Shown piece by piece: positions 1 through 64,000 of a DNA stretch of 64,000 nt (position 1 is the stretch's first letter; each line of letters opens with the position of its first letter). A program made the translations under genes and the position numbers. The notes beneath the pieces are model-generated. The model made no database searches. It had not been told where the DNA came from and was given only the letters and a program-made list of their open reading frames with translations. Source of the DNA: Mucor racemosus (taxonomy: Eukaryota; Mucoromycota; Mucoromycetes; Mucorales; Mucoraceae); the NCBI GenBank assembly GCA_027405735.1, contig JAPEHQ010000001.1, positions 1,240,001-1,304,000 of the forward strand, given 5' to 3'.

Positions 1-566
1 GCACTTTGTTGCGTATTTGAAGCTTTAAATTTTTTTGATCGATTTTTTCGAGATTTGGCATTTTGTATTTAAACTCAGTCGAACTTGTCTTGAATAAGGG
101 AAAGATGCATTAAATCGCTTATGTTTGTGGAGTGTTAACAAGGTATTTAATCCAGCTCAAAAGACAATAGCTGTAGTATCAGGTTACATATCTATTTTTC
201 GAGTTCCTCTTATTAATTGTTTTCTTCATGACATTGATTTTTTTACATAGTATTTGTATATTTGATATGGTTGTTAGCATTTATTCTGCACACATATTGG
301 TGGATAAAGAAGTTTCAAGTTGTACACTGTTTAATCTTTTATTGTGTCAGTTCTCCTGTTTCCAGAAAAAGTAACAGAAAACGTAATCCAGGCCCCTTTA
401 AGCTTAGGCTTTATGAGTCATTATGAGTGGATCATCAATGCTAAAAACGCTTGTGAAACACTTCCTTAATATATTTCATATAAATATGGGTTACTACTAT
501 TAATATTTTTTTTTTTTTTTTTGAAACGGACATTTGATTCTTTTTTAAACAAACAAATACAACAAA
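1..566. other. Non-coding AT-rich flank upstream of the methyltransferase gene
   Basis: No convincing coding frame or repeat boundary is seen. The last 60 bases are the likely promoter/5' leader of the next gene: a run of T followed by an A-rich leader with the context ACAAAATGTC at the start codon. Confidence 0.5.
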
Positions 567-1391
567 ATGTCTAAAACAGACGTATCTTATGAAGGTGGCT
601 CTTATTCAAAGTTTAGACCTAGCTACTCTGATGAAATTTATTCTCTTATTTACAAATTTCACGATCAAAACAATGGTGAATACAACATTGTAGTTGACGT
701 GGGTACTGGTACTGGACAAGCAGCTGTTGAATTGTGTAAAAAATTCAAATGCGTGTACGGTATTGATACCCTTACTGAGCAAATTGAAAATGCTACACCA
801 AGAGATAATATTGAATATCAAGTTGGTCCAGGTGAGGACTTGTCCCAGTTTCATGATAATTCTGTAGACATGATCACTGTTGGCACTGCCTTCCATTGGT
901 TTGATCATGACAAATTTTTTAAAGAAGCAAAGCGTGTTTTAAAGCATAAAACAGGAACTTTAGCTGTCTTTGGGTATTATTTCCCTGTCATTTCAAATGA
1001 ACCTAAGGCAAATGAACTTGTTAAAAACTTAATTGAAAAGTTTGAGCAATATAGCAATTCAAATATTCGATTCATTAAAAGCATGTATCGTGATATTATT
1101 TTTCCTTTTAATGAGCAAACTTGGTATATTACACCAAAGTCAGAAGATATAACTAATATCAGTCAACCTACTGCTGGATCTTTGATGAAGGCATCTATGA
1201 CTATGGAGAATTACAGCCATTACATGAAGACAGCATCTGCTTATTACAATTACATTAAAGACCATCCTAAAGAAGACGATCCTATTGATACATTGGTTAA
1301 GGATATCATGCAAGCCCTAAAAATTACAGACTATCAATTTGTCATTGATTTGGAGTGGCCTACATCTTTGGTTTTAGCAAGAAATGATTGA
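567..1391 (+). CDS. SAM-dependent methyltransferase, class I (Tmt1/Crg1-like)
   Basis: A single-exon gene of 274 residues. It is predicted to transfer a methyl group from S-adenosylmethionine to a small carboxylate or lipid-like acceptor in the cytosol. The Rossmann-fold motif I is visible as VVDVGTGTGQAA (about residues 42-53), followed by an acidic strand end (YGID) and the post-I/motif II block with GPGEDLSQF and FHWFDHDKFFKEAKRVLK. This layout matches the fungal Tmt1 (trans-aconitate methyltransferase) and Crg1 group, whose members are about 270-300 residues long, so the gene looks complete. The A-rich leader just before the ATG fits a fungal start. It is convergent with the Fet4-like gene, with 186 bp between the stop codons. 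The substrate cannot be told from the sequence. Confidence 0.85.
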   Translation: MSKTDVSYEGGSYSKFRPSYSDEIYSLIYKFHDQNNGEYNIVVDVGTGTGQAAVELCKKFKCVYGIDTLTEQIENATPRDNIEYQVGPGEDLSQFHDNSVDMITVGTAFHWFDHDKFFKEAKRVLKHKTGTLAVFGYYFPVISNEPKANELVKNLIEKFEQYSNSNIRFIKSMYRDIIFPFNEQTWYITPKSEDITNISQPTAGSLMKASMTMENYSHYMKTASAYYNYIKDHPKEDDPIDTLVKDIMQALKITDYQFVIDLEWPTSLVLARND

Positions 1392-1577
1392 ATATAATGA
1401 ATAAATTTATTATTGATAAATGCAATTGATTTTTGTGGTTATTAATGATATTCTATTAATTGAAATAGGAGAAGAGGAGGAGGAGGAGAGGGTCTGGTTG
1501 TATTACATTTACAAGAGTTAAAAAAGTTAGTGCAAGTTGTGTTCTATTATAATTTATAATGTAATTTTGAATGTGGA

Positions 1578-3289
1578 TTATTTAAATGCAGAGGATAATT
1601 TAGTTTTCTTTTCAGAAAGAACCGTTTCATCAACAACTTGGCAACCTTCTGAGCCAGTAATCATTTTAGTGTATTGTAATAAACGAAGTCTTCTAATAAG
1701 AATATCATGCATTTGAACACGTCTATTTGTATTTGACATGTTGTGAGCATGAAGCAAGACAATAAGCAAGAAACCTTCAATAATCATAGTAGGGGTATTA
1801 CAGAGTAATTGACCAGTTGTATTCCATTTCATGCCACTAGCAATGCAGATAAGACCAATAACGACAAAGCATGAAAACAAGACAGCAAGAGGATGTGCAC
1901 AAACATCACCCATTTTGTTACTCAATCTTTCACTAAAAGATCTCTTTCTAAAGTTATTTTGCTCAGGAAGATACAAGTTGAGATATTGGAAAATAGCCCT
2001 GTCATTGTCAATGAGAACGTCAAATTGTTCATCTAAAAGCTTGTCTTGACGGAAATATACATTACGTAAAACGAAACCATCAATAAAACCAACTAAACCA
2101 GTGTAGGTCCCGATCAATAACCACCAGTTGTCGTCATAATTCATAACATTGCCAATGCCTAATCGATCAAAATCAGTTTATGTATAAATTTTAATAATCA
2201 ATAAACTTACTAAACCATACAATAAAGACGCAAATAGAGATAAATAGACCAAGACCAGTACCAATAACATCACCATAGTAATCAATTACACGGATACCAC
2301 GAGAGACAGGGTGAGGTCTGATTGCAACAATTGGGTTAGGGGTATTACTGCCGGAAGTCTTACGCAAAAGAATTTCCAAATCGACATCAGCTTGTTGAAT
2401 ACACTTGAGACATTTTTCAAGGTAAACCATATGCCTACGGCGAGTATTTTGCAAGAACATGGAAGTAAAAGTGAGCTCAACAGCAACACCAGTATTAATG
2501 TAAAGTTGCCATTCATCGCTGAAGCCAAGAGAATGACCCACAGCAATCCAAGCAATGATGCCACCCATATAGATAATTAAAGCCCAAAGAGAACCTACTG
2601 CATCAGAGGCCCAGTTACAAATAGAATCATAGGCGTTTTCTGTAGGCAATTTGGCAGCATCTCCAACAGAATCTTCAGGAATCTTTTCGGCAAGATCCTT
2701 TAATTCATCAACACTTAAGCTAGGATTATTGGTTTGTGTATAGCGTAATAAATTATCAAAGGTACTACTTCTAGAGCGAAGTTGAGCAATGATGGTCAAT
2801 AATCTGTTACAATGATTTTGCTGTTGACGCATTAAAAGACTAGAAACATTGATAAGGTTAATGCTTGATTGAACACTATATACAGATAAAAACTTACGAA
2901 TCAGAATAATAACATTGAATACTAGAACCATCTTGCATAGCAATTTGCCATTCATCAGGAGCACCCAGAACGCCACCAGCAATAGCCCAAGCAATAAGAA
3001 TAGCACATGTCAAAAGAAACATGAGACTTGAACCAGCAAAGTCTGTAAGAGAATCAAAAATTCTAGTACCTATTTTCTTTCTATTTGCTTCGTTATAAAT
3101 AGAGTCATTATTTGGTAAATCATTGCCAACAATTGCAATTTCTTGAACTGAATCATCACCGTTTTTACTGATGAATTGTGTAGGAGCAGCTGACTGAACA
3201 GTAAATTGTTTTCCAGGAGAACAGAGATAAATTCCAATGCGTCTAAAAATGCCAGGTTTTTGAATGGCCTTTTCTGTTTCTTGAGACAT
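1578..3289 (-). CDS. fet4: Low-affinity iron/zinc permease, Fet4 family
   Basis: A plasma-membrane transporter of the Fet4 family, which imports Fe(II) and other divalent metals with low affinity. Three exons join in frame: 3289-2898, 2839-2211 and 2158-1578, giving 533 residues. The introns are 58 and 52 nt with GTAAG donors and TAG acceptors. Family blocks include WQIAMQDGSSIQCYYSDS continuing across intron 1 into LLMRQQQNHCNRLLTIIAQL, then DEWQLYINTGVAVELTF, and across intron 2 VWFSIGN leading to DDNWWLLIGTYTGLVGFIDG. About seven hydrophobic segments are spread through the protein, including LFISICVFIVWF and AVLFSCFVVIGLICIASG. Length and motif order agree with complete fungal Fet4 proteins. 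The start Met at 3289 is the first in frame. Alternative substrates (Cu, Zn) cannot be excluded. Confidence 0.9.
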
Positions 3290-6200
3290 TTCTGAATGGT
3301 TTTATAGATCAAATAAAAGATGATGATCTTTTTTTTTTGTCTTGGAAATGCTAAAATCTCTCATGTATTTATATTAAACGGCTAATTGTATATCACTATT
3401 TGTGTAAAACCATCGGAGATGTTCAAATCAACTCAAAATGGCCTTATTATATTGAAGTTTTTCTGCGATTTTACTTTCAATTACTGATTTAGATATAATT
3501 TATGTAGTAAAGCTACTTGATGATATTAAGAGCATGCTTAAAAGAAGCTTGGCTTCACCCTTGAATTGTTTGATTTTGCCCATATATCTTTTCAAATTCA
3601 TTCATTTATATATTAAAGAATATCTATCGAAAGATTTTTATTCCTAATCCCTGGTTTCTCATATATGGGTTTCACCTTTTTACGGTGATCATTTGTTATC
3701 GTCGTCTTCATTTTAAAGTTATCAGTGCTTAAATCTTTACTTTAGTACAAGGTAGTCATTTATTCTAAAAAGTCTTTATCATATTAACAAATAAAATGAA
3801 AATCAAAACATATTCTTGATTTATGATTATACAATATGACAAGTATTTTGTACGTTAGCATAAAGTGCGTTTCTTAAATACTAAAATTCCACTGGAAATG
3901 AAATAAACTTTTATATGCACCAAGATACCAATAGCATAAAAACATGAATTTCAACCTATAAGGTTTTTTCTGTGAACCAATGTCCTGGACTTGAGATAAT
4001 TTGCTATATAAGTTTTCGTAGATCACAGAATTCATGCGATTCCCTAGGATAGTAATATCACCAGATATTTTGATTTAGCATTATTGAGGGTTTTAAAACG
4101 GTTTTATATGATGGATATTTCAAACATCTTAACCTGATATTGTAATCCAGGTTTTCACAAAACAAATTGAACTGCGGAAATTGTTCATATGTATGCATTT
4201 ATGTAGACGTAGAATTCATACGATTAGCTATGACTATATTCTATTACATGATATAAAAACAAAATTATCATGCTGTTGTTTTTTCAATAAATATAAAAAG
4301 AATTTTCTTCTGAATTAACCGCTCCACATAGTTTATCGAACGACTATGAGATCAGATAAATGCCAAGCTATCGAGGTGCGGGGATTTTTTTTACGCTTTA
4401 TGTTGAAACTCGTACCACAGTGCTGTACTTGTAATAGCATAGAGTTTTTTGTGCTTGAATCACAACGCATTGTAACACTTCAACAAATAAAAGCAACCCC
4501 CTTTTTCTCTCATCTCTTATCTATTATTTACATGCCAGTTTATTTTACTAGAAAATACGATTGAGGCATGGAAATTTCAACATCATGTACTAACCATTCC
4601 ATCAATCGATTTTTAATAAATCACAAGGGTTTTGGTCGCCGATTTTCATCGCTTGAATAGCACAGTTCTTCTGTCAATGAAAATCGTAATTCGAACAAGG
4701 GACCATTTCCTTTTCACTCGGATCCCGCCTTCGGAAGTAAGCAAAATATGTAACTTCTACTTTTATACATAATTGTTGGGGAATTAGATGTATATAGATA
4801 CTTATCAGGAAGGTGTATACAGCATGAAACGTAAATAATGTCAATTGTAATAAATATATATTTACAGCACAAAAACTATGATCCGAATAGATCGGTATCT
4901 ATTATGTAAATATGGAATTTAATTCATATTGACTTTATTAAAAGTCTTTCGTATAGTTAATTTAGTATATAATGCAATGTAAAAGTATACCCTGAACTAT
5001 TTAAAGCGCTTTATGAAAGATAATTATGTACCTACAGTTTAATTCTAAGCTTATATAGATATAACGTATTTTTAGATTTTCAGTTCTTAATAGAGATACT
5101 ATAAATCTAATAATGCAATGATATTTATTTTAATTGCATGTTATTAACGCAATCATGTCAGAAAAATGACACTACGACAAACTTCAAACTCGATTTCGCA
5201 TTTTATCACTATGAGATAGGTTTTATCTATCCATCTTGTATGCACGCAATTGAATGCAAGTTATTTAAAATATTGAAATTTATCAGATAATCTAATAGAT
5301 AAAAATTGATATCTAAAAATAAGCTAGATCAGAATGTTCACAGGCTTATTTAGCCGATGTGGTAGGTCATGTTCAGAATTTTTTTTTATTTATTTCTTTC
5401 GAACAGAGTTTTAAAAAAAAATGAGAAGCATATCCTTGGCACCTACAACGAAGAAGAATTATAGATCAACTTGAAAGAAAATAAATCAAGGTTATAACTT
5501 ACCCATATAGGCATCGTATGTTTGTGATCATATATAATATAAGCTTTGTTTGATTTCTTGTTTTGAACTGGGATTATATAAATATTGTAGATAGTTGTGT
5601 CTTGATGAAATGATTTTATTTACCTCCTGCGGATAATCCAAAATGTGCAGAATATTGATTATTAGCTCATACAACCATTATATACTGTGCACGGTGTATA
5701 TAAAAATGCATGTATTTAATTAATTGCTTCTTTAACGTTTGAGAGAATAACGCCTTTTCGAATACTACTATTGGCCAGTTGATATTTCAGAATAATTTTA
5801 ATTTGGAACACAAAATCATGCAATACCTAGAATGAAACAAGTAGAACCATAACTGGGATTCATTTTGGATTAACCAGCAGTAATCAATACTTTAATTATA
5901 AGTAATTGCATAAATCTTACTTCTACGGTCGATAAATTACAAAGATAATTTATGCTTTCCCCATGTCATAATTTATACCTCTAAGTAAGTGTATGATAAG
6001 ATTAGCTGAAATTATACATTTACATAACCAGCCTGAGAAAATTGTACACTTCATCTACATATTCTACGTATAACAAAGTTTTTTAATTCATTTGCTTGTG
6101 GTGGGAGAATCTCAATAATTTCCAGCGTTTTATCCGCATTGTTTATTTAGTTCTAAACTTTTGGTGTACTCACATAAATGCATAATGAAGATAAATCATT

Positions 6201-6420
6201 CCCCTCGTTAATAAAGACAGTAGCCTTAATTTTAATTAAGTAAATTTGAATTTTAAGAAAACAGATTCTCAAGATTGGTAAGTTTCAAAATTGGACTGTA
6301 TCATTTTTTCCATAACTAACATCATATTTATTAGTATTTAGAATATATCTTAGACGCTGAAAAATAGATGTGAATTAGTTACATTATACTATCTATGCAT
6401 AAATTTATTTTATACTTCAT
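3290..6420. other. Gene-free AT-rich spacer, start of a 17-kb gene desert
   Basis: Apart from the upstream region of the permease, no protein-like frame is seen. One 72-residue open frame at 4346-4564 has no recognisable motif and poor composition. Short runs such as TTAATTTTAATTAAG near 6224 are simple AT palindromes. No repeat boundary could be placed here. Confidence 0.5.
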
Positions 6421-6424
6421 AAAA

Positions 6425-7500
6425 GTCTCAAAAACACGTAATATCCACTACTTTTTCCTTGAAAACTGGGTCTCACTTTTCATTGCTGCTATACTTTTTT
6501 TTCACTAAATAACACCAAGATAAAATTATATGCCAATGTACCTGAGATGTTCAGCTTTAATTCAAAAATAAGTATCCGAAAATACCCTATTTTTTGCAGT
6601 TGGTATTAATTTTTCAGTGCTAAGGTTTCAAATTTTTTTACGCGTATTTCACTGCTAATGGATTGAAAACTTTGAGGCTTCATATCTCCAGAAATAATTA
6701 AGCTATACTAACACTTTTTAATAATAAAACTTACTTTTTTTGAAGTGCTCTATAACATATTTTAATATAAAAAAATTCTGAGCACTTTTATTTTTTTTTT
6801 CATTTTTTTGGGCATTTCTATAGTAGGTTTCAAAATATTGGTTAAATTGAGCAACATTTTTTTTTATTCTTGTCACTAAGCTCGTTAAGCTCTCTTGGGT
6901 CCAATTTAGAGTTTTTTAAAATATTGATTTTTCGTGAAGATATCCTCAAAAATGTGTACAAAAAGGTATTTTCATTTCTAACCTCAATTTTTTCCTTATA
7001 TACTCTCATCCCAAATTCTGAATCTGAAAAAAATTGGACAAAAATCTTGCTTTCTCTACAATAAATGCAGCTAAAACATTTTGCAATAGCTCGATCGATA
7101 GATACTTTTTTTGCGCATTATTGTAGTTTAATATATTTTAAATATGCTTATAAAAAGTGGTGTGTATCTTCGAAAAACCTCCAAAATTTCAATTGCATTT
7201 TACGCAAAACTTGATGTGACATGTTTGTCTGCATTTTATTTATATGGATGCAGAATCCAAAACTGTACAAAAACTATTTAGTACACTAGGTCAACTTACT
7301 TTGCAGTTCTTGAGCATTTAAACAATTTTGTTTTTTTGAATCATTTTTCGTCCATTTTTAAAAATAAATTTTGGAATCCCGTTATGATAGATTTTAAGCT
7401 GTGATAAAAACTATTATTTTGATTATCTCGACGAAAAATTAATATTTTTCGCTAAAACAAAAAATACAGAGTACCAATTAATTAGATCTATATCTATCTA
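6425..7500 (+). repeat. Repeat family R2, copy 1 (about 1.08 kb)
   Basis: This segment is collinear with the reverse complement of 58905-59985. Shared blocks are the start (AACACGTAA...TTTTTCCTTGAAAACTG), the phrase AATGTACCTGAGATGTTCA, the phrase GTCAACTTACTTTGCAGTTC and the end (GATTATCTCG.CGAAAAAT). Fragments related to it occur at 18080-18330, 29030-29190, 35800-36240, 42605-42710 and more weakly near 47860. No target duplication or terminal repeat could be fixed, so the full element is unknown. A possible conserved reading frame is described in the findings. Confidence 0.7.
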
Positions 7501-8100
7501 GTGAATACAGAAATTAAGCCCTGGTTTGATTTATCAAAATATGTTTAGGTTAAATAAAATTAGAAATTTAATCAAGTAATAAAGAGATATCGTTTATTGG
7601 AATGAAATTAATAGGGTTTATATACTGTTTGATTTGGGGAATTAATGATGTGATAAGGTAGTTTAGATATTATTTAATAGTAATGTGTTATGTTGGTATA
7701 TCATGTTGGAATATCGCACTGGAGTATCATGCTTTACACCATGCTTCTATACCATGCTTTTAGGAGCATTGTATAGTTAATATATAATTAAGGAACTTCC
7801 AGTTCCGGATCTGTTATTCTTTACTTTTTTGGATTTGACATGATCCGGTTTAAGAATGATACATCATGGTTAATGAGTTTTAAGTTTTACAAAATAATAA
7901 ATTAATATTTACAACTGCAGAAAACAAAGAAAAGAATCCTATTCTTGTGAATATTAATCCAATTAATCTCCAATTATACATGATGATACATAGATTTAAA
8001 TATATTCTGCATAAAAATTTATATTTCTACATTCACAAATCACTGTGAATTGAGAAAACCATTAGCAAAACATGATATTTCTGTCCAATAATAATAAAAC
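7501..8100. other. AT-rich spacer between repeats
   Basis: There is no gene-like frame. A short run of similar phrases (ATCATGTTGGAATATC, GGAGTATCATGCT, ACACCATGCTTCTATACCATGCTT) between 7680 and 7770 suggests a tiny degenerate tandem repeat of about 18 nt. Confidence 0.4.
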
Positions 8101-8104
8101 TACT

Positions 8105-8620
8105 TGTTGTGTCATATATTTTTATGTCTGATAAATAATACTTAAAAAAGAATATAATTAAAAGAGAATGAGTAACGAATAAGTTTTTCAATTGTACAAT
8201 AAAAACAAGATATCGTTTATTTAGATATAAAAGTATGGCCTTTTATATTGATTTAACATTGAGATCCTGAGATATAATTTCAGGCACTATTAAACCATTA
8301 GATCTGTTTGATAATAATCTATGGATTGAAATGGATCAATCATAATTTAACCGTTCTTGAAGAGCTTGTGAGTTGTCTTGTTTTAATGCTGCGCTAAATG
8401 TGCTTGGATGTTGATTTGATAGCTACTTGATTGATTAACCGCTGGGATGACATAATATAGTGTCATAATTGAGGTCCAAGCGTTCTTGGTAATTACTAGA
8501 TTAAGCTTAGTATTCTAGGAGTTTCTTATATCCGATATCAAGTCTTGCACTTTAAAACATATCGTAGTCAATAGATTGTAAGATGTACTGATACTGTAGA
8601 AGAAGGTGATAACGTATGAT
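8105..8620 (-). repeat. Repeat family R1, left-part copy, reverse orientation
   Basis: The reverse complement of this stretch matches 16640-17110 and 29260-29760. Shared phrases include AACGATATCTTGTTTTTAT, CCATTTCAATCCATAGATTA and CTCAATTATGACACCATA. Unlike the copy at 16.6 kb it lacks the 549-bp solo LTR, and unlike the copy at 29.3 kb it lacks the MITE. It therefore serves as an empty-site reference for both insertions. Confidence 0.8.
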
Positions 8621-9500
8621 ACTAGGTGGAATACAACACTAGCATCAAATTAGTTGTGTTGACTCGCAATAAGGTAAGGCTTTTTACAAGTACGACGTTG
8701 GCGTTCAAAGTATTTAGTCAAATCAAGCAAACAGAAATATGGTTCATGTAGAGATGATATACGAATGTTAGAGAGAGCTCAGATTTATGAACACAAAAAA
8801 ATGATCCAAATTGCGATGCTTCGTCTACCTGTGCGAGATTTTTTTGTGGCGATACCTGGTAGCTCAAGTGTAATTTAGGCATTTAATTGCCAAATGTATC
8901 GAATCAAGATGAAGTCGATTGATTGATGATATAACGGATAATAATAAATGCAATACCATTTATTGAATGCGTGAATGTAAATGTATAAAGCAAGGGTGAC
9001 TTTTGAATGAAAGTACTACTAATTATTCTGATTAACAACAATAAGTTTAAAAATTATAGTTAAGTGCAATTGTTGCTACTAAATCGCATAATTTGATATG
9101 CAGCAAACTCTTGAAGCATTCATTCTTTTTTTTTTTGGCAGTGCTGCAAATCATACTTCAATATGACTGAATATTCATGAATCAAAGAAAATACAACTGG
9201 TAAAAAACTGATACGCAATGTACGTCGAGGTCAAAATTGATAAAAGGTGCATTCATTGTGTAGCAGAAATCGCAACATTTTGATGAATAGAAATTACAGG
9301 ACCAAGATGTTGTGTTTGCCTCAGGATTTTTAACAATTTTTTTTGGAATACTTCATCAAATTTACTTAGATACTAAATACTCACCATATGTTATTATTAG
9401 TATCATCTTGGTTTTTATTTAATTGCTGTATCATTAAAAATCAAGCTTTTCATAGCTTATAACAATGCCAATGGGATGTTTCTGATTTCAAATTAACATT
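8621..9500. other. Gene-free stretch between R1 pieces
   Basis: No protein-like frame, tRNA or terminal repeats were seen. The composition is AT-rich like the neighbouring repeats, and it is probably more of the same old element. Confidence 0.4.
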
Positions 9501-9519
9501 TATCATAAGGCGGGCTGAT

Positions 9520-9720
9520 GAGACGTTTGATACTACTATAGATAAAATCAGTCAATTTAATTTATGGAATTTGAATGCAAATACCGAGGAATCATTTGCA
9601 AGTATTTAATTTGGTTCTAGTAAAGCATTGAATAAATTGGCTTGGGACACAGACGGCAAAAAGGCGACAATAGGTCCCAGTGATGGCCATGTTTATGTTT
9701 ATGATGTTGGAGGGGTAAGA
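9520..9720 (+). pseudogene. Captured fragment of a dynein intermediate-chain gene (copy 1)
   Basis: Reading from about 9544 gives LWNLNANTEESFASI, then a TAA stop, then KALNKLAWDTDGKKATIG and SDGHVYVYDVGG. This is the last WD40-repeat region of cytoplasmic dynein intermediate chains (family pattern LWNLN.DTE...AS....ALN...W...G....G.S.G....YDVG). Homology ends at GGG|GTAAGAC, which looks like an original exon end followed by its intron donor. That points to capture of genomic DNA rather than of a spliced cDNA. The in-frame stop and the lack of the rest of the gene make it non-functional. A second, separately decayed copy lies at 63660-63870, and both are followed by the same repeat sequence. 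Confidence 0.8.
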
Positions 9721-9759
9721 CTAAAACTCAATGTAAATCACCTCCAACGCAATAATTAT

Positions 9760-10450
9760 AAAGTAAGACTATATTATCATCAGATAAACTACCACACAAT
9801 ATTAACATGTATAAAGATTTACAGTAATAAGCTTGAATCAAGCGGGTACTTCATCGTAAATTCTTAAAAAAGTTCTCCAGTATTATAAAATCTCTTATTT
9901 TTAAGACTTACAAGGCTTATAAGCGGAATATTAATTTAGAAAATTATTTTTGTCCAGATCATCAATTTTGACATTTTTCAATTTTTTTTTTTGGTTTTGC
10001 AAATTTAGAGTTAATTATACTACCAATTATAAAAGCAAAAAATATACACATATGCAGAATTTAACGCTCTATTTGCTCAAAAAATAATAATAAACATTTT
10101 TATTGCAAAATATAACATAAAAATCCTTTTATCAAAAAACAGTTTTTGGGCCAAAAATGCTAATTTTCATTACATGACATTTAATATTAAGTTTTTATAA
10201 AATGCGTATTAGTCATGGCTACAATTTTGTCTCACAATGTAGTATATTTAAACGTTGATTTTGGTGTCAAAATTTGATTTTCCTGTTTTTTCATAAAAAT
10301 CATGAGTGTTGGTAAGGATAAAGTGAGTCCCAAAAATGTCCGCTACAAAGTCTGAATTTTCAGACCGTACGTGGTTAATATAAGAAAAGTAAAAAAAAAA
10401 ACGCTTTTTTATTTAAAATTTAGATATACTACTGTATATACTATAGTATG
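9760..10450 (-). repeat. Repeat family R1, copy A (core part)
   Basis: Nearly identical in order to 13635-14290 in the same orientation, and to the reverse complements of 17130-17760 and 29815-30400. Marker phrases are AGATTTACAGTAATAAGCTT, GTCCAGATCATCAATTTTGA and GACCGTACGTGGTTAA. The orientation is set relative to the copy at 16.7-18.1 kb. It directly follows the dynein fragment. Confidence 0.85.
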
Positions 10451-10713
10451 AGAGGCTTAGCAGTTCAATCTTGCTATGTTCAATTATGGCGTCGCTCTAC
10501 GGGCTCGCTTTTGCAACTTTTTAATTAATGTATGATATGATAGACGACGGTTTTTCTGGTAGAAAAATGTGTGTTTCTATAACAACAGATATTGCCTACT
10601 TTATTTAGTTTATGTTTGATGCGCTGTAATGCCACTTTGACATTGATTAAAATGAGCAATTTAGCAGGGTTTTAATTGTGCTAAATAAAGTAAAGCCTTG
10701 AAAACCCTTTTCT

Positions 10714-11060
10714 TGTTACGCCAGAAAATTATATCAACCTCAAAGCTAAAATATGTACTAAATCATTTAATAAAAATAAATGAAAACTGTTATAAAATGA
10801 AAGAGCACACTAAAACTAAAGAACTTTATCATAAGATCGAAACATCTTCTTTTATATTCACATTATTTAATTATATAACTAGTCTAATGAGTCTATTTAT
10901 ATATATACATATATCCAATCAAGTCTAGGTGACACACACTAGTTCCACAATCCTGTATAAACGGAGCTTTATAACATAATACACAGCAATGTAGAACTTA
11001 ACATATCAAACTGTGTCGTAATCTCAACCAAGGAATGCACCCAGATCTGTGGATGCAATA
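10714..11060. mobile_element. Solo-LTR-like insertion, family L4 (copy 1)
   Basis: A 347-bp insertion starting TGTTACGCC. It is flanked by TTTCT at 10709-10713 and 11061-11065. The related copy B keeps the uninterrupted sequence near 14530 (CCTTTTATACGTGTG), where TTTAT occupies the target. A second copy lies at 34985-35354. The 3' end (GCAATA) is not the canonical CA, so the exact terminus is less certain than for the other LTRs here. Confidence 0.6.
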
Positions 11061-11065
11061 TTTCT

Positions 11066-12110
11066 ACGTGTGTTGTTTCTCTCTTTTTGTTTTCACATTC
11101 CAAGGATACATTCACCGTTTGATAAGGCATATCAGACTATAATGCTGGTATTCTTTTCTTTTACCTGAATACGTATGATAACAAAAGATGCTAATGTTTT
11201 TACTATAGGTACCAACCTATATTAGAGACTGATATTTTCATTTGACCGCATTCTAAGATCAAATACCATTATCTCCTACTGTATTGTTGGACGTACTTCT
11301 CGATGATTATCAGATCAAATCAAAGGCAATAATGATATTTATATCTATTCAATCAAAAAGTTAGAACTGGTTACAAATTCACGAAATGTTCCAGAAAAGT
11401 AATAACATTTCAAATAATATAGAAACAAACAAAAAAGAAATAATCTGATGCCTTGCCTAATAACCATAGCTTCGACACAGCTATACTTGAAAACAGATCT
11501 TTTTACAGCTGACAATCGTAAACTAAAATAGCAAGTTTAAAGAAGGTTAATTTGTTTAAATGTTATGAGTGATAAAGTAACATTTATAATCTTAAATTTG
11601 TCTTGCGGTATAAATTTAAGCAGTAAGTGTTATTTAAGTTTATGCCCGAGAAAAAACCATTGTTGCTGCAAATATTACAGCCACAAACATATTTACAAAT
11701 GATGATAATAGTAAATATATTGACTGTTAAATGTATTGCTCTACTACATCACCAACGTATTGAATTGTACTGTGTATAATCTATATTAACAAAAGTAAAT
11801 GTAATTTAAAAATCCATTCCAGTAAAAAATGCAATAGAATTTTGAGAATGACACGATGCTCATGTACAAAAAACCAATTTGTGCCCATACGATCAGCTCA
11901 TTATGCTCATGGTCAGATTTTGTTATTATGCTGCACAAATACGATAATAATACGCTTATGGAAAATTCTACTATTATGCACATATGGAATTAGTGCCATG
12001 CACATGGACAGAATCTATAATTACGCACATACAGGCTTAGCATTGTGCTCGTGTGCAATTTCTTTTATTGTGCCCATGTGCATCTTAGGCAGCACAGGGC
12101 GACCGTAATA
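11066..12110 (+). repeat. Repeat family R1, downstream block, copy A
   Basis: Collinear with 14532-15840. Both begin with TACGTGTGTTGTTTCTCTCT and continue through ACCGTTTGATAAGGCATAT, TCTTTTTACAGCTGACAAT and ATTCCAGTAAAAAATGCAAT. They end in a cluster of GCACATG-type words and the phrase GCAGCACAG. Copy B carries a solo LTR that is absent here. No coding potential is evident. Confidence 0.8.
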
Positions 12111-12289
12111 ACTACAATTTAGTGAGAGAACACAGTTCTAGACAGGTGCGTAACTAATCCTTTAATCAAACATAAATAGCAATAGACATTCACCCTTCAT
12201 TTGGTTTTTCCATCTCGTTTTTATATTTAATAAAGATTAACCATCATATTCAAATTACAAAATAAATAACTATACACTACAGCCAAACT

Positions 12290-14290
12290 ATGCTTCCTAT
12301 GGTCATAATGATCTACACAGATAGGCAGAATAAAAACTTTTATGCAGATCAGGCAACCCAGGTGAGCAGAGCAATGAGATCAAAGTTTTTTAATCAATTC
12401 ACTAAAGTATATCAATCATAATATAATTAATAACGAAGGTAATTTGGACGGTTTAAAGTAGATGTGAGTTACTCTGATTTAACAGAATTTCCTTATTGAC
12501 GATGTGCTGAACTAGGATACTATTTCCCCACATAAGAAATTAAATGTTATCTCACATAAAACCATGCTCTAATATTCAAATAGAGATAACATGAATTTAA
12601 CAGTAAATACAGAAAGTATTAGTAATTTAACATATAAATAAAATAGACCGAATTATAAACAAAGCAAATTGATTCATAAAATAAACTGAAGAAACACATA
12701 GATCAAAGTAAGGATTGCTCTATGCGGATCATTAACAAATATGCCAAAAACGGGCATTAAAAGACCGCCTTGATTATGTAAATCAAGAAGCTCAATATAA
12801 ACTTTAAAATCACAAACAAACTAATTGATTTACCAAAAAGAATAAACATATGGATATTGCATGAAGACAATGGAATCATGCTTCAATCATTTAATAAGTA
12901 GCATGATGATATATGTATGGAATAAAGCATTGTCTGATTCGCATGTTAAACATCACGGTTTGACAGAAGTCCTAAGTTGGTAATTCGGTTATTCCTAATT
13001 CTGATAGATCACTGACAGTTACGGTGCAACTCCCAGATATAACAAAATCACAACTAATATAAATAGAGTAGAAATATAGACCTATTGCACACTATCCATT
13101 ATTTGAATAAAGAAGGATTTAAACTGTATCTTTTTTCAAAGCTTTTATTTTACATTTTACTGCAGACGAGATATATCCATTTGAAATTTGGAGTTTGAAA
13201 GAGTTCTGCCCATGTTCTTCTTTCGGGGACCAAATGGAAACAACGACAACAACCTGTTTACCAATACTAAAGGTATTTATGTCTTTATAAATTTCTGTTT
13301 GTAACACACAAAACCGACTGATTTAAGGTTATTTTTCTTTTTTCTTCCCCACTTTCCTTAGCTCTTTTCTTTGTATTTAAAACTACAACAAAAAGACCGA
13401 TATCTTTAATAACCTGAAATCAAGCAGCAGGTATAATTACATGTTTTTCCTATAATTTATTTGGAAATAATTTATTAACTTTTAATGTTAAGGGCGCGTT
13501 ATAATATTATTTTTTCGAACACAAAAAAGCATCATCCAAGGCTTGGTCATTTTATTCCATCATCTACGTTATAATCAACGCTTTTTTGGTCTAAAGTCGA
13601 TATCTACCAGCAGAAAAATTCGCGATTATAACATTATGTATAAAGATTTACAGTAATAAGCTTGAATCAAGCGGGTACTTCATCGTAAATTCTTGAAAAA
13701 GTTTAAATATTATAAAATCTCTTATTTTTAAGACTTACAAGGCTTATAAGCGGAATATTAATCTCGAAAATTATTTTTGTCCAGATCATCAATTTTGACA
13801 TTTTTTAATTTTTTTTTTTTTTGGTTTTGCAAATTTAGAGTTAATTATACTACCAATTATAAAAGCAAAAAATATACACATATGCAGAATTTAGCGCTCT
13901 ATTTGCTCAAAAAAAAATAATAAACATTTTTATTGGAAAATATAACATAAAAATCCTTTAATCAAAAAACAGTTTTTGGGCCAAAAATGCTAATTTTTAT
14001 TACATTACATTTAATATTAAGCTTTTATAAAATGCGTATTAGTCATGGCTACAATTTTCTCTCACAATGTAGTATATTTAAACGTTGATTTTGGTGTCAA
14101 AATTTGATTTTCCTGTTTTTTCATAAAAATCATGAGTGTTGGTAAGGATAAAGTGAGCCCCGAAAATGTCCGCTGCAAAGTCTGAATTTTCAGACCGTAC
14201 GTGGTTAAATATAAGAAAAGTTATAAAAAAAAACGCATTTTCATTTAAAACTTAGATATATACCATAGTATAAAAGACTTAGCCGTTCGA
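12290..14290 (-). repeat. Repeat family R1, copy B, interrupted by a solo LTR
   Basis: The reverse complement matches 29815-30990 along its length and 17130-18085 over the inner part. Together 13305-14290 and 17130-18085 form arms of an inverted repeat with a spacer of about 2.8 kb. The part 12290-12502 plus 13165-13310 is continuous in the 29-31 kb copy, which proves that 12503-13164 was inserted later. Confidence 0.85.
12503..13164. mobile_element. Solo LTR, family L2 (662 bp)
   Basis: It begins TGTGCTGAAC and ends TTTACTGCA, with the 5-bp duplication GACGA at 12498-12502 and 13165-13169. The related repeat at 30.8 kb has the unfilled site (CTTATTGATGAG on the complementary strand of that copy). 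No internal retrotransposon domain is present, as expected after LTR-LTR recombination. Confidence 0.85.
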
Positions 14291-14531
14291 TCGTGTTATG
14301 CTCAATTATGGCATCGCTCTACGGGCTCGCTTTTGCAATTTTTTAATGAATGTATGATATGACTGACAGTTTTTTTAGTAGAAAAATGTATGTTTCTATG
14401 ATAGCAGATATTGCCTATTCTGCTTAGTTTATGGGTTGATGCGCTGTAATGCCACTTTTACATTGGGTGAAATGTGCAATTTAGCAGGGTTTTCATTGCG
14501 CTGAATAATGTAACACCTTAAAAATCCTTTT

Positions 14532-15840
14532 ATACGTGTGTTGTTTCTCTCTTTTTGTTTTCGTATTCCATGAATATTATTCACCGATCACCGTTTGATA
14601 AGGCATATTTATCAGACTATCAAGCTGGTGTTCTTGTCGTTTATCTGAATAAGCATGCTAATACAAGAAACTAATGTTTTTAATATAGGTTGCAGTCGTT
14701 ATATTAGAGACTAATATTTTCATTTAACAGCATTTTAGGATCAAATATCATTATTTACTACTGTAATGTTGGATGTATTTCTTGATTACCAGATCAAATC
14801 GATGGTAATAATATTTATATCTACTCAATAAAAAGCTAAAACTAGCTACAAACCCACGAAATGTTCTAGAAAAGTGATAAAATTCTAAATATTATAGAAA
14901 CAAAAAAAAAAGAATAATCTGATGTCTAGTCTAATAACCATAGTTTCGATCGTAGCTATTGTAGTATACTTAAAAACAAATCTTTTTACAGCTGACAATT
15001 GTAAACTAAAATAGTAAGTTTAAAGATGGTTAATTTGTTTAAATTTTATGTGATAAAATAACATCTATAATCTTAAGTTTGGCTTGCAGCATATAAATTT
15101 GGGCAGTAAGTGTTATTTAAGTTTACGCTCGAGCAAAAACCATTCTTGCTGTAAACATTATAGCTATAAACATATTTACAAATGATAATAATATTAATCG
15201 TAAATATATTGGCTCTTTCATATATTGCTCTACATCAACAACTTATTAAATTATATTATTGTCTATAATCTATATTAAGAAAAACGAATGTAATTTAAAA
15301 CCCCATTCCAGTAAAAAATGCAATGGAATTTTGAGGACGGCACGACGATGCTCATGTACAAACCAATTTGTGCCCATACAATCAGCTCATTATGCTCATG
15401 GCCAGATTGTTATGTCAATATCATATCCTAGGTCGCACATTCAAGGTCGCAGTCAATATTCGGTATTATAGTAAATCAACAGGTGTACACGTTGATTCAC
15501 ATGCGTCTTAGTAAATTGGTGTAATGTTCTTAGATAGTAATTCTGGGTAATAGTTATAATGAAAAGTATATAAATACATCCTCTGGATGTATTGTTAATA
15601 AAAAGTGCAATATTTTGGCAAGATGATTTCTTAAGACCGTTTTGACATTTCACAGATTTTATTATTATGCACACATGGGATTAATGTTATGCACACGGAC
15701 AGAATATATAATTCTGCACATACAGGGTTAGTAGCGTTGTGCTCGTGTGTAGTTTCTTTTATTGTGCCCATGTGCATATTGTTATCTTTTTAACCATATT
15801 CAGTGGGCACAACGAAATTATCTTGTGCAGCACAGGTCGG
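14532..15840 (+). repeat. Repeat family R1, downstream block, copy B
   Basis: Direct repeat of 11066-12110, with many small indels and one inserted solo LTR (15408-15652). The GCACATG-type word cluster is split by that LTR. No coding potential is seen. Confidence 0.8.
15408..15652. mobile_element. Solo LTR, family L1, copy 1 (245 bp)
   Basis: It begins TGTTATGTCAATATC and ends TTTTGACATTTCA, with the 5-bp duplication CAGAT at 15403-15407 and 15653-15657. The paralogous sequence near 11930 lacks it. It contains the inner palindrome ATACATCC...GGATGTAT. Its sister copy at 34517-34769 has a different target duplication. Confidence 0.9.
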
Positions 15841-16040
15841 CCATAGGGTGAAATTTCAATATCTGCCTCTTATAGCTGCTTGGGATATTTAAGCAACCGC
15901 GTCCGGGCTGTCCGGTGATTTTTTCTAAAGATTTAAAGCTTGGAAATATCATTAGATGGCCGCTTCCGGAAATTGTTCGGCTTTTTTTTTGCAAGAGTGA
16001 CCATTGGGAAAAATATGAATCACATACTATGTTGTATATT
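15841..16040 (-). other. GC-richer island with an open minus-strand frame, unrecognised
   Basis: Between the R1 block and the next LTR lies a stretch richer in G+C than its surroundings. It carries a 76-residue minus-strand open frame (15818-16048) containing GSGHLMIFPSFKSLEKITG and RQILKFHPMADLCC. The composition looks protein-like, but no family is recognised. It could be a remnant of a mobile-element gene. Confidence 0.3.
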
Positions 16041-16084
16041 ATCACCAAGAAGTACCATGTGTTATCTCCTTCTACAATATCAAT

Positions 16085-16633
16085 TGTTTAGGACATAGAC
16101 TAGACTGGGTACACGTAGTACTAGTAGAAGTGCTCAAAGGGTTATTTAGGCATGATTCTTTGTATAGAATGATGAGTATGAGGTGATAATGATGTATGCC
16201 AATTTTATTTCATTTAGTTATGTTACATTTGGTCTATGATGAAAAGGTGTAGCCTGAGATCCTGAAGTGAGGAAATCATAAACTCGTTCCTGGGAATGGA
16301 ATTCAGCTATTCCATTTGTATCAACATTCACTGTCGAAAGTTAATCAAGCATGAAGATCATATATACTTAACTTGGTCGTATTCTACTAAACTTGCTCTG
16401 GCCAACCTATTATATCACCATGTTGTAATCAACTAGTTCCTCAAGACGATGAAATCATCCTTTCATACACTCTGTATTGTAGACTCTATATCCACGCTTC
16501 CAAAACATATAAATACCCTGAATCCTGATGTCGTTCGAGATGGATTCATTATCTTTTTTTTCTTACAATATACTCAATATATATATCTAATTTTAACTTT
16601 ATTTTCTAGTTATTCATTGTGTATATTTAAACA
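16085..16633. mobile_element. Solo LTR, family L3, copy 1 (549 bp)
   Basis: It begins TGTTTAGGACATAG and ends TATTTAAACA, with the 5-bp duplication TCAAT at 16080-16084 and 16634-16638. The related R1 copy near 8590 (reverse strand) reads straight through the target. A diverged sister copy sits at 62902-63424. Confidence 0.9.
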
Positions 16634-16638
16634 TCAAT

Positions 16639-18085
16639 GCACCTTACAATCTATTGACTACGACAGGTATTGAAGTGCAAAGTCTTGACATCGGATATAA
16701 GAAACTCCTAGAATACTAAGTTTAATCTAGTAATTACCAAGAACGCTTGGACCTCAATTATGACACCATACTATTTCATCCCAGCGGTTAACTAATCAAG
16801 TAGCTATCGAATCAACATCCAAGCACAATTAGCGCAGCATTGAAACAAGACAACTCATAAGCTTTGCAAGAACGGTTAAATTATGATTGATCCATTTCAA
16901 TCCATAGATTACTATCAAACAGATCTAATGGTTCAATAGTGCCTTATTAAATTACATCTCAGGATCTTAATGTCAAATCAATATAAAAGACCATACTTTT
17001 ATATCTAAATAAACGATATCTTGTTTTTATTATACAGTTGAAGAACTGATTCATTACTCATTCTCTTTTAATTACATTATTTTTTAAGTGTTATTCATCA
17101 AACCTGAAAATATACGACACTATGGTATATATCTAAGTTTTAAATAAGCATGCGTTTTTTAACTTTTCTTATATTTAACCACGTACGGTCTGAAAATTCA
17201 GACTTTGCAGCGGACATTTTCGGGGCTCACTTTATCCTTACCAACACTCATGATTTTTATGAAAAAACAGGAAAATCAAATTTTGACACCAAAATCAACG
17301 TTTAAATATACTACATTGTGAGAGAAAATTGTAGCCATGACTAATACGCATTTTATAAAAGCTTAATATTAAATGTAATGTAATGAAAATTAGCATTTTT
17401 GGCCCAAAAACTGTTTTTTGATTAAAGGATTTTTATGTTATATTTTGCAATAAAAATGTTTATTATTTTTTATTGAGCAAATAGAGCGTTAAATTCTGCA
17501 TATGTGTATATTTTTTGTTTTTATAATTAGTAGTATAATTAACTCTTGATTTGCAAAATCAGAAAAAAAAAATTAAAAAATGTCAAAATTGATGATCTGG
17601 ACAAAAATAATTTTCGAGATTAATATTCCGCTTATAAGCCTTGTAAATCTTAAAAATAAGAGATTTTATAATATTTAAACTTTTTCAAGAATTTACGATG
17701 CTGTATCCACTTGATTCAAGCTTATTACTGTAAATCTTTATACATAATTTTATAATCGCTAATTTTTCTGCTGGTAGATATCGACTTTAGACCAAAAAAG
17801 CGTTGATTATAACGTAGATGATGGAATAAAATGACCAAGCCTTGGATGCTTTTTTTTGTTCGAAAAAATAATATTATAACGCGCCCTTAACATTAAAAGT
17901 TAATAAATTATTTCCAAATAAGTTATAGGAAAAACATGTACTTGTACCTGCTACTCGATTTCAGTTTATAAAAGATATTGGTCTTTTTGTTGTAGTTTTA
18001 AACATAAAGAAAAGAGCTGAGGAGAGTGGGGAAGAAAAAAGAAAAATAATCCTAAATCAGTCGATTTTGTGTGTTAGAAGGTTCA
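16639..18085 (+). repeat. Repeat family R1, copy C
   Basis: The reference-orientation copy. It runs from GGATATAAGAAACTCCTAG through AGGATCTTAATGTCAAATC, GGTATATATCTAAGTTTTA and TGCTGTATCCACTTGATTC to GAAGAAAAAAGAAAAATA near 18045. It is the inverted partner of 13305-14290. Both the MITE site (GATCTTAATG) and the L3 target are recognisable in it. Confidence 0.85.
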
Positions 18086-20434
18086 GAAATGGCGAAATCG
18101 ATAGGCGATTTTGCTGTGCATTATCTCAATAAGTTTGATTCAATATATGTTTATAAAATGTGATGTGTATATTCAGAAAACCTCTATAATTTCAATCGCA
18201 TTTTACGCAAAATTTAATGCGAATCGATTGTATAAGCTCTATTTAGGTAGATGCATAATCCAAATTAATACAAAAATTACTTGATACTTCAGGTCAACTT
18301 ACTTTGCAGTTCATGAACTATTTTGTATTTTCATTTTTGCAAACATTTTACAAAAGAAATGCAATTTAATGTTTAAAGCTTAGGACACTGTAATTCCTAA
18401 GGACCATGTGAACGTTTTGAATCTTTGCAATGAAAAGCAAACAAACAGCATTAGTTTAATAATAAAAATTGTTTTTTGCCAATTGTTTTTAAGATATTAG
18501 GCTATCGCCAAACCACGTTTTTGCGCTTTTAGATTGAAAATTAGGTTAATAAAGACAGAAGCCCAAATGCCTAATTGCAATTTTTGGGAGTAAAATGATA
18601 TTTTATGCGATGATTTTGAATTAATTGAAATGCGGGGTATGGGAAAATGTTGAATATTATTTTAGCCGGATGTTCGGTACGTATCATAAAAATCTTGATA
18701 GCATCTGATAGCTTTTCATGTGATATCAGAGCAGATGATAATGTACATATATTACTGATCAATGCATAGAACATCGTTTATCCGTAGTGTCGTCATGATA
18801 AATGTTTTACGTAGATCTACCCAAATTGTCTTTTTTTAGATGACCCAGTTTATTTTTACTAATACATTTATCTATCCGCCTATCGCATTTTGTTTTAACC
18901 TGGGCAAATTTTCATGTTCATCAATATACATTTTTATAAACAAGCAGGCAGAAAAAAAATGACATGATTTGATGTGTTGTAGAGATAAAAAAGCTATCGT
19001 AATGATTGGCAATATATATATATATACTGTATATATATACGAAACAACATGGCAAATGATGACGACTCGTATAATTATTTATAATTTAAGGCTAGAAGAC
19101 AACACTTTCCAAGTATTCCTACAATGTTCAATGTAGTATGTGATGTTTGGTTCTATAGATTTTTGTTTGGAAACAAATTTAATTGGCTTGAGATAAAGGA
19201 GTTTATTCATATTGGGAAATGCAGCTCCCACGCGATTACCCCGCAAAAAAGGTTATATTTTTAAGCAATCCAGCAAGCAGGAAAAGAAAAGGAGAATAAG
19301 GTGCATTCTGAATGCCTTTGAATAAAGTTACGGTATATTTTAGTCTATATACAACAAAATGTACTAAATTCTTTTGATATTCTATGTATACAATGCCACA
19401 AAAGAAAGAAAAAGAAAAACCATATAAGATGTGGGGAAAATTTTAATTGTATGTATCACTTTGGCTAAAGTTTTATGATTCATGTGTTTGAGAAATCTTC
19501 TTTTGTATCATGTTGCACAAGACAAAGGTGATGAAGAGAGGAAGTAAGTAAAGAATATTGGATATCCACCTACATTATGTTGAAAAAACCTTGTAAATAC
19601 GACCAATGTACATTAAAATATCATCATTTTCATTTATTCACATTCAAGAATGTTGTCATTTTATAAGTATTTGTAAATTACACAAATCCCAAAAGGAAAC
19701 ATCAGCGTGTGTAATTTTGGCTCACATGATTCAATTCTATTTTTTTATATTTCATTTTTCTCTGCTTCACCGCCCTCCTCTCGCTCCATGATTGCAATTC
19801 TTTCCATGATTTGGCGCAAGGGAAAAAATATGAGTGCATTTAGAACCAATCATGAGTATAAGCGGCTATTTAATGTTTGACCGTGAGTAAAGCAAGAAAA
19901 GAGGCAAATGTTATACACAATAGAATGTATTTAAATGGGATAATGAATAGAATGAAAATGTGTCAAAGCATCAAGTTCCTGAAAACTGTCAAAATATTGA
20001 AATAAGATATAGTGTCCAGATGGTGTAAAGGGTCCTTCCGTGAGTGAAATGCCCACCGCGGATAGTTTGCAGTTTAAGGAAATCGATCCACCAACTGAAC
20101 TAGGTAATTGGACCGAAAAAAAAAAGAAGCATTAGTAGCATACGATGATTATATTTATGCTAAAATATGTAAATATAAAATGTATTGATATTGATGTATA
20201 CATTCAATCTAGCATAATAAAAAGACTAATCTATACCCAGAAACATTTAATGAAAACGTACAGATAGGAAAAAAATCTGGGGTTCCTCCCATTTTGTGTC
20301 TCAATATAAGGTTTATGCTATTTTACTTGTTTAGGTAATACACGCCCATCTATTATCACTTTTGATATAGTGCAAATGGTTGGTTAAATCTTATAATATT
20401 ATCATCCTCCTCCCCCCAACAAAAAATTAGAAAG
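18086..20434. other. Spacer upstream of acetyl-CoA synthetase, with an R2 fragment
   Basis: An R2 fragment occupies about 18080-18330 (TTACTTTGCAGTTCATGA). An alternating AT palindrome (TATATATACTGTATATATA) is at 19013-19039. No gene is seen. A small GC-richer patch near 20030-20060 (CCTTCCGTGAGTG, CCCACCGCGG) stands out about 480 bp before the next gene and could be regulatory, but no factor can be named. Confidence 0.45.
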
Positions 20435-20447
20435 ATATAAAAAGGGG
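20435..20447 (+). promoter_or_regulatory. TATA box of the acetyl-CoA synthetase gene
   Basis: The word ATATAAAAAGGGG lies about 75-85 bp upstream of the start codon, a normal spacing for a strongly expressed fungal gene. It is followed by a pyrimidine-rich leader. Confidence 0.55.
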
Positions 20448-20520
20448 CCAAATCTATATTTCTTCCAACATTTCAAATATACCATTTTTCTTTCTTTTTT
20501 TATAATTATTTTTTTGAAAT

Positions 20521-22551
20521 ATGACTACAGATCAAGTTCAAGTTGTTTGCCATCCTGTACCTGAGCGTCTTTTAGACGCCTCTAAAAACCCTGTTCCTTT
20601 TGTTAATTCTATGGAACAGTATAAAGCCATGTGGACTGAAAGTGTTGAAAAGCCAGATCAATTCTTTGGAAATGTAAGTTTCTAATGTTTCAATTAGAAA
20701 GATATGATATTAACCTGATGATAGCTTGCTCGTGAATTATTAACTTGGTCAAAGCCTTTTGAAACTGTTCGTCACGGTTCTTTTGCACAAGGTGATGTTG
20801 CTTGGTTCTTGGAGGGTGAACTCAATGTATCTTATAACTGCGTTGATAGACATGCTCTTGCAACCCCTGATAAGATAGCTATCATTCATGAAGGTGATGA
20901 ACCTAATCAAGCTCGTAATATTACTTATGGTGAGTTATTGCGTGAAGTTTGTCAAATGGCCAATACTTTAAAGAATTTGGGTGTACGTAAGGGTGATGCT
21001 GTTGCTATCTATATGCCTATGATCCCTGAGGCTATTGTTGCTATGCTTGCTTGTGCTCGTATTGGTGCTGTTCATTCTGTTGTATTCGCTGGTTTCTCTT
21101 CTGAATCTCTTCGTGATCGCGTCATTGATTGCTCTGCTCGTGTTGTTATCACTTCTGATGAAGGTCGTCGTGGTGGTAAATCTGTTGCTACCAAGCGTAT
21201 TGTTGATGATGCTCTTCGTTCAAACCAAACTCAAGTTGAAAATGTCATTGTTTTCCGTCGTACTGGATCTGCTATTGATTGGGTTGAAGACCGTGATCTT
21301 TGGTGGCATGAGGAGATGGCTAAGGCTAGATCTTTCTGCCCTCCTGAGCCAATGAATTCTGAAGACCCTCTGTTCCTTTTGTATACTTCCGGTTCAACTG
21401 GTACTCCCAAGGGAATTTTGCATACTACTGGTGGTTATCTTTTGGGTGCTGCTACAACTGTTAAATACATTTTTGACTACCATGAGGGTGATGTTCATGC
21501 TTGTATGGCTGATATTGGTTGGATTACTGGCCATACTTACATTGTATATGGTCCTCTTGCTTTAGGTGGCACTACAGTCTTATTTGAATCTACTCCCACA
21601 TATCCTAACCCTAGCAGATTCTGGGAATTGATTGAAAAGCACAAGATTACTCAATTCTATACTGCTCCTACTGCTATTCGTGCTCTCCGTCGTCTCGGAG
21701 ATCAATGGGTTGAGAAGCATGATTTATCTTCTCTTCGTGTTATAGGTTCTGTTGGTGAACCCATTAACCCTGAAGCTTGGGATTGGTATAATGAAAAGGT
21801 TGGTAGAGGCCAATGTGCTGTTGTCGATACATACTGGCAAACTGAGACTGGTTCCATCATCATTTCTCCTCTTCCTGGATCTCATTCTACCAAGCCTGGA
21901 TCTGCTACTCTTCCCTTCTTTGGTATTAAGCCCGTCATTCTTGATCCTACCTCTGGTAAGGTTATTGATGAAGTTCATGAAACTGGTGTTCTTGCTGTGA
22001 GTCAGCCCTGGCCTTCTATGGCTCGTACCGTCTTTAATAACCATGCCCGTTTCGTTGAAACATATCTCAAGCCTTACCCTGGTTATTACTTTACCGGTGA
22101 TGGAGCTTATCGTGATGAAGATGGTTACATTTGGGTTCAAGGTCGTGTAGATGATGTTATTAATGTTTCAGGCCATAGACTTTCTACTGCTGAAATTGAA
22201 TCTGCTCTTGTTCATCATGAAGCTGTTGCTGAAGCAGCTGTTATTGGTGGTCATGATGATTTGACAGGTCAATGTATTCATGCTTTTGTTTCTGTTCGTC
22301 CTAATGTCGATGCTTCTGAAGGTCTAGATAAGGAATTAACTTTGTTGGTTCGTAAGATTATTGGTCCCTTTGCTACACCTAAGCGTATCTATATTGTGAG
22401 CGATCATCCCAAGACTCGTTCTGGTAAAATTATGCGTCGTATTCTTCGCAAGATTGTTAACGGAGAGCAGGATTCTCTCGGTGATACTTCCACTCTTGCT
22501 GATCAATCAGTTGTTCCCAACTTGATTGCCCTTGTTCATGGCCCCAAGTAA
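20521..22551 (+). CDS. acs1: Acetyl-CoA synthetase (AMP-forming)
   Basis: Activates acetate with ATP and CoA to acetyl-CoA in the cytosol, needed for growth on acetate and for acetyl supply. Two exons, 20521-20673 and 20725-22551, are separated by a 51-nt intron with a TTAAC branch site, giving 659 residues, the usual family length. Motifs are the ATP/AMP loop [11 protein letters not shown] (about residues 270-280), [27 protein letters not shown], the hinge region [17 protein letters not shown] with [20 protein letters not shown], and the C-terminal [13 protein letters not shown]. The last carries the catalytic lysine that is regulated by acetylation in the family. Exon 1 supplies the N-terminal MEQYKAMW block. 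Codon choice is strongly biased to GGT, GCT, CGT and ACT, unlike neighbouring genes, which suggests high expression. Confidence 0.97.
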
Positions 22552-23514
22552 ATTTTATATTAATTATTCCTTTTTTTTTATTCTTTTTCAATGTCATAAT
22601 ATCAATATCATACTACCCTCTAAAAGACATTTTTTGTACAAAATATATATAATAAACAATATTAGGAAAAAAGTTCATTTTGAACCAATACGTTTGAAAG
22701 TCTATTAACACTATTTGAGTTCTCAAGGGCCATTACATTCTTTAAAATGAAATTTTATTTGGAATAGTATGCATATCATTAGAGTTAATACATTCAGTCT
22801 AAAAAAAAAACAAAAAATTCAGGAGGATAGCTTACCTATTAGCTCTAATAGTTGCAAGTTGTTTCTACCTACAAGCTTACAACTGAATTACTGTAAAATG
22901 CCTTTAAAGATATGACTCAAGGACTCAATTCATTTTTTTGATTAGTAGCCTTTTTTGACTGTAAAAATTATGGATTGTAGTGTGAATTCAGATGTACTTA
23001 TTCAAGTAAAAACGCACTCATTGTAAATTATGACATCCAAAATACATTTATACATTTACGGAAAAAGATTTACTTGAGCGACTACACGAGGCACCTTCTT
23101 CAAGGGTATGCGTCTCCATAACATTCATTTGCAATAAATCGTAAATTCGATACTCAAGCTCAGTTGTTCAAAAACAAAAAATAATTCCAACTACTTTGGG
23201 TGCTGATTTATGCTATCCATGATTGCATGGTTTGATTACATATTTCCTAATGCCAAGTAAATATCCAATTTCTATGATTTGGTGTTTTGATTTAACATAA
23301 AAAACACCTAAAACGCGTATATTCTTAAATTGATGGGTTCGAAAAAATTTCAACGTGTTCTTCCCCCCCCCTAATTTAAGGTCTAAAAATTCAAAAGGCA
23401 TCATTTCATTGTTGTTTATTAGTGAATGAAATTACTCCAGTGACGACGACACAGATATTATATTTAATCCATTTGTTTACATCTTTCTTTATATATATTC
23501 CTATAACAATAACT
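22552..23514. other. Intergenic region between acs1 and the kinase gene
   Basis: The first 130 bases are AT-rich 3' sequence with a candidate AATAAA at 22651. The rest shows no gene. A run of C near 23363 and the pyrimidine-rich stretch before 23515 may belong to the kinase promoter. A frame upstream of the chosen start (from 23422) is open but hydrophobic and not kinase-like. Confidence 0.45.
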
Positions 23515-24963
23515 ATGGCCGAGAATATTCCACCTCCAATTCCCAGGCATATCAGAACAACTAAGCTTACTGTTGCTCCAGATATTCCTCATCCTCCTCC
23601 TTCATCCTCTACTAATAACACCAGCACTTCTTTATCAACAACTGACGTATTTCAAGATACAGAGGAAACAACAAACACTGAACCTACTACAATTCCTGAT
23701 AATGAAACTACAGCTGAACCAACAAATGGTGTTCCTACTGTTGAAACGGAAAATAACAAACCACCCAAAGATCAGAAAGAAACTAAAGAATCAACAAAAG
23801 ATAAAAAAACTAAACCCATCACAGAAGAACAAAAACCAGATTATCAAGAAGCACCCGTCAAAAAGGAAGAGGAATACGATGAATTGGCAAACCCATTCGA
23901 CTTGGCAGGATATCAAAAATTAAGTAAAATTGGAGAGGGTACATATGGTGTTGTATTCAAAGCTAGACAAAAGACATCCAATAGACTAGTTGCATTGAAA
24001 AAGATTCGATTAAATTTACAAGAAGGTGTACCAACAACCACAATCAGAGAGGTTGCAATCTTGAAAGAGATGGATCATGAAAATATTGTCAAGTAAGTGT
24101 AACATTCTAGTTTGCATTGTGGAATGTACTGACAAGTTTATAATCTAGACTTCTAGACATGATTCAACGAGATGCAACCATCTATTTAGTTTTTGATTTC
24201 TCCGAAGTTGATTTACGGAAATACATGGATACAGTAAAAAGGCCTGGCTTGACTGAAAGGCATATTAAAAGTTTCATGCATCAATTACTAAGAGGTTTGC
24301 ATTATTGTCATTCGCATCGTATTTTGCATAGAGATTTGAAGCCACAGAATCTATTGATTGATCGACATGGTAGATTGACTATTGCAGATCTTGGACTATC
24401 TCGTGCTTTTGGTGTACCAATGAGAACATATACACATCAGGTATATAGAATGAAAATGACGAATGAAAAGGATCTAACGTATCATTGTAGGTAATTACAT
24501 TATGGTACAGAGCACCTGAGATTTTGTTGGGTAGTCCACACTATTCTACAGCTGTGGATATGTGGAGTGTAGGTTGTATTATGGCAGAAATGATTACATT
24601 GAGGCCTTTATTTCCTGGAGGTGCTCAAATTGATCAACTATTTCGTGTATTTCGAGAATTGGGTACTCCCAATGAAGAAGTTTGGCCAGGCATTTCTACA
24701 TTACCTGATTTTAATCCTCATTTTCCACGTAAGCAGATTTATTCATTAATTTAAATGGAAAATTAACAAATTCATTTGTAGCATGGAAACCAAAAGATTT
24801 ACGAGTTTCCTTTGAAAAACATAAACACTCAATTGTTCTACCTGATTCAGCGTATAATTTATTAAGGTCAATGCTTGCATATGATCCTGTAGCTCGTATA
24901 TCTGCTGTAAAGGCTGAAGAAGATGTATACTTTTATGATGATATTACCATGCTTACTTTATAG
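23515..24963 (+). CDS. Cyclin-dependent-kinase-like protein kinase with N-terminal extension
   Basis: Four exons (23515-24092, 24149-24440, 24491-24728, 24782-24963) join in frame to 429 residues. The kinase domain starts near residue 130 with [11 protein letters not shown] (glycine loop), followed by ALKKIRL (ATP lysine), PTTTIRE in the place of the PSTAIRE cyclin-binding helix, [10 protein letters not shown] (about 253-262), DLGLSR and the activation loop [15 protein letters not shown], then [10 protein letters not shown]. It belongs to the CDK group, closest in pattern to Cdk1. Substitutions are PTTTIRE, DLG for DFG, and a C-lobe ending [12 protein letters not shown]. The first 130 residues are Pro/Thr/Glu/Lys-rich and probably disordered. 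Start choice: the Met at 23515 has A at -3 and G at +4; an upstream Met at 23422 would add an unlikely hydrophobic leader. The stop codon is 290 bp from that of the convergent antiporter gene. Confidence 0.88.
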
Positions 24964-25101
24964 ATTTCTCCTCTCCTTTTTCTTCTGTTATTTCCTATTG
25001 TACACATATATACATTTCTATCAATTTATTGTTTAATATTGTTTTCTTTTAGTCATCATATCATAATTAATCCCATCTGCTCGAATAAACATTTTAGCAG
25101 C

Positions 25102-25124
25102 TTCTCTCTCTCTCTCTCTCTCTA
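25102..25124. repeat. CT microsatellite
   Basis: A run of about ten CT dinucleotides in the intergenic 3' region between two convergent genes. Confidence 0.9.
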
Positions 25125-25253
25125 TCTTCTTTCCAATACATATCATGTCATTTAAATGTACAACTTCGTATTTCCATTTTGTAAATATTTTATAGATAGA
25201 AATAAACCTTAATAGCAATAAAATACGTATATGTGATATAATAACAGATTTAT

Positions 25254-28190
25254 TTAGACTTCAGTATTATGATGAAAAGCATCGCTTGTGGGCGCTTGAA
25301 TAACTACAAGGCTAGCTAATGTTCCTGCAGATAAAATTTGGTATGCTGTATTTCCAAGTGCAGATTTGAATCCACGGCTATAAGGTGAACTAGAGGAACC
25401 ACCTTCCAATGGAGTAGGTGTATAAGCTGGTAAATTTGCAGCGTTACTAGCGGATATTGATCTACCCAACACTACTAAATCATGCTTATCAAGAGGGTTC
25501 TCAAGGTTATCTAAAAGTGTAGAATATTCAGACACATTTTCAATAGCTGAATGTTTGATGGATCGAAGAATAACATTGCTGGATACTACAGTAGATGTGA
25601 ATAAACCTTGGAGCAAAGCATCGTCAGAACTTTGTTGTGTGTTGGCTATATTTAATGTGTTTCGAATAGTATCTTTTGTGGCGTATGTTGTGGATGATTC
25701 ATCATTAGTTAATTTCAATACAAGGACTTCAGCTTTACCATGAAGGCGAAGAGCAAAGACTAAAGCAGCACGATCATCAGCTCCACCATGAGTAAATGGT
25801 ACAATTATTTGAAAATTCCTCTGTGATCTAGGGTTTCCGTCTTGGATATGTCCAAATCCACGGTCTATAAATAAGCCAACAGTAGAATGTGTAATTGAAT
25901 AAGCAGTTGAAGCAAAATCAGCATCAGACATTTGGTAGGGTGTCAAATCACCAGCAACATGTTGATCTAAAGGATTAATTTCTTGTTGCTGAATAGTGTT
26001 TTGTATATGACTATTGCTAACCCAAGGAAGTAAAACCATATCAGCAGATACTAATTCACTATAATCTGATACAGTTCTAATATATTCTGAAGGTGTACGG
26101 AAGTCTAGTCGTGTTTGCAATGATTCGATACCAATTAAACTTGTAAAGGTTCTCAATACATTGAGCACGGGATCTTGCTTTTGTGTTTCTCGGATATCTT
26201 GAATCTTCATAATGTCAGATGCACGTTGAGTCAATTCAAGTAAACGAAGAGCATGAATATCAAGGCGACTTTTGTTGACATTTTCAGTAATCAGAGGATC
26301 TTGTTTCAATAAACGAATTAATGCCATCATGGAAGGAACTGTGTCAATACGATTAAGCATAGTAACAAGGGAGAAATATTGATCTGATTCTAATCTTGAA
26401 GTACCCAAAACACTGGGATCTTTTTTATCAATATCAATGCTTTCTGTATCGTATTCAGGATTGACAAATCTTTCTGCAGATTGCTTTTGATACCATTCAG
26501 GATATAACCACATTACAACTGGTGTAGTCATGAATGTTGTCACCAATGCCATCACCACCATGATCACAAAAACTGCATAAAACACATAATAATTGATATT
26601 ATTGCGCCATATTTCCTTCAATAATACACTTACTTTGATCATTCAATACACCAGCGTCATGGCCAATATTCAAAACAATCAATTCTACTAAACTATGTGT
26701 AACATAAATTAAAGGTCATTAGATCAAAATAAAGTTACAATTGCAACTTTAAATTATTTTGTTACCCTTTGCAGCTCATTAAAAAACCTATTGTCAAGGA
26801 TTCACGTGTAGTTAATCCTGTCGCTCTTGCAGCAATTGCGCATCCAACAATTTTGCCAAAACATGCTAAGAAAATAACTAAAATTACATAGCCCCATACT
26901 GTGCCTGTATTCAATAATCCAATTTGTGTTTTGAGTCCAGATAATGTGAAATACTAATTTTATATTAGTATTTATTTCATACAGCATTTATCACACTTAC
27001 AAGGGGCAAAAATACAATATTTACTATATCCTCAATTTTCTCGGTAATCTTGATAGCAAGATCGTGATCATGTGGAATAATGACACCAGCAAGAAATCCA
27101 CCGAAAATTGGGTGCACGCCTATACAACGATTGTCAAACTATTAAGCTTTTTTTTTTCTTACTGGATAGACATGTACTAAACTTACCAATAATATCTGTT
27201 ACAAATGCAGAGATCAACACTAATAACATGGTTACAGCCATCAAAAGAGGAGATGGCCCGTTTTCAAAAGATCCAGTTTTGATTGCTAATCTACGATATA
27301 AGGGGGCAATGAAAACGATCAAGAACAAAGCAAAGCCAGCTGTAGTCAAGAATACATAAAGCGCTTCCAATCCACCTGAAGAGTTTAGCAATGCGACGAC
27401 AAGAGCAAGTAATACCCTATAACATGTTAAATAGATACACTTACTTACAAATGTAAAAACTCACCAAGCTACACAATCGTTTAATAAACCAGCCGACATA
27501 GTAATCACACCAACTCTAGTACGAAGCAACTTGAGTTCTGCCAATATACGAGCCAATACAGGAAACGCCTATAACTATATAAGTAATTTGATTTGTCTTG
27601 AGCTTAAGTCAACTTACAGTAATCGCCATGGCGACACCCAAAAACAACAAGAAACTAGAGAAAGGAATAGCATTGTCATTTTGTAATTTATAAAGCCCAA
27701 CACTGACAGCAGCACCAAGACCAAATGGTAACGCCATACCTGCAAATGCAATAGACACACTCTGTTTCCAATCTCGCTTTACTATACGTAAATCTACTTC
27801 AAGGCCCACCTGAAATAAGAAGAATACTAAACCCAATGTTGCGATTAGATTGAGGAATGGTAATGATTGACTTGGAAAGATAGTATCATTGAAATGTGGA
27901 ATACGACCTAGTACAGATGGACCCAAAACAATACCAGCAATAACTTCTGCAATGACTCGAGGCTGCTTCAAATAAGCTAATGGAACTGCCAATATTCTAC
28001 AAAATACCAGAATGATAACAGCCTAAAAAGAAACCCAACAAAATAAGCTTTTTCCTTCTTGCATATCTCACGCCAATATTGTATAATAGCTTACTTGTAT
28101 GATAAATAGTGTGATTGGATTTGCTAAATTCACAGCTGATGGGTTTAACCCAGAGAAAACACCTGCTTGAGGAGGGGCCTTTGTATCCAT
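25254..28190 (-). CDS. kha1: K+/H+ antiporter, CPA2 family (Kha1-like)
   Basis: A cation/proton exchanger of internal membranes, probably controlling K+ and pH of Golgi/endosomes. Eight exons join in frame to 839 residues: 28190-28095, 28022-27618, 27568-27465, 27416-27187, 27119-27001, 26953-26766, 26692-26634, 26572-25254; introns are 47-73 nt. The first half is the Na+/H+ exchanger domain with about twelve membrane segments. Landmarks are [60 protein letters not shown] (the ND pair of CPA2 exchangers), [16 protein letters not shown] and [18 protein letters not shown]. After [17 protein letters not shown] comes a soluble tail of about 400 residues, a length typical of fungal Kha1. The tail end ([13 protein letters not shown]) has nucleotide-binding-like character. 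The start Met at 28190 opens [17 protein letters not shown], typical for the family. Confidence 0.93.
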
Positions 28191-29025
28191 TAAAAAATAT
28201 ATAAGAGTATAAAGAAAGTTGAATAACCTGTTAATTAGCTTTTTTCTTTTGATTTGCCATTAAATATTTATTTGATGTCTAAGTGTAACAGTACACCAGA
28301 ACCATAGAATACACACACGCACACAGATATAGTGTGTGACCTAATCTCGTCTCATTTCTTATCAAGTGACACATACCTCAAATGGACTTGCTGCTGCAAA
28401 TCTCAGTAAATGTGAAAAGAACGATAAATCAATGACGACGTTGTTAGATTGTAATCCATTCTTTTGTTTTAGTTGTATTAATGATTTCTTTTGGGAAAAG
28501 AACAAATGGAAAACCTGATCTGACTATTTAGAATAATATACACATTCAAAGTAGCGAGGCTGAAATCCATTGACCATATTGTCAAAATTAAGCTTTTTAA
28601 AATGTACCATTCCATGTACATTTTATTTATTGATGTCTTTGTCGTACGTCTATACTTAAATTTCTCAAATCAAATCGAATATGATGAGCATTAGGAGTCA
28701 TTTGATTTGGATTTATGTGGATGTATCGTATATCACCCAATACCATGACATGTGTCTTTTTTTTTTCAAATCATAAATGTCATAGGATTCAAACAAATGT
28801 TACAAAACAATATGCATTGCTTAAAACAAATTGTTCTGTTATGTATGACTAAATACGTTTTGGGATACATCAAAACAAATATCAGATCTGTGTCGAATTA
28901 TAAGATCTACACTTTATTTTTTATTTTAAAGCATTTTCGCTCTTTCAAAAATACAAATACATTTACATACTATACATTGATGGTGTATTGTTCTTACATT
29001 GATAAATACGCATGAATGTCATGAA
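28191..29025. other. Upstream region of the antiporter gene, then spacer
   Basis: No gene-like frame. A CA-rich run (ACACACACGCACACAG) lies near 28310-28326 within the presumed promoter. The open frame at 28752-29015 has simple composition and no motif. Confidence 0.4.
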
Positions 29026-29193
29026 ACTATATGCCAATATACCTGAGATGCTCAGCTTTCATACAAAAACAAGTATCCGGAAATATCCTATTCTTAATAG
29101 CTGGTATAACTTCTATAATATTATTGTTTCAGATTTCTACCAGTATTTCACTGCTAAAAATTAAAAGCTATGAGCCTTCGTATCTAACATTGC
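29026..29193 (+). repeat. R2 fragment
   Basis: Matches the start region of R2 copy 1 near 6530-6690 (ATGCCAATATACCTGAGATG, then AAGTATCCGGAAATATCCTA and CAGTATTTCACTGCTAA). Only about 165 bp remain before a small hairpin and the R1 copy D. Confidence 0.7.
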
Positions 29194-29245
29194 TGTCGAG
29201 CCGGGTTTCACCAGCCAAATTTACTGGTATAAGCTGGGCTCGACA
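29194..29245. repeat. 52-bp hairpin with inverted ends
   Basis: It starts TGTCGAGCC and ends GGCTCGACA, with a further inner match (ACCAG/CTGGT). It sits exactly at the junction between an R2 fragment and R1 copy D, so it may be a minimal inverted-repeat element or a rearrangement footprint. Confidence 0.55.
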
Positions 29246-29254
29246 ACATCCCTA

Positions 29255-30990
29255 CTCAATTATGACACCATACCTTATTCTATCCCAGAGGTTAATCAGT
29301 CAAGTAGCTATCAAATCAATATACAAGCATATTTAGCGCAACATTGAAACAAGGCAACTCATAAGCTCTTCTAGCACGGTTAAATTATGATTGAGCCATT
29401 TCAATCCATAGATTACTATCAAACAGATCTAATGGTTCAATAGTGCCTTATTAAATTACATCTCAGGATCTTACACTATGAAGAAAAAATCTCTTACACA
29501 TCTTAATTGTGCCACATTAAGAAAAATAAGAAACTTTTCACTGCTTATTTTTTTTTAAATTTTGTCTTATTTTCCTTAATGTGGCATAATTAAGAGAATT
29601 AAAGCATTTTTTCTTCATAGTGTTAATGTCAAATCAATATAAAAGACCATACTTTTATATCTAAATAAACGATATCTTGTTTTTATTATACAGTTGAAGA
29701 ACTGATTCATTACTCATTCTCTTTTGATTATATTCTTTTTTAAGTATTATTCATCAAACCTAAAAATATATGACACTATGGTATATATCTAAGTTTTAAA
29801 TAAACATGCGATTTTTAACTTTTCTTATATTTAGCCAAGTCTGATCTGAAAATTCAGACTTTGTAGCGGACATTTTCGGGGCTCATTTTATCCTTACAAA
29901 CACTCATGATTTTTATCAAAAAACAGGAAAATCAAATTTTGACACCAAAATCAACGTTTAAATATACTACATTGTGAGAGAAAATTGTAGCTATAACTAA
30001 TACACATTTTATTAATGCTTAATATTAAATGTTAAATAACGAAACTTTGTACTTTTGTCCCAAAAACGATTTTCTGATTAAAGGATTTTCATGTAATATT
30101 TTGCAATAAAAAGGTTTGTTATTTTTTATTGAGTAAATAGAGCACTAAATTCTGTATATGTGTATATTTTTTGTTTTTATAATTGGCAGTATAATTAACT
30201 CTTGATTTGCAAAATCAGAAAAAAAAAATTAAAAAATGTCAAAATTGATGATCTGGACAAAAATAATTTTCAAAATTAATATTCCGCTTATAAGCCTTGT
30301 AAGTCTTAAAAATAAGAGATTTTATAATATTTAAGAACTTTTTCAAGAATTTACGATGCTGTATCCACTTGCTTCAAGTTTATTACTGTAAATATTTATA
30401 CATACTTTTATAATCACCAATTTTTCTGTTGTTAGATATGGACTTTCGACCAAAATGTATTGATTATAACGTATATGATGGAACAAAACGACTAAGTTTT
30501 GGATGCCTTTTTTTATTCGAAAAAATATTATAACGGGCCCTCACATTAACAGTTAATAATTCATTTCCAAATAAACAATAAGAAAAACATGTACTTGTAC
30601 CTGCTACTTGATTTCAGTTTATAAAAAATATTGGCCTTTTTGTTGTAGTTTTAAACGTAAATAAAAGAGCTGAGGAAAGAGTAGTGAAGAAAAAAGATTT
30701 TGTGTGTTACAAATAGAAATTTACAAAGGCATAAATACTTTTACTGTTACCAAACAAATTGTTGTCGTTATTCCCATTTGGTCTCCGAAAGAAGAACATG
30801 GGCAGAACTCTTTCAAACCCTAAATTTCAAATTAATATATCTCATCAATAAGGCAATTCTGTTGAACCAGAGTAACTCACATCTGCTTTAAATCATTCAA
30901 ATTATATTCGTTGTTATTAATTATATCATAATTGATATACTTTAATAAGTTGACTAAGAAACCTTGATCTCATTGTTCTGCCCATGGGAA
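29255..30990 (+). repeat. Repeat family R1, copy D
   Basis: Collinear with copy C (16.7-18.1 kb) and then with the reverse complement of 12290-13310, making it the longest continuous R1 copy seen. It contains a MITE at 29474-29622. Inside 30700-30880 a frame resembling the reverse of 13119-13310 is visible (WSPKEEHGQNSFKLQIS in that copy), so this part may once have been coding. Confidence 0.85.
29474..29622. mobile_element. MITE, family M1, copy 1 (149 bp)
   Basis: Terminal inverted repeats CACTATGAAGAAAAAA and TTTTTTCTTCATAGTG. The 3-bp duplication TTA is at 29471-29473 and 29623-29625. The paralogous copy C reads GGATCTTAATGTC with a single TTA, giving a clean empty site. The 3-bp TTA duplication is the habit of PIF/Harbinger-type elements, which is an inference because there is no transposase. 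Confidence 0.9.
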
Positions 30991-31164
30991 GCATAGTTCG
31001 GCCGCAGTGAGACACAAATAGTAGATAACCAACTTGTTGTTCAAACCTATCGAATGCACGTTGTACGATGACCCATGAAAGTTGATACTGTGTCGGAAAT
31101 ACTTTTAACGCATATTTATATCTATGTCTATATAGAGTCGCAGCTTACTTTGATCAGTATTTAT

Positions 31165-31330
31165 TGTCGGTTTTCGCCCTTTTATTCAGTTTCAATTCCT
31201 AATAGAACTGTCATTTAATAGAAATTGTAGTATAAATATCTTCAGGAACCGAGACCTAATAGTTCTTGGTTCCCTTTTCATTCTGCAATAAAGACCCTAC
31301 GTTCTCCGTAATTGAATCAGTACTAGTCTC
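31165..31330. mobile_element. Possible short solo LTR inside R3
   Basis: A 166-bp insertion beginning TGTCGGTTTTCGCCC. It carries a TATA-like word and AATAAAG, and is absent from the 60-kb R3 copy. The target word TTTAT stands at 31160-31164 and again at 31472-31476, just beyond the adjoining MITE. This would mean the MITE landed at the LTR edge. The 3' end (GTCTC) is not canonical, hence the low confidence. Confidence 0.4.
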
Positions 31331-31333
31331 TTT

Positions 31334-31471
31334 CACTATGAAGAAAAATCCTTTTAATTCTTTTAATTATGCCATATTAAGACGAAATTCAAGAAAATAA
31401 GCACTGAAAATTTTCTTATTTTCCTTAACGTGGCACAATTAAAAGAATTAAGATATTTTTTCTTCATAGTG
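31334..31471. mobile_element. MITE, family M1, copy 2 (138 bp)
   Basis: Same ends as copy 1 (CACTATGAAGAAAAAT and ATTTTTTCTTCATAGTG) and a similar interior (TGGCACAATTAA words). The flanking TTT at 31331-31333 and 31472-31474 is the likely 3-bp target duplication. Confidence 0.85.
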
Positions 31472-31815
31472 TTTATTACTTCTACCTTTATAAAAATAAG
31501 ATCTATTTCCCCAATAATAACTTTCATTTACAGACACCATATTTAAATTGTTTTCAGTAAAAGTGTGCAGCAAACTATAGATGCACTTCGGTGATGATTT
31601 TTCATTACATAGTAGGTTGCGGAAGTTGCCATTCAACATCATTGTGTGGAAGATGATGCGTACCTAATTCTTGTACAGATTTTGAAGTTGCTTTCATCAA
31701 AATTCGCCAAGAAGATACGACTTTTGTTTTCAAGTGAATTTTGAATGGTTTCAGTTGGTTCTCAGTTCTCAGATGATTTTCAAAACTTTTCGTCCAATAT
31801 TGATTCAAATTTAGT

Positions 31816-34511
31816 TAAATTTTAAAATAGATGTACCTTGTGTCTATAGGCCATTAATTTCTCTCCGGAAATAAAATTGTTATTATATACTGCTCTCTAA
31901 AGCAATGATTTCTGTAACACAGATGATTGTATTTACAGTATGGCTCAAATATATAAACAGCTTTTCAATCAAATTATACAAAACTTTAAAGACGTCATCA
32001 ATGAAATTCAAATTTTAGGGTTTATTCAAAAACACGAAGGCCCCCTGTTTTGTTGTTTTTTTAACAACCAGGTAGGTTTGATGAAGCAAAACCTTATCGT
32101 TTTGTGGAATCACGAGTCTATCATGTACGTGTCTTATCCGTTGGCTAAGGTCTACTATAGTATCTCGCAAGATGAAGTTTCATACGTAGCTGCTGAAGGT
32201 TAGGTGGGAGTTTCGACGTTAAAGTAACGCCTCGTGCGTGAAATTTTAACGAAGCTTCTATCATAAACTTTCCTAGTATTTTAGGTTTGAGTAAAAGAAA
32301 AACAAGGAAACTGCTCTTGTTTAACTTTCTTTTAGCTCATCCTGGTACAGGGTTTATTCTATCTGCGTTTGGTTCTTTTGATTATTTACCTGTGGTTATC
32401 AGCTGTTTGTTATCTGATTTTTGGCACACCCTTGACCAGGGTTTAAGAGTCGAAATAATTTGATCTAACAGTTGGTAACTATTGAGCTATCAGCTATTGC
32501 CTATCTCATTTTGGCACACCCTTGGCCAGGGTTTAAGAGTCAAAATAGTTGGAGTTAGTAGCTGATGCCTCAATTCTGCTATAGCCAGTCTCTTCTTTTT
32601 AGCGTCTGTTCTCTTTTCTGCAAGGTCTGATCTTTCTGGTATGTTTCTAAAGCGTAGTATATTCTACGTTTCTCGTAATCTAATCTTTTTTTTTTTGGAC
32701 ATATTTAATTGTTTTTCTTCAACATCTGCCTCTCGTGTCAAAGATCCAACACTTTTTTTGGCATATCTGGTCTCTATTATTGAACATCTGTTATTGTTAC
32801 TGAGCAACTTGGTCTATCGTTTACAAATCCGGTCTCTTTCTGTAATATCTGGTCCTTCTCTCTTAATAGTCTGGTAACTTTGTGTTAACATTGGCTTTTT
32901 TTTAGGTTTTTCTTGCCTTTTATTCTATCTGTGTCTCCTACTATGGATTTTCTGGTATCTGATTTTTTTATATACTGTATGCTATCTGATTTCTTGGTTT
33001 TTAATGCTGACGTCTCTCTATGTTCATTCACCTCGTCCGTTTCAGTCAACATCTGGTTTTTCATATCCTGTATCAAGTTTTGGTTTACTCTATATGGTTT
33101 TATTTGACGTCGTACTTTATCTATCTGGTTTCGAGTAATTCACTTCTGGTCTCATCCCATGCTCTCCTAGTCTCAATACATGCTCTTCTGGTCTCAATCC
33201 ATCATGATCTTCTGATTTCAACTCGTGCTTATCTGGTATTAACTCATGCTTATTGGTTTCAATTTATAGTTATCTGGGTTATTATACAGTATCACTTTTA
33301 TATCTATTTCATCGCAAGCTCTTCCCTTCCATACAGAATTTTGAAGGTTTCTTTTGATATGACGCTTCAGATCTAATGTCTTTGGTCTTGTCTTTTTGGT
33401 CTTGTTTCTCTGGCCTTGTCTCTCTGGTTTTGTTTCTTTGATTTTATCTTAGTTACGATATTTCCTTCAGAAGTTAAAGCATTTTTTTTGTTATCTGATT
33501 TTTGATTCACCCTATGCGGGTTTAAGAATTAAAATGATTTGATAAAAAAAAGCGATAATTTTTACCACCTTTATTGGGATGGTATCTGTTTTGATGCTAT
33601 CCCAGTAAATTTGGTTATTACACTCAGTTGTTTGTCTTTGTACAATCGGTAATCCTGGGTCAATTTAACCTGGTTGCTCTCCATTCGTGGACTTGCGACC
33701 TCTCCCCCTTTTAGGACCTTATAGTCTTCTTTCACGGTAACCGGCTGGAAACTATAGCCCTTTATGGCAATCGGAGTCGTATTGTTTTCATAGCATTTGC
33801 TTGATTTCAGTATCACTTTATAAGTATGGTGGTATGCAAACTATAAAGTCAAATGGCAACATATAGATAGACCTCCTCGTGGTGTTGCTGGAAACGTTAT
33901 TTTTAACGGCTAACTATCTACTCCATTAAACCAATTATGTTGCAAATTAATTTTCCTTTACCTTAGAGAATTTCATTGTCTATAATCTCGACCCATAATT
34001 TTTTGTTTTATTTGTTTTTTCTTCGATTATTTATATTGCATAATAAAAATTATAAGGCTGAAATCTTATCAATCTTATTTATTGTGTCTTATTTCCTGTT
34101 CTAATACAAAGTATTGAGTTAATACAACTAAGAATTTGTAGGACCATTGACAGTATTAAAAAAATGTATGCTGCACAGAATATAAATGTATTAATGTATT
34201 TTTGAAATGCCCAAAGTTTAGAGTAAATATTGTAGCAAGAAAAATGTGTAATTTAATAAAAGACCTCGTTAAATCAAATTACACACAAAAACTGAAGGTC
34301 CTCCTTATTTAATATCAATACTTTGTCCTGTTTATATACAAATTCTATATCACATTTATCCGTTAGATCAGTTTTGGATCGATTATATCTTTCTGGTATT
34401 CCATGTCAGATCAATCTATTTACATTAGTAACACAGCACATTTAAGTTGGGCTTATTTTATACAGCTAAGTCCAACAAGTGAATATGTCTCACATATCCT
34501 GTTTTCTGGAT
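31816..34511. other. Gene-free region with degenerate short repeats
   Basis: Three copies of a block about 50-bp long (TTTTGGCACACCCTTG then CCAGGGTTTAAGAGTC) lie at 32417-32463, 32507-32553 and 33490-33541. From about 32620 to 33440 the plus strand is T-rich and carries many irregularly spaced TCTGGT words. An open frame at 31940-32203 (containing VGLMKQNLIVLWNHESIM) and a minus-strand frame at 33571-33816 (GGEVASPRMESNQVKLTQDY) look more protein-like than chance but match no family I know. They may be remnants of mobile elements. Confidence 0.45.
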
Positions 34512-34516
34512 CTTGC

Positions 34517-34769
34517 TGTTATGTCAATATCATATCCTAGGTCGCACATTTACGGTCGCAGTCAATATTCGGTATTATAGTAAATCAACAGGAGGTATAC
34601 ACGTTGATTCACATGCGTCTTAGTAAATTGGTGTAATGTTCTTAGATAGTAATTCTGTGTAATAGTAGTTATAATGATAAGTATATAATAAATACATCCT
34701 CTGGATGTATTGTTAATAAAAAGTATAATATTTGGCAAGATTATGTTTTAAGACCGTTTTGACATTTCA
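34517..34769. mobile_element. Solo LTR, family L1, copy 2 (253 bp)
   Basis: Highly similar to 15408-15652, with the same ends (TGTTATGTCAATATC and TTTTGACATTTCA). The target duplication is CTTGC at 34512-34516 and 34770-34774. Different target duplications in the two copies show independent insertions. Confidence 0.92.
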
Positions 34770-34984
34770 CTTGCTTTAAAACAATAAGAACAACCACGAA
34801 TGTTACCACAGATCAGTTAGCTGACTTCTTATCATTAAGGATTACAAATTAAAAGGTTCCTTATCTTACAAATAACCGGTGGATGCAACAATTTTTTGTA
34901 AACCCACAAAGTTTTAACAAAAGCAAAATTACGTAAATTTGTTTAATTGTTATGTATATATATATATATCCGAGAGCCCTTTGA

Positions 34985-35354
34985 TGTTACGCCAGGAGCC
35001 AGGAGATTATGTCAATCTCAAAGCTAAAGCATGTACTGAATCATTTAATGAAAATAAAGGGAAACTTCTATAAAATAAAAGAGCACATTAAAACTAAGGA
35101 ACTTAATTATAAGGTCGAAACAGCTTGTTTTATATTCACATTCTCTAATTATATGACTAATCTAAAATGAGTTTTTTTTATATATATAACCAATCAAGTC
35201 TAGGTGACACACACTAGCTCAACATTTATCAATACGTACAGTATAAACTGAGCTTTATAGCATAATAGCATAATACACAGCAATGTAGAACTTATCATAT
35301 CAAAATGTGTCATAATCTTAACCAAGGAATGTCCACAGACTTGTGGACGCAACT
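34985..35354. mobile_element. Solo-LTR-like insertion, family L4, copy 2 (370 bp)
   Basis: Matches 10714-11060 throughout (TGTTACGCCAG, AATCAAGTCTAGGTGACACA, TACACAGCAATGTAGAACTT). The flanking words TTTGA and TTTCA are a one-mismatch target duplication. The 3' terminus is uncertain by a few bases. Confidence 0.6.
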
Positions 35355-35359
35355 TTTCA

Positions 35360-37180
35360 ACTTTATCAAAATTGTTCAGCTCCAATCAAGTTTTCCAGGC
35401 TTTTGCATTTTCATCTTGTAGCCAGTTTTTGACAATACTCATTAATCTAGTAATAAAATCTTGATAAACTACAAGGCAAGCTAACACCAAATTGAATAAT
35501 GATGCAGAAATGACCAACTTAAAGTTAATAAACCGCATTTGAAATGAAAATAAGTGGATAAAATACTAAGGTATTGCAATGATGGGTATTAAGTGAAGTC
35601 TAGATTATTTTTTATTCTCTACCAGGATATCTAGGTTTTGGATGGCTGTAAAGACTTTTTTATTTTTTTATAAATTTTGTGAGTGCACTTTTTCTGTTAT
35701 AGAGATCCATGAAGGGATGACAGGTATGCAAATCTAAAACCATAGGATAGTAATCATTGGCATCTATCTAACGAATTTTACCTCGTCAAAAAATATTGAT
35801 TTTTGGTCGAGAAAATTGAGATTGAATGATTGATTTTTGGTGATACAAAAAAGGATTCATTTTGGACGAGGATATACAAGGAAAAATTTTCGCCGACCAA
35901 AAAAAAAAATCAAAAAAATGTATATCCCCACGAAAAATAGGGCTACAACTACGTATAAATACTCATTCTGTAGATAATTTTGTTGCGCATAATGTGAAAA
36001 TAAAATATTTTAGGGTTGCATTTGAATGAAGGGTACTTTTTGATCAAAAACCGTTAAAATTTGATATTAAATTTACTAGAAAATTTATGAGAAAAATATT
36101 TTCAAAACCTACACAGATCGATTCAGAATTAAAAACTGAACCCAAGATGTTTAATACGCTAGTTCAACTTACTATGCATTTTTGTGAGCAATTAAACATA
36201 CAAGGTTTTTTTTGGATTTTTTTGGATTTTTTTTCCATTTGAACACTTTTTGAATTGAAGCTCAGTCACCTGTGCATATCTGATTATACAATTTTATATG
36301 GTGATATTCAAAATCGGAGTGTGCCCCCATTTCGATAGATAATCAGGAAATAAAAAATGTATGGCTATACTTGTCATGTTACAGAATATTACTGGAAGGT
36401 TAATTTTAATCCAACTTGATCTGTAATCATATATAAATGCATCAAAATTATGACAACATAAGGTTTCCCTCCGCTTAAAGATTCAATTTAAAGTGTCTGA
36501 TATCTCGAGTTTTTAAAAGCTTAAGAACAATTATTGTTCTTAAGCTAAATCTTACTGTTTTGAATATTTTGGCATATTAAAGTTTCAGGGATTTTTATTT
36601 TTTTAAGATTTGGAGGACCCACTGTGACCCATAATCCTAAATTAAAACAAAAACATGTTTTGTTTTTTAGTTTTGACATTTTTTACAAAGGTACGGCGAT
36701 GAGAGATAAATGTCTAATCAAATTGTACTTCAGGCAGATGCGGTAGGCCTTCTTGAGATCCTCTACAGCAGCCTACAAAAAGTATTTTAAGTCTATGCGA
36801 AGTATAAAAAAAAGTATACATATAACAAATCTTTCTCTACGTGCCTCGACAGATGGCACATATCTCATGAAGCGTACACCCATGTCCGTAATTTTGATCT
36901 TGTTTTCGGGATCTGGTATTGTAACGTCTGTTTTATTGTCTTGAATCGTTTAAAGCATTCATGTTCTGTTTTAAAGCATTTCGAGTAAACATGTTTTTCA
37001 ATGTCAATACGCTTCAATAATTTGAAACCGGACCACTGCGCAGTATCTAAGAAGTTATGATTAATTAATTAAAAACTGGTAACCATGATTTAGATTAGGT
37101 GTTTCTTACTCTAAAATGAGCAGCAATTTTAGAAGACGTCAATTATCGCAGTGCTGTTTCATTTGATATATCATTAACAG
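35360..37180. other. Gene-free region with R2-like debris
   Basis: The stretch 35800-36240 shows R2-like phrases (GTTCAACTTACTATGCAT, ACGAGGATATACAAGGAAAA). On the minus strand around 36935-36720 a broken frame reads IPDPENKIKITDMGVRFMRY, then a stop, then AVEDLKKAYRICLKYN. This suggests an old coding remnant of unknown kind. No intact gene is seen. Confidence 0.4.
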
Positions 37181-37182
37181 TA

Positions 37183-37330
37183 TCTTCACCCTGAGACTCA
37201 ACCAGACTCAAGGTATTTTCGATCTGACTTCGAAATTGAGCAGTGAAATTGAAAAATTAAAAAGTATTTTTGAGTCACCCGCTTAAAATATTAAAAATAT
37301 CTTGAGTCTGGTTGAGTCTCAGGGTGAAGA
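37183..37330. mobile_element. MITE, family M2 (148 bp), TA target site
   Basis: Long terminal inverted repeats, TCTTCACCCTGAGACTCAAC at the left and its complement at the right, extend about 37 bp with one or two mismatches. They enclose a short AT-rich centre. TA flanks both sides (37181-37182 and 37331-37332), as for Tc1/mariner-type elements. It lies about 290 bp upstream of the first possible exon of the Fanzor-like gene. Confidence 0.9.
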
Positions 37331-37616
37331 TATTGGGTTTGAGTTGCTTATGCTGAAAAATATGCAAGGACAGTAGTAGTATTCACAAGTTTTGACTTGT
37401 GAAAAAACCTTTGACATGTTGGCAATAAGAGTCGCACAGTAGTTTGCTTCGGTTCATTTGTATTAATAGCCCTTAAAAACACTATAAATAAAGAAAACTA
37501 TCTTTTGATTCTTCTGTATTTACCTAATATATTAGCTACTAAATAATAAATAATCAAAATCTACATACTCGTCATCAATATTTTACTTAAAGCATTATTT
37601 TTATACAAAAAAAACC

Positions 37617-37787
37617 ATGAGCTCCCCATCCCCTACCGAGAATAATATTTGTAAAAGACGTCTTATTGTTGAAGATGAAGAAGAAATCGAAGCAGAAATC
37701 GAAAACCAACATGTTCTCATGGATGCTGTAGATCAAAACCACCCAACGTTTGTACCTTATACTAAAAGTTTCACTAGTTTATGTACG
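37617..37787 (+). CDS. Possible first exon of the Fanzor-like gene (acidic N-terminus)
   Basis: The ATG at 37617 (context AAACCATGAGC) opens a 57-codon frame, MSSPSPTENNICKRRLIVED, followed by a Glu-rich stretch, up to CTV and a TAA. A donor-like GTATAA stands at 37788. The region up to 38017 holds a frame (PNKSFGLIWPHSVSEETPLL, ANIECISID) that looks coding but is bounded by stops. I could not find phases that join exon 1, this segment and the long frame, so the 5' structure is unresolved. It may be broken, or it may use further small introns. Confidence 0.4.
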
Positions 37788-37961
37788 GTATAATATCAAA
37801 ACAACAAAGAAGTTCATATATCTGCAATTAACCTTTTTTAACAACTTGCGAACTTGACATTCTGCAAAACCAAATAAATCATTTGGATTGATTTGGCCCC
37901 ACAGCGTGAGCGAGGAAACCCCGCTGTTGGCCAACATTGAATGTATTAGCATCGACAACAT

Positions 37962-40900
37962 TTGATCTTTCTTTTCTTCTTTGTCTATTGTAATAACATC
38001 TCAATGCACATAAAAAGAAAACAATTAAATATATACGTTCCTGGCACTACAAGGAGAAATTTACCAGCAACTTTGGAAACACAAACAACTAGTCGTAGAA
38101 GAGCAACAACTGATGATGATGAAGCTTATATGAACTCGTTGAAAACTCAATTTAGACATAGAATCATAAAGCATATCAAAACATGCCATGATGAAAACGA
38201 GTCTTTCGATGATTTATACAAAACATTGATGCAGTTAAAACAACTTCCAAGAGGTGTGGTCTCAAGCGCTGAACAGAGCATCAATGCACCAGTAAATTCA
38301 ATCGTAGTGTATCTAAATCGTGTAACAAGAACAGCCAAAAAGAAAAGCATTGAACATTGGAAAGACTATGTAAAAGAAAATTTTGAATCCCTCAAAGATT
38401 CAGTAACGATACAAGAAGAATCCACTGCAGCTCAAGAAGGCATTGAAGAGCAAGAAGAAGTAGATGAAGAAGAACCGGAAGAAATAGATGATAATGAAGT
38501 AGAAGACGACGTAGCACATAGAACTTGCTCTGCATCCTTCTCATCAGTTATTCGAAAGGATTTGCCACAAAATTGTCGATCAACATTCATTGGTACTATC
38601 AATAAAACCATTGAACAAGCTTCAGATTACTTGGCTGATTTCAGCAAGCAAGTAATGAAAATGTTGCTGCTTTTCAAAGACAATCAATTTATCACAAATA
38701 GCGGCAATATTCAATTAGTGTACCAAGAGGGACAAAGTCTCAATCCAGTGTTACCAGTAGGATATCTACACGAGGATGTGATTGTGCCTAAGCCCTTAAA
38801 TAGTCAATTCCTGCAGACTGATAGCCTGAAAGAAGAGTACAATGCATTATTCCAAGAGGCTCACTTTGATCAAATCCATTCAACTTACTTTGGATCAAAA
38901 GGAATTAGCAAATCCACCCTGAATACGGCACGACTTCATAAAGCAATAGTAAACTTACTTGGGCGTGATGAGGAGAATGTTTACAATGATTTGTCGTCTC
39001 ACGTTATGAAAATGGCAAGAAATGTTTATATCGCCAATTTCATGAATATGTGGGCAGATAACACAATCGTAAACAAAGCATTGAACAGGCTCTTGAATAT
39101 TCTATTGATTGTCCATTTATCTCCTGCTCGTGATCAAGAATTCAAGAAGAAACGCGAGGAGCTCAAAGGAAAGAATAAGGGAAAGAATAGACAGCCTCCC
39201 AACAATAATTGTGCCATTCCAGTAAACTCGATGTCACTCATCAACAAAACTTATAATGGACGCAGAAGGCTTTTCGCTGACGAGATTAAAAGAAGAAATC
39301 GTTATATCGAGAAAGGAGGAGATTGGGTTGTCAAGCAATGGAAAGCTAGCTTGTGTCAGCAAAGACTGAACTCATATGCAGATGTTTTGCAAAGAGAGGT
39401 AAGATTGATGGACAATCGAATTGAAAAAGTATATTAAACAACCTTCTTCTAGAAACAAAAGCGGCAAGTGAGACAAGAGCAGTAACGTCAACAAGAAGAA
39501 GAGCAAGGCATCAAAATGCAAGAAGCGTTGGTAGAAGAAGAGATTCAAGATGTTGACATGGAAGATATTTTGGTAGAAGAGGACACCTCGCGAAAAAGAA
39601 TAAACCAGTTAAAGCAGATAACAAGAGCAGCTCTTTTTGAGGAAAAACCAATTTGCAAAGCATATTTTGTTGGTAAATTGAGCAACATTAGCGACAAAGA
39701 AGAGGAGGTCATCTTGAAGATTATTAAATTTGTAAAGCCATACATGGCATCTAGAGCCACATACCATGTCTTTTCACATCAAATTCCCTTTCTCTTGATG
39801 GTTAATCAAGTATTGCGTTCTGTTGGTTACCATGGGCAAGTGGTGAAATTGACCCCCATTATCAGGCCTACAAATCTGCACGCGTTATGGATTGATGCTA
39901 CTACATTACACTCTTTGTTTTGTGCTCGAAAGCTGGAACATAAGATGGTACTCCATGATTTCGAAGGGAACGTCATTCGTGCGGCTTCAGTTACGTCTCA
40001 AAAGGATGCTGTGTTTAGTAGTTTTTTCGACATAGATCGTCTAAAAACAATATGTGCTGGCTACGGGTTGCAATTTGCCTACCGTATGCATGTACTACCT
40101 GGACTTCAATGTGTGAGAATCCTTGGTACTAGGAATTACCAAAAGCATAAACAGAAGAATAAACAGCAAACTCCTGTGACTCAGACATCCACAAGAAGCA
40201 ATGAGATCAACAGCAGAATTGCAGCATTGATTGACCAGAAGACCACAATAGAGAAAAGGTTAAAGGACGCTCAAATTACACTTAATAAATATCTACTTGG
40301 TTCAGAAAGTGCTTCTCAACTGAAAAAAAAATGGAATGATGAAAATATAGATATAGACTCGCTGCATAAAGAGATACCAGTGACCAAGAAAAAGAAGAGA
40401 CAATTGATTCAAGAAGTAGTGAAAGCAAAGCAAGAACTGTCCAGTGCCAATAATGACATCTACAAGCAGAGATATGACGCTACCTCCTCTGCTGAAAGAA
40501 GACAGATAATACCAGTCGAGCCCAACAAGCCTTGCCATCACAAGGTGGAGGAGTGTATTATTGATCAAAAAGTAGATGAAGACCAACTTGTATTTTCAGG
40601 GACAGATAACGGTATTGTCAATGTTACGGAGACAGTTGCTTTTGGTGTCGATAGGTTGAAATATCATCTTCGTTTGTACAATCGCTTTCAAGTATTACAA
40701 GATCAAGGTAATTTAATACTCGTTGATATCTTGCTTCTGGCTAATTTTTAATGCACAAATTTTAGAAAACGCTTATATGGAAGAGAAAGAAGACGCTCAG
40801 TTGAAGAAATTGCCCACATCGTTCAAGATAAGGAGTGCCGCCCTCCGCCAACATAGTGGTCTTGCTTCTTTTTCGTCTTCGCTCAATAGAAGAAAGCGCC

Positions 40901-41616
40901 TCACAGTCTTAGGTCAAAATGTTGCTGACCTTGAAAGTGATCTTTCTGAGTCCAGTATACAGCAATGTGGTACAATTGATGAACTGGATGCAACATTCAC
41001 TCGCCATTCCCAAGCAAAGTCATGTATTCGTCAATTTTACTTTTCAAGATCGAGTGCAAATAAAAAAAGACGATTAGAATTAACGAAAAATCGATTTTAT
41101 GATAGACTTGCATCAAAGGAACGAAAATTTACGAAAGCATCGTCCCCTATTATGTTTATTGGAGATCGTGGGCATGCAATCAGGTCTCCTATTAAAGGAC
41201 ATTTGCGATTTGGTGGATATTGGAAAGAACTGAGACATTCTCGATATACGCCTACATTGATCACAAATGAACACAACAGTTCTCAGACCTGCCTTTGGTG
41301 TTTCAGCAAATTATCACATCCGTATACTGCAAAAGATGGTACAGTCAAGAAGACTAATGGGTCATTCATTTGTTTGAACGATGTCTGCCCAAATAAGTCT
41401 GTCGTCATGAGCAGGGATTGTCTTTCTGCATTAGCGATTGGCCTCGCTGGTGCTGCTCAGCTTATGCTTGGTTACACCTTTCCTTGCTTTGATCCAAAAA
41501 ACACAACAGCGAAACAAGCAATGTTTTCTCAATTAGCTCTGTCATTTTCGGATAGAAAACAGCAGACAAGCTGGCCCTCCGTTGGGGGTAGTACGACGAG
41601 AGCTTCGGCTCTTTGA
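37962..41616 (+). CDS. Fanzor/TnpB-like RuvC nuclease of a eukaryotic OMEGA system, possibly decayed
   Basis: Likely exons are (37962 or 38018)-39398, 39453-40707 and 40766-41616. The introns at 39399-39452 and 40708-40765 have GTAAG/GTAAT donors and TAG acceptors, and together the frames span about 1180 codons. The C-terminal part shows the TnpB/Fanzor pattern. A RuvC-I Asp lies in FSGTDNGIVNV (codon near 40605). PIMFIGDRGHAIRSPIKGH is a RuvC-II-like strand, and a Glu in ITNEHNSSQTC is at 41269. The zinc ribbon is CLWC then CLNDVC, and the RuvC-III Asp is in SRDCLSALAIG (41416). Family members are RNA-guided DNA nucleases carried by transposons. The first 480 codons are a charged alpha-helical region without a recognised domain. 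A TAA at 39483 interrupts an otherwise continuous Gln/Glu/Arg-rich frame, unless a weak alternative acceptor at 39503 is used. The gene may therefore be a pseudogene. Confidence 0.7.
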
Positions 41617-44181
41617 GGTAAGTTTATATTCATTAGACATAACTCAATACTAAATCAATTCATTCTTTAATTCTAAATTCAAATTCACCTTTGGTAAGTA
41701 AAATCCTTCCACATTTGTTACCCAGTCAACTAATCAAATCTCTCTTTCCTTTTTGAACTACTTAGCTTGCTATACCCTCTCAGTATCTTCGGTCTCCTTT
41801 TTAATAGATTTATGGTCTTAATGGGATTTGGTTGTATTGATTTCAGTAACTCCAAGAGATCAAAGTGTTGGTTGCTATAATTTTTCTCAAAGCATTGTTT
41901 TACTGTTATCGGCCCAATATATAGTCATGATCATATCAGTATAATAAGTTACTCTGCTGAGTAGCAGTTTATAACTTACTCTCATTAGTACCAGACGATA
42001 CATCAAACTTCAACACATCTTTTGGTATGGAATTTTCATGATTTGTTTGAACTTTTTGTAACTTTTTAATATAACACTATGGGAAAAAAAAAGTAAATAC
42101 ATGATATCACGAAAATAATGTTATTTTTGATTTTTAATATACATAGTTTAACAAGAAAAATTGTAATGAATCAAATTATCACTATAATAATTCACAGCAG
42201 TAATGCTCATCTCAATTGTTCCTATTAAATACTACTAGGAAATCCTTCCATAATTCCTTGTAGAATTATCTGCCTTTCTTCCTCTTTACATCTTTATTTA
42301 TTTTCCTTAATAAATATCTAATTTACAAATAAGAACACCAACCTTCCTTCAACTAATGTTCACTGATCTCTAATATTAAAAATCATATCATTGGCATATT
42401 ATTTTGACCATAATATTTATCAAAGATCACAGATCATTACACAAAACATGATTAAATTATGATAATGTAAATAAAGAATGCTATTTAATTACATTTACGT
42501 ACATTAATTAATGCTAATGTGGATTATTTACATTATTTACATTATTTATCATATTTTATATATCATATTTTGTCATTATTTTCCCCGTAAAATCATTTTA
42601 TATCTCACGGAGTACTCAAAAACGTAAAATTCGTTACTTTTTCCTTAAAACTATATGCAACTTTTCATTTCTGCCCAACCTTTTCCCGACTAAATAACGG
42701 CAAAACATAACTCACGTTTTTTGCTTCGTGCTTGACCTGACAAGATGAATTGAAAGGCATATCGCTTTAAATGGGCATTTGGGCTATTGTTCATTAATCC
42801 ATCTTCTAGTAATCTAAAATGATAATTACAATGTTTAGATTTAATTATTAGCATCACTTGACTTTTCCAGGGTTTAGTATACTTCCAAATAGGTGAACCT
42901 ATACATTAAATCATGGTAAGGAACCAAAGGACGTGCAAACAGCAAATCCAATCGCATATTTTGAATTGCTGGTTTCAGATCCATCATTTTTATGTTTTAA
43001 ATGTTGTAAAACACTATAAAAACTTAAGAATTTACGTAAATTGTTATAGAGGTAGCCTTTCTTCAGATGTATTAGAGACGTTTTTGATTTCAAAAAAACG
43101 TCGATTTTTGATGGAGATATTACAAAATTTTCGTAAGCCCCATTTTTTTATGCCATAAAATTGCTGTTGTCCAAAAAATTAACGAAAATTTTGATTTTCT
43201 CATCAAAGAATGGTGATAAAACTACAAACAAGCACTTGATCTGTAGATAATAAGCTCTGTTATTATTATATTAGACTCAAATGAGTTTATCCGGCTATAA
43301 TATATAATTTTAGTTGAAAAACCATCGTTTTCAATTTTTGGCCTAAGAAATAAATTTAGCTGATAAATATTCCAAGCAAGTTGCATTAGGAAGAAAATCA
43401 AAATATAACTTAGCTGACACTCATTTTCAACTTACTATAGCGTTTACCGCATAAAATTACATGCGAATTAGTAATGAAATTTGTCATGTTCAAGTTCAGC
43501 TATACAACAATTTCGCAAAAAAAAACTGATTATCATATGCTGATACCTACAAAGATTTATCATTTTTCTCTAAATAAAAACAATGTCATATTTTCAACAT
43601 CTTGATTAATATGTTTGCTAATTTCAGTTTGCATTGGCATAATTTTGTCATGTTGTAGAAATTCTTTAAAAATTGGTTTACAGTAGTAAGCTCTTCTCAT
43701 GTAGTTGCACAAGATGAAGTTAATGTCGATCGACAAGGCCTTGCACTTATTTAGAGATATGTTACAGGTAACACAGTGGAAGTAGCGTTGGATTTCATAG
43801 AATATATTGTACTTCACTCGATATTGGGAATTCAAGAGGCCTCATATACAGTAGAAATATAGCAAAATTATTCTTGAATCAAACTCTAATTTTCATTTTG
43901 ATTTCGAGTGGATTCATGTGTAGCTTTTATAATCTGAAACGGGAGCAAAGTTTTGTTGTGTAAAAACAATACCCTAAAATAGATATGGTATATCGAGAAG
44001 GGGGTCTTACTCCATATCGTCCTACGCATAAATGTCCCGTTTCCAAACTCCAACCACCGCTGCCACATTTTACATTACTTTCCCCCCTCATTTCCTATAT
44101 ATAAACCATCATTAATTTATTAAATGGTCTTCTCCGCTATTTAATCTTTTTCGTTTTCCAAATACTACACATTTTATAACC
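41617..44181. other. Gene-free region 3' of the Fanzor-like gene
   Basis: It contains a GTAAG just after the stop codon and a short palindrome CTGCTGAGTAGCAG at 41955. Repeated TTATTTACA words follow near 42520, and an R2-like fragment lies at 42605-42710. No protein-coding gene is evident. If the element is a true OMEGA unit, its guide RNA and right end would be sought in the first several hundred bases. The last 100 bp before 44182 are pyrimidine-rich promoter sequence of the next gene. Confidence 0.4.
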
Positions 44182-45608
44182 ATGTTAGAATCTATTCCCG
44201 GCAAAGTATTTGTTGTGGGTGTAGTATTACTCATATCATTTATTGCTTATTCATCACAACTGATATTGTTTCTACCTGCATACGGGGGGTGGAACTCTAC
44301 TAGTTTAATCATGTTATTACCGTTAAACCTGTTGGTTGCCATGGTGTTTTATAACTATTACCTTTCTGTAACCACAGATCCCGGAAAGATACCTTTACAT
44401 TGGGTAAGTTTTTTTACTTTCTGGTAAGAAATTTGAAAATATTCTAATTTTTTTCTTTCAGGAACCACCTTCTTCTTTAGTTGTATCAAAAGAAATAACA
44501 TCAGAAGGTATTACAGGACCAAGATATTGTAAGAGTTGTAACGTTTATAAACCACCAAGAAGTCATCATTGTCGATACTGTGGGCGATGTGTGTTGAAAA
44601 TGGATCATCACTGTCCATGGATAGACAACTGCGTTGGATACGATAATTATGGCCATTTTATGCGATTCATCATTTACGCAAATATGGCTTGTTCTTATGT
44701 TATTTTATTATTAATTGGAAGAGTGAGAGCAATCATGGACGCAATTCGACATTTCCAAGTATGTATTCTATTATTAGTATGATCTTATTCATTATACTTA
44801 CGCTATTTCCCTCTTAAAAAACCAGTTCGATGCTGAGCCAGACACAACTCAAATTATATTTATGGTGCTTAATTTTGTATTTGCTTTCATTGTGGTCTTT
44901 TGTGTTGGTATATTAACATGCTACCAACTTTATTGCATGTCAAAAAATCAAACAAACATTGAATCTTGGGAGAGAGGAAAAGTTGAAGGATTAGTCAAGA
45001 GAGGAAAGATTCCACCTGTGAGTAGAATTATGCCATAAATAATATCCAGTTTTAGTAATTTAAAAACTTTATAGGTTAATTACCCCTTTGATATTGGGTT
45101 TTATAGAAATTTGTGTGAAGTGTTAGGTCCAAATCCATTAACATGGTTGTGGCCTAAAAAGATGCAAGGGGATGGATTATCTTTTCCTGTTACTCCAGAA
45201 ACAGATCCTCGTTTGCCTTATTACTGGCCACCTAGAGATCCAGATGATCTCAGACCATCTATTTTCTCTTCAAAATACAAGAGACAACAAGAAACACAAC
45301 GATTATTAGCTGAGGATCCAGATGCAGTATTAGAAGAATCTGATGGTTATTATGATTCTGGTAGTTTTGTAACAGATAGTGAAGCTGAATATTCAATTGA
45401 AGATGAAGAGGAGGGTATGCGACATTTAGTAAATAATCGTTTATACGACTTATCAGGTACTTACTTTGATAATACTCCACGAACAGGTCAACATAGACGC
45501 AATCCTCATAGGACTCCATTAGATGATAGTGTTGATAGTGATAGTGATACGATACCTCTATCTACATTTGCCAATAAGAAAAAGATTCCCTCTTCAAAAG
45601 AAGATTAA
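44182..45608 (+). CDS. pfa4: DHHC palmitoyltransferase, Pfa4-like
   Basis: Attaches palmitate to cysteines of membrane proteins; fungal Pfa4 acts in the ER, for example on chitin synthase. Four exons (44182-44403, 44462-44758, 44826-45017, 45075-45608) join in frame to 414 residues. Two N-terminal membrane helices are followed by the Cys-rich domain [19 protein letters not shown] and the catalytic [14 protein letters not shown] (about residues 120-133). Two more helices follow, then the TTxE-type motif (NIESWERGK). The tail [19 protein letters not shown] is the Pfa4 signature. The C-terminus is acidic and Ser-rich ([10 protein letters not shown]), probably disordered. The length matches fungal Pfa4 (about 400-440). 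It is convergent with tim23, with 235 bp between stop codons. Confidence 0.9.
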
Positions 45609-45640
45609 TTTATAATGTACATTTCCTAATTATTTTATCA

Positions 45641-45642
<2 letters not shown>

Positions 45643-45683
<41 letters not shown>
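45643..45683. repeat. Uninterrupted run of 41 adenines
   Basis: It lies directly after TCAATAAAA, within the 3' region of the palmitoyltransferase gene. It may be a slippage-prone homopolymer at the polyadenylation signal. Confidence 0.9.
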
Positions 45684-45687
<4 letters not shown>

Positions 45688-45843
45688 ATATATCAAAATA
45701 AAAGACATGGCTATATTTCGTCTATTTTATTGTAGTTTTTCTGAATATTGACCCAATGTGATTCTTCTTTTTTTGCTTGTTACTATGTATAAAATGGTGT
45801 AATAATTGTAATAAATAAATCGTGTATATATATAAATGTGATT

Positions 45844-46497
45844 TTATCCAGCCAAAACATCAACTAAAACTGTCCAAGCACCAGCGACACCAGCACAAAC
45901 AGCAGCAGAAATACCTGCAACTCTAGGGCCAGCTGTACATTTGAAAATAGCACCTGAAATTGCACCTGCAGCCAAACTATTGAATACATCATGGGTACCT
46001 CTTGAATAATCAATCAATGAATTGGTACCGTTATAAATCATAGCAATGACACCAACTGCATTACCAACACCGGGACCTCTACGTGTAATTGAGTTGAGAG
46101 TAGTATTCAAACGTACTCTAGGAGCACCAGAACTCTTTTTAAGGCCTTCCATCATACCATAAGCACCACCTAAAGTCAAACCTGCCAAATAAGTGGTACC
46201 TGTACCATAACAAAGATCATCAGACCAACCACGAGAAGGTGCTAAACCAGTAGAAGTTCCAACAGGAGCATCTTCTACTTGTAAAAAGTCAAGACCTTGT
46301 AAAGACATGGGTTGAAGTCTATTAGCGTCAAGAGTAATACTTGACATAAAGTCAGGCATTTTTTCATAACCATCATCTCCAACATTGAATGTAGTTTCTT
46401 CAAATGAATTGGATGTGGGTGAATATAAATCATCAGCATTTTGTTGAGGTTGTTCTACATCAGGTGCAGTGCTTGATCCAAAACCAAAGATTCCCAT
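45844..46497 (-). CDS. tim23: Mitochondrial inner-membrane translocase subunit Tim23
   Basis: The channel-forming subunit of the TIM23 complex, which imports presequence proteins. A single exon gives 217 residues. An N-terminal acidic intermembrane-space part (about 95 residues, MGIFGFGSSTAPDVEQ onwards) is followed by the Tim17/22/23 domain with four hydrophobic segments. These include GTTYLAGLTLGGAYGMMEGL, GPGVGNAVGVIAMIYNG and SLAAGAISGAIFKCTAGPR, the last with the conserved Gly-rich spacing and Arg. The Met at 46497 is preferred over an upstream in-frame Met (46572), because the extra 25 residues are encoded by an A-rich leader (18 consecutive A in mRNA sense). The length agrees with fungal Tim23. 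Confidence 0.95.
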   Translation of the reverse strand: MGIFGFGSSTAPDVEQPQQNADDLYSPTSNSFEETTFNVGDDGYEKMPDFMSSITLDANRLQPMSLQGLDFLQVEDAPVGTSTGLAPSRGWSDDLCYGTGTTYLAGLTLGGAYGMMEGLKKSSGAPRVRLNTTLNSITRRGPGVGNAVGVIAMIYNGTNSLIDYSRGTHDVFNSLAAGAISGAIFKCTAGPRVAGISAAVCAGVAGAWTVLVDVLAG

Positions 46498-49400
46498 GTT
46501 GTTTTTTTTTTTTTTTTTCGTGCGGGGGTGAAAGAAAAAGGGTTCAAAATTTAGTTGGTCTGCTGTGTACAAGGTATCGAAGTATATTACATACTATTGA
46601 GTCTATTTTGTATTCCCGAATGGCCTCATCCCCAATCAAAAGAGTTATGACACTTGTTACATTTGTTCCAAGCGGTCTTTACTTGATCCAGTACGCAATG
46701 CTTATTCTTTTCCCTTGCATGTAAAATGGCAGGTTCAAAAAATACTTTAAAAGCAAAACGATTGATTCGATCGGTATGCTAACCTTCAACAAGTTTGAGA
46801 AATTTTTTTCGGTCATTGACTGATAGTTATACAGAAATCAATAAAAAGATGCCATCAGGAAACATCTGAAAACCCCAGTTGTATTATTTTCTTTTGCATT
46901 TTGCTATTTATTGGATATAGATGCCTTTGATCACCACGATATAAACGAGAAGCTGGTCTCATTTTTTTCCATATCCCAAAGAGCGGTATTTAAATTAAAA
47001 ATACAGCTACTTCCATCATGACCGATGTGATATTTGCAGTACTTAGTGAATTACAAGCGTGCCCATGCCATCGCTAATTCATTTAGACGACGAGCAACCA
47101 CGGAGAGCAGTGAAAGAAATGAAGTTTATATGTATACATGATAGCGATGTATTTGAGAAAAATTAAGCGAAAAGTAAAGTAAAGCATTTTGAAACAGTAC
47201 AGATAAAGTCTTTGTTTTTAATAATATGATAAATTAAACTAAAATGTCAAAACAAAAAATACTTCCATGCAAAGCATAGACTAAAGATACCTTTTGCACT
47301 TGATTTTGTAAAATTTATCATGAAAAGAATCGGTGGAAATTACTTGAAATTGGCAGTTTTATTATATTTTAATGGGAAAAAAAAATCCTTTGTAGAGAAT
47401 TAGAACATGCATCATATAAAAAACCAAGCCAATTGGTTTTTATAGGCCTACATCTTTAACATGTATTCAAGAAACGGCTTTTTGGCATTAGCATGTCCAA
47501 ATTCGCCTACCCGAGGGCTTCTAATTGATCAAAAAGTTCAAAAACAAGTCAAATGAAGTATTGAAAAAGTTGACTAATTCATTTTTAATCATCTTTAATT
47601 GAGCCAAATTTGTGTTTTGTTGTCTATTAGACATGCTTGCATTGATATCAAATCATAAATCAAGAATTATATCTTCATTAAATTACGAAAACGTCCAACG
47701 AAATGCGATCGTTTCACTAAAATCCATAAAAATCCGAATTTTAAAGGGCGTAAAACTAAGGATATAAATATCCCCTGATTCTCTGAAGTATATAGATATA
47801 ATACTTTCGTCTATTAAAATCATTTTTATGCACTTTTACAAGTTTTGTAAATTTTTCTTTGTTCATCGATTTTGGACGAGGTATTATAAGGGAAAATTGG
47901 CGATTTTGACAAAAATCAATTTTAAACCCAAAAAACAGGATATTTCTATAAGGCATATATTGATATTAAATAACCGTAAGAGTTCAATCTTCATTTTGAA
48001 ATAACTTATTTGAAGATTGTACGCAATTTTTTTTTGACTTTTTCGCATAAAACTGTTATTTCTATCATGTTAAATTGCGCAACATTTTGTGAGAAAAAAT
48101 ATGCTCAAAGTAGTATCATTCGATCTGTATAAAAAAATACTACTAGAAGTAATTATTAAACTGCCCATCATTGTTATTACGTTTGCAAAGATATCTTCCA
48201 AAATCCATTTTTTTTCTTGAAAAGTTCGATTTGGCAAATCCGAAATCGAATTGCAACATAATAAGAATTTAAACGTCGATATCAAAAATTTCTGGTGTCA
48301 AAAGTGATGTTTTTGATGAATTAATGCTATAAACATATGATCTCACTTGGTATTATACTAGAAATATAATGAGTAACTATAATTGAGGTGTTATTATTGG
48401 CTTAATTAGCTATTTCTGTTATTAAATCTTCACGGTTGACAAATAATTGACTCAAAGCTTACGCAATCTGCAAAAATTTGGATTTTAAAAACTTAATTTA
48501 ATCCGATCGATACTATAAACTTATGATTCTTGGAATAAGCGAGTTTAAAGAATATAAAATGTATATAAAAACGAAGCTTTATATACTCAAATTAGTGCTG
48601 TTGTGTGGGAATCATTTTCACACATGCTTGCTTTTTAATTGACGCATGATAATCATTTCAAATCCATCGATGCTTTTATAGTATGTCAAGGCACTCTTTT
48701 TAAATAATAAAGTTGGAATTCGTATGTATGATATTGTGAAGACACAAGAAGAGAATTTGCTTAGTACCAAGCCTTTTTGGAGTTTTAGATAAAGTGGTTT
48801 ATTAAGGAGTAATTGGTTGTTGATAAAAGAAGATTGTGCCTACAAGATCCGAATATAACACTAAGACATTTTGTCATGAATCTGAAATTTAAGGATGATG
48901 TTCAAATAACCTATATTTGAAATTTTATAAATCAGGATTCGGCTAATTGATGTTTATACATGTGCACATGTAGATCCTTTTACTTTCCAACAATGATTGT
49001 ATAAAAATATACACATGTAAAAATAGATATGCTGGTTTTGTCCAGGTAATGCTTATCCCAACAAATTTACAATTGATATTTCATTTACATATGAGATTTA
49101 CATGATTCAAATACAGCATTAAAAAATCACGTAAATGGAGAAATGATACTAAAAAGATAATATCATCATAAATGAACTTTTTAGCGTATAAAATCGGAAA
49201 ATCCTGTATAAATAAACCTGTACATGCAATCATTGTGATTTAAACTGACTAAAAATATAATTGTAGTGTTTATATACAACCAACTTGGATCTTTTTTTAA
49301 CTTGTAGTATTATATAGTTATTACTTGCTGTAAAGTATAAAGAAAATAAAAAGATCAAAGTATATATTTATATTATGAATTTGGTTTATTTACACGTGTA

Positions 49401-49728
49401 GAACTATGTACGATTGTCTGGAAATGAGATATAGAAATGCCCAAATGCATACTTAAAAAGGCAAGTTGAGCATAATTAACTCTTTTGTCTGGACCGGGAA
49501 TCGCGGTACTTGCAACGGATTTTGTGTAATGTTGTTTGAAGGTTAAAAATCTGTCAGTTCAGTCAGGAACCCAGAGTTATTAATTTAGCTTTATTGTTCT
49601 AGCCCTTATATTTATAATGCCCAATTACCTCGGGATTACAATTAACAATTGTTATATAAATTATAACAATGAAAATTCTGTATAAATGTTTGCTCTTTTT
49701 TTCATTTCTTTTTATAAAATTATACTTG
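46498..49728. other. Gene-free region with R2-like debris
   Basis: The first 250 bp are the tim23 upstream region. The stretch near 47860-47960 (GGACGAGGTATTATAAGGGA) resembles the inner part of R2. No tRNA, gene or well-bounded element is seen. Confidence 0.45.
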
Positions 49729-50556
49729 ATGGTGAACCGAAAAACAAAGCGTAACTCTCCTCCCCATCTTCATACAACAACCGCTTCTGTTTTAGATTCT
49801 AAATTTACTAATGGTGGTTTTGCAAAATGGTCCAAGGTACTTCAATTGATATCCCCACCAAATAAGAAGAGAAGAGCAGTTGCATTGATTGGACAATCTT
49901 GCGAGAATAGTGATGAAGATGATGAAGACGATGAGGATGATGAGGATGATGAGGGTGATGAGGAAGATGAAGATGATGATGATGAAGATGATGATGATGA
50001 GAATAAATATAGTAAATATGAGCAAGAAATTGTATTAAAAAGAGTTCAAAAGCAAGATAGCATTAGCAAACAGAAAATGTTAAATCGAAGAGCCATGTAT
50101 ATACCCAATCCAGTGCAATGTAATGATGGTCCAAAAGATTCATGGCACAAATGGACTCTCTATCGTGCAACCTACCAAAAGCTCCGCAAAAACTCATTAC
50201 CACTTTCGGAAAGCCTTCATTTGAAGAGAATGCTTGTCAATTTACAACAAGATGAATCAATCCAAACTCATTTAAAACAACAGCAAAGTATGCCAATAAA
50301 TCGCATCAAAAACAACAACAATGATGATGAAGATGATGTTCCATTAGGGACACTGCTCGAAAACAAAAAAGCATCATCATTGCCATCGAAACCACATTCA
50401 CCACATTCACCACCAATGATGACAGCAATAACAAAACCAAAAGCGCTTTATCATCGCATGGCAGTTACTCCACCACCGAATGTTTTAAACTTGTTTCATC
50501 GACAACCATGCTATTACTATAATAATATGCAATCATTTCCTGTACAATTTATCTAA
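49729..50556 (+). CDS. Unrecognised protein with a long acidic Asp/Glu tract
   Basis: A single-exon frame of 275 residues from MVNRKTKRNSPPHLH. The order is a short basic N-terminus, FAKWSKVLQLISPPNKKRRA (a likely nuclear-localisation cluster KKRR), a tract of about 45 mostly Asp/Glu residues encoded by GATGAN repeats, then KDSWHKWTLYRATYQKLRK, a polar linker, and a Pro/His-rich tail ending FHRQPCYYYNN. No family is recognised. The acidic tract and NLS-like cluster suggest a nuclear or chromatin-associated protein, but this is inference. An upstream in-frame Met at 49669 would add 20 hydrophobic residues, less likely for such a protein. It is convergent with the cold-shock gene. Confidence 0.6.
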   Translation: MVNRKTKRNSPPHLHTTTASVLDSKFTNGGFAKWSKVLQLISPPNKKRRAVALIGQSCENSDEDDEDDEDDEDDEGDEEDEDDDDEDDDDENKYSKYEQEIVLKRVQKQDSISKQKMLNRRAMYIPNPVQCNDGPKDSWHKWTLYRATYQKLRKNSLPLSESLHLKRMLVNLQQDESIQTHLKQQQSMPINRIKNNNNDDEDDVPLGTLLENKKASSLPSKPHSPHSPPMMTAITKPKALYHRMAVTPPPNVLNLFHRQPCYYYNNMQSFPVQFI

Positions 50557-50783
50557 GAAAACAATAAAATTCATTTGTAAATAGCATATATTATCTTCTC
50601 TCCTTTTATCCAATTAACTGGTTTTCTCTTGGCTTTTTTTATTGTGGAAATAAGGTAGCACAATCAGACATAATTGTTAAAACTAGACTGAATGCAATGA
50701 AATATAGCATCCTTTGTAAATCAATTGACATCACTTTTTTTATTCAAGAAAATATATATAAAAAAAACTGTTATACAGTATAA

Positions 50784-50849
50784 TCAAGATAAATTTTCAT
50801 TGTTATTGTTGGATGGCGAAAGAAGATGAGCAGGAGGCGTTATTATTGT

Positions 50850-50895
<46 letters not shown>

Positions 50896-51869
50896 GGAGA
50901 TGGTGAAATTGGGGTTGAAGTCATGGCATTGTTATCAAAAAATTGAGGTTGATTTGTTGTAGCAGTACTAGGAGGAGGATACATCATATAACCATTATAC
51001 TGTTGTGGTTGTAATTGTGGCGATATAGAATTTGTTGCTGTTGGAAAACCACCACTATTACCATACTGTGGATAATGCAATGGCTGTTGTTGCATATATT
51101 GATATCCTTGTAACGCGCCATAACCAAAAGGTGACGCATAGGGATCCATCATAAAACCTTGCATAACGGAAATTTTATTATATTTATCCAAACCACTGCC
51201 TAAAATAAACATACCTCCACCGTTATAAGGTCCTCCTGCTGGTCCTCCTCTATTATTGTTATTATTACGATAACCATGGTGACTATACATAATCAAAACA
51301 TTAATACAAATCAAGTAATCAATTAAAAAAAAAACAAAATTTTACTTGGGATAATATTGTCTTTGAGCTCTAGGATCTCCTTGAACGGATACACCTTGAG
51401 GACCAGTTACATTAGATGCTTGCATACCTTTTGGGCCTTGAACTAAATCATATTCCACCTATCATTGAATGTAAGTATATGAATATCTGAAAACTGCCAT
51501 TATCTCTTTTTTTTTACCTCTTCGCCCTACATGAAGAAAAAAAAACACAATGCATATAAGCAGCTGGTTTAAATATTTATGCAGTAATTTTGGTTTCCCT
51601 CTCTTTCTCTTTCTCTTTCTCTCTTTCTTTTTTCCTTTTTTTTTTTCACTTACCTCTGCTAGACTCTTGAATCCACCGTCATTATGAATTGCTGTATGAT
51701 GTACAAAAACCTCTATTTACAATATAAATATTTTCCCATCTTATCTGCAGTCTCGCAATATACCTTCAATATCATCATTCTCTTGTTTTGTATCGGGTAA
51801 AATAAACCCAAACCCTTTTGTTGAATTGAAAAACTTTACACGACCCTTATGACGAATACTGTTTTCCAT
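50784..51869 (-). CDS. Cold-shock-domain (Y-box type) RNA-binding protein
   Basis: Predicted single-stranded RNA/DNA-binding regulator of mRNA fate. Five exons (51869-51764, 51712-51654, 51526-51518, 51458-51346, 51282-50784) join in frame to 261 residues. The cold-shock domain occupies about residues 8-70: GRVKFFNSTKGFGFILPD contains RNP1 (KGFGFI), EVFVHHTAI contains RNP2, and EGEEVEYDLVQGPKGMQA closes the domain. The third exon is only 9 nt (codons for Gly-Glu-Glu), and without it the conserved EGEEVEY loop is lost. The tail is rich in Asn, Gly, Tyr, Pro and Gln with a 10-11 Gln run, typical of low-complexity regions that support granule formation. One intron contains a long pyrimidine tract that sets the microexon acceptor. 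Confidence 0.88.
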
Positions 51870-52544
51870 CTTTTCAAGGGAATATTTTTACGAAAATATA
51901 AAAATATGAAGAGAAAAAAGGGATGTTTGTCAAAATATGATTTTTCTATTTGAGAATAATTGGATTTTTTAGGCCAATAGCATGATCAAACACCATCCGG
52001 CGTCTTAATATTCTGTACTACTGCTACCAACTCGCAATGCATTATTATTATATAAATTTAATCTCACTTTTAGAAACTCTTTGCATATGCTCTATTTTAT
52101 GGACTTTACTTGCCAATCTGTAGTGGATTATACGAGTAATCTCGTCTTTAATTGATTAATGTATATAGAATCAAATAGCACTAAATCTCTTGTATCAAGA
52201 TTTCAAATTCCATTTGCATGAAATTCTGGATAGAAGTTAGCTATTTGTTACATTTTAACTAAATAAAGTTCACGAGTATAATGATACCAAGTTGACTTGC
52301 TCTTGTCTTGATATATGCTGCATATATTGAATGATTAATATCAATATAATATATCCATGAATATCAAATTATATCCTTTGATTATTTCCAAAAATAAATT
52401 ATGAATAGTATGTTGAATGGAAAATATTGCACATAACTGGGGCTAAAGCCTAGCTATGTAAATCGACGAATAGTTCTTTAATCTGTATTTACAAATATAG
52501 GGTACATCTGCTACACAAAAAAAAATAATAACGAATTGCTTTAT
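51870..52544. other. Spacer between the cold-shock and PH-domain genes
   Basis: Promoter region of the cold-shock gene (minus strand) and 3' flank of the PH-domain gene. AT-rich with no gene-like frame. Confidence 0.5.
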
Positions 52545-55017
52545 TCATTTACTCGACAATAATCCAAACTCGACATTCAAAGTTTCCAACCATTGATCTC
52601 TTTCTTGCCTGCTTCTAGCTTTAAACACCCAGCATGTTCCTCGGTTACCTAAGCGATGGCCCAGCTTGAATATAGATAAATATTCTCGAACATTGGGTAC
52701 AAAATGTTTTTTCGCTAATTGCCAAATAACAAAAATACATTCAGATGTTTTGTTTCCTCCAGTAACTGTTCCATCTTTATAGAATCTTAAAGGCTCTATT
52801 TTTTCATGCTCATATTTGTCTAATATGCATTCATCTCCAGAATAAACGTATGCATCTTTCAAATGTAATACAACTCGCTTTTTTTCATACAAAATCATTT
52901 CTTTGCGTTGCTGTGTATGTTCTTCGTTTTGGGATGTACGCATGCAATTAAATAATACATTTTGACGTTGAGGATTTTTGTGCAATGTATCAAACATAAT
53001 AAGTCCATCGTAGTTTTCACTTTTGCTTAATACGCAATATTGTGGTTGAAACGATTTTTTAAAATTCTGCTTTACATATAAAAAACCAGATTGCTTTTCA
53101 CAAAATGTTAGTTGTTATTGCGTTTTTGGAATGCTAAAATATGCGTTATAAACCTACCAAAATGCTTTTATTTCCATCATATCCTCGATGATGCTGATAT
53201 GAAAGGGGGGAATTTGATAAAAGAAGGTCCATTTTGATCATATTGTTTATCAATGTCACCCACTGTAACATGGTTTGAGTGCTTAAAGCTTCGTAGTACA
53301 AAACAGTGTCATTTATATGAATTTCAAATGTGTTGGATGCAGCATGTTGTGTGCCCTTTTGTAACATTGGTTGAACCCGAGTCACTCTGTGTAAATCCAA
53401 CACTAAATGTGCATTGACCAGCTTTGTAGGATCAGGCAAAGGGATTGATTCTGGGGATGCATATTTGAAATGAGGTGATGATTGATTGCCTAATTCGTAA
53501 ATACGCTTCTTATTCTCCTTGGATATCATGAGCTTTCTTTGTTGAAGTAATAATCCTGATGTTGCTGAAAACCAATTGTGGTGTTTCTTTTGCTTAGATT
53601 GCTCTTCTCGTTGTCTTTGGTTTTCTTGACGTTGTGCTTGGCGTTTATAAAAGTAATAATAAGGCCCATCAAAGAAAAAGAGATGATTCCCATATAACAC
53701 AACGTAAAAATAAGATTTTTTACATTTGATCTTTTGGTGAGTTTTAGTTTTTGTCCATGTTTTGTTGATTAATAAGCTATCAAATGTTATAATCTATTCA
53801 AAAAAGAATCGAGTCAATTCGGTTCATATATAAGCATTATTAGACTAAACCCACTCTTTTATCTAGCTTCCATTTTTCCGATGGATCTTCTGAAGTATGT
53901 AGTTCTAATACATGTTGCTAATTTTTTAAAATAAAAAACTTGTTAAATTACCACATAAATCTTTAATATTATGCTTCTTACTTGCTCAATCAATTGAGGC
54001 CCAATCAACTCTGTATTCTCAGTAAGCCATTCAATTCTATCGCCCGAGGTTACCACAGTTCCTGCCTTTTTAGTTGAAACATCGGTTGGTCTCCAACAAA
54101 GACGAAAATCGTTTCGAAGCCAATCTGTTGTATGCAATAAATCATCTTTTTGCAGTAATGATCTTATTACTGGTTTAATATCTTGAATGTGTATATTTAA
54201 AAGGGTATCTTTAGTGTGTTTTAATATATAATCTAAGGGTAATCGGATCTGCATTGGTGTGTCAATCATAACTTGAATATCTATAAAGGGTGGGATTGGT
54301 TTTTTACAAGTTGGTAATGCAGGTAATGTATGATACATGGCCATATACCAATCTTGTGCATCTGATAAACTCCCACTTTGAAAATGAAATGATATAATAG
54401 ATTTAGTTTCATAATGTACAAACTCCAAACACCAAATGTAATCTTGGATTGAAACTAATGATAAACGAACTCGTCTATAGGGGTATTTGTTATCTAGATA
54501 AATAACATGTGCAATTCGTTGTGTACGAAGAAAGGTGGTCTAAATGAATATTTACATTAGTCTCAAATGAACGCATAACAAAAGGTATAATAGTTATACA
54601 TACTGTCACGTGGTATAATTCGATTTTATCTGGCCTTAACACTGCTTTAAACTGCCTCCATCTTAATCGAGTCTTTCGTAACTGTAATTCACGAGTTGTT
54701 GATTTTTTCTTTGTATACCATTGGGCTGTTCTTGTACATAGTACAAGACCTTGCTTTATAATTTCGTCCTTTTCAATATATCGTCTTTCTTCTATAACTG
54801 GTATGATTAAATCTTCTTTATCAACATCAGATGGCGATTGATTGATTTGGTCTGTTGCCCTGGTTGTTGTTGTTGCTGTAAACGGTGAAAGAAACCCGGA
54901 CTGTATTGACTCGCCCGATGACTCGACATATTTTGAATGAGAACTAACTGAATCTGTTGTTATGAGGGGTATAAATGTTGGATATTCTTCTAATGTATGA
55001 AGAATTTGATCAGGCAT
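52545..55017 (-). CDS. Multi-PH-domain protein resembling Spo71/Mug56
   Basis: Five exons (55017-54604, 54539-53982, 53917-53855, 53793-53158, 53093-52545) join in frame to 739 residues. PH-like modules are visible. The first has QGLVLCTRTAQWYTKKK, RLRWRQFKAVLRPDKIELY and later AQDWYMAMY. The middle one has KKSYFYVVLYGNHLFFFDG and MLQWVTLINNM. The last has SGFLYVKQNFKKSFQPQYCV and ends WVFKARSRQERDQWLETLN. The double PH arrangement with large insertions is that of fungal Spo71 and S. pombe Mug56, which act at the forespore membrane. The assignment is by architecture, and a general lipid-binding scaffold is the alternative. Intron 3 uses the donor GTGGGT, and the last intron ends GAAAAG after a CTAAC branch site. 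Those junctions are chosen because they keep PH motifs intact. Confidence 0.75.
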
Positions 55018-56352
55018 AATAAAACAGGGGGGGAAATATCACTCCCATTTCAAAGGAAAGAGAAAAAGGGATTGAGAAAGAACTGTTCATACTTATATAT
55101 TTTAGCAATTAAACTTTTTTCTTTTTGAGTTTTAATCATGTAAAAGAAGAAATGAGTTGTGCTTACTTACCTTTTATATAATGTTTGCAAGAAAAAGCAT
55201 CAATCTAAGAGGAACACAGGGAAATTCCATCTTGGCTCCGGTAAATATGCAATTAACTCAATTTTTTCACAATAATTATATTATAAATTGTAATAAAAAG
55301 GTTTAGTGATATGCCACTATCATAAAAACAGGGCAACACAAAGCCCAATTTGGGGATCAGACTAAAACATTTCCTTGAATAATGTAATGTCATAGTCTTC
55401 AATTTTAGTTAGTTTCCATACTATTACACAATCCAATGTGTACTCCCAACATCTGTCGTTTTTTTTTTGTGGGTTTTAGTTTCATGGATGTCTTGAAAAT
55501 GAAAAGATCACTTGTTGTATTTCACAATCTGTTACAGTATATGGTAACGATGTTTTAAGCAAAAAGATGCATTTCATAACATTCATACCCGAGAATAAGA
55601 AAAGAAACTTGCTTTATTATATTCTCTATGAAAAAAGTAATTGTTTCTACTGGTTGCTATGGTTTGGGCGAAAAAAGTTGGTTCCTGATATCGAATTACT
55701 CGACTATAAATTACTTGTAGGCTATCCATAGAAATCATGCATACAGCCTATCCAAACCCTTTGCTGTATAAACAAAAAATTTGGAAAAAGCCTACAAATT
55801 CCATAGTATTCAAACATGCACAAAAATTGCTATTAATGCTCCAGAGGTGCCTGTAAAAATCCTTTAAATTAGACACTATTCATGAAATAGATCTTGCTAT
55901 TTTGTTATTCAAATCTTTGGAAAGCGAAAAGTTATTAATTATAAAAGAGATCCTTTGCTCTGATTAGTGTTTTACTCTTACCGATTTGCTTAAATTCTCT
56001 TAATAATGAAGAAAGCCAATTGAATATACCTCAAATTTTAATCAAATGTCGAGGCAATGAAAGAAAACATTTCTCATTTCTTTATATATTAGTTACCGAA
56101 CTGATAAACCAAATTGAAATACAAAATAACAAATAGAATGGCTGTAATCTAGCTGTAAAGTCTGCTATTTTATAAAGAATCAACTATTAAAAAGGTTGGC
56201 TTCATTCTTTCAGATTCAAATCAGAAAAGAACATGCTGCATAAAGCATCATAAGACCACGTCACTCTTGTATTATAAAATGCAAGCTTCTTTGGGTCTTC
56301 TCACAAAGCAATTAGATTGCTCTTTTATCTAGTTCTGATATTCAGTTAACTT
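55018..56352. other. Divergent intergenic region
   Basis: It separates two divergently transcribed genes and so holds both promoters. No protein-like frame, tRNA or repeat was recognised. Confidence 0.5.
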
Positions 56353-57746
56353 ATGGCAAAAGCTGTAATAAATTCAGTTAGTATACACATTTAAATTTAA
56401 TTCCATCTCTAATACAATACTTATCTGGAACTTAGGGTCAAGTTCTCGCTGATATAGCTAGAAAATATGAAGACAAACAAGACTGGCATAATGCCCTTGA
56501 AGCGCATAAGAAGGCGGCAGGTATGTAAATTGAATCAGAGCAAAACAAATGCATAATCTAATTTAAATTGATTGATTTCAGCTCATTACGAACGTGCTAT
56601 TTCTAATGAATCCGATATCTTGGTAAGACCTATTTCATGCTACGCAATATCGTATAGCTAATCAATTACTAGACACGGCAGACTTTGAATAGCTTGAAAA
56701 AATCGCATGAGGATAAAATTAAAGAGATATCTTTAAAATTAAATCAACAATCCGAGAATGTATTCGATATGAAAAAGTTGGAGCAAGAAATTTTCGCGAT
56801 CCAACGAGGAGGAAATATTGGAGATTCTTATGCATTAGTGCCGGCAACAGAAGATGGCGATGATGACGATGATGGAGACCCATTTAATCGTTTCTGGGGC
56901 GTTGTAGAGCCTATGGTAAACAAGCTATCACAAACCTCATCACCACCGCCATCTTCTCCATGGCAACAACAGCAACCTGTACTGTATGATACAGCCTTTA
57001 ATGAGGCAGAAACGAATCGAATACAGCAGGAAATGTCTTTTATCAGTGAATCATTTTTTACTGCTCCAAAAAAAACAGATCAGGATCAAATCATATATAC
57101 CCAATCTGATCAAAACCCAATGATATCCACACACAGCCAAGAAGATAATCCTGAAGAAGAAAATAAAAAATTAAAATCACAAATTGCAGACACTAAAAAC
57201 GAGATTCAAAACCTACAACAGGTATGTTGGTACAAATGCTATTATTCACTTGAATAACTCGACTAAAATCTACTATAAAATGTTTAGAAATCAGTGGATA
57301 GTACAGTATTGAAAAGTAGTATTATTCAATTCAAGAACGATGTGCATAAGCAAGCACTACGTATTTTACAAACACAAGAGACTGCCATGATGACACGATC
57401 AGCAATGACTACGGGATCTCCTCTATCGAAGAATATTCGTCATGTAGGAACGAGTACAGCAGAAATCATGAATAGAATTAGAGACTTGGAAGAAGCAAAT
57501 AAAGTCTTGAGATCTCAAAATAGGAAGCAAGATGCATTGATGAATAAGTATAGAGAAAGATGGGAGAAATTAAAAGAAGGAGCTAAAAAGCGACAACCTT
57601 CATCTACCTCATCAGCAGTTGCTGCGTCGTCTGGTGGAGCCACAGCAACGTCGTCTGCCAAAAGCTCTACTTTATTAAGTAACTTGGCGTCAACGAGCCC
57701 ACCAATTACTGCTAGGTTATCATCATCATCTACAACAGAAAACTGA
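56353..57746 (+). CDS. MIT-like domain and coiled-coil protein, possibly Atg38/NRBF2-like
   Basis: Five exons (56353-56376, 56436-56520, 56582-56622, 56673-57221, 57288-57746) join in frame to 385 residues. The N-terminal 70 residues form a helical repeat with MIT/TPR-like pattern (ARKYEDKQDWHNALEAHKKA, then AHYERAISNES). Next come a coiled coil (NSLKKSHEDKIKEISLKLNQ), an acidic and Pro/Gln-rich linker, a second coiled coil (EENKKLKSQIADTKNEIQNL) and a third (IRDLEEANKVLRSQNRKQ). The tail is Ser/Thr/Ala-rich. Atg38/NRBF2 proteins combine an N-terminal MIT domain with coiled coils and support the autophagy PI3-kinase complex. That match is by architecture only. The 24-nt first exon rests on a plausible ATG and a GTTAGT donor and is the least certain part. 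Confidence 0.72.
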
Positions 57747-58900
57747 AAAACAACATGCATATATACAAACATTCATAAAGCATTTCTATTATTATTCTTT
57801 ATTTTTATTTTTTTTTATTTTACAAATCATCGAACAAATACATTACCGACCTATGATAGTAACATTTATTTATCAATCTCGAGTTAACAATATACAAACA
57901 TACATAAAGAAAATGAAAAAAGTGATGTCTATTATGTAATTGCTCCAACCTAAAATGCAAACTCTTCTGTCATATGCATTTACAAAAAACGGGTTCGCAG
58001 GGGATTATTTTGTTCTTTACGAATTACACAATTGTATGAAAGAGTTGAAAACGGTATACCGTATCATGTATGCACTATTTATGCTGGTATGTTTATGAGA
58101 AATTACCAAAGTGATATCTAGATATATAAAAATTGCTAGGTGATTGCTCGTTTTATACAATCAATCAAACAAGCAGCGCTTGTAATTTCTTATGTTTACT
58201 TTTTAACATTAATGTATGCTTTTATTTGTACTATTTCGCTTAATTAAGATATAGTAATTATATGAGCATGAATCGATCAGTAATATCATCCAAAAGCATT
58301 TTGAGCTTCACGAAGGTCTTTTAAACACGTTACAAATTCATGGCCTTGCTCACACTTTCCGTGATATCAAGCGTAGCATACAACTTTTTGAAAAATCAAA
58401 GAATGGGTGTTTTACTCCTATGATTTAACCAGCAAATCAATAGGATAATAATGTTTTAATTATGGACACTGTTATATTTGTAGTACAATATATTTTGAAA
58501 CTTTCAATCCATTTGAATCAATATTCATTGATTACAAGGATTTTTTCATTTGGTTTAAATTTTTTCAAGCAGTGAAAGACAGTTTTCTTGTTGAAAACTG
58601 TGCTTTAGTCCTTCAAAAACAACTGTTAGCTAATGAAATCAAGATACGTTATTCGTATATCTGCTGTGTATTAAGTGCAATTTCAGATGGCTTTCAAATG
58701 CTTTCGATTTTTTCGCCCAATATTAAGTCGAATTACGTCAAATATTCAAAAATATACCTTCTCTCGGTAGGCTATCAATATCTGGTGGAAAATAAAAGAG
58801 TTAATACCAGAATTAAGTGTACTGGCTTTACACATTGACCAAAAATTGACCTAAAATCGATTATAAAAATTAAACGCCTAAATTGAGGTGCCAATTTTTT
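57747..58900. other. 3' flank and AT-rich spacer
   Basis: A candidate polyadenylation region follows the stop codon. The open frame at 58572-58838 (VENCALVLQKQLLANEIKIR) is unrecognised and could belong to an extended R2 element that begins here. No other gene is seen. Confidence 0.4.
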
Positions 58901-58904
58901 GTAT

Positions 58905-59985
58905 TTACAAGATAGATCCAACTGCAAGCTACCCTACCTTTTTTGTTTCAGCAAAAAATCTTGATTTTTCGCCGAGATAATCAAAAGAAAAGTTCCCATC
59001 ACAGCTTACAGCCTACAGTAACTGAGCCCCAAAATTAATTTGCAAAATCGATCAGAAAATGATCCAAAAAAACAAAATCGTTTAATGGCTCATGACCTGC
59101 AAAGTAAGTCGACCTAGTAAATTAAATAGTTTTTGTACAGTTTTGAATTCTACATCCATCTAAATAAAATTCAGACAAACCTTTTACATTAAATTTTGCG
59201 TAAAATGCAATTAACGTTTTGGAAGTTTTTTGAAGATACACATTAATTTTGATAAACATATTTAATATATAAATATTTGAAATGATGCGCAAAACAATTA
59301 TCTATCGATTAAACCATTGCGGAATCTTCTAGCTGCATTTTTGGTAGAGAAAACAAGATTTTTGTCCAACTTTTTTTCAGTTTCAGAATTTGGGATGAGG
59401 GTATATAAGGGAAAAATGGAAGCTAGAAATGAAGGTATATTTTTGTGCACATTTTTGAAAATATCTCCACGAAAAATCAATATTTTGAAAAACACTAAAT
59501 TGGATCCAAGAGAGCTCAAGGCGCTTGATGACATGAGTAAAAAGAAACCGCTATTCAATTTAACAAATATTTTGAAATCTACTACAAGAATGCCAAAAAA
59601 AAATGAAAAAAAATAAAAGTACTCAGAATTCTTTTATACTTAAATATGTTATAAAGCGCTTTAAAACAAGTAAGTTTTATTATTATAAAGTGCTAGTATA
59701 GTTTAATTATTTCTAGAGATATGAAGCCCCAAAGTTTTCAACACTTTAGCAGTGAAATACGCGTAAAAAACCTGAAACCTTAGCACTGAAAAATTAATAT
59801 CAACTGCAAAAAATAGGATATTTCCGGATACTTATTTTTGGATTAAAGGTGAACATCTCAGGTACATTGGAATATAATTTGTTCTTGGTGTTACTTAGTG
59901 AAAAAAAAAGTAGAGCAGGGACGAAAAGTGGGGCTCAGTTTTCAAGGAAAAATCAGTGAATTTTACGTGTTTTTATGCCTTTTGT
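58905..59985 (-). repeat. Repeat family R2, copy 2 (reverse orientation)
   Basis: The reverse complement is collinear with 6425-7500 over the whole length. On the plus strand a 99-codon frame (59317-59616) reads GMRVYKGKMEARNEGIF and RKINILKNTKLDPRELKAL. The same positions in copy 1 (reverse strand) give GMRVYKEKIEVRNENTF and RKINILKNSKLDPRELNEL before breaking at stops. This suggests a once-coding region. Confidence 0.7.
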
Positions 59986-60339
59986 GCGATGCAAAATAAA
60001 TCCAGGGAGAAGCAGAATAATATGATTAATTTATATGTATTTTGCAGTGTCTAATGTATACCCTGATTTTTTTTTTGATAGAGTTAGTCATAATTTTCCA
60101 AAAATATCCACAACGACTTTTCTACAAATAGATAAGGTAATAAATAAAAAGTATTACTGAAGGAAATCCGCGTTTCCACTATTTTATTCTTATAACAACT
60201 CGGCGAGGGCAAAAATTCTAATATTATGGGAATGGACGAATGGACCCTAGATGCGCCTTCCATTATATATTATATTGCAATACAATCCAAACATTTGAAT
60301 CTATACTCAAGGAGAATAGGCTTATTTACTGACTCTAGT

Positions 60340-60790
60340 AAGTGTAAATAGGTAAATAGCAGATAACCAACTTGTTGTTCCAATTTACCAAATGCACAAT
60401 GACCCATGGAAGTTGATACTTGAAATACTCATAGTATCTTCCACTCATACCTATGCCCATGCAGAGTGACAGATTACTTCGATAAGTATTCATAGAAATC
60501 GTAGTATTTAAATTGTTTTCAACAAATGAATTGCGCAGTAAGCTATAATAAGTATACTTTGGTGATGATTTTATGGTCACACAGTAAGTTTTAAACGTTT
60601 CCCTTTTAGATCCGGGTGTCAAAGATGTGTCCCTACTCTTTTGTAAAGTTGAACGTTATTAGAATCAAAATTCGCTGAGATAAAGCTTCCGTTATCGATT
60701 TTTTATGTTTACCAAAAAGTATATTTCAGATAATTTTTACATAATTTTCGAATGTTTTCGCCTAATAATGAATTGGATCTGTTTATATAT
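60340..60790 (-). repeat. Repeat family R3, copy 2
   Basis: Matches the two halves of the 31-kb copy without the LTR-like piece and MITE found there. The minus-strand frame 60335-60622 reads KSSPKYTYYSLLRNSFVENN and further on KYQLPWVIVHLVNWNNKLVI. Probably a coding remnant of an unrecognised mobile element. Confidence 0.55.
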
Positions 60791-61700
60791 ATATATACTT
60801 AAGATAACCAACTAAAATACAATTAGAACTAGATATATTTATCTAAGTTTGTTTATAAAGAAAGAAGATAAAGATGTCAAACTATGAGCATAAAGATTCG
60901 GTGGTATTTATATGTTTTAGGAGAGCGGATATAGGATATAACATTCCATAGTTCAATCTTGATCTCATACGTTAAAAGACCAGTTGTAGGAGGTTCTGAT
61001 GGGAATAGATTGACCAGAACCAGTTCCGACTTTCGACAAGGAGGAAGAAAAGTTAAGTAGATGAAATATTTTTTGATGATTGATTAGACGGGAGAATATT
61101 CTTTATAATGGAAAGAACCAATGTGAATCGCAGGTACAGATTTACATTGGCTCAACTTAAATAATACCACATCACCACCTTATTAGACTAAATATAATAC
61201 ATAATATAGTCTCTGCACCTTATTCCATAATTGAAATAAAGTCTATATACATCACCTCTTACTGTCCCTAACTCTAATGAGCATGTCCACATAACCTATT
61301 AAGAGCTTACGATGAATCATGCCTTCTGTGCTTATTATTAGTATTGCAGTGGAATTGCATACTAAAAACGCCTGATAATAATAAAATAACCTAGAATTTC
61401 CAAGTGTCGTTCATAAAATATGATGCCACTTGAAATGTGAACAACGATAATAAACAAACGCTTCAATTGAACACAATAACAAACGCATGCTAAAAATATG
61501 AAATACCTTTTTGAACCATACATGTCGTGTAGATGATAGCACCCTTGAACACGGTGCAATCAATTACACAAATGACATATATATAAAAACAGGATTCTGG
61601 ATCCAAATCAATAATAATAATAAACAAAGATATCAATTTAGTCAACTACTCACCTATTAACGTGCCAACAGCTTTAAACCTGCACAAATTTTAACTTTTT
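60791..61700. other. AT-rich spacer without recognised features
   Basis: Only short open frames with simple composition occur. No terminal repeats or target duplications were found. Confidence 0.4.
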
Positions 61701-61706
61701 TTAAGA

Positions 61707-62100
61707 GCTATCAACTCACCCAAAACTAACGATACAATAAAAAAAATCCATAACAATCATTATTTAAACCTTTGTAAACAATTGTTATGGCTCGTATACT
61801 TAATTTTACTATAAAATCATTCTGTTGATAGCCCTTGAAAATAGACGGTATTTCAAAATTTAAGCTGTGTGCTCTTAGGTGAGGGTAACTTTTGAAACAA
61901 GGATACTCTGTGACACATAACCTCCTTACCTTAAACCCAGCTTACGTAAGCAATGCGTGAAATCACCATTTTCGCTATCAACTTTCCGAAAAATAAAGAT
62001 ATAATAAATCAGAGCCATAACAATCATTATTTAAACCTTTGTGAATAATTGTTATGACTTTAATAGTTATTTTTATTATAAAATCATTTTACTGATACCC
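61707..62100. repeat. Tandem duplication, offset 267 bp, each with an inner palindrome
   Basis: Blocks 61707-61835 and 61974-62100 are similar (GCTATCAACT, then CATAACAATCATTATTTAAA, then ATTGTTATG). The words CATAACAAT and ATTGTTATG are inverted around AT-rich centres. The second block runs directly into the transposase remnant, which suggests that the duplication lies in the body of an old DNA transposon. Confidence 0.65.
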
Positions 62101-62401
62101 AAAGTATCATTGCGAATGCAATTGGATCAAAATGTACTGTGGTGCTGCCAAGAGGAAAGCTCGTTTGCGATGTGACTATACATTCAAGTCTCTGGAGAAA
62201 AACATCCATTCTTTTCTGGATACCTCTGGTAACCTGACTCAAATCAGACATTATTTCAGAAGGTCGATGGACTACATCGAAGCGTATAGCAAATGTAGAG
62301 AAGTTGTCCAAGAAGTTAAGAAATTTGTTGAAAAAAATATTTATCTCATAGAAAATTTAGAATTCCTAACGATTTGTTATAAAAATAAAATGTTTGTTTA
62401 A
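62096..62401 (+). pseudogene. C-terminal remnant of a DDE-type transposase
   Basis: The frame reads YPKYHCECNWIKMYCGAAKR, then RKARLRCDYTFKSLEKNIHS and LTQIRHYFRRSMDYIEAY. This agrees with the end of a fungal transposase family in which the pattern is H.CE.N.IE..WG..KR..R..CDY.F..L, then IR...R.S..Y..AY. Here the usual Glu and Trp of the E.N.IE..WG block are replaced (IK, YCG), and a TGA stop lies just before the fragment. It is therefore a decayed piece without the rest of the catalytic core. The family identification is from memory of the pattern, and the superfamily is not certain. Confidence 0.55.
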
Positions 62402-62901
62402 ACTTATTATACTTCTCAATCTCTCAAATAACAAATGAGCTACATTACCTGCCATGAGATGCCTCCAAAAAAAAATACATATTCAAATAGCGGAGTTCCA
62501 AAATAAATAAAAATTGAAACAAAATCAAAGTTTACACAGATTTAAAGCTGGTGGCACGTTATATTGAAGTTGCACTATCAATATAAATAAGATTCAAGCA
62601 TATAAAAACTACCCCTTAAAAATCAAGGTTACATAAAATAAATATAACTATAATAAACAATTAAACAACCATTTTCCAAAAGGTCGATATTGTCACACTT
62701 GACATCAATCTCTTATAATCAATTCCCCGCATGATTTACCTACTAAAGTATTAAATCAATAACAATGTACTTAATACTAGAAGATTACTGAATATAAATC
62801 CATTTAAGTCTGATGATACAGTATCCAAGTTCACCAAATCACTATAAATACCCTCATACTTTTTCAATTATTTTAAATCTTCAGAAATCTGTTGTAATAA
62901 A

Positions 62902-63424
62902 TGTTTAGGATAGACTAGATTAACGAGCACTAGGGATTACATAATGAAAATAGGAGTGATGGTATCATTCACTTTTAGAGTTATAAATGGATTTTCCAGA
63001 CTTGGTCATAGATGGGGGGAGATACTGTATGATGAATGATGCTGTAAACTTTATTTCAACATTGGGAATAGGTATAAGTGGTTTTGTGTCAATTAATCCA
63101 AGGGTTAGTATATTCTTCAAGAATCAGTCAACTAGGAATAGGTATGGGACACTTTACATACGCTGATTCATGAGTAGAAGAATCTTTAAGCCTATTGTTC
63201 GATCAAGAATATTTTGTATATACTTAACTTTGGATCTCTTGCTTTTACTGGCTCTGGCCAACTTGGATATCCATCCAATATCCGCGCTCCTAAAACATAT
63301 ACTAAATACATGACCCATTATACATTTGATTAGAGCTTATCTTATTTTTTCTTTAAAAAATATACGCAATAAATATATTGAATTCTGATTTTAATTCTTG
63401 GTCTTTATTTCGTATATCTAAACA
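62902..63424. mobile_element. Solo LTR, family L3, copy 2 (523 bp)
   Basis: It begins TGTTTAGGATAGACTAG and ends GTATATCTAAACA. The target duplication ATAAA is at 62897-62901 and 63425-63429. It is related to 16085-16633 at both ends and internally (CTGGCCAAC, CCTAAAACATAT) but clearly diverged, so the family was active over a long period. Confidence 0.88.
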
Positions 63425-63514
63425 ATAAAAACTTTAGCGATTATAATTGTATTTCTACTGCTTTTATTTTTACATTTTTTTTATGTTAGTAAACAACTTC
63501 GTTATTTACTGCAG

Positions 63515-64000
63515 GCCATACGCTTATATCTAAATAAACGGTATCTTGTTTTTATTATGCATTTAAAGACCTGATTCATTACTCATTCTCTTTTAATTGT
63601 ACTCTTTTTTAAGTATTATTTATCAAACCTGAAATATACGATATTGTCATTTATCGTAAGACGGGCTTATGATACGTTTGATACTACTGTAGATAGAACC
63701 AGTTAATTTGATTTATCTGATTTGAATGCAAATACCGAGGAACCATTTGTAAGTACTTAAGATGGTTCTGGTAAAGCATTGAATAAATTGGCTTGGGACA
63801 AAGAGGGTAAAAGGTGGCAATAGGTTCCAGTGATGGCCATGTTTATATTTATGATTATGATATTGGAGAGGTAGGTCTAAAACTTAATGTAAATTACTTC
63901 TAGCTCAATAATTATAAAGTAAGACTATATTATCATCAAATAAACTACCACACAATATTAACATGTATAATGATTTACATTAATAAGCTTGAATCAAGTG
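63515..64000 (+). repeat. Repeat family R1, copy E, cut by the window end
   Basis: 63515-63640 matches 17000-17110 (ATCTAAATAAACGGTATCTTG, CATTACTCATTCTCTTTTAA). It is followed by the second dynein fragment and then by the start of the R1 core (AATAAGCTTGAATCAAG) at the edge. Its order is the same as at 9.5-9.9 kb. Confidence 0.75.
63660..63870 (+). pseudogene. Captured fragment of a dynein intermediate-chain gene (copy 2)
   Basis: It reads DLNANTEEPFVST, a stop, then GKALNKLAWDKEGK followed by a frameshift and SSDGHVYIYD. It is homologous to the fragment at 9520-9720 but carries different disabling mutations, including a frameshift near 63810. The donor-like GGTAGGTCT follows the end of homology, again keeping the exon/intron border. 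Confidence 0.75.

Follow-up and report, generated by a model that had tools for sequence, protein, structure and literature searches.

A divergent Fanzor gene in a probable non-autonomous Crypton-type element of Mucor racemosus

The window, i.e. the whole 64,000-nt stretch of Mucor racemosus DNA analysed here, harbours a three-exon gene with the motifs of a TnpB/Fanzor nuclease, which is the only gene found inside a mobile element (Table 1). In this copy of the element the sequence CAGTATCTTC at 37178-37187 recurs at the right end (41781-41790). The DNA upstream of it (35500-36390) is found again, with 92-94% identity, upstream of another copy, L009, and is thus a second repeat that adjoins both of these insertions. 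Elsewhere in the window, at 20725-22551, lies a 608-aa open frame which, by its motifs, resembles an acetyl-CoA synthetase.

Table 1. Features of the element in the window (positions are those of the window).
Feature	Position	Strand	Remarks
Whole mobile element, ~4.6 kb	37178..41786	+	CAGTAT to CAGTAT; alignment of copies stops here
Left terminal CAGTAT	37178..37183	+	From alignment of copies
Left-end palindrome	37178..37335	+	Loop in either orientation; first 128 bp common to three Crypton copies
Coding exon 1	38004..39398	+	465 codons; encodes the N-terminal extension and some of the recognition lobe
Intron	39399..39452	+	54 nt, GT-AG; predicted
Coding exon 2	39453..40707	+	Remaining recognition lobe, RuvC-I
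Premature in-frame stop TAA	39483..39485	+	Window copy only, among 21 aligned
Intron	40708..40765	+	58 nt, GT-AG; predicted
Coding exon 3 including stop	40766..41616	+	RuvC-II, zinc ribbon, RuvC-III
Right-end untranslated region	41617..41780	+	Candidate guide-RNA place by analogy
Right terminal CAGTAT	41781..41786	+	From alignment of copies

A search of the genome (53.2 Mb, 54 contigs) revealed 22 near-complete places with a 97-100% match to the C-terminal ORF, hereafter F1; the set consists of the window, 20 fetched copies and L064, which was added later, and one additional fragmentary copy on C2 lies outside this count. The sister family F2 is ~52% identical over the C-terminal ORF and 44% over the whole protein, and its genes have introns at the same two places. 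The sister family F3 is ~37% identical and, in several copies, encoded by a single frame of ~1195 aa. Two F3 copies (L031 and L032) exhibit inverted terminal repeats, CTTGAATCTTGC..., and, by eye, 7-8-bp flanking repeats, and F3 is therefore carried by a different type of transposon; its pooling with F1 was dropped.

The reading frame is open in 18 of the 22 F1 copies (17/21 before L064 was added). L016 has a stop, L026 a frameshift and L017 an insertion of ~0.4 kb within the coding region, while the fourth broken copy is that of the window itself: at its in-frame TAA all 20 other aligned copies have a sense codon. Because of this premature stop the window copy is probably dead. Counted against the majority in 19 copies (without L017 and L026, and with L064 not yet included), the F1 changes amount to 157 non-synonymous ones per 2766 sites and 120 synonymous ones per 732 sites, a ratio of 0.35; variable third codon positions number 124/1166 versus 163/2332 for the first and second (p 0.0003). 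Judged by these codon changes, many open F1 copies are under purifying selection.

The length of ~1180 codons proposed earlier came near to the 1166 codons found, but the start at 37617 finds no support. On average the copies differ by 3.0% over 37340-38003 versus 1.2% in the first coding exon; per 150 bp it reaches 2.7-4.0% over 37350-37949 and 0.8% in 37950-38099, with values of 0.6-3.1% further downstream, where some coding stretches are equally variable. In 37617-37787 no codon periodicity could be detected (the three codon positions have 10, 9 and 9 variable sites). Both the initial Met of the F2 frame and the Met at which the gene predictions P0009 and P0010 start correspond to the ATG at 38004. 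On the grounds of the diversity step, these corresponding starts and the missing periodicity, we take this ATG as the translation start.

All members of the motif series claimed for the C-terminal third are present, and in the order claimed. In the window copy the RuvC-I Asp is residue 850 in GTDNG (40605-40607), the RuvC-II Glu is residue 1052 (41269-41271), the CxxC...CxxxxC zinc ribbon spans 41290-41388, and the RuvC-III Asp reads as residue 1101 (41416-41418); from sequence alone, the order Asp, Glu, Asp fits a RuvC site. The Glu is displaced, lying six residues ahead of the CxxC, as in the Fanzor definition given in PMC10711439. The alignment of relatives (A3) has DNG at RuvC-I in 14 of 15 rows, the fifteenth (P0025) not reaching the site, and DPG, which is typical rather than defining for Fanzors, occurs in none of the 14 covering rows. 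In a second alignment (A5) all nine sequences have the Glu and the four cysteines of the ribbon, and eight retain the RuvC-III Asp (His in P0022).

By the earlier note's own criterion, the profile search speaks against a Fanzor: the window protein has no significant match to PF07282 (E 0.07, 13.7 bits against a cut-off of 26.3), and none of the TnpB/Fanzor models of NCBIfam and PHROGs matched it. More generally, no significant Fanzor match was obtained in Pfam, NCBIfam, PHROGs or PDB by sequence or profile, with no Fanzor among the PDB sequences. A PF07282 match was counted as unnecessary for Fanzor membership, for which the solved Fanzor fold was taken to be decisive, and the comparison of folds, also proposed earlier, favours Fanzor for both protein halves in two modelled relatives. 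The predicted model of P0006 (30% identical to the window exons over 39486-40706 and 36% over 40768-41613) has the Fanzor fold in its RuvC and zinc-ribbon half. The N-terminal recognition (REC/WED) lobe was recognised by fold comparison in the model of P0009, with REC and WED delimited by the SpuFz1 residue numbers given in PMC10432273; Foldseek by itself is weak for this half (PpFz, E 0.069). Since the RuvC part of P0009 is mostly below pLDDT 50, its model was used for the N-terminal half only.

In addition, L056, a member of another family in the same genome, matches the window family with a BLASTP E of 7e-11 and PF07282 with an E of 7e-4 (20.1 bits, below the curated cut-off of 26.3), and thereby links the two. 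Together with L061 and L063 it makes up this linking family, the fourth Fanzor-like one, which has a DEY/DEC..CxxC motif. Four PF07282-positive exons from this genome, compared with the A5 profile, gave a weak match (E 0.0045, probability 7.7). Fanzor-type exons of this PF07282-positive kind are represented by L057-L060, and they too have been recently copied, since among the four that were aligned three show 98-99% identity. The identification as a Fanzor/TnpB-like nuclease is thus backed by the fold comparison and by the linking family, and the modelled folds support the view that the window gene is a divergent Fanzor, a eukaryotic TnpB relative. The mucoralean origin suggested by the earlier note agrees with relatives from Mucor, Parasitella, Rhizopus, Helicostylum and Backusella; one weak match, Lunasporangiospora, lies outside the Mucorales genera named. 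The case also shows that a Fanzor family can go undetected by present sequence profiles.

The F1 elements have CAGTAT on both sides in direct orientation, as expected of Cryptons, and inspection of their ends revealed no terminal inverted repeats. Single-base departures from CAGTAT occur in L009, L011 and L064, and the right end reads CAGTAA in L015 and in the 5' truncated L010, which has no left end. Since one F2 copy (C1_35) has CAGTAC at both ends, the hexamer is at least partly target-derived. Moreover, the right flank is repeated after the left CAGTAT in runs of at least nine bases in 6 of 19 F1 copies (L012, L014, L018, L020, L024 and the window) and in 7 of 9 F2 copies (all except C4_296 and C17). 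The agreement is above chance, being equalled by 0/5000 shuffled pairings for F1 (tested without L010, L064 and L023, which has an F2-type left end) and by 5/5000 for F2 (without the composites C12, C13 and C26 described below). In the window the match of CTTC after CAGTAT to the right flank may be a coincidence, because CTTC is the commonest element sequence at this place. The absence of target duplication ascribed to Cryptons does not hold here, since some copies carry target-derived bases outside the CAGTAT; a recombinase overlap region would equally give such bases. Empty sites were sought with 29 joined flank pairs, and of the best 40 of 143 candidates none spans the whole 120-bp join, each lying by its coordinates at a known copy.

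The genome search located the F1 left end also at C26, C13 and C12 (95-98% identity over 124-128 bp), the end shared with a recombinase-bearing element being 97.7% identical over 128 bp. At the right end, only the final bases CCCTCTCAGTAT are common to F1 and the C26 composite. The C26 gene next to the left end contains NDC10_II (E 4.9e-42) and GCR1_C (E 1.2e-23) and is thus a predicted Crypton tyrosine recombinase; fungal Cryptons have been reported to carry domains of this type, and most of these elements are bounded by 6-bp direct repeats (PMC3212892). The recombinase is found at three places, with the 303-residue exon open in C26 and C13 and in two pieces in C12; a PDB sequence search with it gave no match. 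In all three composites the left end is followed by the recombinase, an internal CAGTAT and an F2 Fanzor with its right end. Their left flanks differ, which points to movement of the Crypton-F2 composite as a unit, tandem insertion being an alternative origin. A 16-bp stretch otherwise belonging to the Crypton left end is present in 2 of 21 F1 copies (L020 and L022). A second Crypton-type recombinase family accounts for 42 of 62 matching rows (33-34% identity) and includes seven same-strand pairs 2904-2906 bp apart; this spacing makes them probable tandem copies, such as circle integration at the end of an element would give.

The right-end region is matched at 95-100% at 23 places, including all 22 copies. 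The guides of published Fanzors stem from the flank 3' to the guide RNA (PMC10432273), and the right end was considered as such an RNA; it has no RNA fold signal, no excess conservation and no Rfam match, and is kept as a lead that these measures do not support. The right ends of F1 and F2 are alike (local score 85, reached by 0/500 two-base-block shuffles, the highest of which scored 51), which common descent alone could explain. A splice-donor-like GTAAGT directly follows the stop (41618-41623) and recurs 76 nt on (41694-41699); F2 has GTAGGT at the first of these places, and F3 has one such site.

Taken together, the divergent Fanzor, alone among genes in its element as far as found, is probably carried by a non-autonomous DNA element of the Crypton type that has spread recently, with the recombinase presumably supplied in trans. 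The assignment to this type follows from the CAGTAT direct repeats without inverted repeats and the shared Crypton left end. It is accompanied by the observed anatomy, recency and constraint of the family, the target-derived bases and the Fanzor fold of the modelled relatives.

The left end invites another explanation. Its 158 bp form a very stable hairpin (DNA fold z -11.7), the inner arm carrying an inverted copy of the end sequence; owing to this palindrome, the Rfam matches over the whole element fall within 37179-37334 only (miRNA families and one sRNA, all below gathering scores). The palindrome might be the signal of a single-strand (HUH or hairpin) transposition, the Crypton likeness being secondary, and according to PMC3627910 terminal hairpins matter in IS200/605 elements. 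However, the loop is missing in 5 of 21 copies, among which L015, L018 and L028 retain CAGTA(T) ends with a shorter hairpin, and the F2 left ends (two, then ten examined) start with other sequence after a CAGTAT-type core, so that this route seems highly improbable. In the remaining copies the loop has one orientation in 13 and the opposite in three (L020, L021, L025). Such inversion would fit a tyrosine recombinase acting between inverted core sites, and ordinary recombination between the arms would explain it too.

It might also be argued that the Fanzor itself cuts CAGTAT-type sites and that repair, with short homology at one end, copies the element in without any recombinase. Such homing would account for the target-derived bases at the left end of elements in which no other gene was found, and for the family-specific bases before the left CAGTAT, namely AA in 20/20 F1 copies with the F1 left end and T in 9/9 F2 copies. 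Yet inspection by eye showed no longer stretch common to the F1 sites, and a 15-20 nt guide would therefore not explain them; a recombinase is on offer from the three Cryptons that have this left end. In L023, an exchange of ends between F1 and F2, the F1 gene lies between a left and a right end of F2 type, and T precedes the left CAGTAT; the flank therefore follows the ends and not the Fanzor, although among the three Cryptons whose left end is of F1 type AA occurs in C26 only (by eye, TT in C13 and AT in C12). At the right, C26 ends like F1, and C12 and C13 resemble most F2 copies (GTTACAGTAT or ATTACAGTAT), so that the flank may also depend on the right end; the F2 copies C21 and F2a have a CTCT-type right end yet a T flank, and neither rule covers everything. 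On the whole, we regard homing as unlikely. Still less credible is that F1 is a Fanzor relic devoid of nuclease function and amplified by an unrelated route: the four broken copies, the window included, and the fragment on C2 would suit a relic, but 18 of 22 open frames, a dN/dS of ~0.35 and the conservation, but for one exception, of the acidic residues between genera speak against it.

If F1 is indeed a Crypton-type element, the Crypton recombinase would excise it in trans as a circle, the junction of which would read ACCCTCT-CAGTAT-CTTCACCC, and would join this circle to CAGTAT target sites. By analogy, the Fanzor could be loaded with RNA reading from the right end into the flank and cut the emptied site beside CAGTAT, whereupon repair would copy the element back; RNA-guided cutting of the emptied site and recopying are familiar from bacterial IS607/IS605 elements. 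We put forward only tentatively that the two proteins form a working pair like IS607/TnpB, in which the restored CAGTAT core would double as the Fanzor motif and the emptied site be cut and refilled, F1 and F2 riding on the same recombinase, which would also flip the palindrome loop. The shared Crypton end suggests how Fanzors may be moved in fungal genomes. Since a single genome here combines numerous open copies of recent origin with a candidate recombinase and with defined ends, the role of a Fanzor in transposition becomes directly testable.

Of the ten Fanzor1 families described in Mucor circinelloides, one has a truncated Crypton gene and was left without a definite class (PMC3627910), and Crypton tyrosine recombinases are named among the transposases associated with Fanzor1s (PMC10711439). 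The association of Fanzors and Cryptons is therefore already known; the Fanzor-only elements with a Crypton end are, as far as seen, new, no other description having been found among the matches listed in the incompletely covered Fanzor, Crypton and Mucor literature. The closest case is MCi-2 (PMC3627910), likewise a Mucor Fanzor element without recognisable TIRs and with a near-identical 3' part and a variable 5' part. A subfamily of it carries a partial Crypton transposase of ~473 aa, ~200 aa being missing at the C-terminus, and its target duplications are of 11-12 bp with the pattern ATAATTNNNN(N). The present system differs from MCi-2 as published in its CAGTAT core, in a partner gene with both NDC10_II and GCR1_C, and in the Fanzor-only elements that have an end in common with that partner. 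In 2013 the authors left the Crypton membership of MCi-2 undecided, and the present findings bear on the question of whether such odd Mucor Fanzor elements belong to Cryptons (PMC3627910).

Fungal CryptonF elements resemble F1 in their 6-bp terminal direct repeats without TIRs, and its partner in combining YR and GCR1_C (PMC3212892); unlike them, F1 has no recombinase, carries a Fanzor, and has a large palindrome at one end and target-derived bases beyond the repeat. With SpuFz1, PpFz1 and GtFz1 (PMC10432273, PMC11423790) the window family shares, in models, the fold of both halves, and the window protein shares the Asp and the Glu beside the zinc-ribbon domain; the third residue of its series is Asp as in solved Fanzors, GtFz1 having Asn. 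It differs from these three in having no significant sequence match, ~165 extra N-terminal residues (P0009 numbering), DNG and CxxxxC as the second ribbon half. Finally, IS607 TnpB and Fanzor2 elements likewise bring together a recombinase and an RNA-guided nuclease, and the displaced Glu of the window protein is found in Fanzor-related TnpBs (PMC10711439); the recombinase of IS607, however, is a serine recombinase, whereas here it is a tyrosine recombinase, which for F1 would act in trans.
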